From: Luteolibacter ambystomatis
GTDB taxonomy: Bacteria; Verrucomicrobiota; Verrucomicrobiia; Verrucomicrobiales; Akkermansiaceae
NCBI RefSeq assembly: GCF_018137965.1
Contig: NZ_CP073100.1
Coordinates: forward strand, 372,001 to 436,000
Direction of reading: 5' to 3'
Length of the DNA: 64,000 nt
Shown here: positions 1-64,000 of the stretch, piece after piece
How the letters are laid out: each line of letters starts with the position of its first letter
Numbering within the stretch: the first letter of the stretch is position 1
The notes under the pieces: generated by a model
Seen by the model: only the letters and a program-made list of their open reading frames with translations
The model's database searches: none
What the model was told of the DNA's origin: nothing
Translations under genes and position numbers: made by a program

Positions 1-39
1 CGGGGAGTGGGTGGCGGCGACGAGTTCGTGAAGGGACAT
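1..39 (-). CDS. 5' end of a possible N-acetylneuraminate lyase / DapA-family aldolase (partial)
   Basis: Only the first 13 codons are inside the window; they read MSLHELVAATHSP and the gene leaves by the left edge. The ATG lies 27 bp beyond the stop of the upstream MFS gene, so it looks like the third gene of a nanM-like/MFS/lyase operon. An 'L-x-A-A-T-x-x-P' N-terminus fits the dihydrodipicolinate synthase/N-acetylneuraminate lyase family, and a lyase is the expected next step after sialate uptake. The identification rests on a few residues and context, so the start is much better supported than the function. Confidence 0.4.
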   Translation of the reverse strand, partial: MSLHELVAATHSP

Positions 40-66
40 GGTTGGGAACGAATGAAGAACGTTGGA

Positions 67-1311
67 TCAATCGGTGGATGCTGTGGCTCCATGCGGACGA
101 ATCATCAGCACCAGCGCCACGGCGATAGCTGCCATGATCCCGAAGGTGGTGAAGATCAGGGCGGGGGATGAACCGGCGTCGCGCATCGCCCCCACCAGTT
201 TCACGGCGAGGCCGCCGACGGTCACACTGGCCATGTTCATCAGCCCGTAACCGGTGGCGCGCAGTTCCGGGCGCACGATCTGGCAGAGGATCGGCATGTT
301 GTTGGCATCGAAGAATCCCCATCCGAGGCCGAAGAGGATCAGGAAGGCGATCGCCACGCCCAGCGACGGCGCATAGCCGATCCCGAAGAGCGCGGGAATG
401 CACACCGCCATTCCGATCGCGCTTACGAACACATGTCCGCGCGGAGTCAGCCGCGTCCATCGGTCCGCGAGAGTGCTACCGATGACGACTCCTCCGATCG
501 AAGCCAGTGTGATCCATAAGGTTGCAGAAACTCCGGCTTCTCCTTGGTTGAGATGGAAGGTCTCCGCGAGAAGGGCGGGCATCCAGCTTTTCACCACCCA
601 GCCGGGCATGGCGGGAAGTGAGAAATACAAGATGAGCAGGATGAACGATCCGATGCCGAAGAGTTGGCGCAGGGACATGAGCACGCCGGGCCGGGGCCCG
701 CGTGTGGCGTCGGAGAAAACCTTCGGCCCGTTTTTCAGACACAGCAGAAGCACCGCCGCGTAAATCACTCCCGCGAGGCCGAACCAATGGAAGGCGGCGC
801 GCCAACCGTGGCTGGAGTCCGCGATGTAGCCACCTTGTCCACCGAGGATGATACCGAGATAGATCCCGGACTGATGAATGCCCACGGCGCGCGAACGTGT
901 GCCACTGCGATGAAAGTCCGCGATCAAGGCCAGTGCCGCGGGAATGTAACACGCCTCGCTGACTCCCATGAGCGCCCGTGCCCACCACATCTGCTGATAG
1001 GTGGTGGCATGTCCCGTCAGCCAGGTGATGGCGGACCACACGCCCAGGCTCACGATGATCACCCATCTCCGGTTGAAACGGTCCGCCACGTAACCACCCA
1101 CCGGACTGAAGAACCCGTAAACGAATAGGAACACCGCCATCAGATCTCCAAAGTGCTCGTTGGTCGCGATGTCCGGTACGCCGGACATGATCGACTGCTT
1201 CATTGTCGAGAAGATCTGGCGGTCCAGGTAGTTCAACAACGCCACCGGCCACAGCAGGGCGACCGTGAGCCATGCCTGACGTGAGGCGTTGTTTGTTGGG
1301 AGATCGGACAT
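67..1311 (-). CDS. MFS permease, probable sialic acid transporter
   Basis: A 414-residue major facilitator superfamily protein with about twelve hydrophobic segments and a typical 'NYLDRQ' motif at the end of the first helix, as in the anion:cation symporter/hexuronate branch. The ATG giving MSDLPTNN is chosen; the open frame extends further upstream but only through the neighbouring gene in another frame. Its start is 4 bp after the nanM-like stop, so the two are cotranscribed. Substrate is inferred from context: mutarotase, sialidases and esterases surround it, and no TRAP or SSS sialate carrier is visible in the window. It would import free sialic acid across the inner membrane. Confidence 0.8.
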   Translation of the reverse strand: MSDLPTNNASRQAWLTVALLWPVALLNYLDRQIFSTMKQSIMSGVPDIATNEHFGDLMAVFLFVYGFFSPVGGYVADRFNRRWVIIVSLGVWSAITWLTGHATTYQQMWWARALMGVSEACYIPAALALIADFHRSGTRSRAVGIHQSGIYLGIILGGQGGYIADSSHGWRAAFHWFGLAGVIYAAVLLLCLKNGPKVFSDATRGPRPGVLMSLRQLFGIGSFILLILYFSLPAMPGWVVKSWMPALLAETFHLNQGEAGVSATLWITLASIGGVVIGSTLADRWTRLTPRGHVFVSAIGMAVCIPALFGIGYAPSLGVAIAFLILFGLGWGFFDANNMPILCQIVRPELRATGYGLMNMASVTVGGLAVKLVGAMRDAGSSPALIFTTFGIMAAIAVALVLMIRPHGATASTD

Positions 1312-1315
1312 GGCT

Positions 1316-2371
1316 TCAGCGATCCGGGTGGAGGATGAAGACCTGGTTGGTGCGGACGCCGGGCCGCACTTCGCCGTTGAAGAAGATCGTGCCGTCCTTC
1401 CAGGGAGCAACCGCAAGTGTGACCGGCGGGGGAAGGGTAAGCATGCCATCCTTGCTCCATGTGCCGGAGACAAGATCGTAGCGATGGACGTCGCGGGCGA
1501 AACCCTTGTGCTCCTCCGGCTTCGCGATACCGACCTGAGTGCCATCGTCACCGGAAACCAGGAGGAGGGAGTGATTCACCACCGGTGCGGGTGTGGCAGC
1601 CCCCACCGCAGGCCGGGGCATGTCGGCGAGTTGCGTCCATCTGCCATCCTTGAACATCCAGGCGTCCTGCAAGTAGGTGCGCTTGGGTTTGCCTTGGTCA
1701 TCGGGTGCCAGCGAGCAACCACCCATGACGAAGAAGGATTCATCGACAGCGGCGGCGGTGGCGAGGATACGGCTCGGAGCAGGCAGTCCCGCCTCCTCCT
1801 TCCAGCCATTCTCCATCGCATCCAGATCCAGCACCCAGTGTTTGGACGAGGCAGTGGTAGAGTCCGGCTTCACGATGCCGCCGCACAGATGCACCTTGCG
1901 GCCGATCATCGCGCCACACATCTGGGCGAGAGGTTCCGGCAGCAGCGGCAGGGCACGGAAACGGGGTGTGGTATCCTCCAGCGTCAGCAGATGGACCTCG
2001 CGGAAATTCCGGGCGGCATCTCCGCCGCCGATGAGAAGCACGCCTTCGGGAACTGTCAGCGAAACGCCGTAACCATTCGCGGCAGGAAGTTTGCCAATCT
2101 CCTGCCACGTCGCATCCGGCTTTGAGAGATCGAGGGAAAAGAGCTTGTCGTGCCACACCTTCGTTCCGCCGTCCCATGGCATCCGGCCATCGGGAAAATT
2201 CGCCCCGCCACCCGCGAGCAGGATGTGGTCCTGCACTCCGGTGAAGGCCCCGGCGAAGCCGCGTTCATCCGGCACCTGTGGCAGCAGCGTGGTCGAGATC
2301 CCGGCCACGCCTGCGGATGGGAGAACGGACAGGGCGGCAGCGATCAGCGACGGTGTCAGGGAGGAACTCAT
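1316..2371 (-). CDS. NanM-like kelch-repeat sialate mutarotase (N-acetylneuraminate epimerase family)
   Basis: A 351-residue secreted beta-propeller with repeated kelch-type strands such as 'HILLAGGGANFPDG', 'GVLLIGGG' and 'SFFVMGGCS'. This is the pattern of the cyclically permuted mutarotase family that includes NanM, which equilibrates alpha- and beta-N-acetylneuraminate after sialidase release. The N-terminus (MSSSLTPSLIAAALSVLPSA) looks like a signal peptide. The ATG at 2371 is preferred over an in-frame TTG four codons earlier. It is the first gene of the operon with the MFS permease. Its promoter region is shared with the divergent regulator and contains a candidate operator at 2466-2488, 94 bp upstream of this ATG. 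Confidence 0.82.
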   Translation of the reverse strand: MSSSLTPSLIAAALSVLPSAGVAGISTTLLPQVPDERGFAGAFTGVQDHILLAGGGANFPDGRMPWDGGTKVWHDKLFSLDLSKPDATWQEIGKLPAANGYGVSLTVPEGVLLIGGGDAARNFREVHLLTLEDTTPRFRALPLLPEPLAQMCGAMIGRKVHLCGGIVKPDSTTASSKHWVLDLDAMENGWKEEAGLPAPSRILATAAAVDESFFVMGGCSLAPDDQGKPKRTYLQDAWMFKDGRWTQLADMPRPAVGAATPAPVVNHSLLLVSGDDGTQVGIAKPEEHKGFARDVHRYDLVSGTWSKDGMLTLPPPVTLAVAPWKDGTIFFNGEVRPGVRTNQVFILHPDR

Positions 2372-2465
2372 GAAAGCAGGCAAGGATCACTTTGGGTGCA
2401 AGGAGGAGTCCTCCGGCAAGCTCATTTTATTTCATGCCGGAATCAAAAATGGCGATAGCCGGAGT

Positions 2466-2488
2466 ACTGGTCTTGAAAACAAACCGGT
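2466..2488. promoter_or_regulatory. Candidate sialate-regulator operator, site 1
   Basis: A 23-bp imperfect palindrome with outer nonamers ACTGGTCTT and CAAACCGGT separated by 5 bp. It lies between the divergent nanM-like operon and the regulator gene. It shares the GGT-N11-ACC core and the following G with five other sites in this locus, which suggests autoregulation plus control of uptake genes. Confidence 0.6.
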
Positions 2489-2540
2489 TTGCCGGTGATT
2501 CATCTTCCGCATGCTTGCATCCCGTTGTGAATCGGGAAAT

Positions 2541-3641
2541 ATGCAAGACATGACGGAGCTGCCAATGCCTTCGCGGGGAAACCTTGTCCATGAAAGCAGC
2601 CGGGTCATGCGGCTGCGCATCCAGGGCGGCGAGTGGAAGGAGTTCCTGCCCGGGGAACGGCGTCTCGCGGAGCTGCTGCAGGTGGGCCGCGATACGGTCC
2701 GTCTCGCCGTGCAACAGCTTGAAAGGGAGGGCACCATCAGCCCGGCTGAGGCGGGGAGCCGACGACGCATTCTGGTCACCACTTTCGCCGCTAGAAAATC
2801 CAACGCGGGCAAACACCTGAAGATCGGCCTCCTCGCTCACCGGCCTCTTGAACAATTGTCCCAGCCTGCGCTTCTGGAGGTGGATCAGATCCGGCGCGCG
2901 ATCGCGGGAAAGGGTGGGTCTTTGGAAGTCTTCGCTCCTTCGTGGTATGAACGCCGTGCTCCGGCAAAGAACCTCGAGGCATTCGTTTCAGAGGAAACCT
3001 GCAGCGCGTGGATTCTGCTGAGATCAAGCGAACCGGTGCAGCGGTGGTTCATGCAGAAGGGACTGCCATGTTTGATCCGGGGCTATCCGCACGAAGGGAT
3101 CGATCTGCCCCATCTCGATGTCGATTGGGAGGCAACCGCTCGCCACGCCGCCGGACGCTTGTGGAGGCTCGGTCACCAGCGCGTAGGTATCCTCGTTCCC
3201 ACGGAGTCACTGCGGGGCATTGCGGCCGCTGTGAAGGGGGCGCTTGATCTTGGCGAGACGGGCTTCCAGCCATTCGAGATTCCGGAGAACGGCACGGTGG
3301 ATGGCATTGCCCGTGGCTTGGCCCGTGCATTGCAGTTGCGGAATCCTCCCACCGCGCTGATTGCCACCCGGCCGCGCCAAGCAGCCACCGTGCTGACATG
3401 GCTGGGTTCCCGTGGCATCCGTGTGCCCGCGGACATCAGTTTGATCAGCCTCGCCCGCGAGCCATTTCTGGAGCATCTTGTGCCGGAGGTTTCCGGTTAC
3501 GATGTCGATCCTGATTCGGTGGCAAAGCAGGTGATGCGCCGCCTCACCTCATTGATCTCCGGCAATCCCCATCCGGGAGGAAATTCATGGATCACTCCGG
3601 AGGTGGTGAAAGGGGCTTCGGTGGCGGCGTTGAAGGCGTGA
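2541..3641 (+). CDS. GntR-type HTH / LacI-type sensor transcriptional regulator
   Basis: About 366 residues. The N-terminal 80 contain a GntR-like winged helix (PGERRLAELLQVGRDTVRLAVQQLEREG). The rest resembles the periplasmic-binding/LacI-type effector domain (LDVDWEATARHAAGRLWRLGHQRVGIL, then a typical C-terminal 'P-x-x-ISLISLAREPFLEHLVP'). This AraR-like architecture normally means a sugar-responsive repressor. ATGs at 2511, 2541, 2550 and 2565 are all in frame; 2541 is chosen as it leaves room for a leader after the operator. It is divergent from the nanM-like operon and convergent with the sialidase gene, with 2 bp between stops. Function as the local sialic acid regulator is inferred from position and the shared operator motif. 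Confidence 0.8.
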   Translation: MQDMTELPMPSRGNLVHESSRVMRLRIQGGEWKEFLPGERRLAELLQVGRDTVRLAVQQLEREGTISPAEAGSRRRILVTTFAARKSNAGKHLKIGLLAHRPLEQLSQPALLEVDQIRRAIAGKGGSLEVFAPSWYERRAPAKNLEAFVSEETCSAWILLRSSEPVQRWFMQKGLPCLIRGYPHEGIDLPHLDVDWEATARHAAGRLWRLGHQRVGILVPTESLRGIAAAVKGALDLGETGFQPFEIPENGTVDGIARGLARALQLRNPPTALIATRPRQAATVLTWLGSRGIRVPADISLISLAREPFLEHLVPEVSGYDVDPDSVAKQVMRRLTSLISGNPHPGGNSWITPEVVKGASVAALKA

Positions 3642-3643
3642 AA

Positions 3644-6600
3644 TCATCGCAGGGCTTTCACCCGCACGAACTTCTTCTCCGGGCCCGTGGAGATCATCGT
3701 GGAAGATGTGGTGGAGGTTGCGGTCACATCGGCGGTGTCCGTGGCCCAAGTCATCAGGTCCATGCTCTCCTCGATGCGATAGGTGCGGCCGGGAACGGAA
3801 GCCCAGCTCACGTCCAGGCCGCCGGGTGTCACGGCTTGTGACGTGAGGACGAGAACGGAGGATTTGGCGAGCGGATCGGTTCCTGCCAGATGCTCCTGGA
3901 GATTGCCTTGCCCGTCTCCATCGGGATCGCCGGAGGCATCGTTCACGCTCGGGTTGGTGCCGTTGAGAGTTTCCCAGGCGTCCGGCATGCCGTCTCCATC
4001 CGAGTCGATGGCGGGATTCAACAGCCACTCTTCCTCCACGCGTGCGAAGGTGATGAGGCTGTAGTCGTCCTTTTCGAAGAGTATTCCGATCGACCGGTCA
4101 GGGAGGATACAGATCGAGGAATAGGCGGCGGATCCGGCATAGAGCTGTCGGGATGCCGGCCAGCTTGCACCGGCATCCGCGGACACACGCAGGGTGAAGT
4201 TCGTGCGGGTGGAAGAACTCGCAGGATTGCCGAAGAGGATCAGCTCGCGTGGTTGCCCGGCGAGTTTGCTGGCCCACTGGATTACGCTGCCTTGGCACAC
4301 CGGGTCCGGCACGGAGGACAAGCGGAACAGACTGCCCCACGTGCCGTCTTTCATCGGAGTGGCTCCGCCGGGCGTATAGCGTGCCCATGCCCGTTGGCCG
4401 TTCGATCCGGAGGGAGTGCGCATGGAGAACAGCAGCCTGCCGTCATCCAGTTCGCAGGCGGTGTTTTCATTCGTCTGCGGAGAGGAGGTTGGAACTGAGG
4501 AACCGAAATCCCATGTCGCTCCATGATCACTGCTGAAAACGGAGCATGTACGCACGGTGCCGGAGGCATCCCGGTACTGGGATGGAAAAACGAGCGTGCC
4601 ATTCCTCATTGCGAAACCATGGCCGGGTCCTTGGAAGACGAGACGCCAGTTGATGTCGTCCTTTACTTCCGCCGTGATATTGATCGGCGCGGACCAGGTG
4701 TTTCCGCCATCCGTGCTTTTCGTCAGGACGTACTGGCCGCTCTGGGTGATCGCCGTTCCCGCACCTGATCCATTGTATGCATGATTGCCGAAAGACCAGA
4801 GTGCCGCCACCCAGATCGTGTCCGTCACCGGATCATGGAGGATGCATGGGTCGCCGACTCCGTTGCCGGAGGAGCCTGGGATGGAGGCATCGAAATCCAT
4901 GATCGCCTTCATGGGAGACCAGGTGGCTCCGCCATCCGTGCTGCGCATGTAACCGACGTCCACATTGGCAGGCAGATCGGCGCTGCTGTCATAGCGGATG
5001 TCAAAGACGGCGTGGAGCACGCCGTGGGTATCGGAAACGATGCCGGGGATTCGATAGGTGTTCACCGCATCTTGTCCGCTGCGACGGATGTCCGTGAACG
5101 AAGGCACGAGCCCCAGGGTGAGCGCGCCCGCGGGGTCGGCATTGGTTGGCTCCATCGTGCCGGATGGATTGCCTGAGACGGTGATCGAATCGATCTTCGC
5201 GTCCAGTGTGCTGCCGAGAAGTGCCCGACGCTTTGGAACGATGACGACGGAGAAATGATTGCGTCCCTCAAGCAGCGAGGACGAGCAGGTGAGATCGAGT
5301 GTGTCTGATGATGGCAAGGACACGTCCGCCAGGGAGGCTGTGGAGGGATTCGTCACGGTGGTCAGACCCGTGCCCAACAGATGGACGGATTGGATATTCC
5401 GCCGCGTGCCGGGAGCGAGGGTGAGACGGACTTTCTGCAGTGTGGTGCTGCCCGCCGCCGGGCAATCCACGGAGAGATGAAGCAATTCGCTGCGGCCGAA
5501 GCGCGCCACCGTTGCCGGAGTCTGCGAAACCGCGGCGGCAAATGGCGGAGGTCCGGGGTTGTTCCATCGGGAAGACCACGCGGAATCGAGCGTGGCGACT
5601 TCGGACGCGTCCAGCGTCTTGGAAAACACGGCGACTTCTGCGATGTCGCAGGAGAGGCGGCTGAAGGGACTGCCGCCATTGCTGCCCAGAATGAGACCGC
5701 CGAGATTGGTGGCATCCGCATCAACAATGTTCGCGATCTCCACGCCATTCACATAGTGGCGGATACGTGTGTCGATGTTTCCGCTGCCGGCATCGAACGG
5801 CTCGAAGGTGAAAACATGCCGCTGCCATACGGTGGTCTGACGCGTGGCGGTATCAGTCTCCGCTCCGTTCCATGCTGCGGAGGACGTGGCCACGCCCGCC
5901 TGCCATTTGCCACTGCGGATCTGGACACGGGTTCTCCCGCTGGAAGTGGAACCATCAAACAGGAAGCCATCTCCGGTTCCAGTGACCTGGCAGAGCACCG
6001 CCACCGAGCGTGCGCTGGTGAGCGGACCGAACTCCGTGGAGTTCGCCCACAGGTCGTTGCTGCCATCAAAGCGCAACACTTCACGCACGCCGCCGCCTGC
6101 AAGCGTTACCGGACGCCGGTAGGTGAGGCCAGCCACGCGCCGTGTCAGATCGTGGACGGCGCTTCCATCGACCAGATTGCCCCACCGCTGAACTGCCCCG
6201 GACGAATCGAAAGCCGCGCCGTGATCGGCGAGGAACCAGCCGTACAGTTGCGACCACGCGGGCATCGGTGTGGTGCCGGTGGCTCCGGTGCCGATCATTT
6301 CCGCCGCCATGCGTTCCCCCAACAGGAGTTCGCTGTCGGCATCGTCGTGGAGCGATTGGCCGTCTTCGTTTTGAAGCGTCAGGCCCGTGGATTCCGCGTA
6401 GCCGATGTCCGCGCGGCTGTCGGCCAGGGATTTCTGGTTGGTGCGGGTGGTGTCGCGGTTCGTGCCGGTACCGGCGATCTCGCCGAATACGCCCTTCAAA
6501 GCCGTGGCGTGGGGGAGATCGGCGGAAAGATTGGAGAGCAGAGTGGAGAAACGCGTGCCCGCCGCGGATGCTTCCGCCGTGCTGTTGCTCTCGCCCTGGA

Positions 6601-7120
6601 CATACAGAACTCCGGAAATCTCATAGTCATCGTAGCCGGCAGGCAGCGATGTGGTCGCTGCCTGAACGGTGGCTGTGATCTTCTGATACATGTGGTCATC
6701 GGTGGAGCCCTTCAACCAGAAGGTATTTCCCCCATCCCCACGAGCTGCTTTGATGATTCCGAAGTCGCGATAGCCCGTGTCCCAGAGGAGGCGGGAAAAA
6801 CCGATCTCCGGTCCCCAGTGGTCGTCATTGCCCGCATGGTAGCCACCCGTTTGCGCACCAAGGATCGTCCAGCCGGAGGATGCGCCCAGTGCCGCATCAC
6901 CGCTGGTGGTGGCGTTCGCCAGATTGTCCCAGAAGAAGGGAACTCCTCCCGCATGCTCGGCGGCATGCTGGCCCGGTGGACGTGATCGCATGGTGAGATC
7001 CGTGGTGCCCACCGTGCCGAGTGCGTTCGATTCGCCGGTGACAATGAACAGCCGCAGGGTTTTGGCCTCCGCAGGGATGGAGAGAAGCGGCAGCGTGAGT
7101 GCGAGAAGACGGGCGTGCAT
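3644..7120 (-). CDS. Secreted sialate O-acetylesterase - LamG-like - sialidase fusion
   Basis: A 1158-residue multi-domain enzyme. A signal peptide (about 1-19) is followed by a sialate O-acetylesterase (SASA) domain with the nucleophile motif GESNALG (Ser about 31), a second GESN block, and a C-terminal LHDDAD segment. Residues about 295-520 look like a concanavalin/LamG sandwich. A sialidase N-terminal domain follows, then a sialidase propeller from about 690 with the YRIPGI arginine motif and Asp boxes (STDGGATW, STDGGNTW, SSDHGATW, ADAGASW). The tail has two DxDGDG calcium-binding motifs and a terminal beta module ending FVRVKALR. It should remove O-acetyl groups and cleave terminal sialic acids outside the cell. 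The ATG at 7120 gives the signal peptide; an upstream TTG is rejected. Operator site 2 lies 57 bp upstream. Confidence 0.88.
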   Translation of the reverse strand: MHARLLALTLPLLSIPAEAKTLRLFIVTGESNALGTVGTTDLTMRSRPPGQHAAEHAGGVPFFWDNLANATTSGDAALGASSGWTILGAQTGGYHAGNDDHWGPEIGFSRLLWDTGYRDFGIIKAARGDGGNTFWLKGSTDDHMYQKITATVQAATTSLPAGYDDYEISGVLYVQGESNSTAEASAAGTRFSTLLSNLSADLPHATALKGVFGEIAGTGTNRDTTRTNQKSLADSRADIGYAESTGLTLQNEDGQSLHDDADSELLLGERMAAEMIGTGATGTTPMPAWSQLYGWFLADHGAAFDSSGAVQRWGNLVDGSAVHDLTRRVAGLTYRRPVTLAGGGVREVLRFDGSNDLWANSTEFGPLTSARSVAVLCQVTGTGDGFLFDGSTSSGRTRVQIRSGKWQAGVATSSAAWNGAETDTATRQTTVWQRHVFTFEPFDAGSGNIDTRIRHYVNGVEIANIVDADATNLGGLILGSNGGSPFSRLSCDIAEVAVFSKTLDASEVATLDSAWSSRWNNPGPPPFAAAVSQTPATVARFGRSELLHLSVDCPAAGSTTLQKVRLTLAPGTRRNIQSVHLLGTGLTTVTNPSTASLADVSLPSSDTLDLTCSSSLLEGRNHFSVVIVPKRRALLGSTLDAKIDSITVSGNPSGTMEPTNADPAGALTLGLVPSFTDIRRSGQDAVNTYRIPGIVSDTHGVLHAVFDIRYDSSADLPANVDVGYMRSTDGGATWSPMKAIMDFDASIPGSSGNGVGDPCILHDPVTDTIWVAALWSFGNHAYNGSGAGTAITQSGQYVLTKSTDGGNTWSAPINITAEVKDDINWRLVFQGPGHGFAMRNGTLVFPSQYRDASGTVRTCSVFSSDHGATWDFGSSVPTSSPQTNENTACELDDGRLLFSMRTPSGSNGQRAWARYTPGGATPMKDGTWGSLFRLSSVPDPVCQGSVIQWASKLAGQPRELILFGNPASSSTRTNFTLRVSADAGASWPASRQLYAGSAAYSSICILPDRSIGILFEKDDYSLITFARVEEEWLLNPAIDSDGDGMPDAWETLNGTNPSVNDASGDPDGDGQGNLQEHLAGTDPLAKSSVLVLTSQAVTPGGLDVSWASVPGRTYRIEESMDLMTWATDTADVTATSTTSSTMISTGPEKKFVRVKALR

Positions 7121-7177
7121 GGTGAGGGGATTTCGGAACAAGGTGCGTCCGGTCCGTCATCGGAGCCAGTGGAGGCA

Positions 7178-7200
7178 ACCGGTGGGTTGGGCAAACCGGT
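7178..7200. promoter_or_regulatory. Candidate sialate-regulator operator, site 2
   Basis: Outer nonamers ACCGGTGGG and CAAACCGGT with a 5-bp spacer, 57 bp upstream of the ATG of the esterase-sialidase fusion. Shares the GGT-N11-ACC core with the other five sites. Confidence 0.6.
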
Positions 7201-7205
7201 CGTGG

Positions 7206-7240
7206 ACAAAAAGGCCGGTGGGCTGGCGAAGCCCACCGGC
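7206..7240 (-). terminator. Rho-independent terminator after the PATR protein gene
   Basis: Perfect 11-bp stem (GCCGGTGGGCT / AGCCCACCGGC, 7214-7224 and 7230-7240) with a 5-nt loop. On the minus strand it is followed by CTTTTTG. It lies 24 bp past the stop of the gene at 7264-10905 and just before operator site 2 of the next gene. Confidence 0.85.
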
Positions 7241-7263
7241 GGGAAACAAGGTCGAGTGCACTT

Positions 7264-10200
7264 TTATTGACCCGCGATCAGAAGTCTCGCGAACAGAGGT
7301 CCTGATCCGGCCAGCGAGCGCGGGATGTGGACGGTGACCTTGTCAATGCCAGGGCCGAAGCCATCGGGTTGCACTTCGGTGGTCACACCGAGACTGCTGT
7401 CCGCGGTGAGCCAGAACTGGAGCTCGGCACTGCATTGCGGGATTGGTTCGACGGTGGCCATCGATGCAGCCGTGCGGCGGAAGACAAAGTCCAGCGTGGT
7501 AGGTGTCACCGAAAGGGTGGGCAGGGCGGCGGAAGAATTCGAGTCCGGATTGGCCGGGTTGGGTTCGGTTCCAAACAGATACTCCAGCACGTTCTTGATG
7601 CCGTCGTGGTCCGGGTCGGCATCGCGGAGCGCGTTGTTGCCAGTCAGCCCCTTCGATTCCGCCCAGGCTTCGAAGGTGTTCGGAAGCGGAGCCGTGTAGA
7701 CCAGCTTGAGCAGATTGCCCTGGACCTGCACGGCCCAGGAGCCTCCGCCGGTGAAAGCGCTGGCATCCACGGTGATTTCGCCGGGATCCAGTCCGGTGAT
7801 GCCACTGGAGGTGGTGGCCAGCGTGAAGGTGCGGTTGGTGGGAGTGAAGTTCGTCAGCGAGGCCGGGGTGATGACAATGGTCGCGGGGCTGGCGGTGGAG
7901 GAGTTCACGGACAACGTGGTGGTGGCCAGCGTGTCGTAGCCCGTGCCATCCGCTCCATCCCAATCCGAAATCTCCCAGGCGTAGCGCGAGCCTGATGAGA
8001 GACTGAAGTCTGCGGTGGCGGTGAGCTTGCCCGCGCCGCCACTACCGGGTGCCAGCGTGCCATTGACCGTCACGGCGCTGCCGATGGTGCCGCTGCCTCC
8101 CAGTGTGCCCGAGCTGTCCACCGTCACGGCGGAATTGGGAAGCATTCCGTTCACGAACAACCGGCCGTTGTGGATGGTGGTATTGCCCGCGTAGGTTTTC
8201 GTTCCGGTGAATGAAACGGTTTGGGTGGCGCTGCCGGTGAGGGTGGTCAATCCGACGACGACCGCACCGCTTCCGGAGATGGTGTTCGCCACTTCAAGGC
8301 TGTCCGTGCGGGAAAATGTCAGCGTGCCATTGTTGACGACGGTGGCGCCGCCAAGACTGCCTGACGCCGACGGACCGGCTTGGGATGTATCGGTATTGCC
8401 GGGGACACCGCCCACCCGCACCGGCACACCGGCCGGAATGGTGATGGTGCCCGTGAGGGTGTTCGCCCCGGTGAGGATGAAGCCGGTCTCCACATTGGTC
8501 ATGCCTGCGGCGGGATCCTGGAAGGTGACGTTTCCGGAGCCTGAGATCACACCCTGGAGTTTGAGGATGCGAGGGCCGTTGGCGGAGCGGTTGTCGATGT
8601 GGTTGCCCGGGCCGACCAGTTCGATCGGATTGGTCCAGGTCCAGTTGCCCTCGATCTGGGAAAGCGAGCCGCTGGTGGTGGCATCGCCGAGGATCACGCT
8701 GCCGCTGCCCATCGCGGTCGCGCCATTGCGGATGGTTTGGAATTCCGAGCCGCCTTTCACGATGAGGCGACCGCTGAATCCATTCCACGAGCTGGTTTCG
8801 GTGAAGCCGAGGCCGGTGCCGCTGTAGTTGAAGAACAAAGCGCCACCGTCGATGACGATGTCACCCGCACCATTGACATTCCGCATCTTCGCATTGGCCT
8901 TGTAGTCCAGGGTGCCGGTGCGGTTGAAGCGAAGCGTGCCACCGGATTGCACGGTGATCGCACCGCTTCCGATGTCGCCGTTCGTGGCACCATCGCCGAT
9001 CACCAGCGTTCCCGCTTCGACGGTCGTGGTGCCGGTATAGGCGGAGGCGTTCGTGAGGGTCGCGGAGGATGTGCCGCGTTTGATCACATTACCTGCTCCT
9101 GAGACCGCTGTGCCGGAAAGCGTGTAGGGCAGCGTGCTGTTGTCGAAGGTCACGCTTGTTGGCTGGAGCGTGCCACTCAGGACCACGTTGCCGGTGGCCG
9201 CGCTGTCATTGAAGGTGACTTGATCGCCCTGCAGGAAATGGGTCGGGCTGGAATCCGAAGCGAGTATCCAGTTCGTGGTCGTGTCCAGCTCCCACGCGGT
9301 TCCCGCGGCACCGGTCCAGATGATGGATCCGCCGACGTACTGGAGCTTGAACGAAGTATCCGCGGCATCGTGAGTAAGCAGGAAGCGGCTGCCCGGAGCC
9401 AGTTGCAGGCTTGCCGGATCGCCATCCAGCGTCCCGTTGTAGTCGATCACGGTGGTGATGTTGCCGGGTGTGAGGCCCACGGTGGCGGTAGCGGTCAGGA
9501 TGTGAGGGCCGCCGATATGAAGCCCGCCTGCGTCATTGACCACGAGTTGGTCGGTGGCTCTCAGTGTGGACATCGAGCCGGACTCCAGCGTGAGCGACTT
9601 CATGGTCCCGGTGCCAGCAGTGGCATTGTCGCCGGCTCCGAGGGAAGCGCTGCTCTTGACGGTGACCGAGGCGGTATCGAAGTGATTGCCCAGGCGGAGG
9701 GTTCCGGCTTCCGCGATGATGCTGCCGGTGGTGGTGGATGCGGAGGTGAGGGCGAGCGCGGATGCGCCGCGTTTCACGATCGAGCCGCCTCCTGAAATGA
9801 CATTGGCCACGCTGAGGCTGGTACCCGCGCCATGATTGAAAACCAGTGTGCCCTCGTTCGCCACGGTGGCGGCGGCCACGCCGAGCGAACCGGTTGTTCC
9901 ACCACTGCCGATCTGAAGCGTGGCACCATTGTTGACCGTTGCGGCTCCTTGGCGGGTATTGGCTGCGGAGAGAACGAGGGTTCCGGCTTCCACTGTGATG
10001 GGGACCTGATCGGTCGTTCCCACGGCGGAGGTGGTTTGCCGGCCGACGATGCCATTCATCGTCAGCGTGCCGGTGCCGGCCTTCACCAAGGCCAGATGAC
10101 GAACGATGTTCCCCGATCCATGATGGGACAGGAACATGCCATTGAAGGCCGTATCGGTAGTCTGCTCGACGCGGACGGTGCGGGTGACGGTGGTGCTGGC

Positions 10201-10905
10201 GGTCCCGCCCCAGTCACAACGCAATGCTCCGTAGCCGGTGAGAGATGAAAGCGTGAGCGTTTTTCCACTGAAAGCATCGGTGACGATGAAATCGCGGGCG
10301 TTGTTTGCAGCAGCACCGGTATCGAGCGAGAAGGAAGTCCCGGTGGCCTGGGTGAGGGCTCCTGCACCCACTGCGGTCCAGGATGAAGCCATGGTGCCCG
10401 GTGCCGAGCTTGCGGTACCTCCGCGGAAGGTGAGGTTCCCGGTGAAGTTCAGCGCGTTCGCGGTGACCATGTTCTGGCTCGCGGTGGCGTTGTTCGAAAC
10501 GTTGACTGTGCCCGCCTTTGAAATGATCACCGTCCCCGCTCCGGATAGGGCGTTGAACGTGAGATTGGTATTGTTCGCGCCGTTCTGGAAAGTGATCTGG
10601 TTGCCGCTGGCCACCGAGATGGCACCGGCATTCAAAGCGAAATTTCCGGAGACGGAGATGGGCGAGGGCGCGCCGTTGACCGTGATGCCGGCCACGGTGG
10701 CGGCGGCGGTGAGGGTGATTACCTGGTTGGCGGTCGAGCTGGAGTCGAACGTGGCGGTATCCGTGGTGGTTGGCGCGGAGGGTGTCCAGTTGCCTGCCGT
10801 GCTCCATGTGGCATTGGACGCGCCGGTCCAGGTGACGGCGGACGCCATGCCGGCATTCGCGCAAAGACAAAGAAGGATGGGGAGGAGGGGGCCTTTGGGT
10901 TTCAT
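7264..10905 (-). CDS. Large secreted beta-strand-repeat (PATR) surface protein of the sialate locus
   Basis: A 1213-residue secreted protein (signal MKPKGPLLPILLCLCANAGMAS) composed of autotransporter-associated beta-strand repeats, with recurrent motifs such as 'GAGTVIISKAGT', 'YTGTTTVEAGTLVIGDG' and 'VSGAGNVIKRGTS'. It should fold as a long right-handed beta-helix. There is no outer-membrane beta-barrel at the C-terminus, so it is not a classical autotransporter. Instead it ends with a DPDHDG calcium-binding stretch and a terminal beta module (...LFARLLIAGQ). Catalytic residues were not recognised. Candidate operator site 3 is 66 bp upstream of the ATG, placing it in the same regulon as the sialidases; a role in binding or presenting sialoglycans at the surface is inference. 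Confidence 0.78.
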   Translation of the reverse strand: MKPKGPLLPILLCLCANAGMASAVTWTGASNATWSTAGNWTPSAPTTTDTATFDSSSTANQVITLTAAATVAGITVNGAPSPISVSGNFALNAGAISVASGNQITFQNGANNTNLTFNALSGAGTVIISKAGTVNVSNNATASQNMVTANALNFTGNLTFRGGTASSAPGTMASSWTAVGAGALTQATGTSFSLDTGAAANNARDFIVTDAFSGKTLTLSSLTGYGALRCDWGGTASTTVTRTVRVEQTTDTAFNGMFLSHHGSGNIVRHLALVKAGTGTLTMNGIVGRQTTSAVGTTDQVPITVEAGTLVLSAANTRQGAATVNNGATLQIGSGGTTGSLGVAAATVANEGTLVFNHGAGTSLSVANVISGGGSIVKRGASALALTSASTTTGSIIAEAGTLRLGNHFDTASVTVKSSASLGAGDNATAGTGTMKSLTLESGSMSTLRATDQLVVNDAGGLHIGGPHILTATATVGLTPGNITTVIDYNGTLDGDPASLQLAPGSRFLLTHDAADTSFKLQYVGGSIIWTGAAGTAWELDTTTNWILASDSSPTHFLQGDQVTFNDSAATGNVVLSGTLQPTSVTFDNSTLPYTLSGTAVSGAGNVIKRGTSSATLTNASAYTGTTTVEAGTLVIGDGATNGDIGSGAITVQSGGTLRFNRTGTLDYKANAKMRNVNGAGDIVIDGGALFFNYSGTGLGFTETSSWNGFSGRLIVKGGSEFQTIRNGATAMGSGSVILGDATTSGSLSQIEGNWTWTNPIELVGPGNHIDNRSANGPRILKLQGVISGSGNVTFQDPAAGMTNVETGFILTGANTLTGTITIPAGVPVRVGGVPGNTDTSQAGPSASGSLGGATVVNNGTLTFSRTDSLEVANTISGSGAVVVGLTTLTGSATQTVSFTGTKTYAGNTTIHNGRLFVNGMLPNSAVTVDSSGTLGGSGTIGSAVTVNGTLAPGSGGAGKLTATADFSLSSGSRYAWEISDWDGADGTGYDTLATTTLSVNSSTASPATIVITPASLTNFTPTNRTFTLATTSSGITGLDPGEITVDASAFTGGGSWAVQVQGNLLKLVYTAPLPNTFEAWAESKGLTGNNALRDADPDHDGIKNVLEYLFGTEPNPANPDSNSSAALPTLSVTPTTLDFVFRRTAASMATVEPIPQCSAELQFWLTADSSLGVTTEVQPDGFGPGIDKVTVHIPRSLAGSGPLFARLLIAGQ

Positions 10906-10971
10906 GTGGAACGACAACGAATGTGATCGATCGCAGCATGCCCTCGCTCCCTTTTGTCTCAAGGAACCCCG

Positions 10972-10994
10972 GGTGGTCGGTTGAGGAAACCAGA
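10972..10994. promoter_or_regulatory. Candidate sialate-regulator operator, site 3
   Basis: Outer nonamers GGTGGTCGG and GAAACCAGA, 66 bp upstream of the PATR-protein ATG and just beyond the stop of the neighbouring esterase gene (11000). A weaker palindrome than sites 1, 2 and 6, but it keeps the GGT-N11-ACC core and the spacing. Confidence 0.5.
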
Positions 10995-10999
10995 TCGCC

Positions 11000-13639
11000 T
11001 CAAGGCATCGTGGCCTTCACCTTGTAGAACGCGCGTGCTCCAGAAGCGTGGGTGTCCTCGAGGGTGAGGATGCCATCGGTGCCGCTCACGGGGCCCTGCA
11101 CCGCAGCCCATGTGGAAAGGTCTTCCGATTTGAACAGCGTGTAGAGACGCTGCGGGGACGTATTGAGCCGGATGGCGGTCATGCCGGAGGAGGAGGTGAT
11201 CGAGGAGATCGCCAGAGATGAGGAGGAGTCGAGCGGATGGGTGTTTGCAAGATACTCTTCCAGATTCGTATGCCCGTCATGATCGTCATCATTGGCCGCC
11301 GCCATGGTGGTGATCGTGTTTCCATATTGGTATTCCCAGGAGTCTGGAAGTTCGTCGTTGTCGGCATCCGCGCCGGTGGGCAGGTAGGCGTTTGTCAGGT
11401 CGTAGCGGACGTAATCAATGGTGGCATCGAAATTGTTCCCGAATGACTGCGAGGTGTAGTCTCCGAGAATCAGCCGGTTTTCCGTGCTGCTGTTGTCGTA
11501 GGCGACACCTGCCACGGGAGTGAGACGGACTCCATCACGCCAGACATGATAGGCATTGTTGCCCGGGTCGTTGACAACACGGAAGGTGTGAAACTGTCCG
11601 TCGAGATTGTTGTGGGCCACGTTGTACGTGCTGTTTCCATTGTCCTGTGTGCGGTCTCCGTGGATTTCGACGAGGATGGTGTGATTGCCCGTGCCCAGCC
11701 AGAGGATGAAACCGGATGGATTCGCGTGGAACTTGATGCGGGTCTCCAAGGTCCAGTTCCCGGTGTTGCCCGTCTTCCATCCGCTGTCGGTCCCCTCGAT
11801 CCATGCTCCACCGCTGCCTGGATTCACAACCCGAAGATCGGTGGGCGCGGCATTGTCGATGGTTTTGGTGAGCGTGCCCGTTTGCTTCCACAGAGCATTG
11901 GGGAAGGCTGATCCGTTCCAGATTTCATGACCTTCGAAGCGATGGTTGAATGACGAGGATCCGGATTCGATATGGGGCGGTGCGGAGCTGGTGCCCGAAT
12001 TTGACGGAGTCTCGATGATGCCGAGCGAAGCCGCGATCCGATCTCCGACGTAGGTTTCCCCCGCTGCGTGCGGGTGGACATAGTCGTAGGTCTGGGTGGC
12101 TGGATTGAAGCCGGTGCTGGCATCCGCGAGCCAGATGGGAGAGGTGGACGAGGATGCGTTCTTCGCCGCGATCAGGGCGGGAAGAAGGGCATTGAGGGCA
12201 TCGACGCCGTCGTGCATCGCCTTGGTCTGATTGGTATGAAGAACGCGGTTGAGGTGAATGCGGACGTTTGGATTCGCGGCACGCAACTGATCGATCATCG
12301 TTGAGATGTCATCCCGAACGGTTGCCGCTGCCACGGCAGCGGACTGGCCGCCGGTCGTGATGTAGTCGGCGAGATCGTTGATGCCGATCATGATCGAAAC
12401 GGTGTCCGGCGTGTAGGTAGCTCCGGTGTAGGGCAACGTGCCTGCGTTGACCGTGGCATAGCTGCTGGATTGGCCTGTCCAGTTGAGCAGGCTGCCATTG
12501 CCGAGATTGTTGGTATTGTAGCGTCCGGAAGGCAGTGGCACGCGGGCGCACTCCCATGAGGCGCGCCATCCGAAATGCCCGTCATGGATGTTCTCGAACG
12601 ACTGTCCATTGACGGTCGGCGTGGTGATCGTGCTGTTCGCGTAGGGGCCGGTCACGGAGCCGGCGAACCGATAGCCGGTGTCTGCATCGATCGGAACGCC
12701 CCTTTCAGCAAGGTGTTTGAAGACCGTATAGCGGTAGCCCGGGTGATCGCCGTTTCCTCCCTGGGTGATGGAGTCGCCGATGAAGACGAGTTTCCCGTAA
12801 CGGCGGGAGACGATGCTGGCCGAGAAAAAGGCCTGTGCGAATCGCTCGCCGATGGTGCGCTTGGCGGCCTTGTCGAAATGCAGGTTGTCCACAGCGGCGA
12901 CCTGGGACTGGAGGTCGAGATTGTTGAAGTAGTCGATGTATGACGTGACTGCGGCGATGGATGATTGCTTTGCCCGGACCGTGTCCCGGGTGGTGCCCGC
13001 AGCAGCGATGCCACCGATGACTGCATGCATGGAACCCGCGTTGGGTAGATCCACGCGGAGATTGTCCACCAGTTCCTTGATGCGGGTGTCGGCGATGCTA
13101 GCCTCGGTCGGGGAATCGCTTTCCCCCTGAAGGTAGAGAAGACCGACGATCTCGAAGGTGTCGCCATTTGTGGCGAGCGTCGCGGTGGCAGCGTTCACCG
13201 TATCCATCACCTGGGTGTACATGTGATGATCATTGGATGTCTTCGACCAGAAGCTGTTGCCGCCTCCTCCGCGGCTCGCCTTGATGATGCCGAAGTCCCG
13301 CACTCCGGCGCGATAGAGCGTGCGTCCGAAATGGATTTCCGGTCCCCAATGAGTGGCGCTGCCGGTGTAGTAACCTCCTTGTTGCGCTTGCAGGGTGCTG
13401 AATGCTCCTCCGGAGTTTCCAAGCGGATGGGTGGCATCCGCGATGTTGCTCCAGTAGAACTTCACGTGTGCATCGGCCGGATCGGCGCCGGGTGAGGAGT
13501 CCGCTTCACCTGCGTTCGTCGTGCCGAGAGAATTCGACTGGCCGGTCAGGACGAACAGCTTGTAGTGAACAGCGGACGCACGATGGGATGAGAGGGCGAA
13601 GGCCAGCAGAAGTGTGGCGAAGCGCGGGAAGGATTTCAT
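11000..13639 (-). CDS. Secreted two-esterase protein: SASA domain plus SGNH/GDSL hydrolase
   Basis: An 879-residue secreted protein. After the signal peptide (MKSFPRFATLLLAFALSSH) comes a SASA-type esterase domain (about 24-275) with GQSNSLGT (Ser about 34) and LQGESDS. A second esterase domain (about 285-560) carries the GDSL/SGNH block I 'FIGDSITQGGNGDH', a 'GINDL' asparagine block and the C-terminal 'YDYVHPHAAGE' Asp-His block. A concanavalin-like sandwich (about 595-790) and a DxDxDELPDSWE tail with a terminal module ending FYKVKATMP follow. Two different deacylases on one chain suggest attack on variously O-acetylated sialic acids or other esterified glycans. Operator site 4 lies 72 bp upstream of the ATG. 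Confidence 0.85.
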   Translation of the reverse strand: MKSFPRFATLLLAFALSSHRASAVHYKLFVLTGQSNSLGTTNAGEADSSPGADPADAHVKFYWSNIADATHPLGNSGGAFSTLQAQQGGYYTGSATHWGPEIHFGRTLYRAGVRDFGIIKASRGGGGNSFWSKTSNDHHMYTQVMDTVNAATATLATNGDTFEIVGLLYLQGESDSPTEASIADTRIKELVDNLRVDLPNAGSMHAVIGGIAAAGTTRDTVRAKQSSIAAVTSYIDYFNNLDLQSQVAAVDNLHFDKAAKRTIGERFAQAFFSASIVSRRYGKLVFIGDSITQGGNGDHPGYRYTVFKHLAERGVPIDADTGYRFAGSVTGPYANSTITTPTVNGQSFENIHDGHFGWRASWECARVPLPSGRYNTNNLGNGSLLNWTGQSSSYATVNAGTLPYTGATYTPDTVSIMIGINDLADYITTGGQSAAVAAATVRDDISTMIDQLRAANPNVRIHLNRVLHTNQTKAMHDGVDALNALLPALIAAKNASSSTSPIWLADASTGFNPATQTYDYVHPHAAGETYVGDRIAASLGIIETPSNSGTSSAPPHIESGSSSFNHRFEGHEIWNGSAFPNALWKQTGTLTKTIDNAAPTDLRVVNPGSGGAWIEGTDSGWKTGNTGNWTLETRIKFHANPSGFILWLGTGNHTILVEIHGDRTQDNGNSTYNVAHNNLDGQFHTFRVVNDPGNNAYHVWRDGVRLTPVAGVAYDNSSTENRLILGDYTSQSFGNNFDATIDYVRYDLTNAYLPTGADADNDELPDSWEYQYGNTITTMAAANDDDHDGHTNLEEYLANTHPLDSSSSLAISSITSSSGMTAIRLNTSPQRLYTLFKSEDLSTWAAVQGPVSGTDGILTLEDTHASGARAFYKVKATMP

Positions 13640-13711
13640 CGGAGCGACGGCCCCCGGGTTCGGGGTAAGGAGCGGGTTACTCCCGGATGATCTCCGTCGC
13701 AAATGCGTGCC

Positions 13712-13734
13712 GCAGGTGGGGAAAACCAACCAGC
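13712..13734. promoter_or_regulatory. Candidate sialate-regulator operator, site 4
   Basis: Outer nonamers GCAGGTGGG and CCAACCAGC with 5-bp spacer, 72 bp upstream of the two-esterase gene. Its last base overlaps the stop codon of the ydcF-like gene. Shares the central GAAAACC with site 6. Confidence 0.55.
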
Positions 13735-14387
13735 TAGGGAAGGGGATCGCCGTAGCCCGCGCTGCACAGGATTTGAAAGGCTTCCATGACTTCAGGGGAT
13801 ACCGGTTGGGTGCTGGCGAACCCTTTCGCCGGGTAGTCGAGGATGCGCTGGAAATCCCCGGTCATGGCACCCAGCACGATGGAGGGAGTAAGCTCTTCCG
13901 TGAAATAGGCGTCGAAGCGGATCGGCGGCGAGGTCACCAGGAAATCGCGGTCCGGCCATTGGATGTCGAGAGCCGCGCGGGTGCGGCGTTCCATGTAGGG
14001 CTTCTGCACCACGACCAATGGATTGGAAATGGAGGAGATCCGGTCGACAATCTCACGCGAGAAGCGGATGTTTTCGCCTGTATGGGTGGCCCGGTTTTCG
14101 ATGTGGATGTCGCTGGCCGGAACTCCTTTCGCACGTGCTGTCTCCGCCATCACCATGGCTTCCGTCTCCGGCCAATGTTCCGTCATCCGTCCTCTTGCCC
14201 CGGAGAACACGATCCATCGTCCCATGCCGCGGTGGTAGAGGTCTGCCGCATGGGCGGCGACCCGCAGGTCATTGCTGCCGAAGACGACGATGCCAGCTGC
14301 GGCGTGGATGGACTCATCAAGGCGATGGTAATCCCACAAGATCCGGGCGGCCCGATCAACGTGGACTGGCAGGAGAAACGTGCTCAT
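13734..14387 (-). CDS. YdcF/SanA-family DUF218 protein
   Basis: A 217-residue DUF218 protein. It shows the family's 'IVVFGSNDLRVAAHAADLYHRG' nucleotide-binding-like start, 'VFSGARGRMTEHWPETEAMVM', the 'HIENRATHTGENI' acidic/asparagine block and 'VVVQKPYMERRTRAAL'. These are typical of YdcF, a Rossmann-like cytoplasmic protein that binds S-adenosylmethionine in E. coli; its function is not known. No membrane segment is present, unlike SanA/ElyC. The ATG at 14387 lies inside the hairpin-bearing 3' region of the PEP-CTERM gene and has no operator-like site, so it may depend on read-through. A link to sialate metabolism is only positional. Confidence 0.75.
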   Translation of the reverse strand: MSTFLLPVHVDRAARILWDYHRLDESIHAAAGIVVFGSNDLRVAAHAADLYHRGMGRWIVFSGARGRMTEHWPETEAMVMAETARAKGVPASDIHIENRATHTGENIRFSREIVDRISSISNPLVVVQKPYMERRTRAALDIQWPDRDFLVTSPPIRFDAYFTEELTPSIVLGAMTGDFQRILDYPAKGFASTQPVSPEVMEAFQILCSAGYGDPLP

Positions 14388-14398
14388 TGAATGAAAAG

Positions 14399-14446
14399 CG
14401 GACGGCCGGACCGATGGCCCGACCGTCCGGTTCATTGCATGTACCC
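14399..14446 (-). terminator. Hairpin preceded by the conserved GGGTACATGCAATG element
   Basis: On the minus strand, 10 bp past the PEP-CTERM stop, GGGTACATGCAATG (14433-14446) is followed by an 11-bp stem with one mismatch (14399-14409 with 14419-14429). Nearly the same 15-mer precedes hairpins at 18122 and 46164. There is no U-run, so efficiency as an intrinsic terminator is uncertain. Confidence 0.55.
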
Positions 14447-14456
14447 AAGAAACGAA

Positions 14457-15131
14457 TCAAGCGCGACGGCGGCCGAATATCGCAAGCAGCCCGAGTGATC
14501 CCAGCAGTGCTGCCGACGGTTCCGGCACGGTGGTGAAGGTCACTGCGAAGCGGCTGTCGAATGCGACTCCGGCCGGGGTGGGACTGTTGGCGTTGAAAGC
14601 AGTGCCGCCGGAGTAGGTGCTCACGAATCCGCCGCCGAAGTTGGCCGCGGCGATTCTGGCTCCGACTCCGTCGGTTCCAGTCGAGTCGTTGGCGTTGTTT
14701 GTCGAAAACACCGCGAAATAGGTGGTGCTGGTGGAAAGCGAGGAGCCGGAGAACGTCCAGGCCAGATCACTGAGCGCGGTGGCGGAGTTCACATCGATGC
14801 TGTTCGAGGAAACCGCCACGGGAGTCCCGGTGGCATCCGCGCTGCCGGTATAGATCTTCACATAGAGCTGGCCTGCTGTTGCGGAACCCGTGGGAGCTTT
14901 GACGAATGTGATGCTGTTCAGAGTGGCGGTAGCTGGCAGCGGGCTGTTCGCGGCCACGGTATCGCCTGTGCCAGCTCCCGCAGTGGAGAGAATGAAGCTC
15001 TGTCCGCCGAAGGTGGCCTGGGAGCCGGTGGTGACCAAGCCTGAACTGTCCTTGTTGTTGAGGACGACGGTGGCGGAATGGGCGGCGATGGGTGTGGTGG
15101 CAAGCGTGGCAATGAGCAATGGGGTCTTCAT
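14457..15131 (-). CDS. PEP-CTERM sorting-domain protein of the sialate locus
   Basis: A 224-residue secreted protein with signal peptide (MKTPLLIATLATTPIAAHSA) and a C-terminal 'VPEPSAALLGSLGLLAIFGRRRA'. This is the PEP motif, a hydrophobic helix and an arginine cluster recognised by exosortase. The mature part has repeated short beta-strands (NNKDSSGLVTTGSQATFGGQSF, TYFAVFSTNNANDSTG) and resembles the choice-of-anchor type domains common in Verrucomicrobia; no catalytic motif is visible. The ATG at 15131 is used because the much longer upstream frame crosses the divergent esterase gene. Operator site 5 lies 70 bp upstream and is shared with that esterase. Confidence 0.8.
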   Translation of the reverse strand: MKTPLLIATLATTPIAAHSATVVLNNKDSSGLVTTGSQATFGGQSFILSTAGAGTGDTVAANSPLPATATLNSITFVKAPTGSATAGQLYVKIYTGSADATGTPVAVSSNSIDVNSATALSDLAWTFSGSSLSTSTTYFAVFSTNNANDSTGTDGVGARIAAANFGGGFVSTYSGGTAFNANSPTPAGVAFDSRFAVTFTTVPEPSAALLGSLGLLAIFGRRRA

Positions 15132-15201
15132 GGCGGCTGGAGGGGCAGGAGTGGAGTTGCGGCGACCATAGTGGCATCCTGCTCTCCGGCGATTTCCACC
15201 G

Positions 15202-15224
15202 CGTGGTTGGTTAAGCGGACCAGT
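15202..15224. promoter_or_regulatory. Candidate sialate-regulator operator, site 5 (divergent promoter)
   Basis: Outer nonamers CGTGGTTGG and CGGACCAGT in the 137-bp divergent intergenic region, 70 bp from the PEP-CTERM ATG and 44 bp from the esterase ATG. Retains the GGT-N11-ACC core. Confidence 0.5.
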
Positions 15225-15268
15225 TTGCGCAAGGTTGCGATCCGCGGCGACAGGGTCAGGATGCCGGC

Positions 15269-16462
15269 ATGTGGTTGCGAGCAGCGGCTTTTTTAGTGAT
15301 GTCGGGGTTGGCTCTCGCGGAGAACCTCTCCGTGGCACGTCCGTTTGCGTCCCACATGGTAATGCCCGTCGGGACGGAGATCCCGATCCAGGGATGTGCC
15401 GTTGCCGGAGCGACGGTTTCCGTGACCTTCGCCGGATCCAAGCGGAAGGTTGTGGCCGGGCAGGACGGAAAGTGGCGGCTGATGTGGCCGCCGATGGCGT
15501 CTTCACATGAAGGTCGCGAGTTGCGGATCGAGAGCGGCACGGAGAAGCTGGTGATGACCGATATTCTGGTGGGTAGGGTGTATTTGTTCTCCGGGCAATC
15601 GAACATGGATTTTCCTCTGTCGCGCGCCGTCGGCGGGAGGGAAGAGTCTGCAAAAGCCGGTGAAATGAAGTTGGTGAGGCTGTGCGATTGGATATCCGCA
15701 CCTACCGATTCCCGGATTTATGATGATGCAATGGTTGCGCGTCTGAATGCCAGGGACCATTTCCAAGGTGGATGGGCCATGGCCTCGCCTTCCTCCGCAG
15801 GTGAAATTTCCGCGATCGCATGGTGGGTGGGAAAGATGGTCCACCAGAGGACGGGAGAGCCGATCGGCATCGTGGAAAACGCGGTGGGTGGTTCTGGAAC
15901 CGAGGCATGGTTGCCACGGGAGGTGCTGGAGTCCCATTCCGCATATCGTCCGCTGTTGTCCGATCAATGGCTGGAAAGCGACAGGGTTTCATCCTGGGCA
16001 AAGGGAAGAGCCAGGCGGAATCTCGGCACTCACGTTACGGCCAATCATCCCTTCCGGCCTGGTTTCCTGTTCGAGTCGGGCGTCCGGCCGTGGGCGGGAT
16101 TCCCGTTTGAAGCCGTGATCTGGTATCAAGGAGAAACCAACGCAGAGAGTCCGGATGATCGTTGGAACGGACAACTGATCTGCGACCTGATCACAGGATG
16201 GCGGGGTGTTCTGGGAAATCCGGGACTTCCATTTTATCTGATCCAACTGCCCCGGATAGGCGGAAAAGATCCATTGCGGCAGTATTGGCCGCAGTATCGC
16301 GAAGTGCAGGCGCGGGTGGCGAAGGATATCCCGGGAGTGAAGCTGGTGGTGACCAGCGATCTCGGATGGGACGGTCCTGACGTTCATCCGCCTGACAAAA
16401 AGCCAGTGGCGGAGAGAGTCGTGGAAGTGATGCCGGAACCGGTTTGGAAAACCAACCGGTGA
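15269..16462 (+). CDS. Secreted sialate 9-O-acetylesterase
   Basis: A 397-residue SASA-family esterase with signal peptide (about 1-18) and a short beta-rich N-terminal domain. The catalytic block 'LFSGQSNMDFPL' has Ser111, followed by 'GGSGTEAW', 'WYQGETNAE' and a C-terminal 'DVHPPDKKPVAER' supplying Asp371/His373. It should remove O-acetyl groups from sialic acids so that sialidases can act or the sugar can be catabolised. It is shorter than many family members (about 480-650 residues). The last codons overlap operator site 6, and the sialidase gene follows 74 bp later on the same strand. Confidence 0.88.
   Translation: MWLRAAAFLVMSGLALAENLSVARPFASHMVMPVGTEIPIQGCAVAGATVSVTFAGSKRKVVAGQDGKWRLMWPPMASSHEGRELRIESGTEKLVMTDILVGRVYLFSGQSNMDFPLSRAVGGREESAKAGEMKLVRLCDWISAPTDSRIYDDAMVARLNARDHFQGGWAMASPSSAGEISAIAWWVGKMVHQRTGEPIGIVENAVGGSGTEAWLPREVLESHSAYRPLLSDQWLESDRVSSWAKGRARRNLGTHVTANHPFRPGFLFESGVRPWAGFPFEAVIWYQGETNAESPDDRWNGQLICDLITGWRGVLGNPGLPFYLIQLPRIGGKDPLRQYWPQYREVQARVAKDIPGVKLVVTSDLGWDGPDVHPPDKKPVAERVVEVMPEPVWKTNR
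16438..16460. promoter_or_regulatory. Candidate sialate-regulator operator, site 6 (inside coding sequence)
   Basis: The best palindrome of the set: outer nonamers ACCGGTTTG and CCAACCGGT. It occupies the last codons of the esterase gene (before the stop at 16460-16462) and lies 76 bp upstream of the sialidase ATG, which indicates a separate promoter for the sialidase. Confidence 0.6.
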
Positions 16463-16536
16463 TCAAATGACAAGAAGGAGGGCTGGGAAAGGTAGGATGA
16501 TGCACCCGATCCGATTTGCGCTACACTCCAACCGAT

Positions 16537-18048
16537 ATGATGAAATCCAGCCTGTTCCTGATCCCCTTTCTGCTGACATTCACAAATGCTGCGGAAGTGG
16601 CGACCGTGCAACCGGTATGCCCCGTGCTCGTGGGTCAGGAGATCAATCCGGTGCTGGGATTCAAGGTTACCCTTGATCAACCGGCGAAGCTGGAAGGGAT
16701 CGAGGCGGCACTGACTGGAACCAGCCGGATTCAGGATGTGGAGCGGGTAAGGATTTTCCGCGGGAAGGAGGCCTCGGCCTCCGCCGGCGGGGAAGCTGTG
16801 GCGGAACTGGCACCAAAGACGGGCGCGATGAGCCGTTCCTGCGATCTCACGCTGGAAGCGGGGGTGCATTGGTTCTGGTTGTCCGTCGAACTGAAAAAAA
16901 CGGCGGACATTGACGGACGCGTGGATGCTGCTTTGAACCGTCTGAAGATTGGCGGGGCGGTGGTGGAACCCGCCATTTCCTCTCCAGAAGGATCGCAGCG
17001 CATCGGGCTGTTGTTGCGGAAGCCGGGAGATGACAAGTCGAAGGCCTACCGTATTCCGGGATTGGTCCGGACAAAAAAGGGCACGCTATTGGCCGCCTAT
17101 GATATCCGCTATCGGAATGCAGGCGACCTGCCTGCGGATATCGATGTGGGGCTGTCGCGCAGCACCGATGGCGGAAAGGTCTGGGAGCCGATGCGGGTGG
17201 CGGTCGACATGGGGGATGACCCGAAATTCAATTACGATGGCGTCGGCGATCCGTGCATCTTTTCGGACGATGTCACCGGACGGGTATGGATCGCGTCCCT
17301 GTGGAGTCACGGCAAGCGGGCATGGAATGGCTCGGGGCCGGGAATGACTCCCGATGAAACCGGCCAGCTTGTGCTTTCCTACAGTGATGATGACGGCAGG
17401 AGCTGGTCAAAGGGTGAAAGCATCACCCCGCAGGTAAAGAATCCGGAGTGGCAACTGCTGTTCAATGGGCCGGGGACCGGCATCACCATGAAGGATGGCA
17501 CGCTGGCCGTTCCCGCCCAATACAAGGCCGCTGATGGCAAGCCGTTCTCTACGATGCTCAGCTCGAAGGACCGCGGTAAGACTTGGGCGATCGGAACGGG
17601 GGTGAAGTCGGACACCACCGAAGCGCAGTTGGTGGAGCTGGCGGACGGCTCGATCATGATCAACTGCCGCGACAACCGCGGGGGATCGAGGACCATCGCG
17701 ACGACCAAGGATCTGGGCAGGACATGGACACCGCATCCGACCGACCGCAAGGAGTTGCGCGAGCCGGTGTGCATGGGCAGCCTGCTGCGTTGGAATCATC
17801 CGAAACATGGAGATCTCCTGCTTTTCTCCAATCCGGATTCCACCAAAGGCCGCCAGTCGATGACAGTGAAACTCTCGAAGGACCAGGGCATGACCTGGCC
17901 GGATGCGGCGGCGCGCCTCTATGATGAGCGGCCATGCTTCGGCTATTCCTGCTTGGCTCCGGCGGGCGATTCCCATGTGGGAGTGCTTTATGAGGGCAAT
18001 GGTTCGCTGATCTACCTGCGGCTGCCGCTGTCCGAGTGGTTCAAATGA
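16537..18048 (+). CDS. Secreted exo-alpha-sialidase
   Basis: A 503-residue GH33-type sialidase. Signal peptide (about 1-19) is followed by a sialidase N-terminal beta domain (to about 150) and a six-bladed propeller. The arginine motif is YRIPGL (Arg172), and five Asp-box-like repeats are visible (STDGGKVW, SDDDGRSW, SKDRGKTW, TKDLGRTW, SKDQGMTW). The 'GVGDPCIF' and 'FGYSCLA' segments match conserved catalytic-face strands of the family. It closely resembles the sialidase half of the fusion at 3644-7120 but lacks the esterase, LamG and calcium-binding parts. Adjacent ATGs at 16537 and 16540 give the signal peptide; a farther TTG at 16516 is rejected. Confidence 0.9.
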   Translation: MMKSSLFLIPFLLTFTNAAEVATVQPVCPVLVGQEINPVLGFKVTLDQPAKLEGIEAALTGTSRIQDVERVRIFRGKEASASAGGEAVAELAPKTGAMSRSCDLTLEAGVHWFWLSVELKKTADIDGRVDAALNRLKIGGAVVEPAISSPEGSQRIGLLLRKPGDDKSKAYRIPGLVRTKKGTLLAAYDIRYRNAGDLPADIDVGLSRSTDGGKVWEPMRVAVDMGDDPKFNYDGVGDPCIFSDDVTGRVWIASLWSHGKRAWNGSGPGMTPDETGQLVLSYSDDDGRSWSKGESITPQVKNPEWQLLFNGPGTGITMKDGTLAVPAQYKAADGKPFSTMLSSKDRGKTWAIGTGVKSDTTEAQLVELADGSIMINCRDNRGGSRTIATTKDLGRTWTPHPTDRKELREPVCMGSLLRWNHPKHGDLLLFSNPDSTKGRQSMTVKLSKDQGMTWPDAAARLYDERPCFGYSCLAPAGDSHVGVLYEGNGSLIYLRLPLSEWFK

Positions 18049-18121
18049 GCGGTTTCTGAAAATCCGCGTAATAGCTCGTCCGGTCCGGCCATTGACTCAT
18101 GGCGATCCAATGGATTTCACA

Positions 18122-18169
18122 GGGTAACATGCAATGATGAGATGGCCGGGCGGTATGCCGCCCGGCCAT
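18122..18169 (+). terminator. Hairpin preceded by conserved GGGTAACATGCAATG
   Basis: GGGTAACATGCAATG at 18122-18136 precedes a perfect 12-bp stem (18142-18153 with 18158-18169, 4-nt loop). It sits between the convergent sialidase and moaE genes. The U-run is short, so it may act bidirectionally as a transcript end or stabiliser. Confidence 0.65.
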
Positions 18170-18178
18170 TTCGGAATC

Positions 18179-18610
18179 TCAGTGGCGGTGTCCGGAGCAG
18201 TGGTCGCAGCCGGTCCACTCGTCGGTCCCATCGGTATAATACTCATGTTTCCAGATGGGAACGGTGGCCTTCAGCTCGTCGATGATATGACGGCAGGCAT
18301 CGAACGCGGCATCGCGATGGGCGGCTGAAACCGCCACGACCACGGCGATGTCGCCGATGTCCAGCATGCCGGTGCGGTGGACGCAGGCTGCGGCATGGAT
18401 GTCGAAGCGGTTGAGAGCTCCACGGAGGATGCGATTGCCATCGGCCTCGGCGAGAGCTTGGTAAGCCTCGTATTCCAGACGAAGCACGTCGCGTCCCCGA
18501 TGATGGTTGCGGACGCGGCCTTCGAAAATGACGAGGCCACCACAGGTGGGGTCTTCGACCGTGGCCATCACGGTAGCGGTCTCAATGGGGGTGGTGGAGA
18601 TCCGGAACAT
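18179..18610 (-). CDS. moaE: Molybdopterin synthase catalytic subunit MoaE
   Basis: 143 residues with MoaE hallmarks: 'CGGLVIFEGRVRNHHRG' near residue 24, 'LEYEAYQALAE', 'HRTGMLDIGDIAVVVAVSAAHRDAAFDACRHIIDELK' and 'PIWKHEYY'. It contains the catalytic Lys of the 'PIWKHE' block. It converts cPMP to molybdopterin using thiocarboxylated MoaD. It ends with a histidine/cysteine-rich tail (CDHCSGHRH) not needed for the reaction. It follows the mobA-moaD fusion with 10 bp between. Confidence 0.92.
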   Translation of the reverse strand: MFRISTTPIETATVMATVEDPTCGGLVIFEGRVRNHHRGRDVLRLEYEAYQALAEADGNRILRGALNRFDIHAAACVHRTGMLDIGDIAVVVAVSAAHRDAAFDACRHIIDELKATVPIWKHEYYTDGTDEWTGCDHCSGHRH

Positions 18611-18620
18611 GGAGATGCGA

Positions 18621-19427
18621 TCAGCCTCCGGCGACGGGAGGAATAAAGACGAATTCGTCGCCATCCGCGACTGGAGCGTCCCACGAGGAAAATTCTCCAT
18701 TGCGGGCAACACGGAGTTGGGAGGTTTCAAGAGGGAGACGATGGCGGAAGGATAGTTCCTCATAGAGACCGGCTGCGGTCCATGCGAGAGTTTCCACGCT
18801 TTCCGCAGACAAGCCCCTGGCTTCGCGGAGGATGGCGAAGTAGAGCAGGCTGACGGCTTTGGGAACCACGCCGCGCTCCAGTTTGAGAAAAGCCTCGGTG
18901 AGGTCTGCGGGTGTGTTGACGTTGTCGAGAGCGGCCGGGTAGGGGAGATCGAGCAACAGAGGATCGAGCGCTTCCAGGAATTTCCGCGCGCAACGGTGAG
19001 CATCGCGCGCTGCCTGAATACCAGATTCCGCGTAGATCGCACAGAGAGGTTCGGCGCGGCCGTCGATGCGGTTGCGGAAGGCAGTTGAGGTGCGGGAAGG
19101 ATCGCGATGTTCGACCAGGTGCCCGATTGTGGCTTCATCCAGCAGGAAGAGATCGCAGCCCAGCACCAGCCATGGGCCGCTCAATCCTGTGGCCGCGGCG
19201 GCGGAGAGGGCGGCAGTGGGGCCGGACCCGGGGACTTCATCGACGAGAAGGGGCAGGCCGGTACCGCGGTCATTGTCATCGCGAGTCGAGAGGAACACGT
19301 GGTCCGAGAACCGGCGGGCGAGAGCAGCCATGTGGTCGATCTGGCGCGTGCCATCCGGGCGTTCGATGAGAGCCTTGTCGCGGCCCATCCGCTGGCTGAT
19401 GCCGCCGGTGAGAATGAGCGCGTTCAT
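18621..19427 (-). CDS. Fused MobA (molybdenum cofactor guanylyltransferase) - MoaD (sulfur carrier)
   Basis: A 268-residue fusion. Residues 1 to about 185 are a MobA-type nucleotidyltransferase with LTGGISQRMGRDKAL and 'GCDLFLLDE' (metal/GTP site). Residues about 190-268 form a MoaD/ThiS-like ubiquitin fold (VSLLYFAILREARGLS ... NGEFSSWDAPVADGDEFVFIPPVAGG) ending in the Gly-Gly required for thiocarboxylation. MobA adds GMP to the cofactor for bis-MGD enzymes such as the nitrate reductase here. The gene overlaps moaC by 4 bp. No stop or frameshift separates the domains and the C-terminal GG is exposed, so both activities look intact. Confidence 0.88.
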   Translation of the reverse strand: MNALILTGGISQRMGRDKALIERPDGTRQIDHMAALARRFSDHVFLSTRDDNDRGTGLPLLVDEVPGSGPTAALSAAAATGLSGPWLVLGCDLFLLDEATIGHLVEHRDPSRTSTAFRNRIDGRAEPLCAIYAESGIQAARDAHRCARKFLEALDPLLLDLPYPAALDNVNTPADLTEAFLKLERGVVPKAVSLLYFAILREARGLSAESVETLAWTAAGLYEELSFRHRLPLETSQLRVARNGEFSSWDAPVADGDEFVFIPPVAGG

Positions 19428-19900
19428 GTATTGGCCGGAAGGATGTCGGACTTGCCGCCGGTTTTCTCGATCACGCGGATGGAGTGGATGACCGCGGTCT
19501 TATCGAGGGCTTTGATCATGTCGAAGAAGGTCAGTGCCGCAATGGTGGCTCCGGTGAGGGCCTCCATCTCCACGCCGGTGCGGCCGGTCGTTTTGCAGGA
19601 ACAACGCAGCACCGCCTCATTGTTGGCGAATTCAGTGGTGATCTGGCAATCTTCCAGCGGCAACGGATGGCACAGCGGGATCAGATGTGGGGTTTGCTTC
19701 GCTCCCATCACCCCTGCAAGAATGGCGGTTTGAAAAACCGGGCCTTTTTTCGACAAGAACTCACCATCGCGGAATTGTTCCGCCACCGCGTCATTCACCG
19801 TGATGCGGGCCTCGGCGACGGCATGGCGGACGGTCACCGGCTTGCCGGAGACATCGACCATCGCGGCTTGGTTTGACTCATTGATGTGGGAGAGGGACAT
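19424..19900 (-). CDS. moaC: Cyclic pyranopterin monophosphate synthase MoaC
   Basis: 158 residues with canonical MoaC sequence: 'MVDVSGKPVTVRHAVAEARI', 'ILAGVMGAKQTPHLIPLCHPLPL', 'TGRTGVEMEALTGATIAALTFFDMIKAL' and 'KTGGKS'. It acts with MoaA to convert GTP to cPMP. The ATG at 19900 (MSLSHINESNQAAM) is preferred; the frame extends upstream into moeA without a better start. Translationally coupled to mobA-moaD by a 4-bp overlap and 7 bp downstream of moeA. Confidence 0.93.
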   Translation of the reverse strand: MSLSHINESNQAAMVDVSGKPVTVRHAVAEARITVNDAVAEQFRDGEFLSKKGPVFQTAILAGVMGAKQTPHLIPLCHPLPLEDCQITTEFANNEAVLRCSCKTTGRTGVEMEALTGATIAALTFFDMIKALDKTAVIHSIRVIEKTGGKSDILPANT

Positions 19901-19907
19901 GAGCGGA

Positions 19908-21074
19908 TCAGAGGGAATGGGCGGTGACCAGAGCACCTGGGGAAAGGGTGCCCCGGGCCGGTGGAATTTCAAGGAGATGCGTGGCTCCGGCAATGGAGAC
20001 GAAGTCGCCGGAATTGCGCGGTGGCAACGGTTCGGCCTGCCCGTTCACGATCCGCGCAGGCAACAACCAGGTCAGTTTGGGAAGGGATTCCGTCGGACTA
20101 GCCAAGGGTAGCAACAACGGAGAGGGGGGTGTCGCGCCTTGCATGGCCAGCAGGGCCGGGCGCACGTAGCGGGTATAGGTGGCGAGCACGGAAACCGGAT
20201 TCCCCGGCAGGGCGAATACCGGAGGCGGACCATTCCAGAAGGCGAGAGGCTTGCCGGGGCGCTGGAAGACACCGTGGAAAGCGGGCAGGCCGAGACGGGC
20301 TTCGATCACCTCGCGGACATGGTCGCGTTTGCCTTTCGAAATGCCACCGCAGAGCAGGATGAGATCGCTGGTGAGGAGCACGGCATCGACGGCGTGTTCC
20401 AGCAGTTGGATATCATCCGGCACGTGATGATGGTGAATCTCCGCGTGACCCAATCTCCGTAGGATCGATTCCAGCATCGGGCCATTCGAGCGCCGGATTT
20501 GCCAGGGCTGTGGTGTGGAATTCACGGGAACCGCTTCATCACCAGTCGTGAGGATGGTGATGACCGGATGTTTGGAAACCGGTAGCTCTACAAGACCCAC
20601 GGACGCCGCGATGGCGATCTCAGCGGATCCTAACAGAAAGCCCTGTGGGACAAGCAAGCTGCCTGCCGCCGCGTCGACACCGACCTCATGGATGAATTGT
20701 CCGGTGGTCGCATCGCCCTGGAGAGTGGCGATGCCTCCCAGAATGGCGACTTCCTCGTAAGGCATCAGCGTGTCGCAATCTTCGGGCACGATTGCACCGG
20801 TCATGATTTCCCAGGCCTCGCCAATTTCCAATGCGCGTGGTGGAGCATCTCCCGCGGCGTGCAAACCGGCGATACGGAATGATGGGGCACGGCCCCGGAA
20901 GGCGATCCCATCCATAGTGGCCCGGCGATACGGAGGTAGCGCGCGATCGGCAAAGATGGATGATCGCAGGACCCTGCCAAGCGCGTGCGCGAGCTGCACG
21001 CTCTCGATAGCGGTTACGGGCAGGTTGGAAAGAATGCGTCCCGTGGCCTCAGCAGGTGTCACGAGTTCGTTCAT
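19908..21074 (-). CDS. moeA: Molybdopterin molybdotransferase MoeA
   Basis: 388 residues; first gene of the moeA-moaC-mobA/moaD-moaE operon. Motifs include 'ALPPYRRATMDGIAFR' (substrate loop), 'EIMTGAIVPEDCDTLMPYE', 'ITILTTGDEAVP', 'LILLCGGISKGKRDHV' and 'VFALPGNPVSVLATYTRYVRPAL'. It inserts molybdate into adenylylated molybdopterin. The GGISKGKRD sequence matches the usual GG-x-S-x-G-x-x-D active-site block. Start at 21074 (MNELVTPAEATG) matches the family N-terminus; divergent from moaA. Confidence 0.92.
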   Translation of the reverse strand: MNELVTPAEATGRILSNLPVTAIESVQLAHALGRVLRSSIFADRALPPYRRATMDGIAFRGRAPSFRIAGLHAAGDAPPRALEIGEAWEIMTGAIVPEDCDTLMPYEEVAILGGIATLQGDATTGQFIHEVGVDAAAGSLLVPQGFLLGSAEIAIAASVGLVELPVSKHPVITILTTGDEAVPVNSTPQPWQIRRSNGPMLESILRRLGHAEIHHHHVPDDIQLLEHAVDAVLLTSDLILLCGGISKGKRDHVREVIEARLGLPAFHGVFQRPGKPLAFWNGPPPVFALPGNPVSVLATYTRYVRPALLAMQGATPPSPLLLPLASPTESLPKLTWLLPARIVNGQAEPLPPRNSGDFVSIAGATHLLEIPPARGTLSPGALVTAHSL

Positions 21075-21232
21075 GATGCGATGGTTTCCAGCCAATGAGC
21101 AGAATACCAGCCTTTACCGTGGGGATGGTGTTCGTGTGGGATGAAAGGCTGGCATTCATCCGGAGCGGGTGATTCATCGGCCTTGAGAATTCGTCCGGGC
21201 ATTCGGTTCGGATGCTGCTATTCGTTTTCCAG

Positions 21233-22234
21233 ATGACTTTGCAAGACCGCCACGGCCGCGTGCTCCGGGATCTGCGGATCTCGGTGACGGACCGTTGCAA
21301 TTTCCGCTGCGGCTACTGCATGCCCGCGGACCAGTTCGGACCGGGTCATGAGTTTCTTCCCAAGGGGGAATTGCTGACATTCGAGGAAATCCATCGTGTC
21401 GCAGGACTCGCGGTGGCAGCGGGTGTGACCAAGCTGCGGCTCACCGGTGGCGAACCCTTGCTGCGGCATGGGATTGAGAATCTTGTCGGCTTGTTGGCCA
21501 GCCTTCCGGGGAAACCGGATCTCGCTCTGACGACCAACGGCATCCTGTTGGCACACCAGGCGGAGCGGCTGGCCTTGGCCGGATTGAACCGGGTGACGGT
21601 GAGTCTCGATGCGATCGATCCTGAGATCTTCGGGCGGATGAATGGAACCGGCGCGGATGTTTCGCGGGTACTATCCGGTATCGAGGTGGCCAAGGTATTC
21701 GGCTTGCCAGTGAAGGTGAACGCCGTGATCCAGCGCGGTGTGAATGAGACGCAGGTCCTTCCTTTGGTGCGGTGGGCGCGGGAGTCAGGCGTGACGATGC
21801 GCTTCATCGAGTTCATGGACGTGGGTGAGACAAACGGCTGGGACCGTCGTTCGGTTGTCCCGGCAGCGGAGATGGTGGAGATGATTGTGGAAGAGTTTCC
21901 GCTGGAGGTATATCCGGGGCGTGGAGGCGCTACGGCGCTCCGCTACCGGCATACGGACGGAAGAGGGGAGATCGGCATCATTGCATCGGTGACCCGGCCA
22001 TTCTGCGGAGATTGCTCGCGGCTGAGACTATCACCGGAGGGAAAACTATTCACCTGCCTCTTTGCTGGAAGCGGTCATGATCTCAAGGGGTTGTTGCGCG
22101 GAGGTGCGGACGATTCCACCATTGCCGCGGCTCTTGGAGGAATATGGGGAAACCGTGACGACCGCTACTCGGAATTGCGCGACGATCGGAGCGAACCCGT
22201 CCACAAGGCGGAGATGAGCTATCTGGGAGGCTGA
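21233..22234 (+). CDS. moaA: GTP 3',8-cyclase MoaA (radical SAM)
   Basis: About 333 residues. The radical-SAM cluster motif is TDRCNFRCGYC near the N-terminus, followed by 'LRLTGGEPLLR' and 'TTNGILL'. The C-terminal cluster FCGDCSRLRLSPEGKLFTCLF binds the second [4Fe-4S], and the protein ends in Gly-Gly (SYLGG), which is essential in MoaA. It makes the first committed intermediate of molybdenum cofactor with MoaC. An alternative in-frame ATG at 21212 would add seven residues; neither has a clear Shine-Dalgarno. It is divergent from moeA and convergent with the MOSC gene. Confidence 0.93.
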   Translation: MTLQDRHGRVLRDLRISVTDRCNFRCGYCMPADQFGPGHEFLPKGELLTFEEIHRVAGLAVAAGVTKLRLTGGEPLLRHGIENLVGLLASLPGKPDLALTTNGILLAHQAERLALAGLNRVTVSLDAIDPEIFGRMNGTGADVSRVLSGIEVAKVFGLPVKVNAVIQRGVNETQVLPLVRWARESGVTMRFIEFMDVGETNGWDRRSVVPAAEMVEMIVEEFPLEVYPGRGGATALRYRHTDGRGEIGIIASVTRPFCGDCSRLRLSPEGKLFTCLFAGSGHDLKGLLRGGADDSTIAAALGGIWGNRDDRYSELRDDRSEPVHKAEMSYLGG

Positions 22235-22240
22235 GGTGGC

Positions 22241-22747
22241 TCAGGCTTCCGCGGACTCTTCGATTTGGAGAGGCACACTTCCGGATCTCTTCAAGATGCC
22301 ATCTTCCAAGATCCGGCAGCGCAGGCCACCACGGCCTTTGAGCAGGTTTTCGATGCCCGGCTTTCCGCAGGCGGCATCCATCCAGTAGCAGGGACTGCAT
22401 TCCTGGGTGCCTTCAAAAAGAATATCCCCCAAACGGAAGCGGCGTCCGATGAGGGAATTCAAGTCCACGCCTTCAATGATCACATTGCGGCGGAATGCGG
22501 AGGCTGGCAGTCCGGGCTTGTCAGCGTGGATGCGAACTTCCTCCACCACCGCATGGTCGAAGAAGGTGATTTGCCCCTTGTAGTCCGGTTTGAAGTCGAA
22601 GAAGCGGTCGCCAACGATGCCTCGTCCCGTGACCAACTCAATCTCATCGCAATCCTCGATCCCGTTTTCGCCGGCAGGCATGCCGTGGTGGCCGAAGTAA
22701 TTGTGGCCTGGCGAACGGAAGAGGTGATGGAGAATGACTTGAGGCAT
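22241..22747 (-). CDS. MOSC-domain protein
   Basis: 168 residues with MOSC-type strands (ELVTGRGIVGDRFFDF, GQITFFDHAVVEEV, 'RNVIIEGVDLNSLIGRRFRLGDILFEGT') and a cysteine in 'ECSPCYWMD', the position that can coordinate sulfurated molybdenum cofactor. MOSC proteins handle or sulfurate Moco. It starts 1 bp after the nitrate reductase stop, so it is very likely cotranscribed with the reductase and may help load it; that role is inference. Confidence 0.82.
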   Translation of the reverse strand: MPQVILHHLFRSPGHNYFGHHGMPAGENGIEDCDEIELVTGRGIVGDRFFDFKPDYKGQITFFDHAVVEEVRIHADKPGLPASAFRRNVIIEGVDLNSLIGRRFRLGDILFEGTQECSPCYWMDAACGKPGIENLLKGRGGLRCRILEDGILKRSGSVPLQIEESAEA

Positions 22748-22748
22748 C

Positions 22749-24941
22749 TCAGGGTTGCTTGTATTTGCGAATGGCGACGGCGGAGGCTTTGTAAGATGGC
22801 TGGCGGGAGTGCGGATCGAAGCTGGCGTGTGTGAGGCGGTTCACTTCGGAATCGTGCATGGGCAGGAAGACCTGGCCCGGCTGCATGGTGGGTGTGAGCC
22901 ACGCCCGCGCCATCAGCGACCCGCGGCGGCTGACTACCTCCACCTGGTCATGTTCGGAGATTCCGTAGCGTGCTGCATCCGAGGGATGGATGTCCACATA
23001 AAGCTCGGAGGGTGAAAGCTTCCGCAGGATCGAGGACTTCGCGGTGCGGGTCTGGGTATGCCATTGGCTCGAGCTGCCCCGGCCGGTAAGCAGAATGAAG
23101 GGATACTTCCCATCGGGTTCCTCCGGCAACAACTCCGCAGGCGCATCGAAGAGGAACTTCGCGCGCTGATCCGCGGTGTAGAAACGACCATCGGCGAAGA
23201 GCCGTCGTTCCCGGGAAGGATCTGGTCCGTTGGATGGGTAGGGCCACTGGATGCCACCGGCGGCATCGATCATCTCGTAACCGCTGATGCCGGATATGTC
23301 GCATGGCTGGCCTTCGGTGATTTTGGTGAGAAGACGAAAGACGGCCTCCGGAGAGGTCCATTCCGCGAACAAATCACCCCCCCACGCATTTGCCAGCAAC
23401 CGGAAGATGCGGAAGTCCGAGAGGGCGACGCCGGGAGGCTTGCGCACCTGGCGGATGGCGCCGATACGGCGTTCGGAGTTGATGAAGACGCCTTCCTTTT
23501 CACCCCATCCTGCGGCGGGCAGCAGCAGGTCGCAGACTTGTGCGGTTTCCGTGGACGAATACATGTCCTGCACCACGAGAAATTCCAGCTTGTCGCGCAG
23601 CGTTTGGAACCGGCCTTGATTGATCCATGAATGGCTCGGGTTGGTGGCGATGATCCACAGTCCCTTGATATCTCCGCGTTCGATGCCGTCGATGATCTGG
23701 TCATAGGCCCAGCCATTCTCGCGCTGGATCCGGCTCTCATCCATGCCGAGCAGTCTGGCGATTTTTTCACGGTGGGCGGGATTGGTGAAGTCATGACCGC
23801 CGAGGAGATTGGTGGTGTTTGAGAACAGCCGCGAACCCATCGCATTGCACTGGCCGGTGATCGAGTTCGCGCCGGTGCCGGGTTTGCCCATGTTGCCGGT
23901 CATCAGTGCGAGATTGATGATGGCCTGTGCGGTACGGGTTCCCTCGTAGGATTGGTTCACTCCCATGGTCCACCACCACGAGACGCGCTTGGTGGGATCG
24001 GAGACGAGCCGGGCGAGAGCGCGGACCGCGTCCGGCGTGAGTCCGGTGTGTTTCTCCACTTCCTCCGGAGAGTAATTGGCGAGGAAGGTTTTGAACTCTT
24101 CGAATCCGCTGGTGTGTGCGTTGAGGAACTGTTGATCGATGCGCCCTTCATCCATGATGCAACGGGCGAGTGCATAGAGCAGCCAGAGATCGCCCTTGGG
24201 CTTTAGGGCGATGTGCCGGGTGGCTGAGTGCGCGGTTTCAGTCCGGCGCGGATCGATCACCACGATCTCGGGCGAGCGGCGGTTGGAGAGCACACGCTGC
24301 CAGAGGATCGGGTGGGCGATCGCGGGATTCGCGCCCACGAACACCAGCACGTCGGACTCTTCGAAATCGGCGTAGGTGTATGGCGGGGCGTCGAAGCCGA
24401 AGGATTGCTTGTAGGCTGCGACAGCGGTGGCCATGCACTGGCGGGTGTTGCCATCGCCATGCTTCATGCCCATCCCGAACTTGGCGAGCGCGCCGAGGAA
24501 TGCCATTTCCTCGCAGGGAATCTGGCCGGTGGAGATGAAGGCGAGGCTTTCTTGGCCGTGGCGGGCCTGGATGTCCTTGAAGCGGCTGACCATGGTGCCG
24601 ATGGCATGGTCCCAGGTGGTTTCACGCAACCCGCCATTCGCGTGCTCGCGCAGGAGGGGAACAGTTGCGCGGTCGGGCGCGTCCAGGACGGCGAGGGCTT
24701 CCCAGCCTTTCGGACACGCCATGCCAAGGTTGACGGGATAGCGGGCCTCGGGTGTGAGGCCGATGGCTTCGCCGTCCTTCAGATGAAGCCTCAACCGGCA
24801 ACCGGTGGAGCAGAAGCCGCAGATGGAGGTGGTGACGGCATCCGGCACCGCGCCTGCGGGCACCTGGCCGAGGCCGAAACGTCCGGGCTCACGGAGCAAT
24901 TCCGCGGTGAGAGGACCGTGGTGCTGTTTGAAGGGAATCAC
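22749..24941 (-). CDS. nasA: Assimilatory nitrate reductase catalytic subunit (molybdopterin oxidoreductase)
   Basis: 730 residues, cytoplasmic (no Tat signal). An N-terminal [4Fe-4S] site, [16 protein letters not shown] followed by 'NLGMACPKG', is the NasA/NarB/NapA pattern. It is followed by '[22 protein letters not shown]', with the Cys expected as molybdenum ligand, and bis-MGD-binding segments ([40 protein letters not shown]). The C-terminal dinucleotide domain has '[20 protein letters not shown]'. It reduces nitrate to nitrite using electrons from the DmsBC-like partner at 25132-26724. The start is GTG because the upstream frame closes at a TGA. No C-terminal flavoprotein or extra [2Fe-2S] domain is present. 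Confidence 0.9.
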
Positions 24942-25101
24942 GGGAAGGAAGAGGCTCCGGCATCATAAGCATCCGCCGTGCATGGGCGCGATGCAAATGG
25001 AGAGGCTGGCATCGGAGTGGTCATCCGGCGAATGACGGGGATTCATCGGGTTCGCGGCTGAGAGGGGCGTTTGAGGATCATTGCCGTGATCTGCCGGGAA
25101 A

Positions 25102-25127
25102 ACTCACAAGCAGGAATGCTTGTGCTA
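25102..25127. repeat. Small palindrome / possible terminator in the nasA - nasBC gap
   Basis: The 190-bp gap between the reductase start and the DmsBC-like stop contains CACAAGCA / TGCTTGTG (25105-25112 and 25117-25124, GGAA loop). On the minus strand it is followed by AGTTTTCCC, so it may attenuate transcription into the reductase gene. It also looks like the short palindromic repeats scattered in related genomes. No other feature was seen in this gap. Confidence 0.5.
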
Positions 25128-25131
25128 CTTT

Positions 25132-26724
25132 TCAATGCCGGGTGGATTTGCTGATGTTGCCGGGCATTTTCGGGGAATAGACGGTGCTGAAAAACATCGC
25201 GCGCTCCAGTAGTTCCGCCACCAGCATCAGAGCGATGGAGATCCATGGGGAGATCATCAGCATGAACAGGGCGGCGAGCGCTCCGGTGAAACGGCCGTTG
25301 AGAAGTGGCGCCATCACCCGCAACCGCATGAGGCGCGCGACATGGGCGTCCGGTGTCCATGGATCATCGGGGTCCGCATTGTCCCGCAGAAAGCGGGACT
25401 CTGGAACCAGCTTGGCGATGATGGCCAGTCCGGCAACGGCGAGTGTGAGGAAGGAGGGCGATGAAGCGGCGAGACCGAGCGCGGAAAATACCGCCAGTGT
25501 GCCAAAGAAGCGGGTACCAGTGATGGAGATCCGCCATGTCGGGCGATGGGTATCGACGTAGATCATCACCGAGGTGAAGACGGAGATCACGGAGAGAATG
25601 GCAAGCGTGGGAGCCAGAGTGCCGATGAACTGTTGCGCCAGTCCGGCGAATTTTTCCGGAATGTAAGGCGAGAGCCAGGGTAGTGCCGGGATCAGCATGG
25701 CCAACGGTGCGACCATGGAAAACGCGAGGATCTCCCGCGAGAGCCAGCTTGTGCGCAGTCCGAGGAAGAAGCGCCATGCACCCAGCGGACGACCAAGGTG
25801 CAGGATGGATGCTGCCATCCCCGTGAAGAACACACCCGCCCCGGTGATGGCGACGGCCGTGTGATGGAGAAACGCCGCAGCGATCAGCAGACCGAGGCCC
25901 GCCTGGGTGAGCGTAAGCATCAGGACCAGCGGCAGGTGTGCATGTTGGAGAGTGAGGGTTTCCTGATCGGCGGGTTTTGCGGTGGTGGGAACCGGTCGGC
26001 CAACATAGCGGGTGGAGGGCTTGGTGACCTTCGGTGTTGGTGCTCCGGCGAGGAAGCCTTTGCCTGCGATTCCTTCATCCACGATCTCGGATACCTTCCG
26101 CTTCACGATCCGGATCGCGCCGGTGGGGCAGGCCTGCACACACGCGGGAGCTTCACCGGCGGCGAGGCGGCCATGGCACATGTCACACTTCCGCACGATG
26201 CCGCGCTTTTTCGAGTACTTCGGGACATCGTAGGGACACTTCAGCAGGCAGTAGGAGCAACCGATGCACTGGTCATCCAGATGACGGACGATGCCGTTTT
26301 CCTTGTCCTTCTCATATGCTCCCACCGGGCAGCCGGTCATGCAGCCGGGATCGGCGCAGTGGTGGCAGGCGGTGGTGACGGTTTGTTGCCAGGCTGGTTC
26401 CTGCCTGCCGCCGACAAGCGTGCCGATGTCGCGCCAGGCTTCATCGTCATCGAGTCCGTTGAGCGAATGGCAGGCGGCGACGCAGGATTTGCAGGAGGTG
26501 CAGCGATCCAGCGAGACCTCGAAAGCATATTGTTCTCCCGGCTCGGGAGCGGTCAGCGGGATGAGATTGCGATAGTGCGCGGCGAGATCGGGCTCGCGGT
26601 CGTGAATCTCCGCGAAGCGGGCGACCGGAGTTTGAAGGGTCTTCTGTTCCGCGAGCAGGTCGTCGATGAGAGTCCGCAAGACTGCGGACTTCTTGATTTC
26701 CTGCGGTGTCGGGATCGCGCTCAT
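25132..26724 (-). CDS. Fused DmsB-DmsC-like electron-transfer and membrane-anchor subunit of nitrate reductase
   Basis: 530 residues. Residues about 65-215 are a four-cluster ferredoxin domain (DRCTSCKSCVAACHS, CHHCADPGCMTGCPVGA, CIGCSYCLLKCPYDVP, KCDMCHGRLAAGEAPACVQACPTGA), as in DmsB/NrfC. After a linker, about 265-520 form a DmsC-type anchor with about eight transmembrane segments. It would pass electrons from the quinol pool to the cytoplasmic reductase, replacing the NADH- or ferredoxin-dependent partners of other assimilatory systems. It overlaps the flavodoxin gene by 4 bp and is followed by nasA after 190 bp. Confidence 0.85.
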   Translation of the reverse strand: MSAIPTPQEIKKSAVLRTLIDDLLAEQKTLQTPVARFAEIHDREPDLAAHYRNLIPLTAPEPGEQYAFEVSLDRCTSCKSCVAACHSLNGLDDDEAWRDIGTLVGGRQEPAWQQTVTTACHHCADPGCMTGCPVGAYEKDKENGIVRHLDDQCIGCSYCLLKCPYDVPKYSKKRGIVRKCDMCHGRLAAGEAPACVQACPTGAIRIVKRKVSEIVDEGIAGKGFLAGAPTPKVTKPSTRYVGRPVPTTAKPADQETLTLQHAHLPLVLMLTLTQAGLGLLIAAAFLHHTAVAITGAGVFFTGMAASILHLGRPLGAWRFFLGLRTSWLSREILAFSMVAPLAMLIPALPWLSPYIPEKFAGLAQQFIGTLAPTLAILSVISVFTSVMIYVDTHRPTWRISITGTRFFGTLAVFSALGLAASSPSFLTLAVAGLAIIAKLVPESRFLRDNADPDDPWTPDAHVARLMRLRVMAPLLNGRFTGALAALFMLMISPWISIALMLVAELLERAMFFSTVYSPKMPGNISKSTRH

Positions 26725-27308
26725 GCAGCGGCTTCACTGGCCAGCACGCCTAACAAGGTCTCCGACCAAGTGGCGAAAGGAGTATCGTAATCGCAGTCTC
26801 CTTCCACGCGCGGAGACACCCGGGTGGCACCGAGAGCTTCGAGCTTGCTGTCAAAGTCACGGCCGCACTGGCAGAAGGCGGGATAGTTGGAATCGCCCAG
26901 CGCGAACACGCTGTATTTCACTCCGGCCAGCAGCGCGTTGTTCTCCGCCATGACGGAGGCGTAGAGGGCTGCTGCATTGTCGGGCGGTTCGCCATCGCCA
27001 TAGGTGCTGGTGAGGATGGCCACGTTGCCCATGGCGGCGAGCGTGGCGGCGTCCACGGCGGCCATGTCGTAGATGGTTGGCGTGAGTCCGAGGGCCTTGG
27101 CTTTTTTCGCAAGTTGTTTCGCAAAGGCTTCGGCAGTGCCGGTCTGCGACCCCCAGAGGATGGCCAGAGGTTCGCCGGTGGCTGCTGGTTCCATGGCGGT
27201 GGTTGCGCCCCCTGTGGGAGCAGAAAGACCGAGGCCGGCGAAGAAGCCTTTGAGCCACATCCGCTGCGTGTCGCTGAATGGCGCGTCGGTTGGAATGGGG
27301 AGTGACAT
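26721..27308 (-). CDS. Flavodoxin-like FMN protein (CysJ-type FMN domain only)
   Basis: 195 residues. After a 45-residue N-terminal part (PIPTDAPFSDTQRMWLKGFFAGL) comes a flavodoxin fold with 'ILWGSQTGTAEAFAKQL' (phosphate loop), 'TSTYGDGEPPDNAAALY' and 'FALGDSNYPAFCQCGRDFD'. These are the FMN-binding blocks of sulfite reductase flavoproteins. The FAD/NADPH-binding half of CysJ is missing, so it is a one-electron shuttle rather than a complete reductase. It lies between nirA and the DmsBC-like gene (20-bp gap and 4-bp overlap). Donation of electrons to NirA is inferred. Confidence 0.85.
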   Translation of the reverse strand: MSLPIPTDAPFSDTQRMWLKGFFAGLGLSAPTGGATTAMEPAATGEPLAILWGSQTGTAEAFAKQLAKKAKALGLTPTIYDMAAVDAATLAAMGNVAILTSTYGDGEPPDNAAALYASVMAENNALLAGVKYSVFALGDSNYPAFCQCGRDFDSKLEALGATRVSPRVEGDCDYDTPFATWSETLLGVLASEAAA

Positions 27309-27328
27309 GGCAATGAGAGGTTGGGGTT

Positions 27329-29101
27329 TCAGGCGGGCAGTGCGGTGCCGAGCAAGGCCTTGAGGTCTTCCACCGCGTGGCGGTTGGCGAAGGTGTTGAA
27401 GGTCTCGTCGTCAAGGCGGGTGGCCAGATAGACCTTGAGAAGAGATTCCAACAGCGGCGGGATTTCGTCGTAGGGAAGGCCCTTCCAAATCTCGCGGGCG
27501 ATGCCGCGGGTGTCATCGGTACCGCCGCCGAGCACGATGTTGTAGCCTTCCACGCTGTTGCCATCGGCGGTCTTCACCTTTACGGCGATCATGCCGATGT
27601 CGCCGATGTAGTGCTGGGCACAGGAATGCGGGCAGCCGGTGAGGTGGATGTTGACGGGCTGGTCGAGGGCGACGGTTTGTTCGAGATAGCTGCCGAGCTT
27701 GAGCGCGTGGCCTTTGGTATCGGCGGAGGCATACTTGCAGCCCTTGTTTCCGGTGCAGGCGACTAGGCCGCCGGAAACCGAAGTGGCGGACCAGGCGAGA
27801 CCGCAGGCGAGGATGGCGGCCTTCACAGCTTCCAGGTCTTCCTCGCGGAGATTCGGAATGATCGCATTCTGCCAGACGGTGAGTCGGATATCGCCGTTGC
27901 CGTATTTCTCGGCGATGTCGGCAAGGGCCTGTGCCTGCCCGACCGTGATACGACCGACCGGCATGAGGATGCCGATGTAGAAGCGGCCGTCCGATTGTGG
28001 ATGGATGCCGAGGTGGCCGTGCTTCACTTTAGGCGTCGGCACCTCGCAGAGTTCGAGTGGGAACTTGCGGAGCGTGAAGGCGAGCTTCTTCTGTGTTTCC
28101 TCAAGGGACTTCGGGATGCCCCATTCGTCCACGAGATACTTGAGACGGGCCTTGTTGCGGTTGGTGCGATCACCGTTCTCGATGAACATGCGGATCAATG
28201 CCGCTGCCACGGGAAGGGTTTCCGCCGGAGTGAGCAACACGCCGCTGTCGCTGGCGAACTGCTTGTGGCCGGTGATGCCGCAGAGCTGCATGCGGAAGTA
28301 GATGCCGGGCTCGACGCCGAGTTCGTTCGCGCCGACACGCACGGCCTGGAAGCCGATGTCATTCGTATCCGCGCAGACCGAGACGGCACCGCCGGAATCG
28401 TAGGCGACATTGAACTTGCGCGGCAGGCCGTAGAGATCGCGGTTCTTGAGAATGTAGTGATGAAGTGATCGAGCGTAGGGTAGCACGTCGATCAATTCGC
28501 CGGGGTCGAAGCCGGTGGTGGGACTGGCGGTGATGTTGCGGATGTTGTCCGCGCCCGCGCCCTGGGAGGTAAGGCCTGCTTCGCTGAGGCGCATCAGCAC
28601 TTCCGGAGCGCCTTCCGGCAGGATGCCGCGAACCTGCACGTTGGCGCGGGTGGTCATATCCAGAAATCCATTGCCCAGATCGCGGGTGATGTTCGCCAAT
28701 GCCCGGAACTGGCGGCCATCCAACGCGCCACCCGCCACGCGGCAGCGCAGCATGATCGATTCCTCGGCGGGAGTGACGTAGAAGAGGCCGTGGAACTTGT
28801 AGCGGAAGATGTCCCCGTCCCTCGGAAACTCACCGCTGCCGGCATTCGCCAGGATGGTGTCGTAGGAGTCGAGGCCGTGCTTCTCGTGCTTGATGCGCTC
28901 CTCGCGGCAGAGGTCTTCAAGCGGGGTGCCGTGGACGTTTTCCGTGACATCGGCACCGGCTTCGTGGGTGAAACGTCCATCGGCGAGTTGGCCGAGAAAA
29001 GGCACCTTGTCGCGATGCAGGACGCCGGAGAAGAAGCCGGTGAGATAGGCCTTTTGGTCTTCCGAGAAGTCGGCGGAGGTAGGAAGGGGCAGGTTGCTCA
29101 T
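27329..29101 (-). CDS. nirA: Ferredoxin-type nitrite reductase
   Basis: 590 residues of the siroheme/[4Fe-4S] nitrite/sulfite reductase family. Two ferredoxin-like half domains ('GNGFLDMTTRANVQVRGI', 'GQAQALADIAEKYGNGDIRLTVWQNAIIPN') and the cluster cysteines 'ACTGNKGCKYA' and 'TGCPHSCAQHYIGDIG' are all present. It reduces nitrite to ammonium. The ATG at 29101 (MSNLPLPTSADF) is used; an in-frame ATG at 29209 would add 36 residues of low-complexity character. The N-terminus shares the 'P-x-x-A-x-FS-x-x-Q-x-x-x-L-x-GFF-x-G' motif with the adjacent flavodoxin. Confidence 0.9.
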   Translation of the reverse strand: MSNLPLPTSADFSEDQKAYLTGFFSGVLHRDKVPFLGQLADGRFTHEAGADVTENVHGTPLEDLCREERIKHEKHGLDSYDTILANAGSGEFPRDGDIFRYKFHGLFYVTPAEESIMLRCRVAGGALDGRQFRALANITRDLGNGFLDMTTRANVQVRGILPEGAPEVLMRLSEAGLTSQGAGADNIRNITASPTTGFDPGELIDVLPYARSLHHYILKNRDLYGLPRKFNVAYDSGGAVSVCADTNDIGFQAVRVGANELGVEPGIYFRMQLCGITGHKQFASDSGVLLTPAETLPVAAALIRMFIENGDRTNRNKARLKYLVDEWGIPKSLEETQKKLAFTLRKFPLELCEVPTPKVKHGHLGIHPQSDGRFYIGILMPVGRITVGQAQALADIAEKYGNGDIRLTVWQNAIIPNLREEDLEAVKAAILACGLAWSATSVSGGLVACTGNKGCKYASADTKGHALKLGSYLEQTVALDQPVNIHLTGCPHSCAQHYIGDIGMIAVKVKTADGNSVEGYNIVLGGGTDDTRGIAREIWKGLPYDEIPPLLESLLKVYLATRLDDETFNTFANRHAVEDLKALLGTALPA

Positions 29102-29269
29102 GATCGGGCCGGGTTTCACGAACTGGAAAAGCAAGGCCCGTGCGCGATGGGGCCGCGTGCCAGATTCCGGCGCTGAGATCGTGTCATCCGGGACATGAGA
29201 TGTGGTCATGCGCGCTCATGAACCCCGCTTCATGCCGCCCGGAGGGGTCACCGCCGCGGCTTCCGGGCG

Positions 29270-30157
29270 TCAGGCTGCGGCGGTGGCGGAGCTGGAACCA
29301 TGGGCATCCGCGACCGGTTCTCCGGAAAAGGTGAGTAGGTTGGACTTGTTGTAAGTCTTTGGTTCCGTACGGAGATGGGCGCGTTCGGTGAGGTAGGAGA
29401 CGAGATGTTCGCGGTAGGCGTGGAACAGCGGATCGTTGATGACCATTTCGCGTTGGCGGGGTCGGGGGAAATCAATCTCCAGGATCTCTCCGAGAGTCGC
29501 TTCGGGGCCGTTTGTCATCATGATGACGCGGTCGGACAAGAAAATCGCCTCATCCACGTCATGCGTGACCATCAGGGTGGTCAGGCGGTTGCGCCGCCAG
29601 AGGTCCAGAAGAACCTGCTGGAGTTCGATTTTGGTCAGGGCGTCGAGCATGCCAAACGGCTCGTCGAGCAGCAGCATCTTCGGCTGGAGGGCGAAGGCGC
29701 GGGCGATGCCTACGCGCTGGCGCATTCCTTGGGAGAGTTCCGCCGGATACTTGTCCATGGCATCACCCAAGCCGACGACGGACAGGTAGTATTCCGCCAG
29801 CTCGCGGCGCTCGGCCTTGGTGGCAGTGAAGTAAACCTGATTCACGCCCAGCATCACATTGTCGAAGGCGGACATCCACGGCAGCAGGCAGGGCGATTGG
29901 AACACGATGCCGCGGTCCGGGCCGGCCCCGGTGGTCTCACGGCCATCAAGAATCATGCCACCATCGGTGATGCTGGTGAGACCGGCGACCATGGAAAGGA
30001 CGGTGGATTTTCCGCATCCGGAGTGGCCGATGAGGGTGGCGAACTCGCCACGTTTCAGGTTGATCGAAAAATCCTTCACGATCACCGCCGGCCCGGCGGG
30101 CGACGGGTAGGTCTTGTTCAGGCGGAACAGTTCGAGGGCGGGGGCTTTTTCGCTCAT
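29270..30157 (-). CDS. Nitrate ABC transporter ATP-binding protein (NrtD-like)
   Basis: 295 residues with Walker [11 protein letters not shown]-loop '[12 protein letters not shown]', signature LSQGMRQRV (a variant of LSGGQ), Walker B '[16 protein letters not shown]' and the switch His in 'MVTHDVDEA'. It belongs to the nitrate/sulfonate/taurine importer ATPase group. A C-terminal 60-residue tail (about 235-295) carries a short alanine/serine-rich end. It overlaps the other ATPase gene by 4 bp and is followed by nirA after about 168 bp. Confidence 0.88.
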
Positions 30158-31068
30158 GACACGTGGACTTTGACTTCTTCCTTCTGGAGCTGGGAGCGAC
30201 GCCGGGCGACCGGGCGGGCACCGAAGATCCGTTTTACTGACAGGTCTTCCGGGAGGATGTCCGGCACGGCCAGCTTGCGGGTGACCGAGGCATCCTCGAG
30301 TCCGCGCTTGGCCGCGGAGAGGGTCTGGATGAGTTCGTGGCGCAGCTTCTTGAATGCGCTTTCGTGTACGATCTCCCTGCGGTCACGAGGACGTGCAAGC
30401 GGTACGGCGAGAGGCTCGCCCAAGGTCGCGCCATCCTTGCCGGGCAGCAGGGGAATGACCCGGTCCGCGAGCAGGATGGCCTCGTCCGGATCATTGGTGA
30501 CCCAGATCACGGTGGTGCGCTGTTGCTGCCAGATGTCGCTGATCTCGTCCTGAAGCGTGGCGCGCGTGAGCGCATCGAGTGCTGAGAGCGGCTCGTCCAG
30601 CAGCAGCACGCGCGGCTTCATCGCGAGAGCGCGTGCCACCGAGACGCGCTGGCGCATGCCGCCGGAGAGTTCCTTGGGATATTTGTTCGCGGCGTGGGCC
30701 AGCTTCACCATGGCGATGTAGCTGGCCGTGTGCTCCGCTCGTTCCGCAGAAGTGAGATTCGGAAAAACCTGATCCACCGCGAGGCGGATATTCTGCTCCA
30801 CGGTGAGCCATGGCAGCAGCGAGTAATTCTGAAAGACGATGCCGCGTTCCGGGCTCGCTCCACGGATCGGCTGGCCTTCCATGAGTACGTTTCCGGCGTC
30901 GGACTTGGCGAGCCCCGCGAGCAACGAGATCAAGGTGGTCTTGCCGGTGCCGGAGTAGCCGATGATCGAGACGAAGTCGCCTTCGTTGACCGTGAGATTC
31001 ACGTCCTTCAGCACGACGTTGCGTGAATAGCCTTTCGTCACGCCGTGGAGTTCGATGAGCGGTGTCAT
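30154..31068 (-). CDS. Nitrate ABC transporter ATP-binding protein (NrtC-like, short form)
   Basis: 304 residues with Walker [10 protein letters not shown], '[13 protein letters not shown]', signature [16 protein letters not shown], Walker B '[16 protein letters not shown]' and 'WVTNDPDEA', where Asn replaces the usual switch His. Cyanobacterial NrtC carries an extra NrtA-like regulatory domain; this protein stops at about 304 residues and lacks it. The ATG at 31068 follows the permease stop by 4 bp. The Asn in place of the switch His suggests an asymmetric pair, with hydrolysis mainly in the partner ATPase. Confidence 0.87.
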
Positions 31069-31072
31069 GATT

Positions 31073-31957
31073 TCAGGCAGTACGGAAGCGTCCTTCGACA
31101 AGGCTCATCAGGCGGTCGAGGACGTAACCGACCACGCCGATGGTGAGGATGCAGAGAATGATGTGGGCGAAGCTGTTGGCGTTGTACTGCTGCCACAGGA
31201 AGCCACCGACCCCCGGCTTTCCGATGAGCATCTCCACCGCTACGATCACCAGCCAGGCGATGCCCAGCGAGAGCCGGAAGCCGGTGAACATGTAGGGTAG
31301 GGCGGAGGGAATCAGGATTTTGAAAAGGGTCTTGGTGCGGGACAGTTTCAAAACCTTCGCCACATTGAGATAGTCCTGTGGCACGGCGCGCACGCCCACC
31401 GCGGTATTGAGCACCGTGGGCCACATCGAGCAGACGGCGATGGTGAACAAGGCGGCGGCATCGGAGGTGCCGAAAGAGACGCGCCCATCCGGACCCATGA
31501 TCTTGAGTCCGCTGAAAATCACCATGCCGAGTGGCAGCCATGCGAGTGGTGAGACGGGACGCAGGATCTGAATGAGCGGATCGAAGGCCTTGGTGAAGTT
31601 CTTCGAGAGTCCGAGCAGGAAGCCGATGGGCGTCGCTACGAGCAGAGCAAGGAGATAGCCCTGTGCGACCAGCTTCAGTGAGAGCCAGGTGAAACGCAGA
31701 ATGCCCTGATCGAGCTCGCCCCGCTTCGCCACCGGCTGGGTGATGTAGGGTTTGCTGGCAGTCCAGGTTTCAACGGGAGAGGGCAGATCCTTCGAGATAC
31801 CTTCGCGGGTGGTGACAGTCACCGTGTCCCCCCAGTCATCGGTCTTGGTGATGGTGTTCGATTTGCCCGCGACCAATGCCCAGATGCCGATGCAAACGGC
31901 GAGTGCGACCAGTGGCAGAAGAAAGGAGTCGAGCTTGAGTTTGGAGATGAGATTCAT
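31073..31957 (-). CDS. Nitrate ABC transporter permease (NrtB-like)
   Basis: 294 residues with a first membrane helix (LLPLVALAVCIGIWALVAG), a periplasmic stretch, and a BPD_transp_1 permease core of about five more helices. The coupling 'EAA' loop is 'ALFKILIPSALPYMFTGFRLSLGIAWLVIVAVEML', typical of nitrate/taurine/sulfonate importers. The ATG at 31957 gives MNLISKLKL; upstream in-frame codons run into the intergenic region. It forms a transporter with the two ATPases and the binding protein encoded next to it. Confidence 0.88.
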   Translation of the reverse strand: MNLISKLKLDSFLLPLVALAVCIGIWALVAGKSNTITKTDDWGDTVTVTTREGISKDLPSPVETWTASKPYITQPVAKRGELDQGILRFTWLSLKLVAQGYLLALLVATPIGFLLGLSKNFTKAFDPLIQILRPVSPLAWLPLGMVIFSGLKIMGPDGRVSFGTSDAAALFTIAVCSMWPTVLNTAVGVRAVPQDYLNVAKVLKLSRTKTLFKILIPSALPYMFTGFRLSLGIAWLVIVAVEMLIGKPGVGGFLWQQYNANSFAHIILCILTIGVVGYVLDRLMSLVEGRFRTA

Positions 31958-32020
31958 GACGAGCTGGGGATGTGGCCCCGCGGCGATCCGCACGCCGCGG
32001 GGCTGGTTTCCGACCGGATA

Positions 32021-33307
32021 TCAACCCTTGGGAGTCTTGATGGCGAAGGATGCGGCGTAGGCTTCGAGATCGGCTGCAGGATCGAAGGTGGAACCGTCGA
32101 AGAACTTCTCGGGAGAGTTGCTGAGGCCGCCGTGGCTGACGCCCAGCTCCTTCATCGTCTCTTCGTAAATGTCATTGCGCATGACCTGCTTCGCCACGCC
32201 TTCGTAATCCGGCGCGCCGTCGGTGAAGCCCCAGCGGCGGAGCTGGGTGAGCCACCACTTGGCATACTTCGGCTGTGGGTAGTTGCAGTTGCGCTCGCTG
32301 AAGACCATGTAGTCCGGATCGCGGACCTTGCGGCCGTCGCCCATGTCATATTTGCCCTGGAGCCGGCCGAGGATGGATTCCGGCGGGCAGTTGATGTAGG
32401 TGGGCGCGCTGACGATCTTCGCGAGCTCCTCGCGGTTCTTCATCTCATCCATCCACACGCTGGCTTCGTGCAGCGCCTTGAGCACTGCTTTGACGGTCTT
32501 CGGATTTTTGGCGGCGAATTCCTCGGTGAAGGCGCAGACTTTTTCCGGATGATCCTTCCAGATCGCCTGGGTGGTGGTGGCGGTGAAACCGATGTCGTCC
32601 ACGATGCACTTGGCGTTCCATGGTTCGCCCACACAGAAGCCATCCATCTTGCCGACCTTCATGTTCGCCACCATCTGTGGCGGAGGAATGGTGATGAGGG
32701 AAACGTCCGCACCGGCACCCGCGGCATCGCCGGGATTGATGCCACCGGCCGCGAGCCAGTAGCGGATCCACATGGCATGAGTGCCCGGTGGGAAGGTCAT
32801 CGCGAAGGTCATCGGGTTGCCACCGGCCTTCGCGGCATCCACCAGCGGCTTGAGCGCTTTCGGATCGGCGGCGACCTTGCCCTTCAGGCTGTTTGCCAGG
32901 GTGATGGCCTGGCCGTTGCGGTTGAGAATCCATGGTACGACCATCGGCTTCTTTGGCGCGCCGCCGAGGCCCATGGTGGAGGCGATGGGCATGCCGATAA
33001 GCATGTGCGTCGCCTGGATATCGCCATTGGAAAGCGAGTCGCGGATCGCGGCCCAGCTCGCGCCCTTGGTCACCGTGGACTCGATGCCGTACTTCTTGAA
33101 GAGCCCTTTTTCATGCGCGACGACGATGGGTGAACAATCCGTCAGCGCGATGATGCCGAAATTGATGTGTGGAGTTTCCGGTGCGTCGGAAGCCGTTTGC
33201 GCGCCGGCCCAGCGGGCGGGTAGTCCGGCGGCGAGCAGGCCGAGTGCGGTGGCTTTGGTGGAGGTGCTCAGGAAACCCCGGCGGGAGAGAGGCAGGTCGG
33301 TTTTCAT
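32021..33307 (-). CDS. Nitrate ABC transporter substrate-binding protein (NrtA-like, Tat-exported)
   Basis: 428 residues of the CmpA/NrtA family. It begins with a twin-arginine signal (LSRRGFLSTSTKATALGLLAAGLPA). Nitrate-binding family segments include 'GIIALTDCSPIVVAHEKGLFKKYGI', 'ITLANSLKGKV', 'VGKMDGFCVGEPWN' and 'NYPQPKYAKWWLTQLRRWG'. It captures nitrate or nitrite in the periplasm and delivers it to the permease. It is the first gene of the nrtABCD-nirA-flavodoxin-nasBC-nasA-MOSC series on this strand; the 374-bp gap upstream should carry the main promoter. Confidence 0.9.
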   Translation of the reverse strand: MKTDLPLSRRGFLSTSTKATALGLLAAGLPARWAGAQTASDAPETPHINFGIIALTDCSPIVVAHEKGLFKKYGIESTVTKGASWAAIRDSLSNGDIQATHMLIGMPIASTMGLGGAPKKPMVVPWILNRNGQAITLANSLKGKVAADPKALKPLVDAAKAGGNPMTFAMTFPPGTHAMWIRYWLAAGGINPGDAAGAGADVSLITIPPPQMVANMKVGKMDGFCVGEPWNAKCIVDDIGFTATTTQAIWKDHPEKVCAFTEEFAAKNPKTVKAVLKALHEASVWMDEMKNREELAKIVSAPTYINCPPESILGRLQGKYDMGDGRKVRDPDYMVFSERNCNYPQPKYAKWWLTQLRRWGFTDGAPDYEGVAKQVMRNDIYEETMKELGVSHGGLSNSPEKFFDGSTFDPAADLEAYAASFAIKTPKG

Positions 33308-33613
33308 GGTGGTCGATCCAAGGAGGATGGACCTTGACCAGCGTCGTGCGTGCCAGCGGGGCCTGCGACGGCGTCATCCACGGGTTCGCCACTTCATCCG
33401 GCGATTGAGATGGGTTCATGCCGAGTTCATGGGAAATCGGGCTGATGGATGACTGTTGGTTTTTAAAGAGTTGCGTTTTGGCTGTCTGGGTAGAATGAGG
33501 CAAGCTCATGTATTTGATCCGCTGGTAACGATCCGCGTCATGATAAATTCCGGCATCTTTCTTGAAGTTGTCGAAGCCCGGGAGTTCCCCGGAGCACAAA
33601 CCCTGTCAAAATA
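33308..33613 (-). promoter_or_regulatory. Intergenic region carrying the nrtA promoter; no gene seen
   Basis: No convincing coding frame in about 300 bp. ATGCCGAGTTCATGG at 33418-33432 matches the left part of the LysR-side dyad at 39705, suggesting but not proving a shared regulator site. A GATCCGC direct repeat lies near 33517-33534. No convincing sigma-70 or sigma-54 promoter and no NasT-type double hairpin could be assigned by eye. Confidence 0.35.
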
Positions 33614-33646
33614 CGCAAAACGGCGCGGGATCGATGATCCCGCGCC
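33614..33646 (-). terminator. Terminator after the secreted beta-rich protein gene
   Basis: Perfect 11-bp stem GGCGCGGGATC / GATCCCGCGCC (33622-33632 and 33636-33646) with a 3-nt loop. On the minus strand it is followed by GTTTTGCGTATTTT. It lies 35 bp past the stop of 33682-35448. Confidence 0.8.
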
Positions 33647-33681
33647 ATGGAAGATGGACGTGTGCCCGACGTGTCGGACCT

Positions 33682-35448
33682 TTACGGTGCGGTGCCGAAG
33701 ATCTTGTAGAAGCGCCTCTCAGGAGCGGGAACCGGCAGTTCGTCCGCGTAGCTCGTGGTGCCATCGCCTTGGGATGGCCAGGCATTTTCCAGCAATTCCC
33801 AATCCTGCTCCGGATTTCCAGCGAGTGTGGGGGAGGTATAGATCCGGTAGATGTAGCCGGCTTTGGATTCCCAGGTGAGGTTGAAATTTCCCCCGGTAAG
33901 ACTTGAGGAAACCACCTTGAGGATCTCGGGTACTTCGTTCGCGGGATTGGTCACGCGGAAGAAGATGGGGCCTTTCTCGACGGTGTATCCTCCATCCAGA
34001 AGCAGGACGGCGTAGTAGTCGCCCTCGGGAAGGGTGAAACCCATGGAGCCGGATGTAACGTTTCCGCCAGTGGTTTTCGTTCCATTCAAGTAATTCCACT
34101 GGGTCGAATACTGCGCCTGGATCTGGGCGGTTGCGGCGTAGATGCCAACCCACGAATCAGGATTTCCGGTGACACCTGACCAGGTGGCCGTGGTGGTTTC
34201 GCCGACGGCATACTTCACCTTGTTGATTGTGAAGGCTCCGGTGTTCGCCGCCTCCCGCAGCACACGGAGGGATTTCGTGCCGCTGCCGTAGTTCAGATTC
34301 AGAGTGAAGATGGTGGAAGTCGCCGGAACGGTGAAGGAGCCTGTTCCCGCGCCCGTCGTGGGATTGGTCATCGAGGTGACATCATAGGTGGAGGAGCCAT
34401 CGGAGAGAGTCAGGGACGCGGGCGAGGTGGGCTGCACCTGCCAACTGAGCACCACCTGGTTGCCATCCTTGATGAGACTGAGGCCGCGGCCGGAGGTGAA
34501 GCTGCCGATGGTGCCACCGGAAACGGTGCATTGAAGGCTGGAGGTGCCGTTGAGCGTGAGGGTGTAGGTGGTCGTTGCCGCCGGGGAGAAGGTGATCGAC
34601 CCCACACCGGTGGTGGGATTGGTATTGGGAATCACATCCACGCTGCCGGATCCATCGCTGAGGGAGAGGGATGCCATGGAGCCGGGATTGGCGACCGTCC
34701 AGGAAAGGGTGACCGGCGAGTTGTCGATCACGGTTTTGTCACTGGAGAACTGGGTCAGGATAGCGTTGTTGCTCGCGGAAACCGTGATGCTGTCCATCAT
34801 GCCGAAGTAGTCGTCCGGCACGGGAGCTCCCGAACCGAGCGTGTATTTCACAGAAGTGTCTCCTCCCAGTTGCACTCCGATGACCTTTCCCGCGTCCGCT
34901 GCCGTGGCGGTGTAGGCGATGGTCACCATCTTGAGACCGGTGCTGGTGGATGTCACCTGGAGGATGTGATCGTTGGGGATGTTGCCGCCATTGGCGATCG
35001 TCTGGCTGGTGAATTCATCCGAGAACCATTGGTCGCGTGCGACTGCGGTGCCATCCGCCGTCAGGGCCAGGCTCCACATGATCTTGGCGGTATTCGAGGA
35101 AGTGTAGTTGCTGGCACTGAAGAGCGCGGCCTGGATGGTATAGGTGGTGCCTGCCACGAAAGTGGAATCAGGGCCGGTCAGGTCCTGGCGCACCGGCCCG
35201 GCCATGGTGGTGCAGAAGGTGCTGTTGGTGGGGTAGGTGCCTCCGAAGTAGGAGGTGGTCCAGCCGTAGCCGCCTTGGCTGCCGCCGCGCACCGAGCCGC
35301 CGAGGCTGTTCCAGTTGTCCGCGAGGTTGCCGGTGGCGGTGTCGAAACCGCCGTTGAGGACGTCCGCCGCCGTGGCATGGCCTCCGAAGGCGAGGCATGC
35401 GAGGGTGAGAGCCGCAAGATGGAAGGATTTCCAATTTTTAAGATTCAT
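33682..35448 (-). CDS. Secreted beta-rich protein with repeated Ig-like modules, function unknown
   Basis: 588 residues with a signal peptide (MNLKNWKSFHLAALTLACLAFGGHATA). Residues about 30-235 resemble a carbohydrate-binding/choice-of-anchor sandwich (VLNGGFDTATGNLADNWNSLGG). Two similar Ig-like modules of about 85 residues follow, each with 'TLSDGS-(T/S)-x-DV-x-x-x-TNPTTG-x-G'. A further sandwich and a C-terminal module ending RRFYKIFGTAP resemble the tails of the sialidase and esterase proteins. No catalytic motif was recognised. It interrupts the nitrate gene series and has its own terminator, so it is probably an independent unit. Confidence 0.7.
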   Translation of the reverse strand: MNLKNWKSFHLAALTLACLAFGGHATAADVLNGGFDTATGNLADNWNSLGGSVRGGSQGGYGWTTSYFGGTYPTNSTFCTTMAGPVRQDLTGPDSTFVAGTTYTIQAALFSASNYTSSNTAKIMWSLALTADGTAVARDQWFSDEFTSQTIANGGNIPNDHILQVTSTSTGLKMVTIAYTATAADAGKVIGVQLGGDTSVKYTLGSGAPVPDDYFGMMDSITVSASNNAILTQFSSDKTVIDNSPVTLSWTVANPGSMASLSLSDGSGSVDVIPNTNPTTGVGSITFSPAATTTYTLTLNGTSSLQCTVSGGTIGSFTSGRGLSLIKDGNQVVLSWQVQPTSPASLTLSDGSSTYDVTSMTNPTTGAGTGSFTVPATSTIFTLNLNYGSGTKSLRVLREAANTGAFTINKVKYAVGETTTATWSGVTGNPDSWVGIYAATAQIQAQYSTQWNYLNGTKTTGGNVTSGSMGFTLPEGDYYAVLLLDGGYTVEKGPIFFRVTNPANEVPEILKVVSSSLTGGNFNLTWESKAGYIYRIYTSPTLAGNPEQDWELLENAWPSQGDGTTSYADELPVPAPERRFYKIFGTAP

Positions 35449-35646
35449 GGTGAATGAGACGAAACAGGGGATATGGGATCTCCCCGTTGTTTCCGGCAGC
35501 GCTGGAAGGCGGGCCGGAGCGAACGAGAAGAAGGCAGGGTCCACATCTTCCCGCGCCCTCCCAATGCGTGGTAGTGGCATAATCGACCGCGGTGGGGACA
35601 ATCTCGCCGCTCCAGGTGACGTTCGCACGGCTCCGCGCGCGCCCTT

Positions 35647-37278
35647 TCAGCGACCGGCCAGAAGCAGCGCGAGCGCCAGCGAGGTGGCGGCAAACAACAG
35701 CGCCGCCAGTTTCCAGAACAGCACCGGATTCCGCTCGATGAACGGCGTGTGTTCCGCGTGCCAGGGGCGGACCTTGTGCGGATTCGCCAGATCGTGCAGC
35801 AACTCGCTGAAATGCTGATAACGGCGTTCCGGCTGGATGGCGCAGGCGCGCAGCACCACAGCCTCCAGCCAAGGCGGCACCAGGGGATTCAGTTTTACCG
35901 GCGGCTTCGGATCCCTGAAGGCAGGAGTTTGGAAACGCTCGATTTCGCCAAAGGGCAGATGCCCGGTCAGCGCCTGATAGAGTGTGACGCCGATGGAGAA
36001 AAGTTCACTGCGCTCGCTGACGGGCGCGTTTTTGAAGCGTTCCGGCGCGAGATAGCTCGCTGTGCCCGCCCGCGAGTGATGGGAGAAGACTTCGCAGCAG
36101 GAACCGAGATCCACGAGCTTGAAGAAAAGGGAGTCGTAGGCGGTGCCGACGAGGATGTTCTCCGGCTTGATGTCGCCATGGACGAGATCGTGCCGTAGGA
36201 GATGCATGCAGGCATTCACAAGGAAAGTGCCGAGTTTCACCGTCTCATCGACCTGCAGATGGCGTTGGCGCAGCCAACCATGAAGGCCGGGTGCGTCCAC
36301 GAACTCCATATTGTAATAGAGAGAGGTGCGTTGGGGATTTTCCCATGCTTTGACAAACGCCGGATCCTCCGAAAAGCGGATGGCGTTCCACGTTTCCTTG
36401 AGAAAGCCCTGTGCGATCACCGGATCCCGCTCGGCCTCGGTGGGCGCGAATTTCATCACTTGGCGGCAACCTTCGCGTTCCGCGAGCCAGCAACGGTCGT
36501 TGGCTCCGAACGAACGGACCAATGTCCAACCGTCGATCTTCTGGCTGGTGATCAGTTTGGTGGGAACGGGGAGCTGGCCCTCGTGGCGCTTTGCCGTCCA
36601 GCCGAGGGAGATGACGTCGATCCGGATCGCCGCGCAGTCGTCGCGGGATTCCGCGGGAGACGCATCACGGGCATCCGTGGCAATCGCACGGGCGGCGGAG
36701 CCGGCAGCCAGTTTCGCGTGCAGTTCGGTCGCCGTGAGATGATGGTGAACGCCATCCGAGCACAGGAAGATGACATCATCCGGCTCGATGGCATGGCGGG
36801 AGGTGAAGACATCGAGGGCTTCTTCCGCGCCGAGTGCTTTCGTCAATTTGAGAGGAAGCAACGCATCGATGTCATCGCTGGTCAGTTGATCGAGTTGTCC
36901 CTGCCGCAGCAGATAGATGCGCGAATCCCCGATGCCGAGCACGTGCAGCGTGCCTTCATCGTAGAGAGCAACGACCAGCGTGGAGATCATCTCGGCGCGC
37001 TCGAACCGCGCGTTCGATTCGTTCCAGAGGGTGCGGTTCACCAGCCGCACGGTTTCGCGCAGCGCCTTGCCCGGTGTCCATCCGAGTGGGTGGGTACGAT
37101 AGTGGGTGGCGATTTGTGAGACCGCGTGCTGGGCTGCCTCACGGGCCGGCGCGCCGGTGCCCGCGCCATCCGCAAGGACCGCGAGGAAGCCGTCATCCCA
37201 CGCGGTCCATGAAACCGCATCGGATGAAGGTCCGTCCGGATCGCGCGGCAGGGCGCAGAGCGTGTGACGGACCTTCAT
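35647..37278 (-). CDS. PP2C phosphatase - Ser/Thr kinase hybrid with C-terminal membrane anchor
   Basis: 543 residues. Residues 1 to about 235 are a PP2C domain ('LADGAGTGAPAREAAQHAV', 'GIGDSRIYLL', 'FLCSDGVHHHLT', 'SRDDCAAIRID', with metal-binding Asp residues). Residues about 255-510 are an eukaryotic-like kinase: 'QVMKFAP' (Lys), 'HDLVHGDIKPENIL' (catalytic Asp, with HGD for HRD), 'LVDLGSCCE' (DLG for DFG), 'SYLAPERF'. The glycine-rich loop is degenerate. A single helix close to the end (about 518-540) anchors it. It is 24 bp downstream of the nitrate MFS gene, so control of nitrate uptake or reduction by phosphorylation is a reasonable inference. Confidence 0.85.
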   Translation of the reverse strand: MKVRHTLCALPRDPDGPSSDAVSWTAWDDGFLAVLADGAGTGAPAREAAQHAVSQIATHYRTHPLGWTPGKALRETVRLVNRTLWNESNARFERAEMISTLVVALYDEGTLHVLGIGDSRIYLLRQGQLDQLTSDDIDALLPLKLTKALGAEEALDVFTSRHAIEPDDVIFLCSDGVHHHLTATELHAKLAAGSAARAIATDARDASPAESRDDCAAIRIDVISLGWTAKRHEGQLPVPTKLITSQKIDGWTLVRSFGANDRCWLAEREGCRQVMKFAPTEAERDPVIAQGFLKETWNAIRFSEDPAFVKAWENPQRTSLYYNMEFVDAPGLHGWLRQRHLQVDETVKLGTFLVNACMHLLRHDLVHGDIKPENILVGTAYDSLFFKLVDLGSCCEVFSHHSRAGTASYLAPERFKNAPVSERSELFSIGVTLYQALTGHLPFGEIERFQTPAFRDPKPPVKLNPLVPPWLEAVVLRACAIQPERRYQHFSELLHDLANPHKVRPWHAEHTPFIERNPVLFWKLAALLFAATSLALALLLAGR

Positions 37279-37302
37279 CGTGGATGCGCGGTACCGGGAA
37301 AG

Positions 37303-38508
37303 TCAGATGCGGGCGTTCGCGCTGGCACCCCAGGTGGTGCGCCAGCGGGTCTTCACCAGCGAAAGGCCGGATACGGCCACCAGGCAGAGCACGGCGAAAG
37401 CGATGAAGCCCGGCGAGCAGGAACCGAAGGATTGCTTGGCGATGCCCAGCGAGCTGGCGAGATAGAAACCGCCGAGTCCACCCCCGCATCCCACAAGGCC
37501 GGTCATGATGCCCATGTCCTTCGCAAAGCGCTGGGGCAGGAGCTGGAAGATCGATCCATTGCACATGCCGAGCGCGGCGCTCACGCCGAGGAAGAGCGCG
37601 GTGTTCAGCCAGAACGAATGTACGCCCGCGGCGACCAGCAGCAACACGCAGGCCGTGGCGTAGAGAACGAGCATCGAGCGGATGCCTCCGATGCGGTCGG
37701 AGATCGCACCGCCGATCGGACGGGCGAGGGCTCCGACAAAGGTGCAGGCTGCGGCGAAGTCACCGGCCTTGATGGGGGACAGTCCGAACTCGGAGCGGTA
37801 GTAGAGCGCGTAGTAGCTGGCGAGGCCCACGAAGCCACCGAACGATACGGTGTAGTAGAAGCAGAACCAGTGGGCGTCCTTTTCCTTCAGCAGGCGAACG
37901 TAGTCGGAGAGCTTCTTCTTCACGATGGTGACGTCCGCATCCTTCGAGAAGATCGCGTAGACGGCGAAGGTGATGAATGCCGGAATGAGCGCGAAGCCGA
38001 ACACCGCCTGCCATCCGTAGGCGGCGGCGAGACGCGGGGCGATCAGGCTGTCCAGCACCACGCCTACATTGCCCGCGCCCGCAAGACCGAGGACGACGCC
38101 CTGCATGTTCGGTGGATACCAGCGGCCCGCTTGTGGCAGTGCGACGGCGAAGGATGCCCCCGCCACACCGAGTGCGAATCCGAAGGCAAGAGTGGCGTGG
38201 AAGTCCCGTAGTCCGAAGATCCAGCCGGCTGCGAGCGCCGCGATGACGAACAACTGGGCGAGAATGCCGGTGGTTTTCGCGCCGATCCGGTCCACCAGCA
38301 GCCCGAGAGCCAGGCGGAGGATCGCGCCGCCAAGGATGGGCACGGCAACCATCATGCCCTTCTGGCCGGCATCCAGTTTCAACGTTTCCGCGATCTGGGG
38401 GCCGAGCGCTCCGAGCAGCGTCCAGACCATGAACGAGAAATCGAAGTAGAGGAATGCGGTGAGCAGCGTGGGCCAGTGGCCGGAGGATTTGAGATCGCTG
38501 AGTTTCAT
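37303..38508 (-). CDS. NarK/NasA-type nitrate/nitrite MFS transporter
   Basis: 401 residues with about twelve membrane segments. The nitrate/nitrite porter family is indicated by 'FDFSFMVWTLLGALGPQIAETLKL', 'GVAGASFAVALPQAGRWYPPNMQGVVLGLAGAGNVGVVL' (nitrate signature-like) and 'DMGIMTGLVGCGGGLGGFYL' (second signature). The ATG at 38508 (MKLSDLKS) is chosen; the longer frame begins in the palindromic promoter region. It forms an operon with the kinase-phosphatase hybrid and provides a second uptake route alongside the ABC system. Confidence 0.88.
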   Translation of the reverse strand: MKLSDLKSSGHWPTLLTAFLYFDFSFMVWTLLGALGPQIAETLKLDAGQKGMMVAVPILGGAILRLALGLLVDRIGAKTTGILAQLFVIAALAAGWIFGLRDFHATLAFGFALGVAGASFAVALPQAGRWYPPNMQGVVLGLAGAGNVGVVLDSLIAPRLAAAYGWQAVFGFALIPAFITFAVYAIFSKDADVTIVKKKLSDYVRLLKEKDAHWFCFYYTVSFGGFVGLASYYALYYRSEFGLSPIKAGDFAAACTFVGALARPIGGAISDRIGGIRSMLVLYATACVLLLVAAGVHSFWLNTALFLGVSAALGMCNGSIFQLLPQRFAKDMGIMTGLVGCGGGLGGFYLASSLGIAKQSFGSCSPGFIAFAVLCLVAVSGLSLVKTRWRTTWGASANARI

Positions 38509-38544
38509 ACGGATGCCCGTGGGTTGGCTTCCGTGTGATTGAGC

Positions 38545-38569
38545 ATGGCACATGCCCCTGGCATGCCAT
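38545..38569. promoter_or_regulatory. Nested palindrome upstream of the nitrate MFS gene
   Basis: ATGGCA (38545-38550) and TGCCAT (38564-38569) flank a perfect ATGCC-CCT-GGCAT repeat (38552-38564). It is 37 bp upstream of the MFS ATG. The TGGCAT half-site matches the dyad beside the LysR gene, making this a candidate target of that regulator. Confidence 0.4.
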
Positions 38570-38642
38570 CCGCCGGATTCAGCGGTGCGTTCGTATCATG
38601 GCGGCCAGCGATTCCATTCATGGTGTGCTGGCGATGGTAGAA

Positions 38643-39683
38643 TCAGGCGGGCAACAGCAGTTCGCTGGCCGCGCGGTAGAGATCGTGGCGGTAGATCCGC
38701 GTGAGCGAACCGCCGGTGGTATTGTCCGGAAGAAGATCCGCCGAGCGCATGCCGGCGAGGAACCATGAGGCCTTGTCCGGTGTCGGGCAGTTGATGTCCG
38801 AGCCGTGGAAGACATGGAACATGGAGGCATCGATGGTGCCGCGTCCGGTATCGAAAACGGGACCAAGGCTATTGCGCAGCGATGCCACCGATGCACCGGT
38901 GTAGCGGTCCAGCGAGAGGATGCGGATCAACTCCTCGCGGAAGTTCGGTGTCTGGCAGAGGCGGCAGGCGTGCAGCAGGGCGGCGGTCAGCGCGAGCAAG
39001 TCCTGGCGGCGCTCGCCAGCCAGTTCACCACTCGCCACCAGCACTTTTTCCGGATGACCGGAAGCGATTTGGGCCGAAGTGGCCGCGCACCAACCCTCGC
39101 CGGACAGGATGGTTTCGGAATTCCAAGGCTCGCCCACGCAATAGCCATCGAGATGGCCGCTGGCGAGATGGCCGGGCATCAGCGGTGGTGGCAGGAAGAT
39201 CAATTCCACATCGCGTCCGGGTTGGACACCGTGCTGGCGCAGCCACGATTGGAGCAGCAGGTGGTGGGAGGAGTAGCGGTGAGCGGCCGCCATGGTGAAG
39301 GGACGGTTTTCCTTCCAGTAGTGATTGATGAACCCCGCGAGTCCCTCGCCGCGGCCGACCATCTCGGCGGGGATCCGGTTTGCAAGGGTGATGGCATTGC
39401 CATGCGCGCTGAGCACGAGAGGCACGCAGACATCGCGGCGGAGTTGTCCGATACCGAGAGTGAGGGAGAATGCGAGACCGGCGATCGATTGCGCGGCATC
39501 GAGTTCACCGAAGAACAGCATGTCACGCACCGTAGCCCAGCCGGGCAGGCGGACCAGTTCCACATCCACGCCATAGCGGCTGAAAAGTCCGGTTTCCTTC
39601 GCCACCGCCAGCGGTGCGCAATCATTCAATGGCAGGAACCCGAGGCGGATCGTCTGACGGGAAGAAGGAGGAATTGCGAACAT
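38643..39683 (-). CDS. Cytosolic NrtA-family nitrate-binding protein, NasS-like sensor
   Basis: 346 residues of the CmpA/NrtA family without any signal peptide (MFAIPPSSRQTIRLGFLPLNDCAPLAVAKETGLF). Family blocks are 'HGNAITLANRIP', 'SGHLDGYCVGEPWNSETIL' and 'NCPTPDKASWFLAGM'. Lack of export fits NasS, which senses nitrate and controls the antiterminator NasT in Proteobacteria. No NasT/ANTAR gene is in the window. It is divergent from a LysR gene, suggesting that here it works with that regulator or senses nitrate independently. Gap to the MFS gene downstream is 134 bp. Confidence 0.78.
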   Translation of the reverse strand: MFAIPPSSRQTIRLGFLPLNDCAPLAVAKETGLFSRYGVDVELVRLPGWATVRDMLFFGELDAAQSIAGLAFSLTLGIGQLRRDVCVPLVLSAHGNAITLANRIPAEMVGRGEGLAGFINHYWKENRPFTMAAAHRYSSHHLLLQSWLRQHGVQPGRDVELIFLPPPLMPGHLASGHLDGYCVGEPWNSETILSGEGWCAATSAQIASGHPEKVLVASGELAGERRQDLLALTAALLHACRLCQTPNFREELIRILSLDRYTGASVASLRNSLGPVFDTGRGTIDASMFHVFHGSDINCPTPDKASWFLAGMRSADLLPDNTTGGSLTRIYRHDLYRAASELLLPA

Positions 39684-39704
39684 GCCGTCGTGTCAGCGGA
39701 AAGA

Positions 39705-39728
39705 ATGCCAAGTTCACGGCTTTGGCAT
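39705..39728. promoter_or_regulatory. Candidate LysR-type binding dyad
   Basis: Perfect inverted repeat ATGCCAA (39705-39711) and TTGGCAT (39722-39728) with 10-bp spacer, centred in the 88-bp divergent gap between the NasS-like and LysR genes. This is the usual position of LysR autoregulatory sites. Confidence 0.55.
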
Positions 39729-39771
39729 GAACGGTGCTTGGTTTCAGTGAAATATTTGATGAGCCGGAATC

Positions 39772-40692
39772 ATGAGTGAGTTTCTCCCTGATCTAAGACA
39801 AGTGCGCGCATTCGTGGCGGTGGCCGACGAAGGCAGCTTCACGCTGGCTGCCAAACGTCTGTGCCTGACCCAGTCCGCGATCAGCCACTCGTTGCGTGCT
39901 CTGGAGGAGCAGTTGGGATGCCGACTTCTGGACCGGCAGGGGAAAAAAACCGTTCCGACACAGGAGGGAGAAGTTTTCATCCGCCGCTGCCGCCGCGCGC
40001 TGGCGGAACTCGAACATGCCGAGCGCGAACTGGATGGCTTGAAGCGCTGGGGACAGGCCCGCATCCGTGTGGGGGCACCTCACAGCCTTTGCCATTTCCT
40101 GCTGCCGACGGTGCTCCGGGAATTCCGGGACTGCTTTCCGCGCTGCGAACCGGTAATCGAAGCAGGAGATACCTCCTGGCTGATGACGCGTCTGGAAGAA
40201 CACGCGCTCGATATCGTCGTGGGCCTCGGCAACGAAACGCAGTTGGAGGATGGGCGTCCCCTGTTCAGCGATGAAATGACCTTCATCGTTTCCCCCGCGC
40301 ATCCATGGGCGAATGGTGGAAAGATCACGCCCGACTCACTCGCGGCGATGCACTTCATCGTTTACACGCGCTCGACGCAAACCCACCGGTTGGTGGAGAA
40401 CTGGTTCGAGCAACAGGGCGTGCGTCTGCGCGCGCCGCTGGTGCTGGGAGACATGGAAGCCATCAAGGAGATGACCCGCATCGGTCTCGGAGTGGGTATC
40501 GTGGCCCCGTGGGTCGCTCGCAAGGAACTCGCGGACGGTCGGCTGGTTTCCGTGCCGATGGGCGAGGTGGGAGTCCGCCGCGATTGGTCGGTTTTCACCC
40601 GCGTGAAGCGGAACCTGACACTGGTGGAGGAAACTTTCGTCGGCATCTGCGGGATGATCGGCAAGGACCTCGCGCGGCAGACAGCCTTCTGA
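39772..40692 (+). CDS. LysR-family transcriptional regulator of the nitrate island
   Basis: 306 residues. The N-terminal winged helix (LRQVRAFVAVADEGSFTLAAKRLCLTQSAISHSLRALEEQLGCRLLDR) is followed by a LysR substrate domain (VGAPHSLCHFLLPTVLREF ... IGLGVGIVAPWVARKEL). LysR regulators such as NtcB and Nac-like proteins often govern nitrate genes. Here it is inferred to control the divergent NasS-like gene and possibly the MFS operon, through TGGCAT-containing dyads. Its 3' end converges on ychF with a strong hairpin between. Confidence 0.87.
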   Translation: MSEFLPDLRQVRAFVAVADEGSFTLAAKRLCLTQSAISHSLRALEEQLGCRLLDRQGKKTVPTQEGEVFIRRCRRALAELEHAERELDGLKRWGQARIRVGAPHSLCHFLLPTVLREFRDCFPRCEPVIEAGDTSWLMTRLEEHALDIVVGLGNETQLEDGRPLFSDEMTFIVSPAHPWANGGKITPDSLAAMHFIVYTRSTQTHRLVENWFEQQGVRLRAPLVLGDMEAIKEMTRIGLGVGIVAPWVARKELADGRLVSVPMGEVGVRRDWSVFTRVKRNLTLVEETFVGICGMIGKDLARQTAF

Positions 40693-40724
40693 AAACAAAG
40701 CGACGCCGCATGGGCGGCGTCGCG
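40690..40724 (-). terminator. Terminator between convergent LysR gene and ychF
   Basis: Perfect 10-bp stem GCGACGCCGC / GCGGCGTCGC (40700-40709 and 40714-40723) with a 4-nt loop. On the minus strand it is followed by TTTGTTTTC, which fits termination of ychF; on the plus strand only A residues follow. Confidence 0.8.
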
Positions 40725-40752
40725 AAAAAGCATCGGGCTTTAAAGAGTCAGC

Positions 40753-41874
40753 TTACTTGCTGACGTTGAAGCGGAACTCGATCACGTCGCCATCCTTGAC
40801 GACATATTCCTTCCCTTCGATGCGGAGCTTGCCCTTTTCCTTTGCGGCGGTTTTGGAGCCGAGTTCGACGAGGTCGTCGTAGTGGACGATTTCCGCAGCG
40901 ATGAAGCCGCGCTCGAAGTCGGTGTGAATGACGCCAGCGGCGGCTGGAGCCTTGTCGCCTTCGTAGATGGTCCAGGCGCGGGTTTCCTGCACGCCGGTGG
41001 TGAGGTAGGTGCGGAGGCCGAGGAGGTGATAGACTCCGCGGATCAGAGCGGAGACGCCGGAGTCGGTGACGCCCATGTCCTTGAGGAAGTCGGCGGCATC
41101 CGCGGGATCAAGGTCGATGAGCTCTTCCTCGATGCGGGCGGAGATGACGACGGCCTCGGCACCGGAGTGTTCGGCGGCGAACTTGCGGACCTTCGCGACC
41201 AGCGGGTGGCTGTCCGGATCGGCCTGGGCGGCGCCCAGTTCGTCCTCGGCCACGTTGCAGGCGTAGATGGTCTTCTTGGAGGAAAGCAGGAAGAAGTCCT
41301 TCACGATCGGCTTGTCCTCCTCGGCGAACTTCAGAGTTAGCGCCGGATTGCCGTCGTTGAGATGGGGCAGGAGGATGTCGATCAGTTCGACTTCCTTCTT
41401 CGATTCCTTGTCACCGCCCTTGGCCTTCTTCTCGCGGGAAGAGCGGCGCTTTTCCAGTGCGGCGATGTCGGCCAGGATCAGCTCGGCATTGATGATCTCG
41501 ATGTCGCGGATCGGATCGACGGAACCGAGTTCGTGAATGATGTCGTCATTCTCGAAGCAGCGCACCACCTGGACGATGGCGTCGGTTTCTCGGATGTTGG
41601 CGAGGAACTGGTTGCCGAGGCCGGCACCTTCGGACGCGCCCTTCACCAGACCGGCGATATCCACGAACTCGATGGCGGTGGGGACGAGCTTCTGGGAGCC
41701 GGAGATCTTCGAGAGGACTTCCAAGCGCGCATCCGGGACCACCACGATGCCCACGTTCGGGTCGATGGTGCAGAACGGGTAGTTCGCCGCCTCCGCCTTG
41801 CGGGAGCGGGTCACGGCATTGAAAAGAGTCGATTTTCCGACGTTGGGGAGTCCGACGATTCCGGCCTTCAGCAT
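40753..41874 (-). CDS. ychF: Redox-regulated/ribosome-binding ATPase YchF (Obg-like)
   Basis: 373 residues with the G1 motif GLPNVGKST, 'DIAGLVKGASEGAGLGNQFL' (G3 region), the coiled-coil insertion (about 125-180, 'RRSSREKKAKGGDKESKKEVELI') and a C-terminal TGS domain ending in 'GDVIEFRFNVSK'. 'NVAEDEL' replaces the GTP-specific NKxD motif, in keeping with ATP rather than GTP binding in this family. It binds ribosomes and has a role in translation and stress. The ATG at 41874 matches the family N-terminus. Confidence 0.95.
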   Translation of the reverse strand: MLKAGIVGLPNVGKSTLFNAVTRSRKAEAANYPFCTIDPNVGIVVVPDARLEVLSKISGSQKLVPTAIEFVDIAGLVKGASEGAGLGNQFLANIRETDAIVQVVRCFENDDIIHELGSVDPIRDIEIINAELILADIAALEKRRSSREKKAKGGDKESKKEVELIDILLPHLNDGNPALTLKFAEEDKPIVKDFFLLSSKKTIYACNVAEDELGAAQADPDSHPLVAKVRKFAAEHSGAEAVVISARIEEELIDLDPADAADFLKDMGVTDSGVSALIRGVYHLLGLRTYLTTGVQETRAWTIYEGDKAPAAAGVIHTDFERGFIAAEIVHYDDLVELGSKTAAKEKGKLRIEGKEYVVKDGDVIEFRFNVSK

Positions 41875-42045
41875 AGCGGCGGGAAGGTGGCGGGGGGGGG
41901 AGAGGGCGAGAAAAATCCGCTCGCTGCGGACGAGGGCGGACGAGAGGCGGGGAATTCTTTCAGAAAGATGTGTTACCCCGGCACGACGGCACACTTCCCC
42001 GATGGCATCTGGATTTCCGGATGCCAGTTCATTTCGCTAGTTGCT

Positions 42046-45000
42046 ATGAAACCCAAATATTTATCGAGTTTTCCCGGTCTGTTGGCTATTTGCCTGGCGG
42101 CTAACGCCGGGGCTACGGACTACCAGTGGAATGGAACCACCGACAGTCTCTGGACCACGACCACAAACTGGTCAGCAGCAGGTGTGCCAAGCTACGGCTC
42201 CACCCTCACCGCAGACCGCCTCCAGATCTACAATGCCACCAAACCTGCGGTCTATGACCCGGTGGCGGATGGTGCGGGTAGTGCCACCACCACCTTCGGG
42301 GGGGCTGCCGCCGGTGGCGGTACCAGCGGTCGTGGCCTGGTGATCGGCAACTCGGGGCTCGGAGATGGAGCCCTGACCGTAAACAGCGGCACATTGAAGA
42401 TCGGTGGGACGGCCAGTCCCCTGATGAGCAATGCCCAGAACGGAACCTTGATCATCAACGGCGGCCTCTTGGACACCATCAGTTCCGGAGGCGCGAATTT
42501 CATCACCCTTTTCGGCGGAAGCAATTCGGTCACCTGCAACGTCACGCTCAACGGCGGTGAGATGCGCGTGAAGAACTTCGAACTCAACGGCGGAAACGCC
42601 GGGGCCTCGTCTGTCAGCAACCTGACTTTGAACGGCGGTATTTTCACCGTGAACGGGTTCATCCGTACGAACGCCACCGGTAGCTCAACCATGACTTTCG
42701 CCGGTGGAACCCTGAAGGCAGGCGCTTCCAGTTCCAGTTTCTTCAACAATCTGGCCAACACCACCCTGGTGGTGAATAGTGCCGGAGGCACCATCGATAC
42801 CAATGGTTTCGATATTACGATCGCCAAGGCGATCACCGCTGGCACGGGAGCCGGTGGCCTGACCAAGAACGGTATCGCCACCCTCACGCTTTCCGGTGCG
42901 AACACCTACACCGGGGGCACCACGGTGAACCGCGGATTCCTCACTTTTGCCAATGCCTCCGCTGTTCCGGCGAGCGGCATCATCACCCTGAATGCCGCAG
43001 GATCGCTCACGGCTTCCGGCGCACAGACCACGGTGCAGGGGTGGATTTCTTCCGGCAAGATCGCGACCACCTCCACCGGGGCCATCGCGTTGACGGCGAG
43101 TTCGGCGGAGAACATCGACTTCACCGGCTACAACAGCCTGGGCCTTTCGTCCACGGCGGCAGCGACCTATTCCGGTTCCATCACTCCCGGCAGCAGTGGT
43201 TATCACTTCGGCGGTGGAATCTCCACGGTCTTGACGGTTTCCACTGTTCTCGCCGATGTCTCCGGGGCGACCGGATTGACGAAGTCGGGCTTCGGCTCGG
43301 TAACGCTCACCGGGGCCAACACCTACACCGGCGGCACGGTGATCGATGGCGGCTATCTGGCTTTCGATTCCGGTGCGGTTCCCGCCACCGCCCTTATTGC
43401 GGTGAATGCCGGGGCAAGCCTGGTGGCCACTGGTGCCCAGACCACGGTGATGGGGTGGCTGGCGTCGGGACGAGTGGCGGCTTCATCCGCGGGGAATATC
43501 GCTCTGAAGAGCGCGTCCTCGGAGGCGATCGATTTCACCGGCTTCAACTCGCTCGGACTTTCCGCCAGTGGTGCGGTGACCTTTTCCGGAACGATCATCC
43601 CTAGTATGGGTGGCTACTTTTTCGGTGGCGATACCGGTAATTCGCTCACGCTTTCCTCCGCGCTCGGGGGCGGGAATGTCCCGGTAACGAAGTCCGGTGC
43701 GGGCACGCTGGTCTTTGCCAGCGCGGCACCCAATACCTATACCGGCTTGACGACCATTTCCGCCGGTAATCTGTCCGTGACTGCTCCGGATGGTGTGGTG
43801 GCGATCGCCGGAAACGTGCTGGTCAATGGAACCGGTGTTCTTTCGACCGATAGCTCGAAGAACAACCGCATCGCCAGCACCGCCACGGTGACGGTGGATG
43901 GGGCGTCCGCCCAGTTCCAGATCGGCGCGAATGGCTCCAACACGCTGAATGTGCTGGCGGTGAACAACAGCGGTACCGTCTCCATCGGCACCGGCACGGC
44001 GGCGCTCCGTCCGGACGGCGGCATCACCTCGGCCGGTGGTGGCAGCATCACGGGCACGGCCAGCCAGGCAGCGCTCGATTTCAACGGCGGTCTCCGCACC
44101 ATCACCGTCACCAGCGGACGTCTCGACATCGGGACCGGTATTTCCAACGGCACGCTGGCTAAGAACGGGGCCGGGGTTCTCGCGCTCTACGGTGCCAATA
44201 CCTATACCGGCGGCACGAATCTCAACTCCGGCACACTGGGGGCATTTTCCTCCGGAGCTCTCGGAACGTCCGGGGTGATCTCTTTCAATGGCGGCACCTT
44301 GCAGCATGGATCGGGAGTCGCCACCGATTTTTCGAGCCGCTTCTCCAATGCAGACGGCCAGCAGTATCGGATCGATACCAATGGCCAGGCCATCATATAC
44401 GCCACCGCGCTGACGTCCAATGGCGGCACGGTGATGAAATCGGGCGGGGGCACCCTGACCTTGTCAGGCGCGAATACCTACACCGGAGGCACCACCGTCA
44501 CCGCGGGCATTCTGGCGGCCGGGAACATGTCGGCCTTTGGTACCGCTCCGATCAATCTCAATGGTGGCCAACTTGATCCCGGCAACCTGACCCTCGCCAA
44601 CCATGTGGTGCTCGGCGGTGGTGGCATCACCGGCACGGGAATCCTCGGCGGTGTGATTTCCGAGACCGGCGGGTCACAAGGCCTCGTCTCCACAGGCGCG
44701 GTGACCTTGGCCGGTGCGAATACCTTCACCGGTGGGGTTACAGTGGCGTCCGGTACCCTGACCATCGCGAATGCCCAGGCCATGGGCGCGGCGGGTGGAA
44801 CCAATGCCGTGACCACGGACGGGGCAGTCCTTGCGTTGTCCGGAAACATCACCGTGAGCGGTGAGAACATCACCCTGACCGGTACCGCGAATTCCCGCGG
44901 GGCCCTTCAGAGTTCTTCAGGCAACAACACCTTCGCGGGCAACATCACCATCGCCAACGCAGCCACACGGATCGGTTCCCAGGATGGTGCGGATCTCACC

Positions 45001-46155
45001 GTCAGCGGCACCATCACGGGCAGCGGACCGAATTCCAGCATGGTCTTCCGTCCAGGGGCGGGGCGGGTGGTGACCGTGAGCGGGGCCGGAAATACCTGGG
45101 CGGGCTCGACGTCCACCTTCGGCGGCACGTTCAAGAACGGAGTGAACAACGCGGTGCCCGCGGGATCGGTGATGTCGATGGGCTTCGGCGGCGTGCTCAC
45201 CACCGACAACACGTGGGACTTGAACGGCTTCAGCCAGACTGTGGCGGGGCTCGCGAATTTGAACGGTATTCAGACCGCAGGCCTCAACATCATCACCAAC
45301 AACGGTGGAGTGGATTCCGTACTGACGTTGAATGGCACCACGGACCGATCCTTCACCGGCATTCTCACGGATGGCACGGCACACAAGCTGGCTCTGGTGA
45401 AGAACGGCACGTTCAAACAAACGCTCACCGGAAGCAGCACGCACACGGGAGGCACGACCATCCATGCCGGCACGCTTTCGCTGACCTCACCATCGAGTCT
45501 CGCGGATTCATCCACGGTTGGTATCGATGCCACGGGAGCCACGCTCGATCTGGCCTTCACCGGGACAGAGACGGTGGGGCAGCTCTTCATTGGCGGAGTC
45601 CAAATGGCGAGCGGAACGTGGGGTGGAACCGGCTCCGGTGCGGCGAACATCGACAGCCGTTTTTCCGGTACCGGCACCTTGACCGTGATCTCCGGTCCCG
45701 TGGGAGGCGGCTACGACACGTGGGCTGCGGGCAAGGGCCTGACCGGAGTGAACAACGGCAAGAGCCAGGACCCGGATGGAGATGGCGTGATCAACTTCAC
45801 GGAGTATGCCTTTGATGGTGACCCCTTGTCCGGGGGCCGCGTCGGCAAGCGCATCACCAAGGTGGCGACCGTGGGGTCCGAGAACGTGCTGACGTTGACG
45901 TTTCCTGTCCGCACCACCGCGTCTTTCATGGGGGGAAGCAGTGCATCGGGCGATGGCGTGACCTACACCGTCCAGGCCAGCGTGGATCTTTCCATCTGGA
46001 ACCAGATCCCGGTCAGTGAAACGCCCACAACAGGAGCGGGCGGTCTTCCGACGCTTTCCCCGGGGTACAGCTATCGCACGTTCTACGTTCCCGGCTCCGA
46101 TCCGGCGCTGAATCCGAAGCTCTTCATGCGCGCCATCATCACGGAGACGCCGTGA
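42046..46155 (+). CDS. Giant secreted beta-strand-repeat (PATR) protein
   Basis: 1369 residues with a signal peptide (MKPKYLSSFPGLLAICLAANAGA) and a mature beta-helix built from repeats of the type 'LTKNGIATLTLSGANTYTGGTTV'. At least five 'ANTYTGGT' units are visible. Two modules of 139 and 136 residues (42859-43683) are close tandem duplicates. The C-terminus has DPDGDGVINFTEYAF (calcium-binding type) and a terminal beta module ending LFMRAIITETP. No outer-membrane barrel or PEP-CTERM is present. Unlike the PATR protein of the sialate locus it has no GGT-N11-ACC operator. A structural or adhesive surface role is inferred; no catalytic residues were recognised. Confidence 0.78.
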   Translation: MKPKYLSSFPGLLAICLAANAGATDYQWNGTTDSLWTTTTNWSAAGVPSYGSTLTADRLQIYNATKPAVYDPVADGAGSATTTFGGAAAGGGTSGRGLVIGNSGLGDGALTVNSGTLKIGGTASPLMSNAQNGTLIINGGLLDTISSGGANFITLFGGSNSVTCNVTLNGGEMRVKNFELNGGNAGASSVSNLTLNGGIFTVNGFIRTNATGSSTMTFAGGTLKAGASSSSFFNNLANTTLVVNSAGGTIDTNGFDITIAKAITAGTGAGGLTKNGIATLTLSGANTYTGGTTVNRGFLTFANASAVPASGIITLNAAGSLTASGAQTTVQGWISSGKIATTSTGAIALTASSAENIDFTGYNSLGLSSTAAATYSGSITPGSSGYHFGGGISTVLTVSTVLADVSGATGLTKSGFGSVTLTGANTYTGGTVIDGGYLAFDSGAVPATALIAVNAGASLVATGAQTTVMGWLASGRVAASSAGNIALKSASSEAIDFTGFNSLGLSASGAVTFSGTIIPSMGGYFFGGDTGNSLTLSSALGGGNVPVTKSGAGTLVFASAAPNTYTGLTTISAGNLSVTAPDGVVAIAGNVLVNGTGVLSTDSSKNNRIASTATVTVDGASAQFQIGANGSNTLNVLAVNNSGTVSIGTGTAALRPDGGITSAGGGSITGTASQAALDFNGGLRTITVTSGRLDIGTGISNGTLAKNGAGVLALYGANTYTGGTNLNSGTLGAFSSGALGTSGVISFNGGTLQHGSGVATDFSSRFSNADGQQYRIDTNGQAIIYATALTSNGGTVMKSGGGTLTLSGANTYTGGTTVTAGILAAGNMSAFGTAPINLNGGQLDPGNLTLANHVVLGGGGITGTGILGGVISETGGSQGLVSTGAVTLAGANTFTGGVTVASGTLTIANAQAMGAAGGTNAVTTDGAVLALSGNITVSGENITLTGTANSRGALQSSSGNNTFAGNITIANAATRIGSQDGADLTVSGTITGSGPNSSMVFRPGAGRVVTVSGAGNTWAGSTSTFGGTFKNGVNNAVPAGSVMSMGFGGVLTTDNTWDLNGFSQTVAGLANLNGIQTAGLNIITNNGGVDSVLTLNGTTDRSFTGILTDGTAHKLALVKNGTFKQTLTGSSTHTGGTTIHAGTLSLTSPSSLADSSTVGIDATGATLDLAFTGTETVGQLFIGGVQMASGTWGGTGSGAANIDSRFSGTGTLTVISGPVGGGYDTWAAGKGLTGVNNGKSQDPDGDGVINFTEYAFDGDPLSGGRVGKRITKVATVGSENVLTLTFPVRTTASFMGGSSASGDGVTYTVQASVDLSIWNQIPVSETPTTGAGGLPTLSPGYSYRTFYVPGSDPALNPKLFMRAIITETP
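42859..43683 (+). repeat. Two tandem ~410-bp coding modules within the PATR gene
   Basis: Module 1 (42859-43275, 417 bp) and module 2 (43276-43683, 408 bp) encode near-parallel sequences. Both begin L-T-K-(N/S)-G, contain ANTYTGGT, then 'SGAQTTVQGW' or 'TGAQTTVMGW', 'ENIDFTGYNSLGLS' or 'EAIDFTGFNSLGLS'. A third partial copy starts at 43684. Confidence 0.75.
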
Positions 46156-46163
46156 GATTTTCT

Positions 46164-46220
46164 GGGTAACATGCAATGCATCCGCCCCGGCTTGGTTCCC
46201 GAGCCGGGGCGGACTTTTTT
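46164..46220 (+). terminator. Strong terminator preceded by conserved GGGTAACATGCAATG
   Basis: GGGTAACATGCAATG (46164-46178) then an 11-bp perfect stem CCGCCCCGGCT / AGCCGGGGCGG (46182-46192 and 46202-46212) and ACTTTTTT. It terminates the PATR gene and abuts the stop of the convergent lipoprotein gene. Confidence 0.9.
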
Positions 46221-46573
46221 CAGTTCGCCCGTGGTGGCAGCAGGCTGCCATCCATCATCCCGGCATTGTTCGGGAGCGTGGGTTCCTTGAAATCGACCGG
46301 GCCTCTGAAAAAGCCCCAGAAGCCGCCGGTATCGCGCTGGCGGCGGGTGTTCTCAAAGGCGAGCGCCTTTTCCTGGCCGGTCTGGAATTCCTTCAGATCC
46401 TTCTGGCGGACTTCCACGACATCGATCCGAGCGGGCATCAGGTCGGAGACGGAGAATCGGGAAACCTTGGTGAGTCCCGCCGTGGTCTTGTCCTTCAGTT
46501 TGGTCATCGTCCCGCAGGACGCGAGCAACAGGCACAAGGGGGCCACATAGATGGGAAGGCTTCGCAAGTTCAT
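46220..46573 (-). CDS. Small lipoprotein of unknown function
   Basis: 117 residues. The lipobox 'LLLASC' follows a short signal (MNLRSLPIYVAPLCL), so it should be lipidated at Cys20. The mature part is basic and partly helical (RIDVVEVRQKDLKEFQTGQEKALAFENTRRQ) and ends with a proline-rich stretch. No family was recognised. Its stop codon overlaps the T-run of the PATR terminator. It stands alone between that gene and the glycosidase-like pair. Confidence 0.7.
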   Translation of the reverse strand: MNLRSLPIYVAPLCLLLASCGTMTKLKDKTTAGLTKVSRFSVSDLMPARIDVVEVRQKDLKEFQTGQEKALAFENTRRQRDTGGFWGFFRGPVDFKEPTLPNNAGMMDGSLLPPRAN

Positions 46574-46674
46574 GGCGGTAAAGGCGGGACGACCTGTTCC
46601 GTGCGCACATGCATATCAGGCCGCAGGGACTTGTCCACTCCGGCCTTTTGTAGCGGAACCGTCACCCGGAGGTG

Positions 46675-47415
46675 TCATTTCACCTTCGGCAGGATGGCGA
46701 TTCCGCTCCGCACCGGATTCACTTCCTTGAGGTAGAGCGGCAGGGCGCTCTCGCTTCGGGCGATCCAGAGCGCGGACGACAGGCCGTTGCCAAGACTGAG
46801 GGCACGGGAGACTTGGAACTTGGGAAACGTGGCCTTGTCCGCCAGCATGCGGGCCAGTCCGTCCATGGTGGCACTGGGCACGTAGAGGATCGCCCATTGG
46901 CCATTCCCCGAAGAAACGATCACGCAGTGGCGGGCGAAGAACCTAGTGTCCAATCCGGCGGCGGGTTTGCCGTCTTCGACCAGCATCGGCCCGCATTGCA
47001 GGCCTTGGGCGATGGCGGCTCCTTCGCCGGGTTTGAGCGTGGCGGCGTTTTCCAGCGACAGGCGGCCTTTTCTCAAGAGCAGAGCTCCGCCGCCCTGTGG
47101 GCCGGTCTCGGCCGGGGAGATCTGTTTGAGTTCCGAGACGATGAGTCCGGCGGGCTTGCCATCCGGCGTGGGGACGCCGCCGCTGCATCCGGCGAAAGCT
47201 CCGATGCTGGCGAAGGCATCACCCAACGTCTGCCCCTCGGTGGTCGCGGGCTTCTCGCGATCCACCACACGGATGGTTTCCTTGGTCTCATCAAAGAGAT
47301 AGCCATGGCAGGAGCCATCGCGTCCGCCCGGACCGGTTTTGGCATCGAAGCGGAAGGTCTCTCCGCCAGCGGCAAAGGCTGCGGTGGAGAGAAACAGGAC
47401 AAGGCGGTGAATCAT
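46675..47415 (-). CDS. Secreted phosphodiester-glycosidase-family (NAGPA/DUF2233-like) protein
   Basis: 246 residues with signal peptide (MIHRLVLFLSTAAFAAGG). Family-like blocks are 'GAFAGCSGGVPTPDGKPAGLIVS', 'LQCGPMLVEDGKPAAGLD' and 'ATMDGLARMLAD', parallel to those of the neighbouring gene ('INAGFFTPEGAPLGLVVS', 'IQAGPLLVENRSPVGGLD'). The canonical NAGFF is changed to FAGCSGG, and the LNFDGG block near the C-terminus is replaced by LGNGLSSALWI, so activity is doubtful. It overlaps its upstream paralogue by 4 bp. Confidence 0.68.
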   Translation of the reverse strand: MIHRLVLFLSTAAFAAGGETFRFDAKTGPGGRDGSCHGYLFDETKETIRVVDREKPATTEGQTLGDAFASIGAFAGCSGGVPTPDGKPAGLIVSELKQISPAETGPQGGGALLLRKGRLSLENAATLKPGEGAAIAQGLQCGPMLVEDGKPAAGLDTRFFARHCVIVSSGNGQWAILYVPSATMDGLARMLADKATFPKFQVSRALSLGNGLSSALWIARSESALPLYLKEVNPVRSGIAILPKVK

Positions 47416-48296
47416 GGGCTGACGGGTTTGAGGACCAGGAAATTGCGGACCGGTTTGTTCCAGATCGGGCGGGTGAAGGCGCCGCCACCGGTGACTTGAT
47501 CGGAAATCCAGATTTCGGCCGAGCGCCCGCCATCAAAGTTCAAGGCGGTCGCCACCGGCCAACCGGCGGGGGAGGCCCCGGCAAGAGCCTGGGAGATCTG
47601 CTGGAGGGTGCATGCACCGCTGCGGGCCATCATCCAACGGGTGCCCCCGTCCCATAGAAGAACCGTGCGGGGGCTGGACTTGATGTTATCGAGACCTCCC
47701 ACCGGGCTGCGGTTTTCAACAAGCAGAGGACCTGCCTGGATCAACTCGCTCATACGGCGGGCCGAGGCACTGCCAAGTTTCTCGCGACGAGTGATCGCGC
47801 TCCGCCCACCGCCATCCACATACCAGACTGCGGAACCGAGGGAGGAGGCGCCATTCCATCCACCACGGACGGTTCCAGCGCTGACGACGAGGCCGAGCGG
47901 CGCACCTTCCGGAGTGAAGAATCCGGCATTGATCGCGGCGATGCCGTGTCGTGCCCGTCCGGCGGATTGGCTGTCCGCCCATTGTGAGCCGGGGCCGCTT
48001 GGTTGATCGGCGACTTCGAGACGGTGAGTACGGGAATCGAAGGCAATACCGTCCAATAGGATGCCTGCGGCTTCGATCGAAATATGGCGGGGAGAAGTGA
48101 TCGGATGCCCGGATGCCACCGGGACATTGGTCACGACCGGGGCCTCGATCTGTGCGGCGGCCGGTATGGCGGCAGGGGGCGGAACTTTTTGGGAAGCTGC
48201 CTGTGTCTGCGGGGTGGGGGACGGCGGCGGCTTCACCGGGGAGCATCCCATCGTCAGCAGCGCCAGCCCGCAACCTATCCATCGCTTTTGAATCAC
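47412..48296 (-). CDS. Phosphodiester-glycosidase-family (NAGPA/DUF2233) lipoprotein
   Basis: 294 residues with GTG start. MIQKRWIGCGLALLTMGC is a lipoprotein signal with lipobox LTMGC, followed by a proline/alanine-rich linker. The domain (about 75-290) has 'GIAAINAGFFTPEGAPLGLVVSAG', 'IQAGPLLVE', 'SPRTVLLWDG' and 'ALNFDGGRSAEIWI'. These are the conserved blocks of the uncovering-enzyme-like phosphodiester glycosidase family, which cleaves sugar-phosphodiester linkages. An open frame continues upstream but gives no signal peptide, so GTG at 48296 is preferred. The likely substrate is an envelope glycophosphodiester; this is inference. Confidence 0.75.
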   Translation of the reverse strand: MIQKRWIGCGLALLTMGCSPVKPPPSPTPQTQAASQKVPPPAAIPAAAQIEAPVVTNVPVASGHPITSPRHISIEAAGILLDGIAFDSRTHRLEVADQPSGPGSQWADSQSAGRARHGIAAINAGFFTPEGAPLGLVVSAGTVRGGWNGASSLGSAVWYVDGGGRSAITRREKLGSASARRMSELIQAGPLLVENRSPVGGLDNIKSSPRTVLLWDGGTRWMMARSGACTLQQISQALAGASPAGWPVATALNFDGGRSAEIWISDQVTGGGAFTRPIWNKPVRNFLVLKPVSP

Positions 48297-48339
48297 CCCC
48301 GATGGTTGGCATGGCGACCCCGGCTTTGCAACTTCGCCC

Positions 48340-49257
48340 TCACTCGCGCCAGCCCACTCCCAGCAGCGTCTGGAATCCAGGCGCGCTGGCTTCGCGGTCG
48401 GCCACGGTGGTTTCCACGCCGGAGAACCCGGCTTTCTCCAGCATCGTGGCGAGGTCGCTTTCGGCAAAGCCGAGCCAGCGGTCCGCATAGAGTTCGCGGG
48501 CTTCCTCGAAGGTATGCTGGAGCAGATCGAGGACGATCAGGCGGCCACTCGGTTTCAATATCCGGAAAGCGGCTTCCAGCGCGCGTTGCGGATGCTCCGC
48601 GTGATGGAGGGCCTGGCTGAGGATGGCGAGGTCCACGCTGGCGTTCTCGATGGGAGGTTCCTCAATATCGCCGAGGCGGTATTCGAGATTGGGGAGGCCA
48701 TGTTTCACCGCCAGCTCGCGGCCGAATTCGACCATCTTTGGCGAAAGGTCCACGGCGATCACCTTTTCGGCACGGCGGGCCAGTAATTGAGAAAGCGTGC
48801 CTTCGCCCGCACCCAGATCGGCCACCACGCGGTAGTTCAGCACCCGCAGCATGGCTTCGGCGAGGCCCTTCCAGGAACGACCTGGGACGTAGTCGCGTCC
48901 GAAGCGGCCGGCCAGTTCATCGAAATAGGCACGCGAAGCGTCCTTGCGCTTGGAAAGGAGGTGCCGCAGGGCGGAGGAGTCCTTTTCCACCTCCCGGACT
49001 TCCTGGGCGGCGAGGCGGGCGACTTCCAGCAGGTCCGGCGTGGCCGAGCACGAGTAGATGTTGTTTTTGCCGCTGCGTTCGTCCTCCACCAAACCCTCCG
49101 TTTTCATCTGGGAAAGCTGGGTGGAAATGCGGCTCTGGCCCATGCCGAGGATCTCCTGCAATTCCGCCACGGACAACGCTTCCTGCTCCAGCAGCATCAG
49201 GATGCGCAGGCGGGTGGGATCGGCCAGGAGCTTCAGGGATTTGAGCATTGACGCCAT
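48340..49257 (-). CDS. ArsR-type regulator fused to SAM methyltransferase domain, SahR-like
   Basis: 305 residues. Residues 1-80 are an ArsR winged helix ([30 protein letters not shown]-type). Residues about 110-300 are a class I methyltransferase fold with motif I '[16 protein letters not shown]', '[14 protein letters not shown]' and '[30 protein letters not shown]'. SahR of Proteobacteria has this architecture and represses S-adenosylmethionine-cycle genes in response to S-adenosylhomocysteine. Here the gene is divergent from metK-ahcY with a 57-bp gap, which strongly supports the same job. Metal-binding residues of classical ArsR are not evident. Confidence 0.82.
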
Positions 49258-49284
49258 GTGCCCAGCGATTACATCAACGCATCA

Positions 49285-49306
49285 CGATTTGACGATACGA
49301 AAATCG
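49285..49306. promoter_or_regulatory. Candidate SahR-like operator
   Basis: CGATTT (49285-49290) and AAATCG (49301-49306) form an inverted repeat with 10-bp spacer in the 57-bp divergent gap between the ArsR-methyltransferase gene and metK. Confidence 0.4.
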
Positions 49307-49314
49307 ATTCCCGC

Positions 49315-50481
49315 ATGAGCACCTACATTTTCTCCTCCGAGTCCGTCGGCGAAGGCCATCCCGACAAAGTGGCGGACACGATCTCCGATGCGATCCTCGA
49401 TGCAGTCCTCGCGCAGGACCCGAAGGGCCGCGTGGCGTGCGAAACCCTGGTGAAGAGCAACGTCGTCGTGATCGCCGGCGAGCTGACCACCACCGCAAAG
49501 CTCGATTTCGAGACCATCGTCCGCAATGCCATCCGCGGCATCGGCTACACCAACAGCGACGACGTGTTCCACGCGGACACCGTTTTCATCAACAACTACC
49601 TCACCGGCCAGTCCCCGGACATCGCCCAGGGCGTGGACGCGAAGAAGGCCAAGGGCAAGAAGACCGCGGAGCAGGGTGCCGGCGATCAGGGCATCATGTT
49701 CGGCTACGCTTGCGATGAGACCCCCGAGCTCATGCCCGCGCCGGTGATGTTCGCGCATCGCCTCGGCCGTGAGCTCACCGCCATCCGCAAGAGCGGCAAG
49801 GTGAAGTGGCTGCGCCCGGATGCGAAGACCCAGGTGTCCGTCGAGTATGTCGATGGCAAGCCGACCCGCATTGTGAACGTGGTGATCTCCACCCAGCACG
49901 CCGCTGGTGTGGAGCATGCAGAGATTGAGAAGTTCTGCATCGAGAAGGTCATCAAGAAGGTCCTTCCGAAGAACCTGCTCAAGGGCACCGAGTTCCTCAT
50001 CAACCCGACCGGCAATTTCGTGATCGGCGGCCCGCAGGGTGACTCCGGCCTCACCGGCCGCAAGATCATCGTGGACACCTACGGTGGCACCGGCCGCCAC
50101 GGTGGTGGTGCTTTCTCCGGCAAGGACCCGTCGAAGGTCGACCGCTCCGCCGCCTACATGGGCCGCTGGGTGGCCAAGAACGTCGTTGCCGCCGGTTTGG
50201 CCAAGCGCTGCGAGGTCCAGTTCGCCTACGCCATCGGCCACCCGCTCCCGGTGAGCGTGCATGTCGATACCTTCGGCACCGGCACCAAGCCCGACGCTGC
50301 GATTCTCGAAGGCATCCTGAAGGTGTTCTCCTTCAAGCCCGCCGACATCATCAAGCAACTCAAGCTGCTCCGCCCGATCTACTCGAAGTCCACCAACTAC
50401 GGCCACTTCGGCAAGGATGACGAGGACCTCACCTGGGAGCGCACCGACAAGGCCGCGGCTCTGAAGAAGGCCGTCAAGTAA
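49315..50481 (+). CDS. metK: S-adenosylmethionine synthetase
   Basis: 388 residues with '[24 protein letters not shown]' (ATP/metal site), '[16 protein letters not shown]' and the phosphate loop '[23 protein letters not shown]'. It makes SAM from methionine and ATP in the cytosol. The ATG at 49315 ([10 protein letters not shown]) is chosen from family alignment. With ahcY downstream it forms the core of the SAM cycle; no SAM riboswitch structure is visible in the short leader. Confidence 0.95.
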
Positions 50482-50492
50482 CTCAAGAATCG

Positions 50493-50560
50493 ACCGCAGA
50501 TTTCGCTGATTCCGCAGATTTAAACACTCTTCAATCTGCGGAATCAGCGAAATCTGCGGT
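50493..50560. repeat. 28-bp perfect inverted repeat between metK and ahcY
   Basis: Arms 50493-50520 and 50533-50560 are perfectly complementary, with a 12-nt loop; each arm holds two copies of CCGCAGATT- or AATCTGCGG-like words. It starts 12 bp after the metK stop and ends 16 bp before the ahcY ATG. It could be a REP-like element or an RNA hairpin that affects the metK/ahcY ratio. There is no T-run. Confidence 0.8.
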
Positions 50561-50576
50561 CCAAGTTTCCATTCAT

Positions 50577-52022
50577 ATGCAAACTCTCGAACCACCCACC
50601 TCCAAAGCTTCCGTGAGCACTGACTACAAAGTTGCCGACATCTCCCTTGCCGATTTCGGCCGCAAGGAAATCCAGATCGCCGAGCATGAGATGCCTGGTC
50701 TCATGGCCACCCGCGCCAAGTACGGCTCGGAGAAGCCGCTGCAGGGCGTACGCATCATGGGCTCGCTGCACATGACCATCCAGACCGCCGTGCTCATCGA
50801 GACGCTCGTCGAACTCGGTGCCGAAGTACGATGGGTCTCGTGCAACATCTTCTCCACCCAGGACCACGCCGCCGCCGCCATCGCCGCCGCCGGTATCCCG
50901 GTCTTCGCCTGGAAGGGCGAGACGCTGGAGGAATACTGGTGGTGTACGTGGCAGGCCATCGTCAATCCGCAGGGCCTTGGTCCGGAACTCATCGTCGATG
51001 ACGGTGGCGACGCGACCCTTCTCATCCACAAGGGCTATGAGATGGAGAACGGTTCCGACTGGATCAACACCGCTTCCGGTTCTCATGAAGAGCAGGTCAT
51101 CAAGGACCTTCTCAAGAAGATCAAGGTCGAGCAGCCCGGTATCTTCGCGACCATCGTGAAGGACTGGAAGGGTGTTTCCGAGGAGACCACCACCGGCGTC
51201 CACCGCCTCTATCAGATGGCGAAGGCCGGAACGCTGCTTGTTCCGGCGATCAACGTGAACGACTCCGTGACCAAGTCGAAGTTCGACAACCTCTACGGCT
51301 GCCGCGAGTCGCTCGTAGACGGTATCAAGCGCGCTACGGATGTGATGATCTCCGGCAAGGTCGGCGTGGTCTGCGGCTACGGCGATGTCGGCAAGGGCTG
51401 CGCCCAGGCTCTCCGCGGCCAAGGCGCCCAAGTGGTCGTGACCGAAGTCGATCCGATCTGCGCGCTGCAGGCGGCGATGGAAGGCTTCCGCGTGCTCACC
51501 GTCGAGGACACCCTCGGCTGGGGTGACATCTACGTCACCACCACGGGCAACAAGGACATCATCCGCCTCGAGCACATGGAGAAGATGAAGGACCAGGCGA
51601 TCGTCTGCAACATCGGCCACTTCGACAACGAGATCCAGATCGACAAGCTCAACAACGCCGCTGGTATCGCCCGCACGAACATCAAGCCGCAGGTGGACAA
51701 GTACACCTTCCCGACCGGCAACAGCATCTACATGCTTGCCGAAGGCCGCCTCGTGAACCTCGGCTGCGCCACCGGCCACCCGTCGTTCGTGATGTCGAAC
51801 AGCTTCACCAACCAGACGCTCGCCCAGATCGACCTCTGGAAGAACCGCGGCACCAACAAGGCCGGTGAAGTGAAGGTGCTCTCGAAGCAGCTCGATGAGG
51901 AAGTCGCCCGCCTCCACCTCGCGAAGGTGGGTGCGAAGCTCACCGTCCTCACCCAGGACCAGGCCGACTACATCAGCGTGCCGGTGGAAGGTCCGTACAA
52001 GCCGGACCACTACCGCTACTGA
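50577..52022 (+). CDS. ahcY: Adenosylhomocysteinase
   Basis: 481 residues with NAD-binding '[27 protein letters not shown]', substrate segments '[25 protein letters not shown]' and '[10 protein letters not shown]', and the terminal KPDHYRY that is conserved in the family. It hydrolyses S-adenosylhomocysteine to homocysteine and adenosine, relieving methyltransferase inhibition. The length matches bacterial and eukaryotic AhcY with the 40-residue insert. It follows metK in the same unit and ends at a strong terminator. Confidence 0.96.
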
Positions 52023-52038
52023 AGTGCTCTCCGCAAGA

Positions 52039-52068
52039 AGCCCCGCCGGGAAACCGGCGGGGCTTTTT
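52039..52068 (+). terminator. Rho-independent terminator of metK-ahcY
   Basis: Perfect 11-bp stem AGCCCCGCCGG / CCGGCGGGGCT (52039-52049 and 52054-52064) with GAAA loop and TTTTT tail, 17 bp past the ahcY stop. Confidence 0.93.
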
Positions 52069-52145
52069 CGTATCGAAGCCATCCTTCAAAAATCCCTCTT
52101 CGATTCCAAGTGCCGGTCATCCCGGAATCTGTTTGAATCCTGCCG

Positions 52146-52682
52146 ATGGTTCCCCAGGTGATCAAACTCTGTTGCCAAGGATGCGGTGCCGACCTCGAAG
52201 TCAGTGAAGAGGTCCGCTTTCTCACCTGCAACTACTGCCATTCCAAACTCGAGGTGGTGCGTGACGTCACCTCCACCCACACTCGCGTTCTTGAGAAGCT
52301 GGAGCGTGCCACGGATCAGATCGTCGGAAACCTGAAGGTGATCGAACTCCAGAACGATCTCGAGCGGCTGGATCGGGAGTGGGAATCGACGCGCCAGTCA
52401 CTGCTCATTCGCGGGCAGAACGGCGGGCTTTACAAACCTTCGATCCTCGCAGCCGTCATTGGAGGCGGGGCTCCGATCATCGGTGGTATCGTGTTTGCCA
52501 CTTTTGCGGGTAGGCATACGATGGGCTGGTTCCCTCTGATTGGTATCGTATTTTCGTGTTTTGGATTCATCAACCTGGCCACCGGCCTCTCCAAAGCCTC
52601 CGCTTTCCAGAACAAACAGGCGGAATATGAGCGCCTCCGGGAACAAGTGGTCCGGCTGATCGAGCGGGAACGTGGCGTTTGA
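52146..52682 (+). CDS. Zinc-ribbon/coiled-coil membrane protein, paralogue 1
   Basis: 178 residues. The N-terminal zinc ribbon is CCQGCGADLEV ... LTCNYCHSKLEV (two CxxC pairs about 19 apart), then a coiled coil around residues 45-85 (LEKLERATDQIVGNLKVIELQNDLERLDREWE), two hydrophobic helices (about 100-150) and a C-terminal basic helix. Three further copies follow on the same strand. The function is not known; the architecture suggests a membrane-bound adaptor with the ribbon in the cytoplasm. It lies downstream of the ahcY terminator and so has its own promoter. Confidence 0.72.
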   Translation: MVPQVIKLCCQGCGADLEVSEEVRFLTCNYCHSKLEVVRDVTSTHTRVLEKLERATDQIVGNLKVIELQNDLERLDREWESTRQSLLIRGQNGGLYKPSILAAVIGGGAPIIGGIVFATFAGRHTMGWFPLIGIVFSCFGFINLATGLSKASAFQNKQAEYERLREQVVRLIERERGV

Positions 52683-52739
52683 CCGAAACGGTGGCACTAT
52701 CGGCTCGCGTCCTTGATGGGGCCCGCTAGCTTCGGGCAA

Positions 52740-53054
52740 ATGTTTCATCGTCTGGTCATCCTGTTCGCCGCGAGCATCTGTTGCCTGAGCTCCTGCGCCA
52801 TCGTGAAGGCTCCTTTCACCATTGCCGGTGCAGTGGTGGAGGGGACTTACAACGTGGGAGAGAAGATCGTGACCGCACCGATTGACGCGTATGACCGCCG
52901 ACAGGCGCGAAAGGATGCCGAGAAGGAAAAGTCGGACAAGGAGGCGGAAAAGAAAAAGGCCAAGCAGCCTCAGATGCAGCCGCAGCAAGGGATGCCTCAG
53001 CCGGGGACCATCATGGATGCCCAGCCGCTGCCTCCGATTGCTCCGCCACAGTGA
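52740..53054 (+). CDS. Small lipoprotein with charged linker
   Basis: 104 residues. Signal with lipobox LSSC (MFHRLVILFAASICCLSSC) gives a lipidated Cys19, followed by a short hydrophobic region (APFTIAGAVVEGTYNVGEKIVTAPIDAYDRRQ), a Lys/Glu-rich stretch (KDAEKEKSDKEAEKKKAK) and a Gln/Pro-rich end. No family was recognised. It lies between zinc-ribbon paralogues 1 and 2 and may be cotranscribed. The ATG at 52740 is preferred over upstream in-frame starts because it gives a proper signal. Confidence 0.65.
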   Translation: MFHRLVILFAASICCLSSCAIVKAPFTIAGAVVEGTYNVGEKIVTAPIDAYDRRQARKDAEKEKSDKEAEKKKAKQPQMQPQQGMPQPGTIMDAQPLPPIAPPQ

Positions 53055-53135
53055 GTGCGATGGTTCCGCTTCCAAACCCGCTTTGATTCTGGAAGAGCTG
53101 TTTGATCGTAAAAATGGCAGTCTCCCGCTCATCCG

Positions 53136-53672
53136 ATGCCCAGGATCTCCAAAGTCTGTTGCCAGGGATGTGGCTCTCCTCTCAGTGTTGATGAGGATAC
53201 CCGCTACGTAACTTGCAATCATTGCGGATCCAGCCTGGAGGTCATCCATGGGGAGTCGACCACCCATACGCGGTTGTTGGAGCAGCTTCAGAACACGACG
53301 GAGCAACTCACCCAGCAGGTCCGGTTGCTGACACTTCAGAACGATCTGGCGCGCCTCGATAAAGAGTGGGACCGATTTCGAGAATCGGTGCTGCCGCGTT
53401 TGCCCGATGGAACGTTTGTGGAACCATCATCCGCGGATTGGACCACGTTCGGAATGACTGCGGTCGTGGTCGGGGCTATTGCCGGACTTGTTGCGTTTTT
53501 ACCCGGAGCTGGAGCGATCGGGCTCTTCGGGGTGATAGGTATTGCGGTTGGAGTGGGCTGCCTGACGAGGGACAACCGGTCTGCCGCGGACTTTCATCAG
53601 ACGAAGGCGCGCTACCTTTCCCGTCGCGAGCAGTTGCGGCGCGCGATCGAACGGGATGCACGTGCAGCCTGA
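53136..53672 (+). CDS. Zinc-ribbon/coiled-coil membrane protein, paralogue 2
   Basis: 178 residues, the same length as paralogue 1. Zinc ribbon KVCCQGCGSPLSV ... VTCNHCGSSLEV, coiled coil (LLEQLQNTTEQLTQQVRLLTLQNDLARLDKEWD), two adjacent membrane helices (TAVVVGAIAGLVAFLPGAGAIG and onward) and a basic C-terminal helix ending ERDARAA. The ribbon is almost identical to that of paralogue 3, which points to recent tandem duplication. Confidence 0.72.
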   Translation: MPRISKVCCQGCGSPLSVDEDTRYVTCNHCGSSLEVIHGESTTHTRLLEQLQNTTEQLTQQVRLLTLQNDLARLDKEWDRFRESVLPRLPDGTFVEPSSADWTTFGMTAVVVGAIAGLVAFLPGAGAIGLFGVIGIAVGVGCLTRDNRSAADFHQTKARYLSRREQLRRAIERDARAA

Positions 53673-53752
53673 GCCATCTCGGCGTGGAGTGGAATCGGAT
53701 GGAAACTGTGGAATGGCGGCCAATGGTGCCGGCTGATAGCCTCAAGCCGTCC

Positions 53753-54364
53753 ATGAAGGTCACCAAGGTTTGCTGCCAAGGATGCGGGTCACCCCTCGCG
53801 GTGAATGAAACCATCCGCTACGCGACCTGCAACCACTGTGGGTCGAACTTGGAAATCATCCACGACCCAAGTGTCACCCACACCCGGATACTGGAGAAGC
53901 TGGAGCGGACTACGGACACGCTCGCGGATGATGTGAAGATCCTCCAGTTACAGAACGATCTCCAGTTGCTGGACCGGGAGTGGGAGAGATACCGAGAGAC
54001 GGTTTGTTTCCGCAGTGAGAATGGAACTTTGAGCGAGCCATCTGCCGCGTTCCCGGCGGTGGTGCGCGGAGTGACGATCGGTGGCGGCATCATCTTGTGC
54101 ATGGCCGTGTGGCTCGGCAACCTGCCGTGGGGAATGGCGTTGCTGGGGATCGCGGTGCCCATTCTGGGCAATTATGCGGCGCACTCTTACGCCGGGGGAC
54201 TGAGGGACTACCGAAGGGCAAAGGAGCGTTACCAAAGCCGGAGATATGGACTGGTGGCGGCTATCGCTTCGCTGCGGGGCTCCCCCGAACCCCCACGGAA
54301 ACGCCCGGCGTTTCCTGCCAGGATACGGATACCGTTCATGCGTTCCGGCCGGGTGGAAAGCTGA
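53753..54364 (+). CDS. Zinc-ribbon/coiled-coil membrane protein, paralogue 3
   Basis: 203 residues with KVCCQGCGSPLAV ... ATCNHCGSNLEI, coiled coil (ILEKLERTTDTLADDVKILQLQNDLQLLDREWE), two membrane helices and a longer Pro/Arg-rich C-terminus (RGSPEPPRKRPAFPARIRIPF) absent from paralogues 1 and 2. The ATG at 53753 aligns the start with paralogue 2; in-frame ATGs exist further upstream (53723 and earlier). The function is not known. Confidence 0.7.
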   Translation: MKVTKVCCQGCGSPLAVNETIRYATCNHCGSNLEIIHDPSVTHTRILEKLERTTDTLADDVKILQLQNDLQLLDREWERYRETVCFRSENGTLSEPSAAFPAVVRGVTIGGGIILCMAVWLGNLPWGMALLGIAVPILGNYAAHSYAGGLRDYRRAKERYQSRRYGLVAAIASLRGSPEPPRKRPAFPARIRIPFMRSGRVES

Positions 54365-54384
54365 GGAAGTGAACGCTGCCTGAT

Positions 54385-54945
54385 ATGAACATCGTCCGGA
54401 TTTCCTGCAAGGCATGCGATACTCCTCTCGCGATCAGCGAGGGAATCCGGCATCTGACCTGCCATCGATGTGGAGCCCGGCTGGAAGTGTCGTATGATGC
54501 TAGGTCGATTCTAGTCAGTATTGCCGAGGCTTCGGAAAATCAGACGGAAGTGGAGATCCTGAAACTGCGGATGCAGCTGGAGCGGCTCGATGAAGAGAGG
54601 AGGCACGCGCAGGATATCCTCCGTGTGCGGCGGGAGTTCAATTGGAGCCGTGGTCCGGCGATCGCGAATTCGGAGGACTTCGGTTTCCTCTTATTGGTGA
54701 TCGGTCTGGTGGTAGCCGTGATGAGCCTGGTGCATGGCTTGTTCTTTCCAGAATCTTTAGTCGGGCTCGCCATGGCGGTGATCGGAGTCATCTGCCGTTT
54801 GAAGGGATGCGAGGCGACCGCGAAGGAGGAGGCGGATTATGCCCGCCGCAGGCAGGATCTGGTGTCACGGATTCATGCCCTTCAACATCCTTCCGATGGG
54901 GAGGATGCTCCATCCGCCAAGCTGCGGGAGAAGGTCGGTCAATGA
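54385..54945 (+). CDS. Zinc-ribbon/coiled-coil membrane protein, paralogue 4 (divergent)
   Basis: 186 residues. The ribbon is ISCKACDTPLAI ... LTCHRCGARLEV, the coiled coil is shifted (VEILKLRMQLERLDEERRHAQDIL), and two membrane helices (FGFLLLVIGLVVAVMSLVHGLFF and the following segment) are followed by a charged tail. It starts 20 bp after paralogue 3, indicating cotranscription. It is the most diverged copy, so the array probably grew by stepwise duplication. It converges with nuoF. Confidence 0.7.
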   Translation: MNIVRISCKACDTPLAISEGIRHLTCHRCGARLEVSYDARSILVSIAEASENQTEVEILKLRMQLERLDEERRHAQDILRVRREFNWSRGPAIANSEDFGFLLLVIGLVVAVMSLVHGLFFPESLVGLAMAVIGVICRLKGCEATAKEEADYARRRQDLVSRIHALQHPSDGEDAPSAKLREKVGQ

Positions 54946-54952
54946 AACGAGT

Positions 54953-56392
54953 TCAAGCGATTTGCGCTGTCACAGGCGCGCCGGGTTTGGCGGGCTCGTG
55001 ATCGAGATAGCGGCGCTGGGCTTCGCTTTCCTCGTTGTGGGCCTTGCCGTCGTTGTCCGCGTTGGTGTCGGACAGCAGTTCCTCGCGGAACTTCGCCACC
55101 ATGGCTTCGACCGGCCAGGAGCTGGCTTCGCCGAAGGCGCAGATGGTGCGGCCGTCGATTTGATAGGCCACGCTTTCGAGCGTCTCGATGTCCTTCGGCG
55201 AGGCTTCGCCGGTGACGAGACGGTCGGTGATTTTTTTCATCCACATCGAGCCCTCGCGGCAGGGCGTGCACTGGCCGCAGGATTCGTGGGCATAGAAGCT
55301 GTTGATGTTGTTCAGCACCCACGAGATCTTGCGGGTGTCATCGAGGACGATCACGCCACCGGAGCCGGCCATGGAGCCGCAGGCGGCAAGGGTGTCGAAG
55401 TCCATCTGGATGTCCCAGAAGCCGAGGTCCTTCGAGGAGCCGTCCGGGTTCTTGAGCTTGTAGGTTTCGTCGCAGCGCAGGATCTTCGAGGAGGAGCCGC
55501 CGGGAATGACAGCCTTGAACTCGCGCCCGTCCTTCGGGCCACCGCACATGTCGTACAGCAGCTCGCGCATGGTGATCTTGCCGACCTCAACTTCGAAATA
55601 GCCAGGTTTCTTCACATCGCCGGAGACGCACAGGATGCGGGTGCCGGTATTGCGGGCCACGCCGAGCTTCGCGTAATCGTCACCGCCCATGCGAATGATG
55701 TGCTTCACGTGGCAGAGTGACTCCACGTTGTTCACGATCGTAGGGCTCATGTAGAGGCCGAGCGCGGCTGGGAAATAGGGTGGCTTGATGCGCGGGTAGG
55801 GGCGCTTGCCCTCGAGGGATTCGATCAGGCCGGTCTCCTCGCCGCAGATGTAGGCACCCGCGCCGCGGTGGACGTAGATTTCCAGATCGAAGCCGGAGCC
55901 GAGGATGTTCTTGCCGAGGAAACCGTGGGCGCGGGCTTCATCCAGCGCCTTTTCCATCAGGATGGCGGCGGCGGGGAATTCCTCGCGGAGATAGATATAG
56001 GCGGTGTGCGCGCCAGTGGCGAAGCAGGAGATCACCATGCCCTCGATGAGCTGGTGTGGGTCCTGGTGGACGATGTAGCGGTCCTTGAAAGTGCCGGGCT
56101 CGGACTCGTCGCCATTGCAGATGAGATACACCGGCTTGGTGTTGTTCGGTGGGATGAAGGTCCACTTCATGCCGGTCGGGAAACCCGCACCACCTCGGCC
56201 GCGCAGGCCGGATTTTTTCACTTCTTCCGTGATGTCCTTCGGCGCCATGGTGAACGCCTTCTTCAGATCCTCATAACCGCCATCCGCGATGTAGGTGCCG
56301 ATGGAAGGGTCCCAGCCCTCGCGGTCGACGTTCTTGAAGATCAGGCGGTATTCGCGCGGATCGGGCTGCTTGCCGGCTTTGTAGGTGATCAC
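54953..56392 (-). CDS. nuoF: NADH-quinone oxidoreductase subunit F
   Basis: 479 residues. The FMN/NADH site is 'LRGRGGAGFPTGMKW', 'CNGDESEPGTFKDR' and 'GAYICGEETGLIESLEGKRPYPRIKPP'. The [4Fe-4S] N3 site is 'SCGQCTPCREG' with a later Cys in 'DGRTICAFG'. It accepts electrons from NADH in complex I. It is about 40-50 residues longer than typical because of a charged C-terminal extension (KAHNEESEAQRRYLDHEPAKPG). It follows nuoE; no nuoG follows on this strand, where zinc-ribbon genes converge. Confidence 0.94.
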   Translation of the reverse strand: MITYKAGKQPDPREYRLIFKNVDREGWDPSIGTYIADGGYEDLKKAFTMAPKDITEEVKKSGLRGRGGAGFPTGMKWTFIPPNNTKPVYLICNGDESEPGTFKDRYIVHQDPHQLIEGMVISCFATGAHTAYIYLREEFPAAAILMEKALDEARAHGFLGKNILGSGFDLEIYVHRGAGAYICGEETGLIESLEGKRPYPRIKPPYFPAALGLYMSPTIVNNVESLCHVKHIIRMGGDDYAKLGVARNTGTRILCVSGDVKKPGYFEVEVGKITMRELLYDMCGGPKDGREFKAVIPGGSSSKILRCDETYKLKNPDGSSKDLGFWDIQMDFDTLAACGSMAGSGGVIVLDDTRKISWVLNNINSFYAHESCGQCTPCREGSMWMKKITDRLVTGEASPKDIETLESVAYQIDGRTICAFGEASSWPVEAMVAKFREELLSDTNADNDGKAHNEESEAQRRYLDHEPAKPGAPVTAQIA

Positions 56393-56415
56393 GGAAGTGA
56401 GCGGGTGAAAGAGGT

Positions 56416-57003
56416 TCAGTGTCCGGCGGTGGAATTCGAGTAACTGTCGAGCAGGGCCTGTGCTTTGTCAGGAGTGATGGCCTCATGGAAGTCATCGTTC
56501 ACCATGCAGACCGGAGCGGTGCCGCAGGAGGCGAGGCACTCCGCGAATTCGACGGAGAATTTGCCGCAGGGGGAAACCGCAACGGGATGGTGGTGGGAGT
56601 CCGAGGTGCTGCGGTTGATGTCGGTGAGCTGGCAGAGCTTTTCCATCAGCTCATAGGAGCCGCCCATCGCACAGGAGAGCGTGCGGCAGACGCGGATGTG
56701 GTTCACACCGGGAGCCGACTGACGGAAGCCGGGGTAGAAGGTCACCACTTCCGCCACCTTGATCGGCTCGATGCCGATGCGCTGCGCGACCCAGACGATC
56801 GCCTCCGCGGAGATGAAGCCGTGGTGGTGCTGGACGTAGTGCAACAGGGGTAGCACCGCCGAGCGCTTCTGGTTGTCCGGGAACTGGGCGAGACGCTTGG
56901 CCGCCTCGGCTTCCAGCTCGGCCGTCACCGCGAACGGAGCAAAGAATTTCGATCCCGGTGTTTCCGGAGATGCGACGAGGTCTTCGACGTTGGAATGGGA
57001 CAT
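56416..57003 (-). CDS. nuoE: NADH-quinone oxidoreductase subunit E
   Basis: 195 residues of the thioredoxin-like [2Fe-2S] family, with 'HIRVCRTLSCAMGGSYELM' (CxxxxC) and 'FAECLASCGTAPVC' (CxxxC) as ligands of cluster N1a. It partners with NuoF in the NADH dehydrogenase module. The start at 57003 (MSHSNVED) is chosen from family length. Its ATG lies 14 bp downstream (on the minus strand) of the inverted end of the GxxExxY cassette, so it could have lost or changed its spacing to nuoD. Confidence 0.93.
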   Translation of the reverse strand: MSHSNVEDLVASPETPGSKFFAPFAVTAELEAEAAKRLAQFPDNQKRSAVLPLLHYVQHHHGFISAEAIVWVAQRIGIEPIKVAEVVTFYPGFRQSAPGVNHIRVCRTLSCAMGGSYELMEKLCQLTDINRSTSDSHHHPVAVSPCGKFSVEFAECLASCGTAPVCMVNDDFHEAITPDKAQALLDSYSNSTAGH

Positions 57004-57017
57004 GGGGTGCAGATTTT

Positions 57018-57490
57018 TTAGCCGCAAAAAGGCGCAAGAAGGACGCAAAAATCAGATACTGGATGTTTGCGGGAATTCGGGGAATTCCTGAGAAAGCGCG
57101 TATTTCCGGATTTCGAGTTTGGGTGCTCCGAAGTTGATGAGCAGGCCGTGTTCCCTGCGGCAGGCACGGAGGTAGCCAAGGAGTTGGGCGGTGTGTTCGG
57201 GCGCGAGAGCTCGGGCGGCTTTGATTTCCACAATCAATTCGCCTGAAACCAACAGATCGATGTCGAGGTTGCCGAGTAAGGTTCCATCCTCATCAAGAAC
57301 CTGAAGAGGGACCTGTCGCTCGGCTGGGATGCCTTTTTTGTTCAGTCGATGGTGCAGACCGATTTCGTAAACGCTCTCCTTGTGTCCCTGACGCAAATAG
57401 CTGTGCAGGGCGAAGGAGGTTTCCCTCACCTGATCGCACAGTTGGAAGATTGGATCCTTTTGCGTCATTTTTTCGCCTTTTTGCGGCTAA
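57018..57490 (-). mobile_element. GxxExxY gene cassette with inverted terminal repeats inside nuo genes
   Basis: 17-bp perfect inverted repeats (TTAGCCGCAAAAAGGCG at 57018-57034 and its complement at 57474-57490) bracket a single 138-codon gene. Similarity extends inward (GACGCAAAA on both sides), and the gene's own ATG lies in the extended right arm. The 473-bp unit fills the gap between nuoD and nuoE. No transposase is present and no clear target duplication was seen. Confidence 0.7.
57052..57468 (-). CDS. GxxExxY family protein (PD-(D/E)XK-like)
   Basis: 138 residues. The name-giving motif is GHKESVY (GxxExxY, about 28-34), followed by 'NLDIDLLVSGELIVEIKAARAL', where the Asp and E-x-K match a PD-(D/E)XK nuclease core, and 'GYLRACRREHGLLINFG'. 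Such proteins are short, widely scattered in environmental bacteria and often sit in short repeat-flanked insertions. The biochemical role is not established. It is co-directional with nuoD and nuoE, so the insertion would be transcribed with them. Confidence 0.85.
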   Translation of the reverse strand: MTQKDPIFQLCDQVRETSFALHSYLRQGHKESVYEIGLHHRLNKKGIPAERQVPLQVLDEDGTLLGNLDIDLLVSGELIVEIKAARALAPEHTAQLLGYLRACRREHGLLINFGAPKLEIRKYALSQEFPEFPQTSSI

Positions 57491-57494
57491 GATC

Positions 57495-58757
57495 TCAGCG
57501 GTCGCACTCACCCATGACGAAGTCCAGCGAACCGAGGATCGCGGGGATGTCGGAGACCATGTGGCCGGGGAGCAGCTTCGAGGTGATCGAAAGGTTACAG
57601 AAGGAGGGGCTGCGGATCTTCAGGCGGTGCGGGACACCGCCGCCGGTGGAGTGGATGTAGAAGCCGAGCTCGCCCTTCGGGTTTTCCGCGCCGAAGTAAA
57701 CCTCGCCCTTCGGTGCATCGATGCCCTGGGTGGCGACGATGAAGTGGTGGATGAGTTCCTCCATCGACATGAGCACGCGCTCCTTGTCCGGCAGCATGCT
57801 CTTGGTGTCGGCGAGGTTCACCGGACCGGCGGGCATGGTGTTGAGGACCTGGCGGCAGATGCGGATCGACTGGCGCATTTCCTCCATGCGGACTTGGTAG
57901 CGGGCGTAGCAGTCGCCCTCTTCCGCGATGACCACGTCGAAATCGTATTGCTCGTAGCCGAGGTAGGGACGGTCCTTGCGCAGATCGCGGGTGACACCGG
58001 AGGCGCGCAGGTTCGGGCCGGTGAGGCCCCACGCGATGGCGGCTTCCTTGCTGATGACCCCGATGTCGCACATGCGGTCGAGGTAGATCTTGTTCTTGTC
58101 GAGCAGCTTCGAGATTTCCCCGATGGTCACCTCGCACTCGTTGAGGAACTGGCGGGTGGATTGCTCGAAGCCCGCGGGCATGTCGCGGAGCTGGCCGCCG
58201 ACGCGGGTGTAGGAGGTGGTGAAGCGGGCGCCGGTGAGTTGCTCGCAGAGGTTGTAGATCTTTTCGCGCTCCGTGAAGGTGTAGAGGAACACAGTCATCG
58301 CGCCCACGTCCATGGCGCAGACGCCCACGCCGAGCATGTGGGAGGAAAGGCGGGCCAGCTCGCAGCACAACACGCGCAGGGCCTGACCACGTGGTGGCAG
58401 GGTCCATCCCATCAGCTTTTCAACCGCGCAGGCGTAGGCGACGTTGTTGGCAAGCGGAGCGAGGTAATCCAACCGGTCCGTGTAGGGCACGAACTGGTTG
58501 TAGTGCATGTTTTCCGCGATCTTCTCGTCTCCGCGGTGAAGGAAACCAACGTCCGGATCCGCCTTGGTGATGACCTCGCCATCGAGTTCGATGATGAGGC
58601 GCAGCACCCCGTGGGTGGCCGGGTGGGAGGGGCCCATGTTGAGCACCATCTTTTCGCCCATCAGGTCGTCCGTCTCGGCATGATAATGATCTGCCGCCGC
58701 AGCCGTGGCGCGGGCGAGGGTATCGGGGGCTTCGAATTCGGTGGTACGGTTGCTCAT
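57495..58757 (-). CDS. nuoD: NADH-quinone oxidoreductase subunit D
   Basis: 420 residues of the 49-kDa/hydrogenase-like subunit: 'MGPSHPATHGVLRLIIELDGEVI', 'VGFLHRGDEKIAENMHYNQFVPYTDRLDYLAP', 'GALTVFLYTF'-like helix region and the C-terminal 'ILGSLDFVMGECDR'. The His/Asp of the quinone pocket is in 'GPSHPATHG'. It is the first gene of the D-(insert)-E-F series; nuoA, B, C, G, H and the rest are not in the window, so complex I genes are split in this genome. Confidence 0.94.
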   Translation of the reverse strand: MSNRTTEFEAPDTLARATAAAADHYHAETDDLMGEKMVLNMGPSHPATHGVLRLIIELDGEVITKADPDVGFLHRGDEKIAENMHYNQFVPYTDRLDYLAPLANNVAYACAVEKLMGWTLPPRGQALRVLCCELARLSSHMLGVGVCAMDVGAMTVFLYTFTEREKIYNLCEQLTGARFTTSYTRVGGQLRDMPAGFEQSTRQFLNECEVTIGEISKLLDKNKIYLDRMCDIGVISKEAAIAWGLTGPNLRASGVTRDLRKDRPYLGYEQYDFDVVIAEEGDCYARYQVRMEEMRQSIRICRQVLNTMPAGPVNLADTKSMLPDKERVLMSMEELIHHFIVATQGIDAPKGEVYFGAENPKGELGFYIHSTGGGVPHRLKIRSPSFCNLSITSKLLPGHMVSDIPAILGSLDFVMGECDR

Positions 58758-58871
58758 GCCGGGGTTAGCCTAGGGAAATCTGTCTCGAAAGGGCCCCGGG
58801 CGGCAAGGGGTTTGTGAAAATTTTCACAAGGCGCGATGGGGCGCTGAGAGCCCGTCCGGAGGCCCGGGAAA

Positions 58872-59396
58872 TCACGGATTCTTTTGCAAACCAGTGGGTG
58901 AGAGAATCAGGTCATCGCCACTGTAAGCCACCTTGTCGGGTCCGGCGGAGCGCAATTCCAACTGCCTCCAGCCTTCCGGATGCACGATGACCGGACTGCC
59001 CCAGCGGTCGAGCAGCAGGCCGTCCGCTGAGAAGATCCGGTGGTTGGCGGGCAGAAAGACCGTGCGGTTGGGGTTTTCGCCGCGCAGGGCGGCGGCCAGA
59101 TCCGCGTTTCCGCCGATGGGATTCTTCGAGGACTCCTTGATGACCGAGAAGTAGCCGCCGATGACGTGGTGGAGTTTCTTCAGGTCCTCGATGGGCGGGG
59201 TGGCCGGATCGCCGTAGCCGGAGAGAAGGTTTTCCGCCGCGGTGGGTTTGGGCGGGGTGGTGGGAGCGGGTTGGCTGGGAGTGACGGGCGGAGGATTGAG
59301 AAGGCTCGGTTTTTCCGCCGGGAGGAGGACCAGCCACAGCACGAATGCCAGGATGGCAACCGCCCCCAACCATTAGTGCCATTTCCATGCGCGCAT
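58872..59396 (-). pseudogene. Pseudopilin-like protein with in-frame stop at codon 8
   Basis: From ATG 59396 the reading is MRAWKWH, then TAA (59373-59375), then WLGAVAILAFVLWLVLLPAEKPSLL on to residue about 173, with no further stop until 58872. The bit before the stop completes a natural N-terminal charged end plus membrane helix. The C-terminal 'LLDRWGSPVIVHPEGWRQLELRSAGPDKVAYSGDDLIL' resembles the globular part of type II secretion pseudopilins. Either it is decaying or it starts at TTG 59369 (165 residues). The family is not firmly identified. Confidence 0.55.
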
Positions 59397-59412
59397 CAGG
59401 GGAAGTTAGCAC

Positions 59413-59531
59413 CGTGGCGGCGGTTTCCAACCGCCAAGCCTCTTTGCCATTTCCGAGCTGATGTGTGTTGCTTTCGGACCATGATGAAGAGGGGAAGAAA
59501 AGAGGCATGGCGGTTGAAAACCGCCGCCACG
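59413..59531. repeat. MITE-like element with 31-bp imperfect inverted repeats
   Basis: Arms 59413-59443 and 59501-59531 match at 29 of 31 positions as inverted repeats, separated by 57 bp of non-coding sequence. Each arm contains its own GGCGGTT/AACCGCC mini-palindrome. It lies exactly between the DUF1501 stop and the damaged gene. No open frame inside. Confidence 0.75.
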
Positions 59532-59532
59532 A

Positions 59533-60993
59533 TTATCCCAGAAACCCAACGGGGTTTGCCGCGCTCGCCGGATCGTAGAAATTCCGGATGTTCGGCAGGA
59601 CCTGATCCATGTCCCCATTGCTGACTCCGAACCATCGCAGTAGTTCGCAGATGTACTGATCCGCGGCGAGTTTCGGGAAGATGCGTCCACCACGGCCGAT
59701 GTCATCCGGGCCATCAATGGCCAATGAGGGGAACGAGCCCTTCACAGCGCCGCCTTGCACCGGACCTCCAAAAACGAACTGGTTGCCGGACCATGCGTGG
59801 TCGGTGCCCTGGCCGTTCGAGCGCAGCGTGCGGCCGAAGTCGGAGGCGGTGAAAGTGATGACATCATCGGCCAGTCCGAGAGCCTCCAGCGATTTCTGAT
59901 ACGCGTAGAGCACGGCATCCAGCGTGAGCAACATGCCGCGCTGGGTGTTGAGTAGTTCGGAATGATGATCCCAGCCTCCGAATTCGATGAAGATGGTTTG
60001 CCGCGCGAGCTTGAGCTGTTCGCGGATGTAGATCGTTTTGATCGCGGCCTGGAACTGTTGGGAGAGCCAGTGGTTCGGGAACCCGGCGGCGGCGAAGACC
60101 GCATTGAGGTTGGCTCCGGAGCCGTCGAAAGACTGTTGGAAGAGAGCGCCGCGTTCGATGCTGTTCGCGGTGATGCGACCATGGGTACGCTGGAACAGGC
60201 TCTGGTAATGCTCTTCGATCGGGCTGGCGACAACGTCCTTCAATGCCTGCTCCTTCGCCTGTTGCATCGCGGATGTGCCACCGGTGCCGGTGAAGGAAAG
60301 CGCGCCACCGGTGGTGATCACGAACTGTCCTTCGCTGCGGCCGATCTGGAAGGCATTGTTGCCGGACAGCGAGAAATTCATCGGCATGTAGTAGCCGGCG
60401 GTTTGTTCCGTGTTCAGCGTGGAGTGGATCACGTCCGCGGCGCGGCCACCCCAACCGGAGAGAACCGGCATGCCCTGCGGCACGGAGGTCTGCCATTGCT
60501 CGATCTGGTCGCGGTGGGAGAAGAGGGCCTTGGGCAGGGCGATGTTGCCATCGAGATAGCTCTGCTTGTTCGGGATGGGTTCGATCAGCGTGCCGACGTT
60601 GGCGAGGAACGAGAGCCGCTTTTTCGAGGTGTCGCCACCGAGGCCGTTGAACATCTCCGCCAGTCGCGTGCAAGCTGGGTTCAGTCCATACTGGCGGCCT
60701 TGGGAATCGGTGTAGTTCAGCGGCAGGAGCTGGTTCCGAGGGATCGCGAGGTTCGAACGCGAAGCGGCATATTCGTCATAACCGCCGGGCGAGTCGCGAG
60801 GAATCAGGATATTGAAGGTGTCGCAACCGCCGGAGAGGAAGAGGCACACGAGCGCCTTGCGTTGTCCGCTGAAGCCTCCCGCGGCGGCGGCATGGTTCGC
60901 CATCGTCAGATTGAGCAGTGTTGAGAGAATCGAGGTCGAACCGATCGCGGCACAACTGGCTTCTCCAAGGAATTGTCGGCGGGAGCGCATCAT
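59533..60993 (-). CDS. DUF1501 domain secreted protein (Tat signal)
   Basis: 486 residues. A twin-arginine signal (MRSRRQFLGEASCAAIGSTS) is followed by the DUF1501 sulfatase-like fold with 'LVCLFLSGGCDTFNILIPRD', 'FIEFGGWDHHSELLNTQ' and 'DVITFTASDFGRTLRSNGQGTDHAWSGNQFVFGG'. Members occur in Planctomycetes and Verrucomicrobia next to DUF1800 proteins and resemble alkaline phosphatase-type enzymes; their substrate is not known. Coupled to the DUF1800 gene by a 19-bp gap. Confidence 0.88.
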   Translation of the reverse strand: MMRSRRQFLGEASCAAIGSTSILSTLLNLTMANHAAAAGGFSGQRKALVCLFLSGGCDTFNILIPRDSPGGYDEYAASRSNLAIPRNQLLPLNYTDSQGRQYGLNPACTRLAEMFNGLGGDTSKKRLSFLANVGTLIEPIPNKQSYLDGNIALPKALFSHRDQIEQWQTSVPQGMPVLSGWGGRAADVIHSTLNTEQTAGYYMPMNFSLSGNNAFQIGRSEGQFVITTGGALSFTGTGGTSAMQQAKEQALKDVVASPIEEHYQSLFQRTHGRITANSIERGALFQQSFDGSGANLNAVFAAAGFPNHWLSQQFQAAIKTIYIREQLKLARQTIFIEFGGWDHHSELLNTQRGMLLTLDAVLYAYQKSLEALGLADDVITFTASDFGRTLRSNGQGTDHAWSGNQFVFGGPVQGGAVKGSFPSLAIDGPDDIGRGGRIFPKLAADQYICELLRWFGVSNGDMDQVLPNIRNFYDPASAANPVGFLG

Positions 60994-61012
60994 CGTGGTC
61001 GGTGGTTCGTGT

Positions 61013-64000
61013 TCATCGCTGCACCGCACCTTCCGGGCAGGTCATCGCCAGCCAGATGGCGAGGGCGGCGCGGTCGTGCTGGGTAAGGGCGGTGTCGTTG
61101 AGGCGGGTGAGGAGGATGGCGCGGGTGCGGGCGGTCATGTTGCCCGCGCAGATGAGAAGGTTCACCTGATCCACAAGCGCTTCGGGATTCGCGGCGACCA
61201 GCAGGTTGGAGCGGTAGTCGAGCGGATAACGGTGATCCCATGCCGAGCGGAAGCCATCGTGCAGATAGTCCAGCAACAGGTTCGGGAATGACACCGAGGT
61301 GTAGGTGTTCACAAGCTGGAAGCCCGGGCTTACGAGGCCCTGGTTCCGGATCTCACCCGGTGCCTGATAAACCGGCGTGTAGAAGTTGAACACGCTCGGC
61401 GAATTCAGCGGTTCCTGGGAACTAAATCCATAGTAGGTGTCCGTCCAGTTCCACCACGTGAAGTCGGGGTTCGTCTCCGCGAGACGGAACAGGCGGCCCA
61501 GATGCATGGTGCGGACCACCGGCTCGCGCATCTTGCCGTAGCCGGGAGACACCGGAGCATTGCGGGCCTCGGGATCCAGGAGGATGGCTTTCACCACCGC
61601 GCCGAGATTGCCGCGGACGCCGTGACCATCATCCACGAACACATCCTGCACGCGCTTGATGTAGGCGGGGGAGGGGTTGTCGGTGACGAGGAACTGGATG
61701 AGCTGGCGCGAGACGAAAGGCGGCGTGTTCGGATGACGGAAGAGGCAGTCGACCGCATCGAGCACATCCTGCATGCCGTTCGCGGCGCCGGCCTCGCGTT
61801 CCGGGATGATGAAGCCGTGGAGCAGCGTCTTGCGGCCGAAGTCGTGATACTGCGGATACATCACCATCGGCTTGGTGTAGTCGTCATCGCTCCAGCCGCC
61901 GCCTTCCCAACCGTAGGGCGCGTCGAAGTAGAGGCCGGTGAAAACACGGGCCATTTCGGTGATGGTGCCGTTGTCGTAGGTCGGGATTGGTTCGCCGTTG
62001 CCATCCAGCTTGCGCGAGCCATCCGGGTTCAGCTCCCACAGGCCGATTGAGAAGAGCTGCATCACCTCGCGGGCGAAGTTCTCGTCCGGATAGCGGGGGA
62101 TGGAAGGATCCGCCTTCTGGTTGCCCACGTGGCTGAGATACCAGCCCATCGCGGGGTGAAGGGCGACCTCGCGGAGCAGCGTGCCGTAGTTCCCCGTGGC
62201 ATTGCGGATGAGGGTGTCGTAGTAGTTCGCCATGCCCTCGGGCTTTTCCTCGAGCTGGGCATCGCGGCGGGACACCACCATGATCTGGGAAAGTGCGAAG
62301 GCCACGCGCTGGCGGAGCTGGTCCGGCGCCCCCACCGCGTTGCGGGCGAAGGGGGTGGTGACGTTGTTGCCGTAGACGAACTTGTCCAGGTCGTTGAAGT
62401 TGTAGCTCTTATCGGCGCGCGGCCCCGCGGCGTCCGCCTTGATCGCCTTGATGTAGGGTTGCAAGTACGATGCGGGTAGTTGCAACTGCGAGTCGATCCA
62501 CGCCGCGTAGCCGGCCTGGCGCACCGCGTCGATGTCCTGCGGCACCGGGCCGAAGGATGCCTGCATCAGGAACCGCGATGCCTGCACTGGCGAAGGCGTG
62601 CCCGCAGCAGTGCTGCCGGGCGCACCACCGGAGGGCGAGGAACCCTGGATCTTCTGATAAAGCGCCAGTGCATCGCCGGACAAGGTCTGGCCGTTCGAGC
62701 GGACGATGGATTGTCCCACCGAGTTCGCGCTGGTGGGTGAGGAACCGAGCACGTTTGTCTCCGTCCAATCCTCCACGCCATCGCCATCGGTGTCCTTGGG
62801 GAAAACCCTTGCGCGGTAGAAGCGCTTTGCGTCTCCGGAGGAGAGGGCGTCGGGCACCCGCACCTGGCGGATTCCATTCGAAACATTCGAAGCGGGCAGT
62901 CCTGTGGCGACGCTCCACGAACCGAGACCCGTGCCGGTCTCGATGATCTGGGTCTTGAGTGGCGCATCGGTCCACGACAGCCACAGGTCGTTTCCGGAAG
63001 GCGTGGCGATCATCGCCAGCTTCGAGTTCGGATCATCGGGATTGGTGCCTGCGGCGCTTTCCTGTGCGTTGCTCACGCCGTCGCCATCGTCATCGGCGGA
63101 AGCGATGCGGGAACGCCCGCCGCTCCACAGCACCCAGGCGTCGTTGAGGCCATCACCATCGAGATCGCCGATCGCGCCTGTGAAGGTGAACGCCGCCGGA
63201 ACCGAAGAAGCGGAGAGTGGATTGGTTCCTTGTGCGACTTCCAGACCATCACTCGCGCCATCGCCATCGGTGTCGGCGTTGCGCGGATTCGTGCCCGCGC
63301 GCCATTCGTCGCGGTTGTTCAGACCGTCACCATCGGTGTCCAATGTGGCGTCGGCGGCGCTGTTCGGATTGAAGCTGTTGACGGTTTCCCATGTGTCCGG
63401 AATGCCATCTTTGTCCGTGTCGAGGGTGCCGACGGCCGAAGAGGTGAAATAGACTTCGATGCCCGGCTCCTTGAGCACGCTCATTCCGCCCGCGGTATCG
63501 TAGGCATCCGCCCAGGAAACGGTGTTGTTGAGCAGTGAATTATCCGCGGCGATGGCAGTGTTGGCCGTGGTCGACCATGTCACCAACGTGACCGGTGAGG
63601 CGGCATTGGTCACGTTCTGGATCGCGAAGGTCAGCGTCCACAGGTTTTCGGTGGCGTTCTTCCGCACCGCCTTGAAGTCGAAGCGCAGCGGCATCGAGAC
63701 ATCACCCGCGCCATAGCCGCTGAATCCGAAGAGCGCGGTCTTGTCCTGTGGGAATGTGTTCCAATCGCTGTTCCAGAACGCATTGCCGGAGGCGTCCCGG
63801 AAGGTGGCGGAGCCGCAGCGGAAGCGGTAGGTGAGGCGACCGTTGATCCAGCGCAGGCCGATGCCGATCTGGCTGTCCCATCCGGCGCCGGTTCGTCCGA
63901 CCACGGCTTCGCAGAGCATCGCCTCGCTGTCTTCGATCGCGCCCAGCATGGCACGATCGTGATTCCACAGCACACGCAGCGGCCCGCTGTTCCAGGTCCA
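61013..64000 (-). CDS. DUF1800 domain secreted protein (5' end beyond the window)
   Basis: At least 995 codons; it continues past the right edge, so the start is not seen. The N-terminal visible part is beta-rich and is followed by several DTDGDG calcium-binding repeats (TSP3-like). One internal module ends 'GDAKRFYRARVFP', like the C-terminal modules of other secreted proteins here. The DUF1800 domain (about the last 540 residues) has 'FLMQASFGPVPQDIDAVRQAGYAAWIDSQL', 'RNATGNYGTLLREVALHPAMGWYLSHVGNQ', 'NFAREVMQLFSIGL' and 'VSRQLIQFLVTDNPSPAYIKRVQDVF'. It is paired with the DUF1501 gene, as is usual. The function is not known. Confidence 0.88.
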   Translation of the reverse strand, partial: WTWNSGPLRVLWNHDRAMLGAIEDSEAMLCEAVVGRTGAGWDSQIGIGLRWINGRLTYRFRCGSATFRDASGNAFWNSDWNTFPQDKTALFGFSGYGAGDVSMPLRFDFKAVRKNATENLWTLTFAIQNVTNAASPVTLVTWSTTANTAIAADNSLLNNTVSWADAYDTAGGMSVLKEPGIEVYFTSSAVGTLDTDKDGIPDTWETVNSFNPNSAADATLDTDGDGLNNRDEWRAGTNPRNADTDGDGASDGLEVAQGTNPLSASSVPAAFTFTGAIGDLDGDGLNDAWVLWSGGRSRIASADDDGDGVSNAQESAAGTNPDDPNSKLAMIATPSGNDLWLSWTDAPLKTQIIETGTGLGSWSVATGLPASNVSNGIRQVRVPDALSSGDAKRFYRARVFPKDTDGDGVEDWTETNVLGSSPTSANSVGQSIVRSNGQTLSGDALALYQKIQGSSPSGGAPGSTAAGTPSPVQASRFLMQASFGPVPQDIDAVRQAGYAAWIDSQLQLPASYLQPYIKAIKADAAGPRADKSYNFNDLDKFVYGNNVTTPFARNAVGAPDQLRQRVAFALSQIMVVSRRDAQLEEKPEGMANYYDTLIRNATGNYGTLLREVALHPAMGWYLSHVGNQKADPSIPRYPDENFAREVMQLFSIGLWELNPDGSRKLDGNGEPIPTYDNGTITEMARVFTGLYFDAPYGWEGGGWSDDDYTKPMVMYPQYHDFGRKTLLHGFIIPEREAGAANGMQDVLDAVDCLFRHPNTPPFVSRQLIQFLVTDNPSPAYIKRVQDVFVDDGHGVRGNLGAVVKAILLDPEARNAPVSPGYGKMREPVVRTMHLGRLFRLAETNPDFTWWNWTDTYYGFSSQEPLNSPSVFNFYTPVYQAPGEIRNQGLVSPGFQLVNTYTSVSFPNLLLDYLHDGFRSAWDHRYPLDYRSNLLVAANPEALVDQVNLLICAGNMTARTRAILLTRLNDTALTQHDRAALAIWLAMTCPEGAVQR

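Follow-up and report, generated by a model that had tools for sequence, protein, structure and literature searches.

A single GxxExxY gene lies between nuoD and nuoE of Luteolibacter ambystomatis, framed by inverted repeats, in the 64-kb stretch of DNA analysed here (the window). This arrangement raises the question of what kind of element the gene and its repeats form, how it came to stand among respiratory genes, and what might move such repeats.

Results

A lone gene with inverted ends between nuoD and nuoE

The unit and its neighbours comprise the following features.

57052–57468, minus strand: GxxExxY gene, open reading frame of 138 aa with TIGR04256 and PF13366 matches
57018–57050, plus strand: terminal repeat on the 3' side of the gene, TTAGCCGCAAAAAGGCGCAAGAAGGACGCAAAA; its outer sequence recurs in dispersed copies
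57458–57490, minus strand: terminal repeat on the 5' side of the gene, reading TTAGCCGCAAAAAGGCGAAAAAATGACGCAAAA on the minus strand, with the start codon inside
57495–58757, minus strand: nuoD, upstream neighbour, co-directional with the GxxExxY gene, with profile matches
56416–57003, minus strand: nuoE, downstream neighbour, co-directional; PF01257 match over its cut-off, NuoE family model match under that model's own cut-off
54953–56392, minus strand: putative nuoF open reading frame downstream of nuoE, recognised from sequence and used as the nuoF query

A sequence-only reading of this stretch had described a GxxExxY gene bounded by perfect 17-bp inverted repeats, and this description holds: TTAGCCGCAAAAAGGCG occurs exactly at 57018–57034 on the plus strand and at 57474–57490 on the minus strand. 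These were the only two sites in the 64-kb window at up to 3 mismatches, and shuffled sequences contained a mean of 0.13 sites, with none of 100 shuffles reaching two. The further similarity noted beyond the 17 bp was also found, the full inverted repeat measuring 42 nt at 83% (57009–57050 and 57458–57499), and its arms are built as runs of units, GCCGCAAAAAG, GCGCAAGAAG and GACGCAAAA. As proposed, the repeat takes in the start codon region, the ATG of the gene (57466–57468) lying inside the right-hand, or 5', arm; an AAAAAGG stretch 5' of this codon could be a candidate ribosome site. The unit had been said to fill the space between nuoD and nuoE exactly. The fit is tight but not complete, with 4 bp left between the 17-bp repeat and the nuoD stop codon and 14 bp to the nuoE ATG. 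According to the open reading frame list and the profile matches, GxxExxY is the sole recognised gene in the 473-bp unit, in line with the description of the cassette as transposase-free; neither a transposase of its own nor a Cas1 integrase was recognised between the terminal repeats of the window unit. Elsewhere in the window (52146–54945), tandem-looking paralogous open reading frames with CCQGCGSPL...CNHCGS zinc-ribbon-like motifs were observed.

Predicted fold and family of the GxxExxY protein

The protein matched TIGR04256 (GxxExxY; E = 2.4e-31, 108.5 bits, cut-off 35) and PF13366 (PDDEXK_3; E = 1.8e-27, 96.5 bits, cut-off 22). Residues D71, E81, K83, Q95 and Y99 were invariant in 46 aligned proteins, L115 having been excluded from the alignment for its stop codon, and a Q..Y spacing is a mark of RecB/Cas4-type nucleases. 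For the AlphaFold2 model (mean pLDDT 91.4), the top Foldseek match in the PDB was SSO0001 (E = 4.1e-4), which we take to be a Cas4 protein, followed by AddAB, AdnAB, MGME1 and others including lambda exonuclease. VIA-align superposed 108 residues of SSO0001 at 4.9 Å with Z = 9.2, the sole chain with Z of at least 8 among 1000; fold likenesses with Z below 8 (restriction enzymes, Hjc, and the fdxN excision controlling factor at Z = 5.4) were set aside as evidence. On this model, the protein is predicted to be a compact Cas4/RecB-like PD-(D/E)XK nuclease. An HUH tyrosine transposase was not matched, the profile matches being only to PDDEXK_3 and GxxExxY and the predicted fold being PD-(D/E)XK.

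Assignment to a defence family was rejected, since PADLOC returned only five Cas4 models (best E = 1.3e-4) and one weak match to PDC-S02 (E = 0.058), and PHROGs gave no match to GxxExxY up to E = 1. A role as phage or plasmid cargo was likewise rejected, as one canonical protein used as query was found in 0 of 50,697 phage records and 8 of 72,556 plasmid records. PMC8934634, a paper on reverse transcriptases, reports that a gene with a GxxExxY domain adjoins a CRISPR-associated reverse transcriptase, at a position where a different tool had found cas4.

Iterated inverted ends in many phyla

A diverse set of 80 loci, the top-ranking ones among 583 confirmed stretches, was obtained with a canonical GxxExxY query. 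These included Verrucomicrobia, Planctomycetes, Proteobacteria, Acidobacteria, Chloroflexi, Cyanobacteria and Bacteroidetes, as well as a Spirochaetota MAG and a Methanosarcinales archaeon. After removal of 6 loci with short flanks, 74 were testable, and in 63 of them the flank inverted-repeat score surpassed each of 200 scores from randomly chosen positions in that locus (p ≤ 0.01 in 64); the remaining 11 failed to beat all controls. In the same 74 loci, CRCNRAG had a density of 3.0 per 220 bp on the upstream side and 3.1 on the downstream side, compared with 0.28 in controls. The repeats are runs of units of about 8–10 bp, often CRCNRAG, with a type that tends to follow protein subfamily, and such runs bracketed the gene in 57 of the 80 loci.

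Within the window's family, 27 of 32 loci scored at least 13.5, both loci of the window's genome (G000) counted. Mismatched locus pairs in the family averaged 7.5–15 and reached up to 31.5, because loci have repeat types in common. Among 29 relatives of the window protein from across the class (52–67% identity), 28 reached 13.5, a count that carries no shuffled control. By reading, about two thirds of these 28 window-type units have arms resembling TTAGCC[G/A]CAAAAAGGC[G/A]C, and the rest have related units. The exceptions were of several kinds: no notable repeat (L196 in the window-type set) or no notable inverted repeat (L063, L065, L067 and L077 in the family set), a best inverted repeat that was not iterated (L101, L119, L146), and a best arm pair in the opposite orientation (L102, L124, L197, L205, L207).

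Protein similarity and repeat similarity were correlated over 121 units (Mantel r = 0.374; maximum of 999 permutations 0.104), a set in which a few loci occur in two collections (e.g. L074/L082). The correlation rose only above a protein similarity of 0.5, with no trend below; such a correlation would also be expected if gene and repeat descend together. When loci were compared within four genomes (20 loci, 18 used), mean repeat similarity was 0.269 within and 0.257 between genomes, so the repeat type does not appear to be set by host identity, in what is a weak test with few close protein pairs.

Repeat pairs without a gene

The window's genome is one contig of 5.32 Mb with two GxxExxY genes. 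A search for other copies of the repeat, suggested by the sequence-only reading, was successful: at up to 2 mismatches the 17-mer had 19 sites (10 forward, 9 reverse) against 1 for the reversed-pattern control. Two of these sites are the ends of the nuoD–nuoE unit, and seven are apparently single; two of the single sites (L012, L020) have sequence in common with a larger, palindromic repeat seen in the sister species G050. The repeat was found without the gene as well, in five gene-less inverted pairs of 83–187 bp (starts 237838, 2116675, 2148268, 2181332 and 4935191). The second GxxExxY gene of this genome, between nuoH and nuoI, carries a different repeat made of runs of ACAGAATT-like units, which suggests that in G000 the repeat follows the protein type and not the host. 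A ACAGAATT-type scan of G000 returned 0 matches, with a pattern so strict that it missed even the known copy.

The flanks of the 80 top-ranking loci out of 583 contained 40 pairs of unit runs that face inward and enclose no gene (51–180 bp, at 26 loci); 12 lie no more than 300 bp from the GxxExxY gene, and the other 28 lie beyond that distance. Outward pairs at more than 300 bp from the gene numbered 10 (spacing up to 900 bp). The reversed-string control gave 2 pairs. Scanning with each locus's own repeat yielded 31 further sites, compared with 2 for the backwards repeat.

GxxExxY genes are common, occurring in 80 of the 145 genomes searched in the window's family. Of the 613 sites of ACCGCNAAGNCGCNAAG in the 145 genomes, 593 fall in the 80 that have GxxExxY and the other 20 in the 65 that lack it, and at least 3 sites were present in 35/80 and 1/65 genomes, respectively. 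The repeats of the genes themselves are part of these totals, which are uncorrected for phylogeny. G097 had 63 such sites with 3 GxxExxY genes, and G023, with 12 sites and no detected GxxExxY gene, is a counter-example. The window repeat type is rare, being found in 11 of the 145 family genomes (19 sites in G000, 28 in G050 and 1–4 in the others). Counting many of the 28 sites of G050 as miniatures was rejected, as these are part of the larger palindromic repeat that includes the motif. This repeat, GCCTCCGCCTCCCGGAAGACC..., contains TTAGCCGC and has many copies (many of L238, L241–L254 and L256). Four window-type sites occur in G066, which has only a more distant GxxExxY.

Two further observations concern repeats. 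At L144 (2050–3484), four gene-less repeat pairs lie inside an open reading frame of 987 aa (563–3523), which translates them as NHEDTKGTKG-like repeats resembling palindromic elements inserted in proteins. At L006 (2509–2635), a repeat of about 113 bp, unrelated to the unit, has at least 40 matches at 79–89% in G050.

Compared across these genomes, the nuoD–nuoE unit is apparently a member of a large class that combines a lone nuclease gene, iterated inverted ends and gene-less miniatures, and we hold with high confidence that this unit class and its miniatures exist.

Candidate mobilising factors

The wide pairing of the GxxExxY gene with such repeats suggests its own product as the factor, and we rate the chance that the nuclease mobilises the repeats at about even. 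The sequence-only reading had envisaged a minimal element moved in trans. Gene-less repeats and the lack of a transposase agree with that proposal, but the gene–repeat pairing points to the unit's own product; movement in trans is possible. In such a scheme, an unrelated transposase would move units and miniatures, and the nuclease would be cargo serving defence or repair. Short gene-free inverted pairs are indeed typical of non-autonomous elements, but no transposase was found in any inward pair of up to 3.5 kb in the flanks (up to 8 kb per side) of the best 80 of 583 loci. Only two inward pairs of 300–3500 bp were present in these flanks when the locus's own gene was excluded. One of these gene-sized pairs (L087, 5150–5567, Rhodocyclaceae) again holds a GxxExxY gene, about 2.4 kb from the first and flanked by trpE-like and trpG-like open reading frames recognised from sequence; the other (L154) holds an open reading frame that reads as Fe-S scaffold-like. 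The different repeats of the two divergent GxxExxY genes in G000 also speak against a common foreign transposase, as does the apparent lack of a fixed target duplication: no consistent length emerged among 93 units, the best of some 800 offset-length combinations being a 4-bp match in 5 of 93 (0.52 expected). Cargo moved by an unrelated transposase is therefore unlikely in our judgement. We lean instead towards a RAYT/REPIN-like system with an unrelated enzyme, comprising the lone GxxExxY nuclease, the iterated inverted ends and the miniatures.

Occupied and unoccupied sites and the orientation of neighbours

The miniature at 2181332 of G000 had no counterpart at the matching place in the sister species G050, in a comparison where divergence of the right flank leaves the precise limit uncertain. 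G050 carries a ACAGAATT-type miniature where G000 has the one at 2148268, and the two species share the miniature at 237838. A gap of 488 bp separates the nuoH and nuoI coding blocks of G000, compared with 47 bp in G050; the short gap of G050 carries a repeat-like start, a possible scar, so that loss is as likely there as the unit never having been inserted. Between nuoK and nuoL, G050 has a GxxExxY gene (about 0.6 kb) and G000 has 33 bp; the repeat pair of G050 precedes this gene and does not surround it.

GxxExxY genes were seen at other nuo junctions, namely nuoH–nuoI (G000, G172), nuoK–nuoL (G050) and beside nuoH (G109), at loci L001 1397–1911, L265 984–1900, L056 and L070. All of them run with the nuo genes, whose cluster may be a preferred location for GxxExxY genes. 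Gene-less iterated repeats of TTTAGGATTTAGTGC and GTAAATGG types were also observed in nuo junctions (L268, nuoJ–nuoK of G000; L265 920–990), with further places at L267 2020–2068 and the nuoD–nuoE junction of L024; these possibly belong to a different cassette gene.

Neighbours were assigned for 106 of 122 repeat-bearing units by a rough rule, the longest open reading frame within 1.5 kb; the rest had no flank or no neighbouring frame. Both neighbours ran in the GxxExxY direction in 72 cases and against it in 7 (binomial p = 1e-14), and 27 were convergent or divergent. Repeats lay a median of 10.5 bp from the upstream neighbouring frame and 14 bp from the downstream one, and overlaps were seen in 23 and 41 cases, respectively. 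No sigma-70-like promoter was matched around the window unit, a weak test with an expectation of 0.2. The earlier suggestion that the unit relies on expression of its host operon fits the co-orientation and, weakly, the promoter result, and transcription from the operon would be consistent with both.

Regulation or RNA processing provides another explanation, with the repeats as an operator or an RNase III hairpin and the dispersed pairs as regulated sites or relics. All five gene-less pairs of G000 fold as strong hairpins (z −4.1 to −8.5), a property expected of any inverted pair; in addition, one arm contains the start codon, and iterated units could be operators. However, gene-less pairs stand at unrelated sites and differ in presence between sister species, the sites of G097 far outnumber its genes, and whole units occur in genomes from many families of the class. 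We regard this explanation as improbable.

History of the nuoD–nuoE copy

A nuoE match was present in 56 of 61 same-genus genomes, and the best 30 of the 56 gave loci. An intact unit occupied the nuoD–nuoE junction in 5 of these 30. Another 2 had probable internally deleted remnants, one much decayed (G037) and one in which the coding core is lost and both repeats are intact (G041); the latter represents a route by which a miniature would arise. One junction had a 42-bp gap with GCGGCTAA, a possible scar, and one had another kind of inverted repeat. A stretch of about 700–800 bp with another gene filled 11 junctions (thioredoxin-like, by reading, in the six translated), and 10 had a short gap of 23–63 bp, providing the relatives with an empty site that had been proposed as a check.

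The occupied genomes were scattered on the NuoD/NuoE tree. The nuoD–nuoE proteins of 8 genomes (the 5 surveyed plus G163, G083 and G092) formed one clade (support 99/98) that stands apart from 27 window-type proteins at other places; six copies are intact and two (G083, G092) have stop codons. We read this single supported clade as the outcome of one insertion long ago, followed by vertical descent and many losses. The idea of a recent insert at this junction was accordingly rejected, and recent mobility there is not supported. Two origins, suggested by a count of labels, were dropped because L165/L174, L190 and L198 are also at nuoD–nuoE. The sequence-only reading had set vertical inheritance, with the unit in all relatives, against mobility; the unit is present in only 5 of the best 30 relatives, but its descent does read as vertical, with losses.

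Estimates of dN/dS were 0.168/1.465 (about 0.12) for G000–G050 and 0.031/0.260 for G011–G001, values that show purifying selection on intact copies. Synonymous divergence between G000 and G050 was 1.47 for the unit, 0.56 for nuoE and 0.38 for nuoD; the higher value of the unit leaves strict vertical descent unproven and leaves room for replacement in place. A homing-like selfish gene, whose nuclease would cut allelic empty sites so that recombination copies the unit and the dispersed pairs are decayed copies, would suit a PD-(D/E)XK nuclease as sole recognised gene and one persistent site with purifying selection and many losses, but it is very improbable given the 27 window-type proteins away from nuoD–nuoE, and it leaves the iterated terminal repeats and many gene-less copies unexplained.

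Discussion

In the RAYT/REPIN-like system that we favour, the resident nuclease would bind its own iterated repeats, probably as the single-stranded-DNA hairpin of an inverted pair, and would cut at or near the repeat ends. This would allow short repeat pairs, and on rare occasions an entire unit, to be excised or copied into gene gaps with no fixed target duplication. One gene copy would have settled once at nuoD–nuoE, where it would be read with the operon; selection would have kept it in some species, and others would have lost it or let it decay. Sequence comparison shows the unit, its repeats, the miniatures, occupied and unoccupied sites, covariation of repeat and protein, co-orientation, a common nuoD–nuoE origin and purifying selection on intact copies; binding, cutting and mobilisation by the GxxExxY protein, and expression from the nuo transcript, are what we infer.

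The likeness to RAYT/REPIN lies in a lone enzyme gene with inverted repeats and in gene-less inverted doublets between genes of the same genome, and also in a low-copy chromosomal enzyme, as RAYT is. The two differ in the enzyme, a PD-(D/E)XK Cas4/RecB-like nuclease on the one hand and a tyrosine transposase on the other, and in the repeats, which are runs of 8–10-bp units around GxxExxY. As both enzyme and repeat design differ, the GxxExxY unit is not a member of RAYT/REPIN. For REPINs, PMC3116915 describes a RAYT enzyme gene tied to inverted repeats and dispersed gene-less doublets predicted as hairpins, and deep reads were searched there for junctions from which a REPIN is missing.

Like MITEs, GxxExxY miniatures are short, gene-free inverted pairs between genes, with one copy (2181332) absent in the sister species and an internal-deletion derivative among the units (G041). 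Unlike MITEs, they have no parent transposase in the flanks examined, those of the 80 top-ranking loci out of 583, and no target duplication of consistent length was seen. Casposons share a Cas4-like nuclease and terminal inverted repeats, but their gene content includes Cas1 and a polymerase, and the GxxExxY unit has neither, consisting of a single gene of about 0.4 kb. The likeness to Cas4 and solo-Cas4 is one of fold, seen in the SSO0001 matches and the PADLOC Cas4 models; the GxxExxY protein differs in its 138 aa, its PF13366 domain and its place among nuo genes. The three Cas4 Pfam families analysed in PMC5704561 do not include PF13366.

The unit of gene and repeats, which recurs in many bacterial phyla and in one archaeon, has the look of a mobile-type element that had gone unrecognised. 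A description of the GxxExxY–repeat association was not found in the open-licence literature, which is not the same as absence in print. More tentatively, and with somewhat less than even confidence, GxxExxY may be the mobility enzyme of a cross-domain class defined by a lone Cas4-like nuclease, iterated ends, its own miniatures and settling in operon gaps along transcription, with no DDE, HUH, serine or tyrosine transposase.

The open-licence literature says almost nothing on the GxxExxY family. A defined repeat architecture gives it a testable role and ties it to many dispersed hairpin repeats. If the enzyme moves the repeats, it would represent a new enzymatic route to DNA mobility, Cas4-related in fold, and the nuo genes provide a case of a respiratory operon that gathers and sheds such units over long times.
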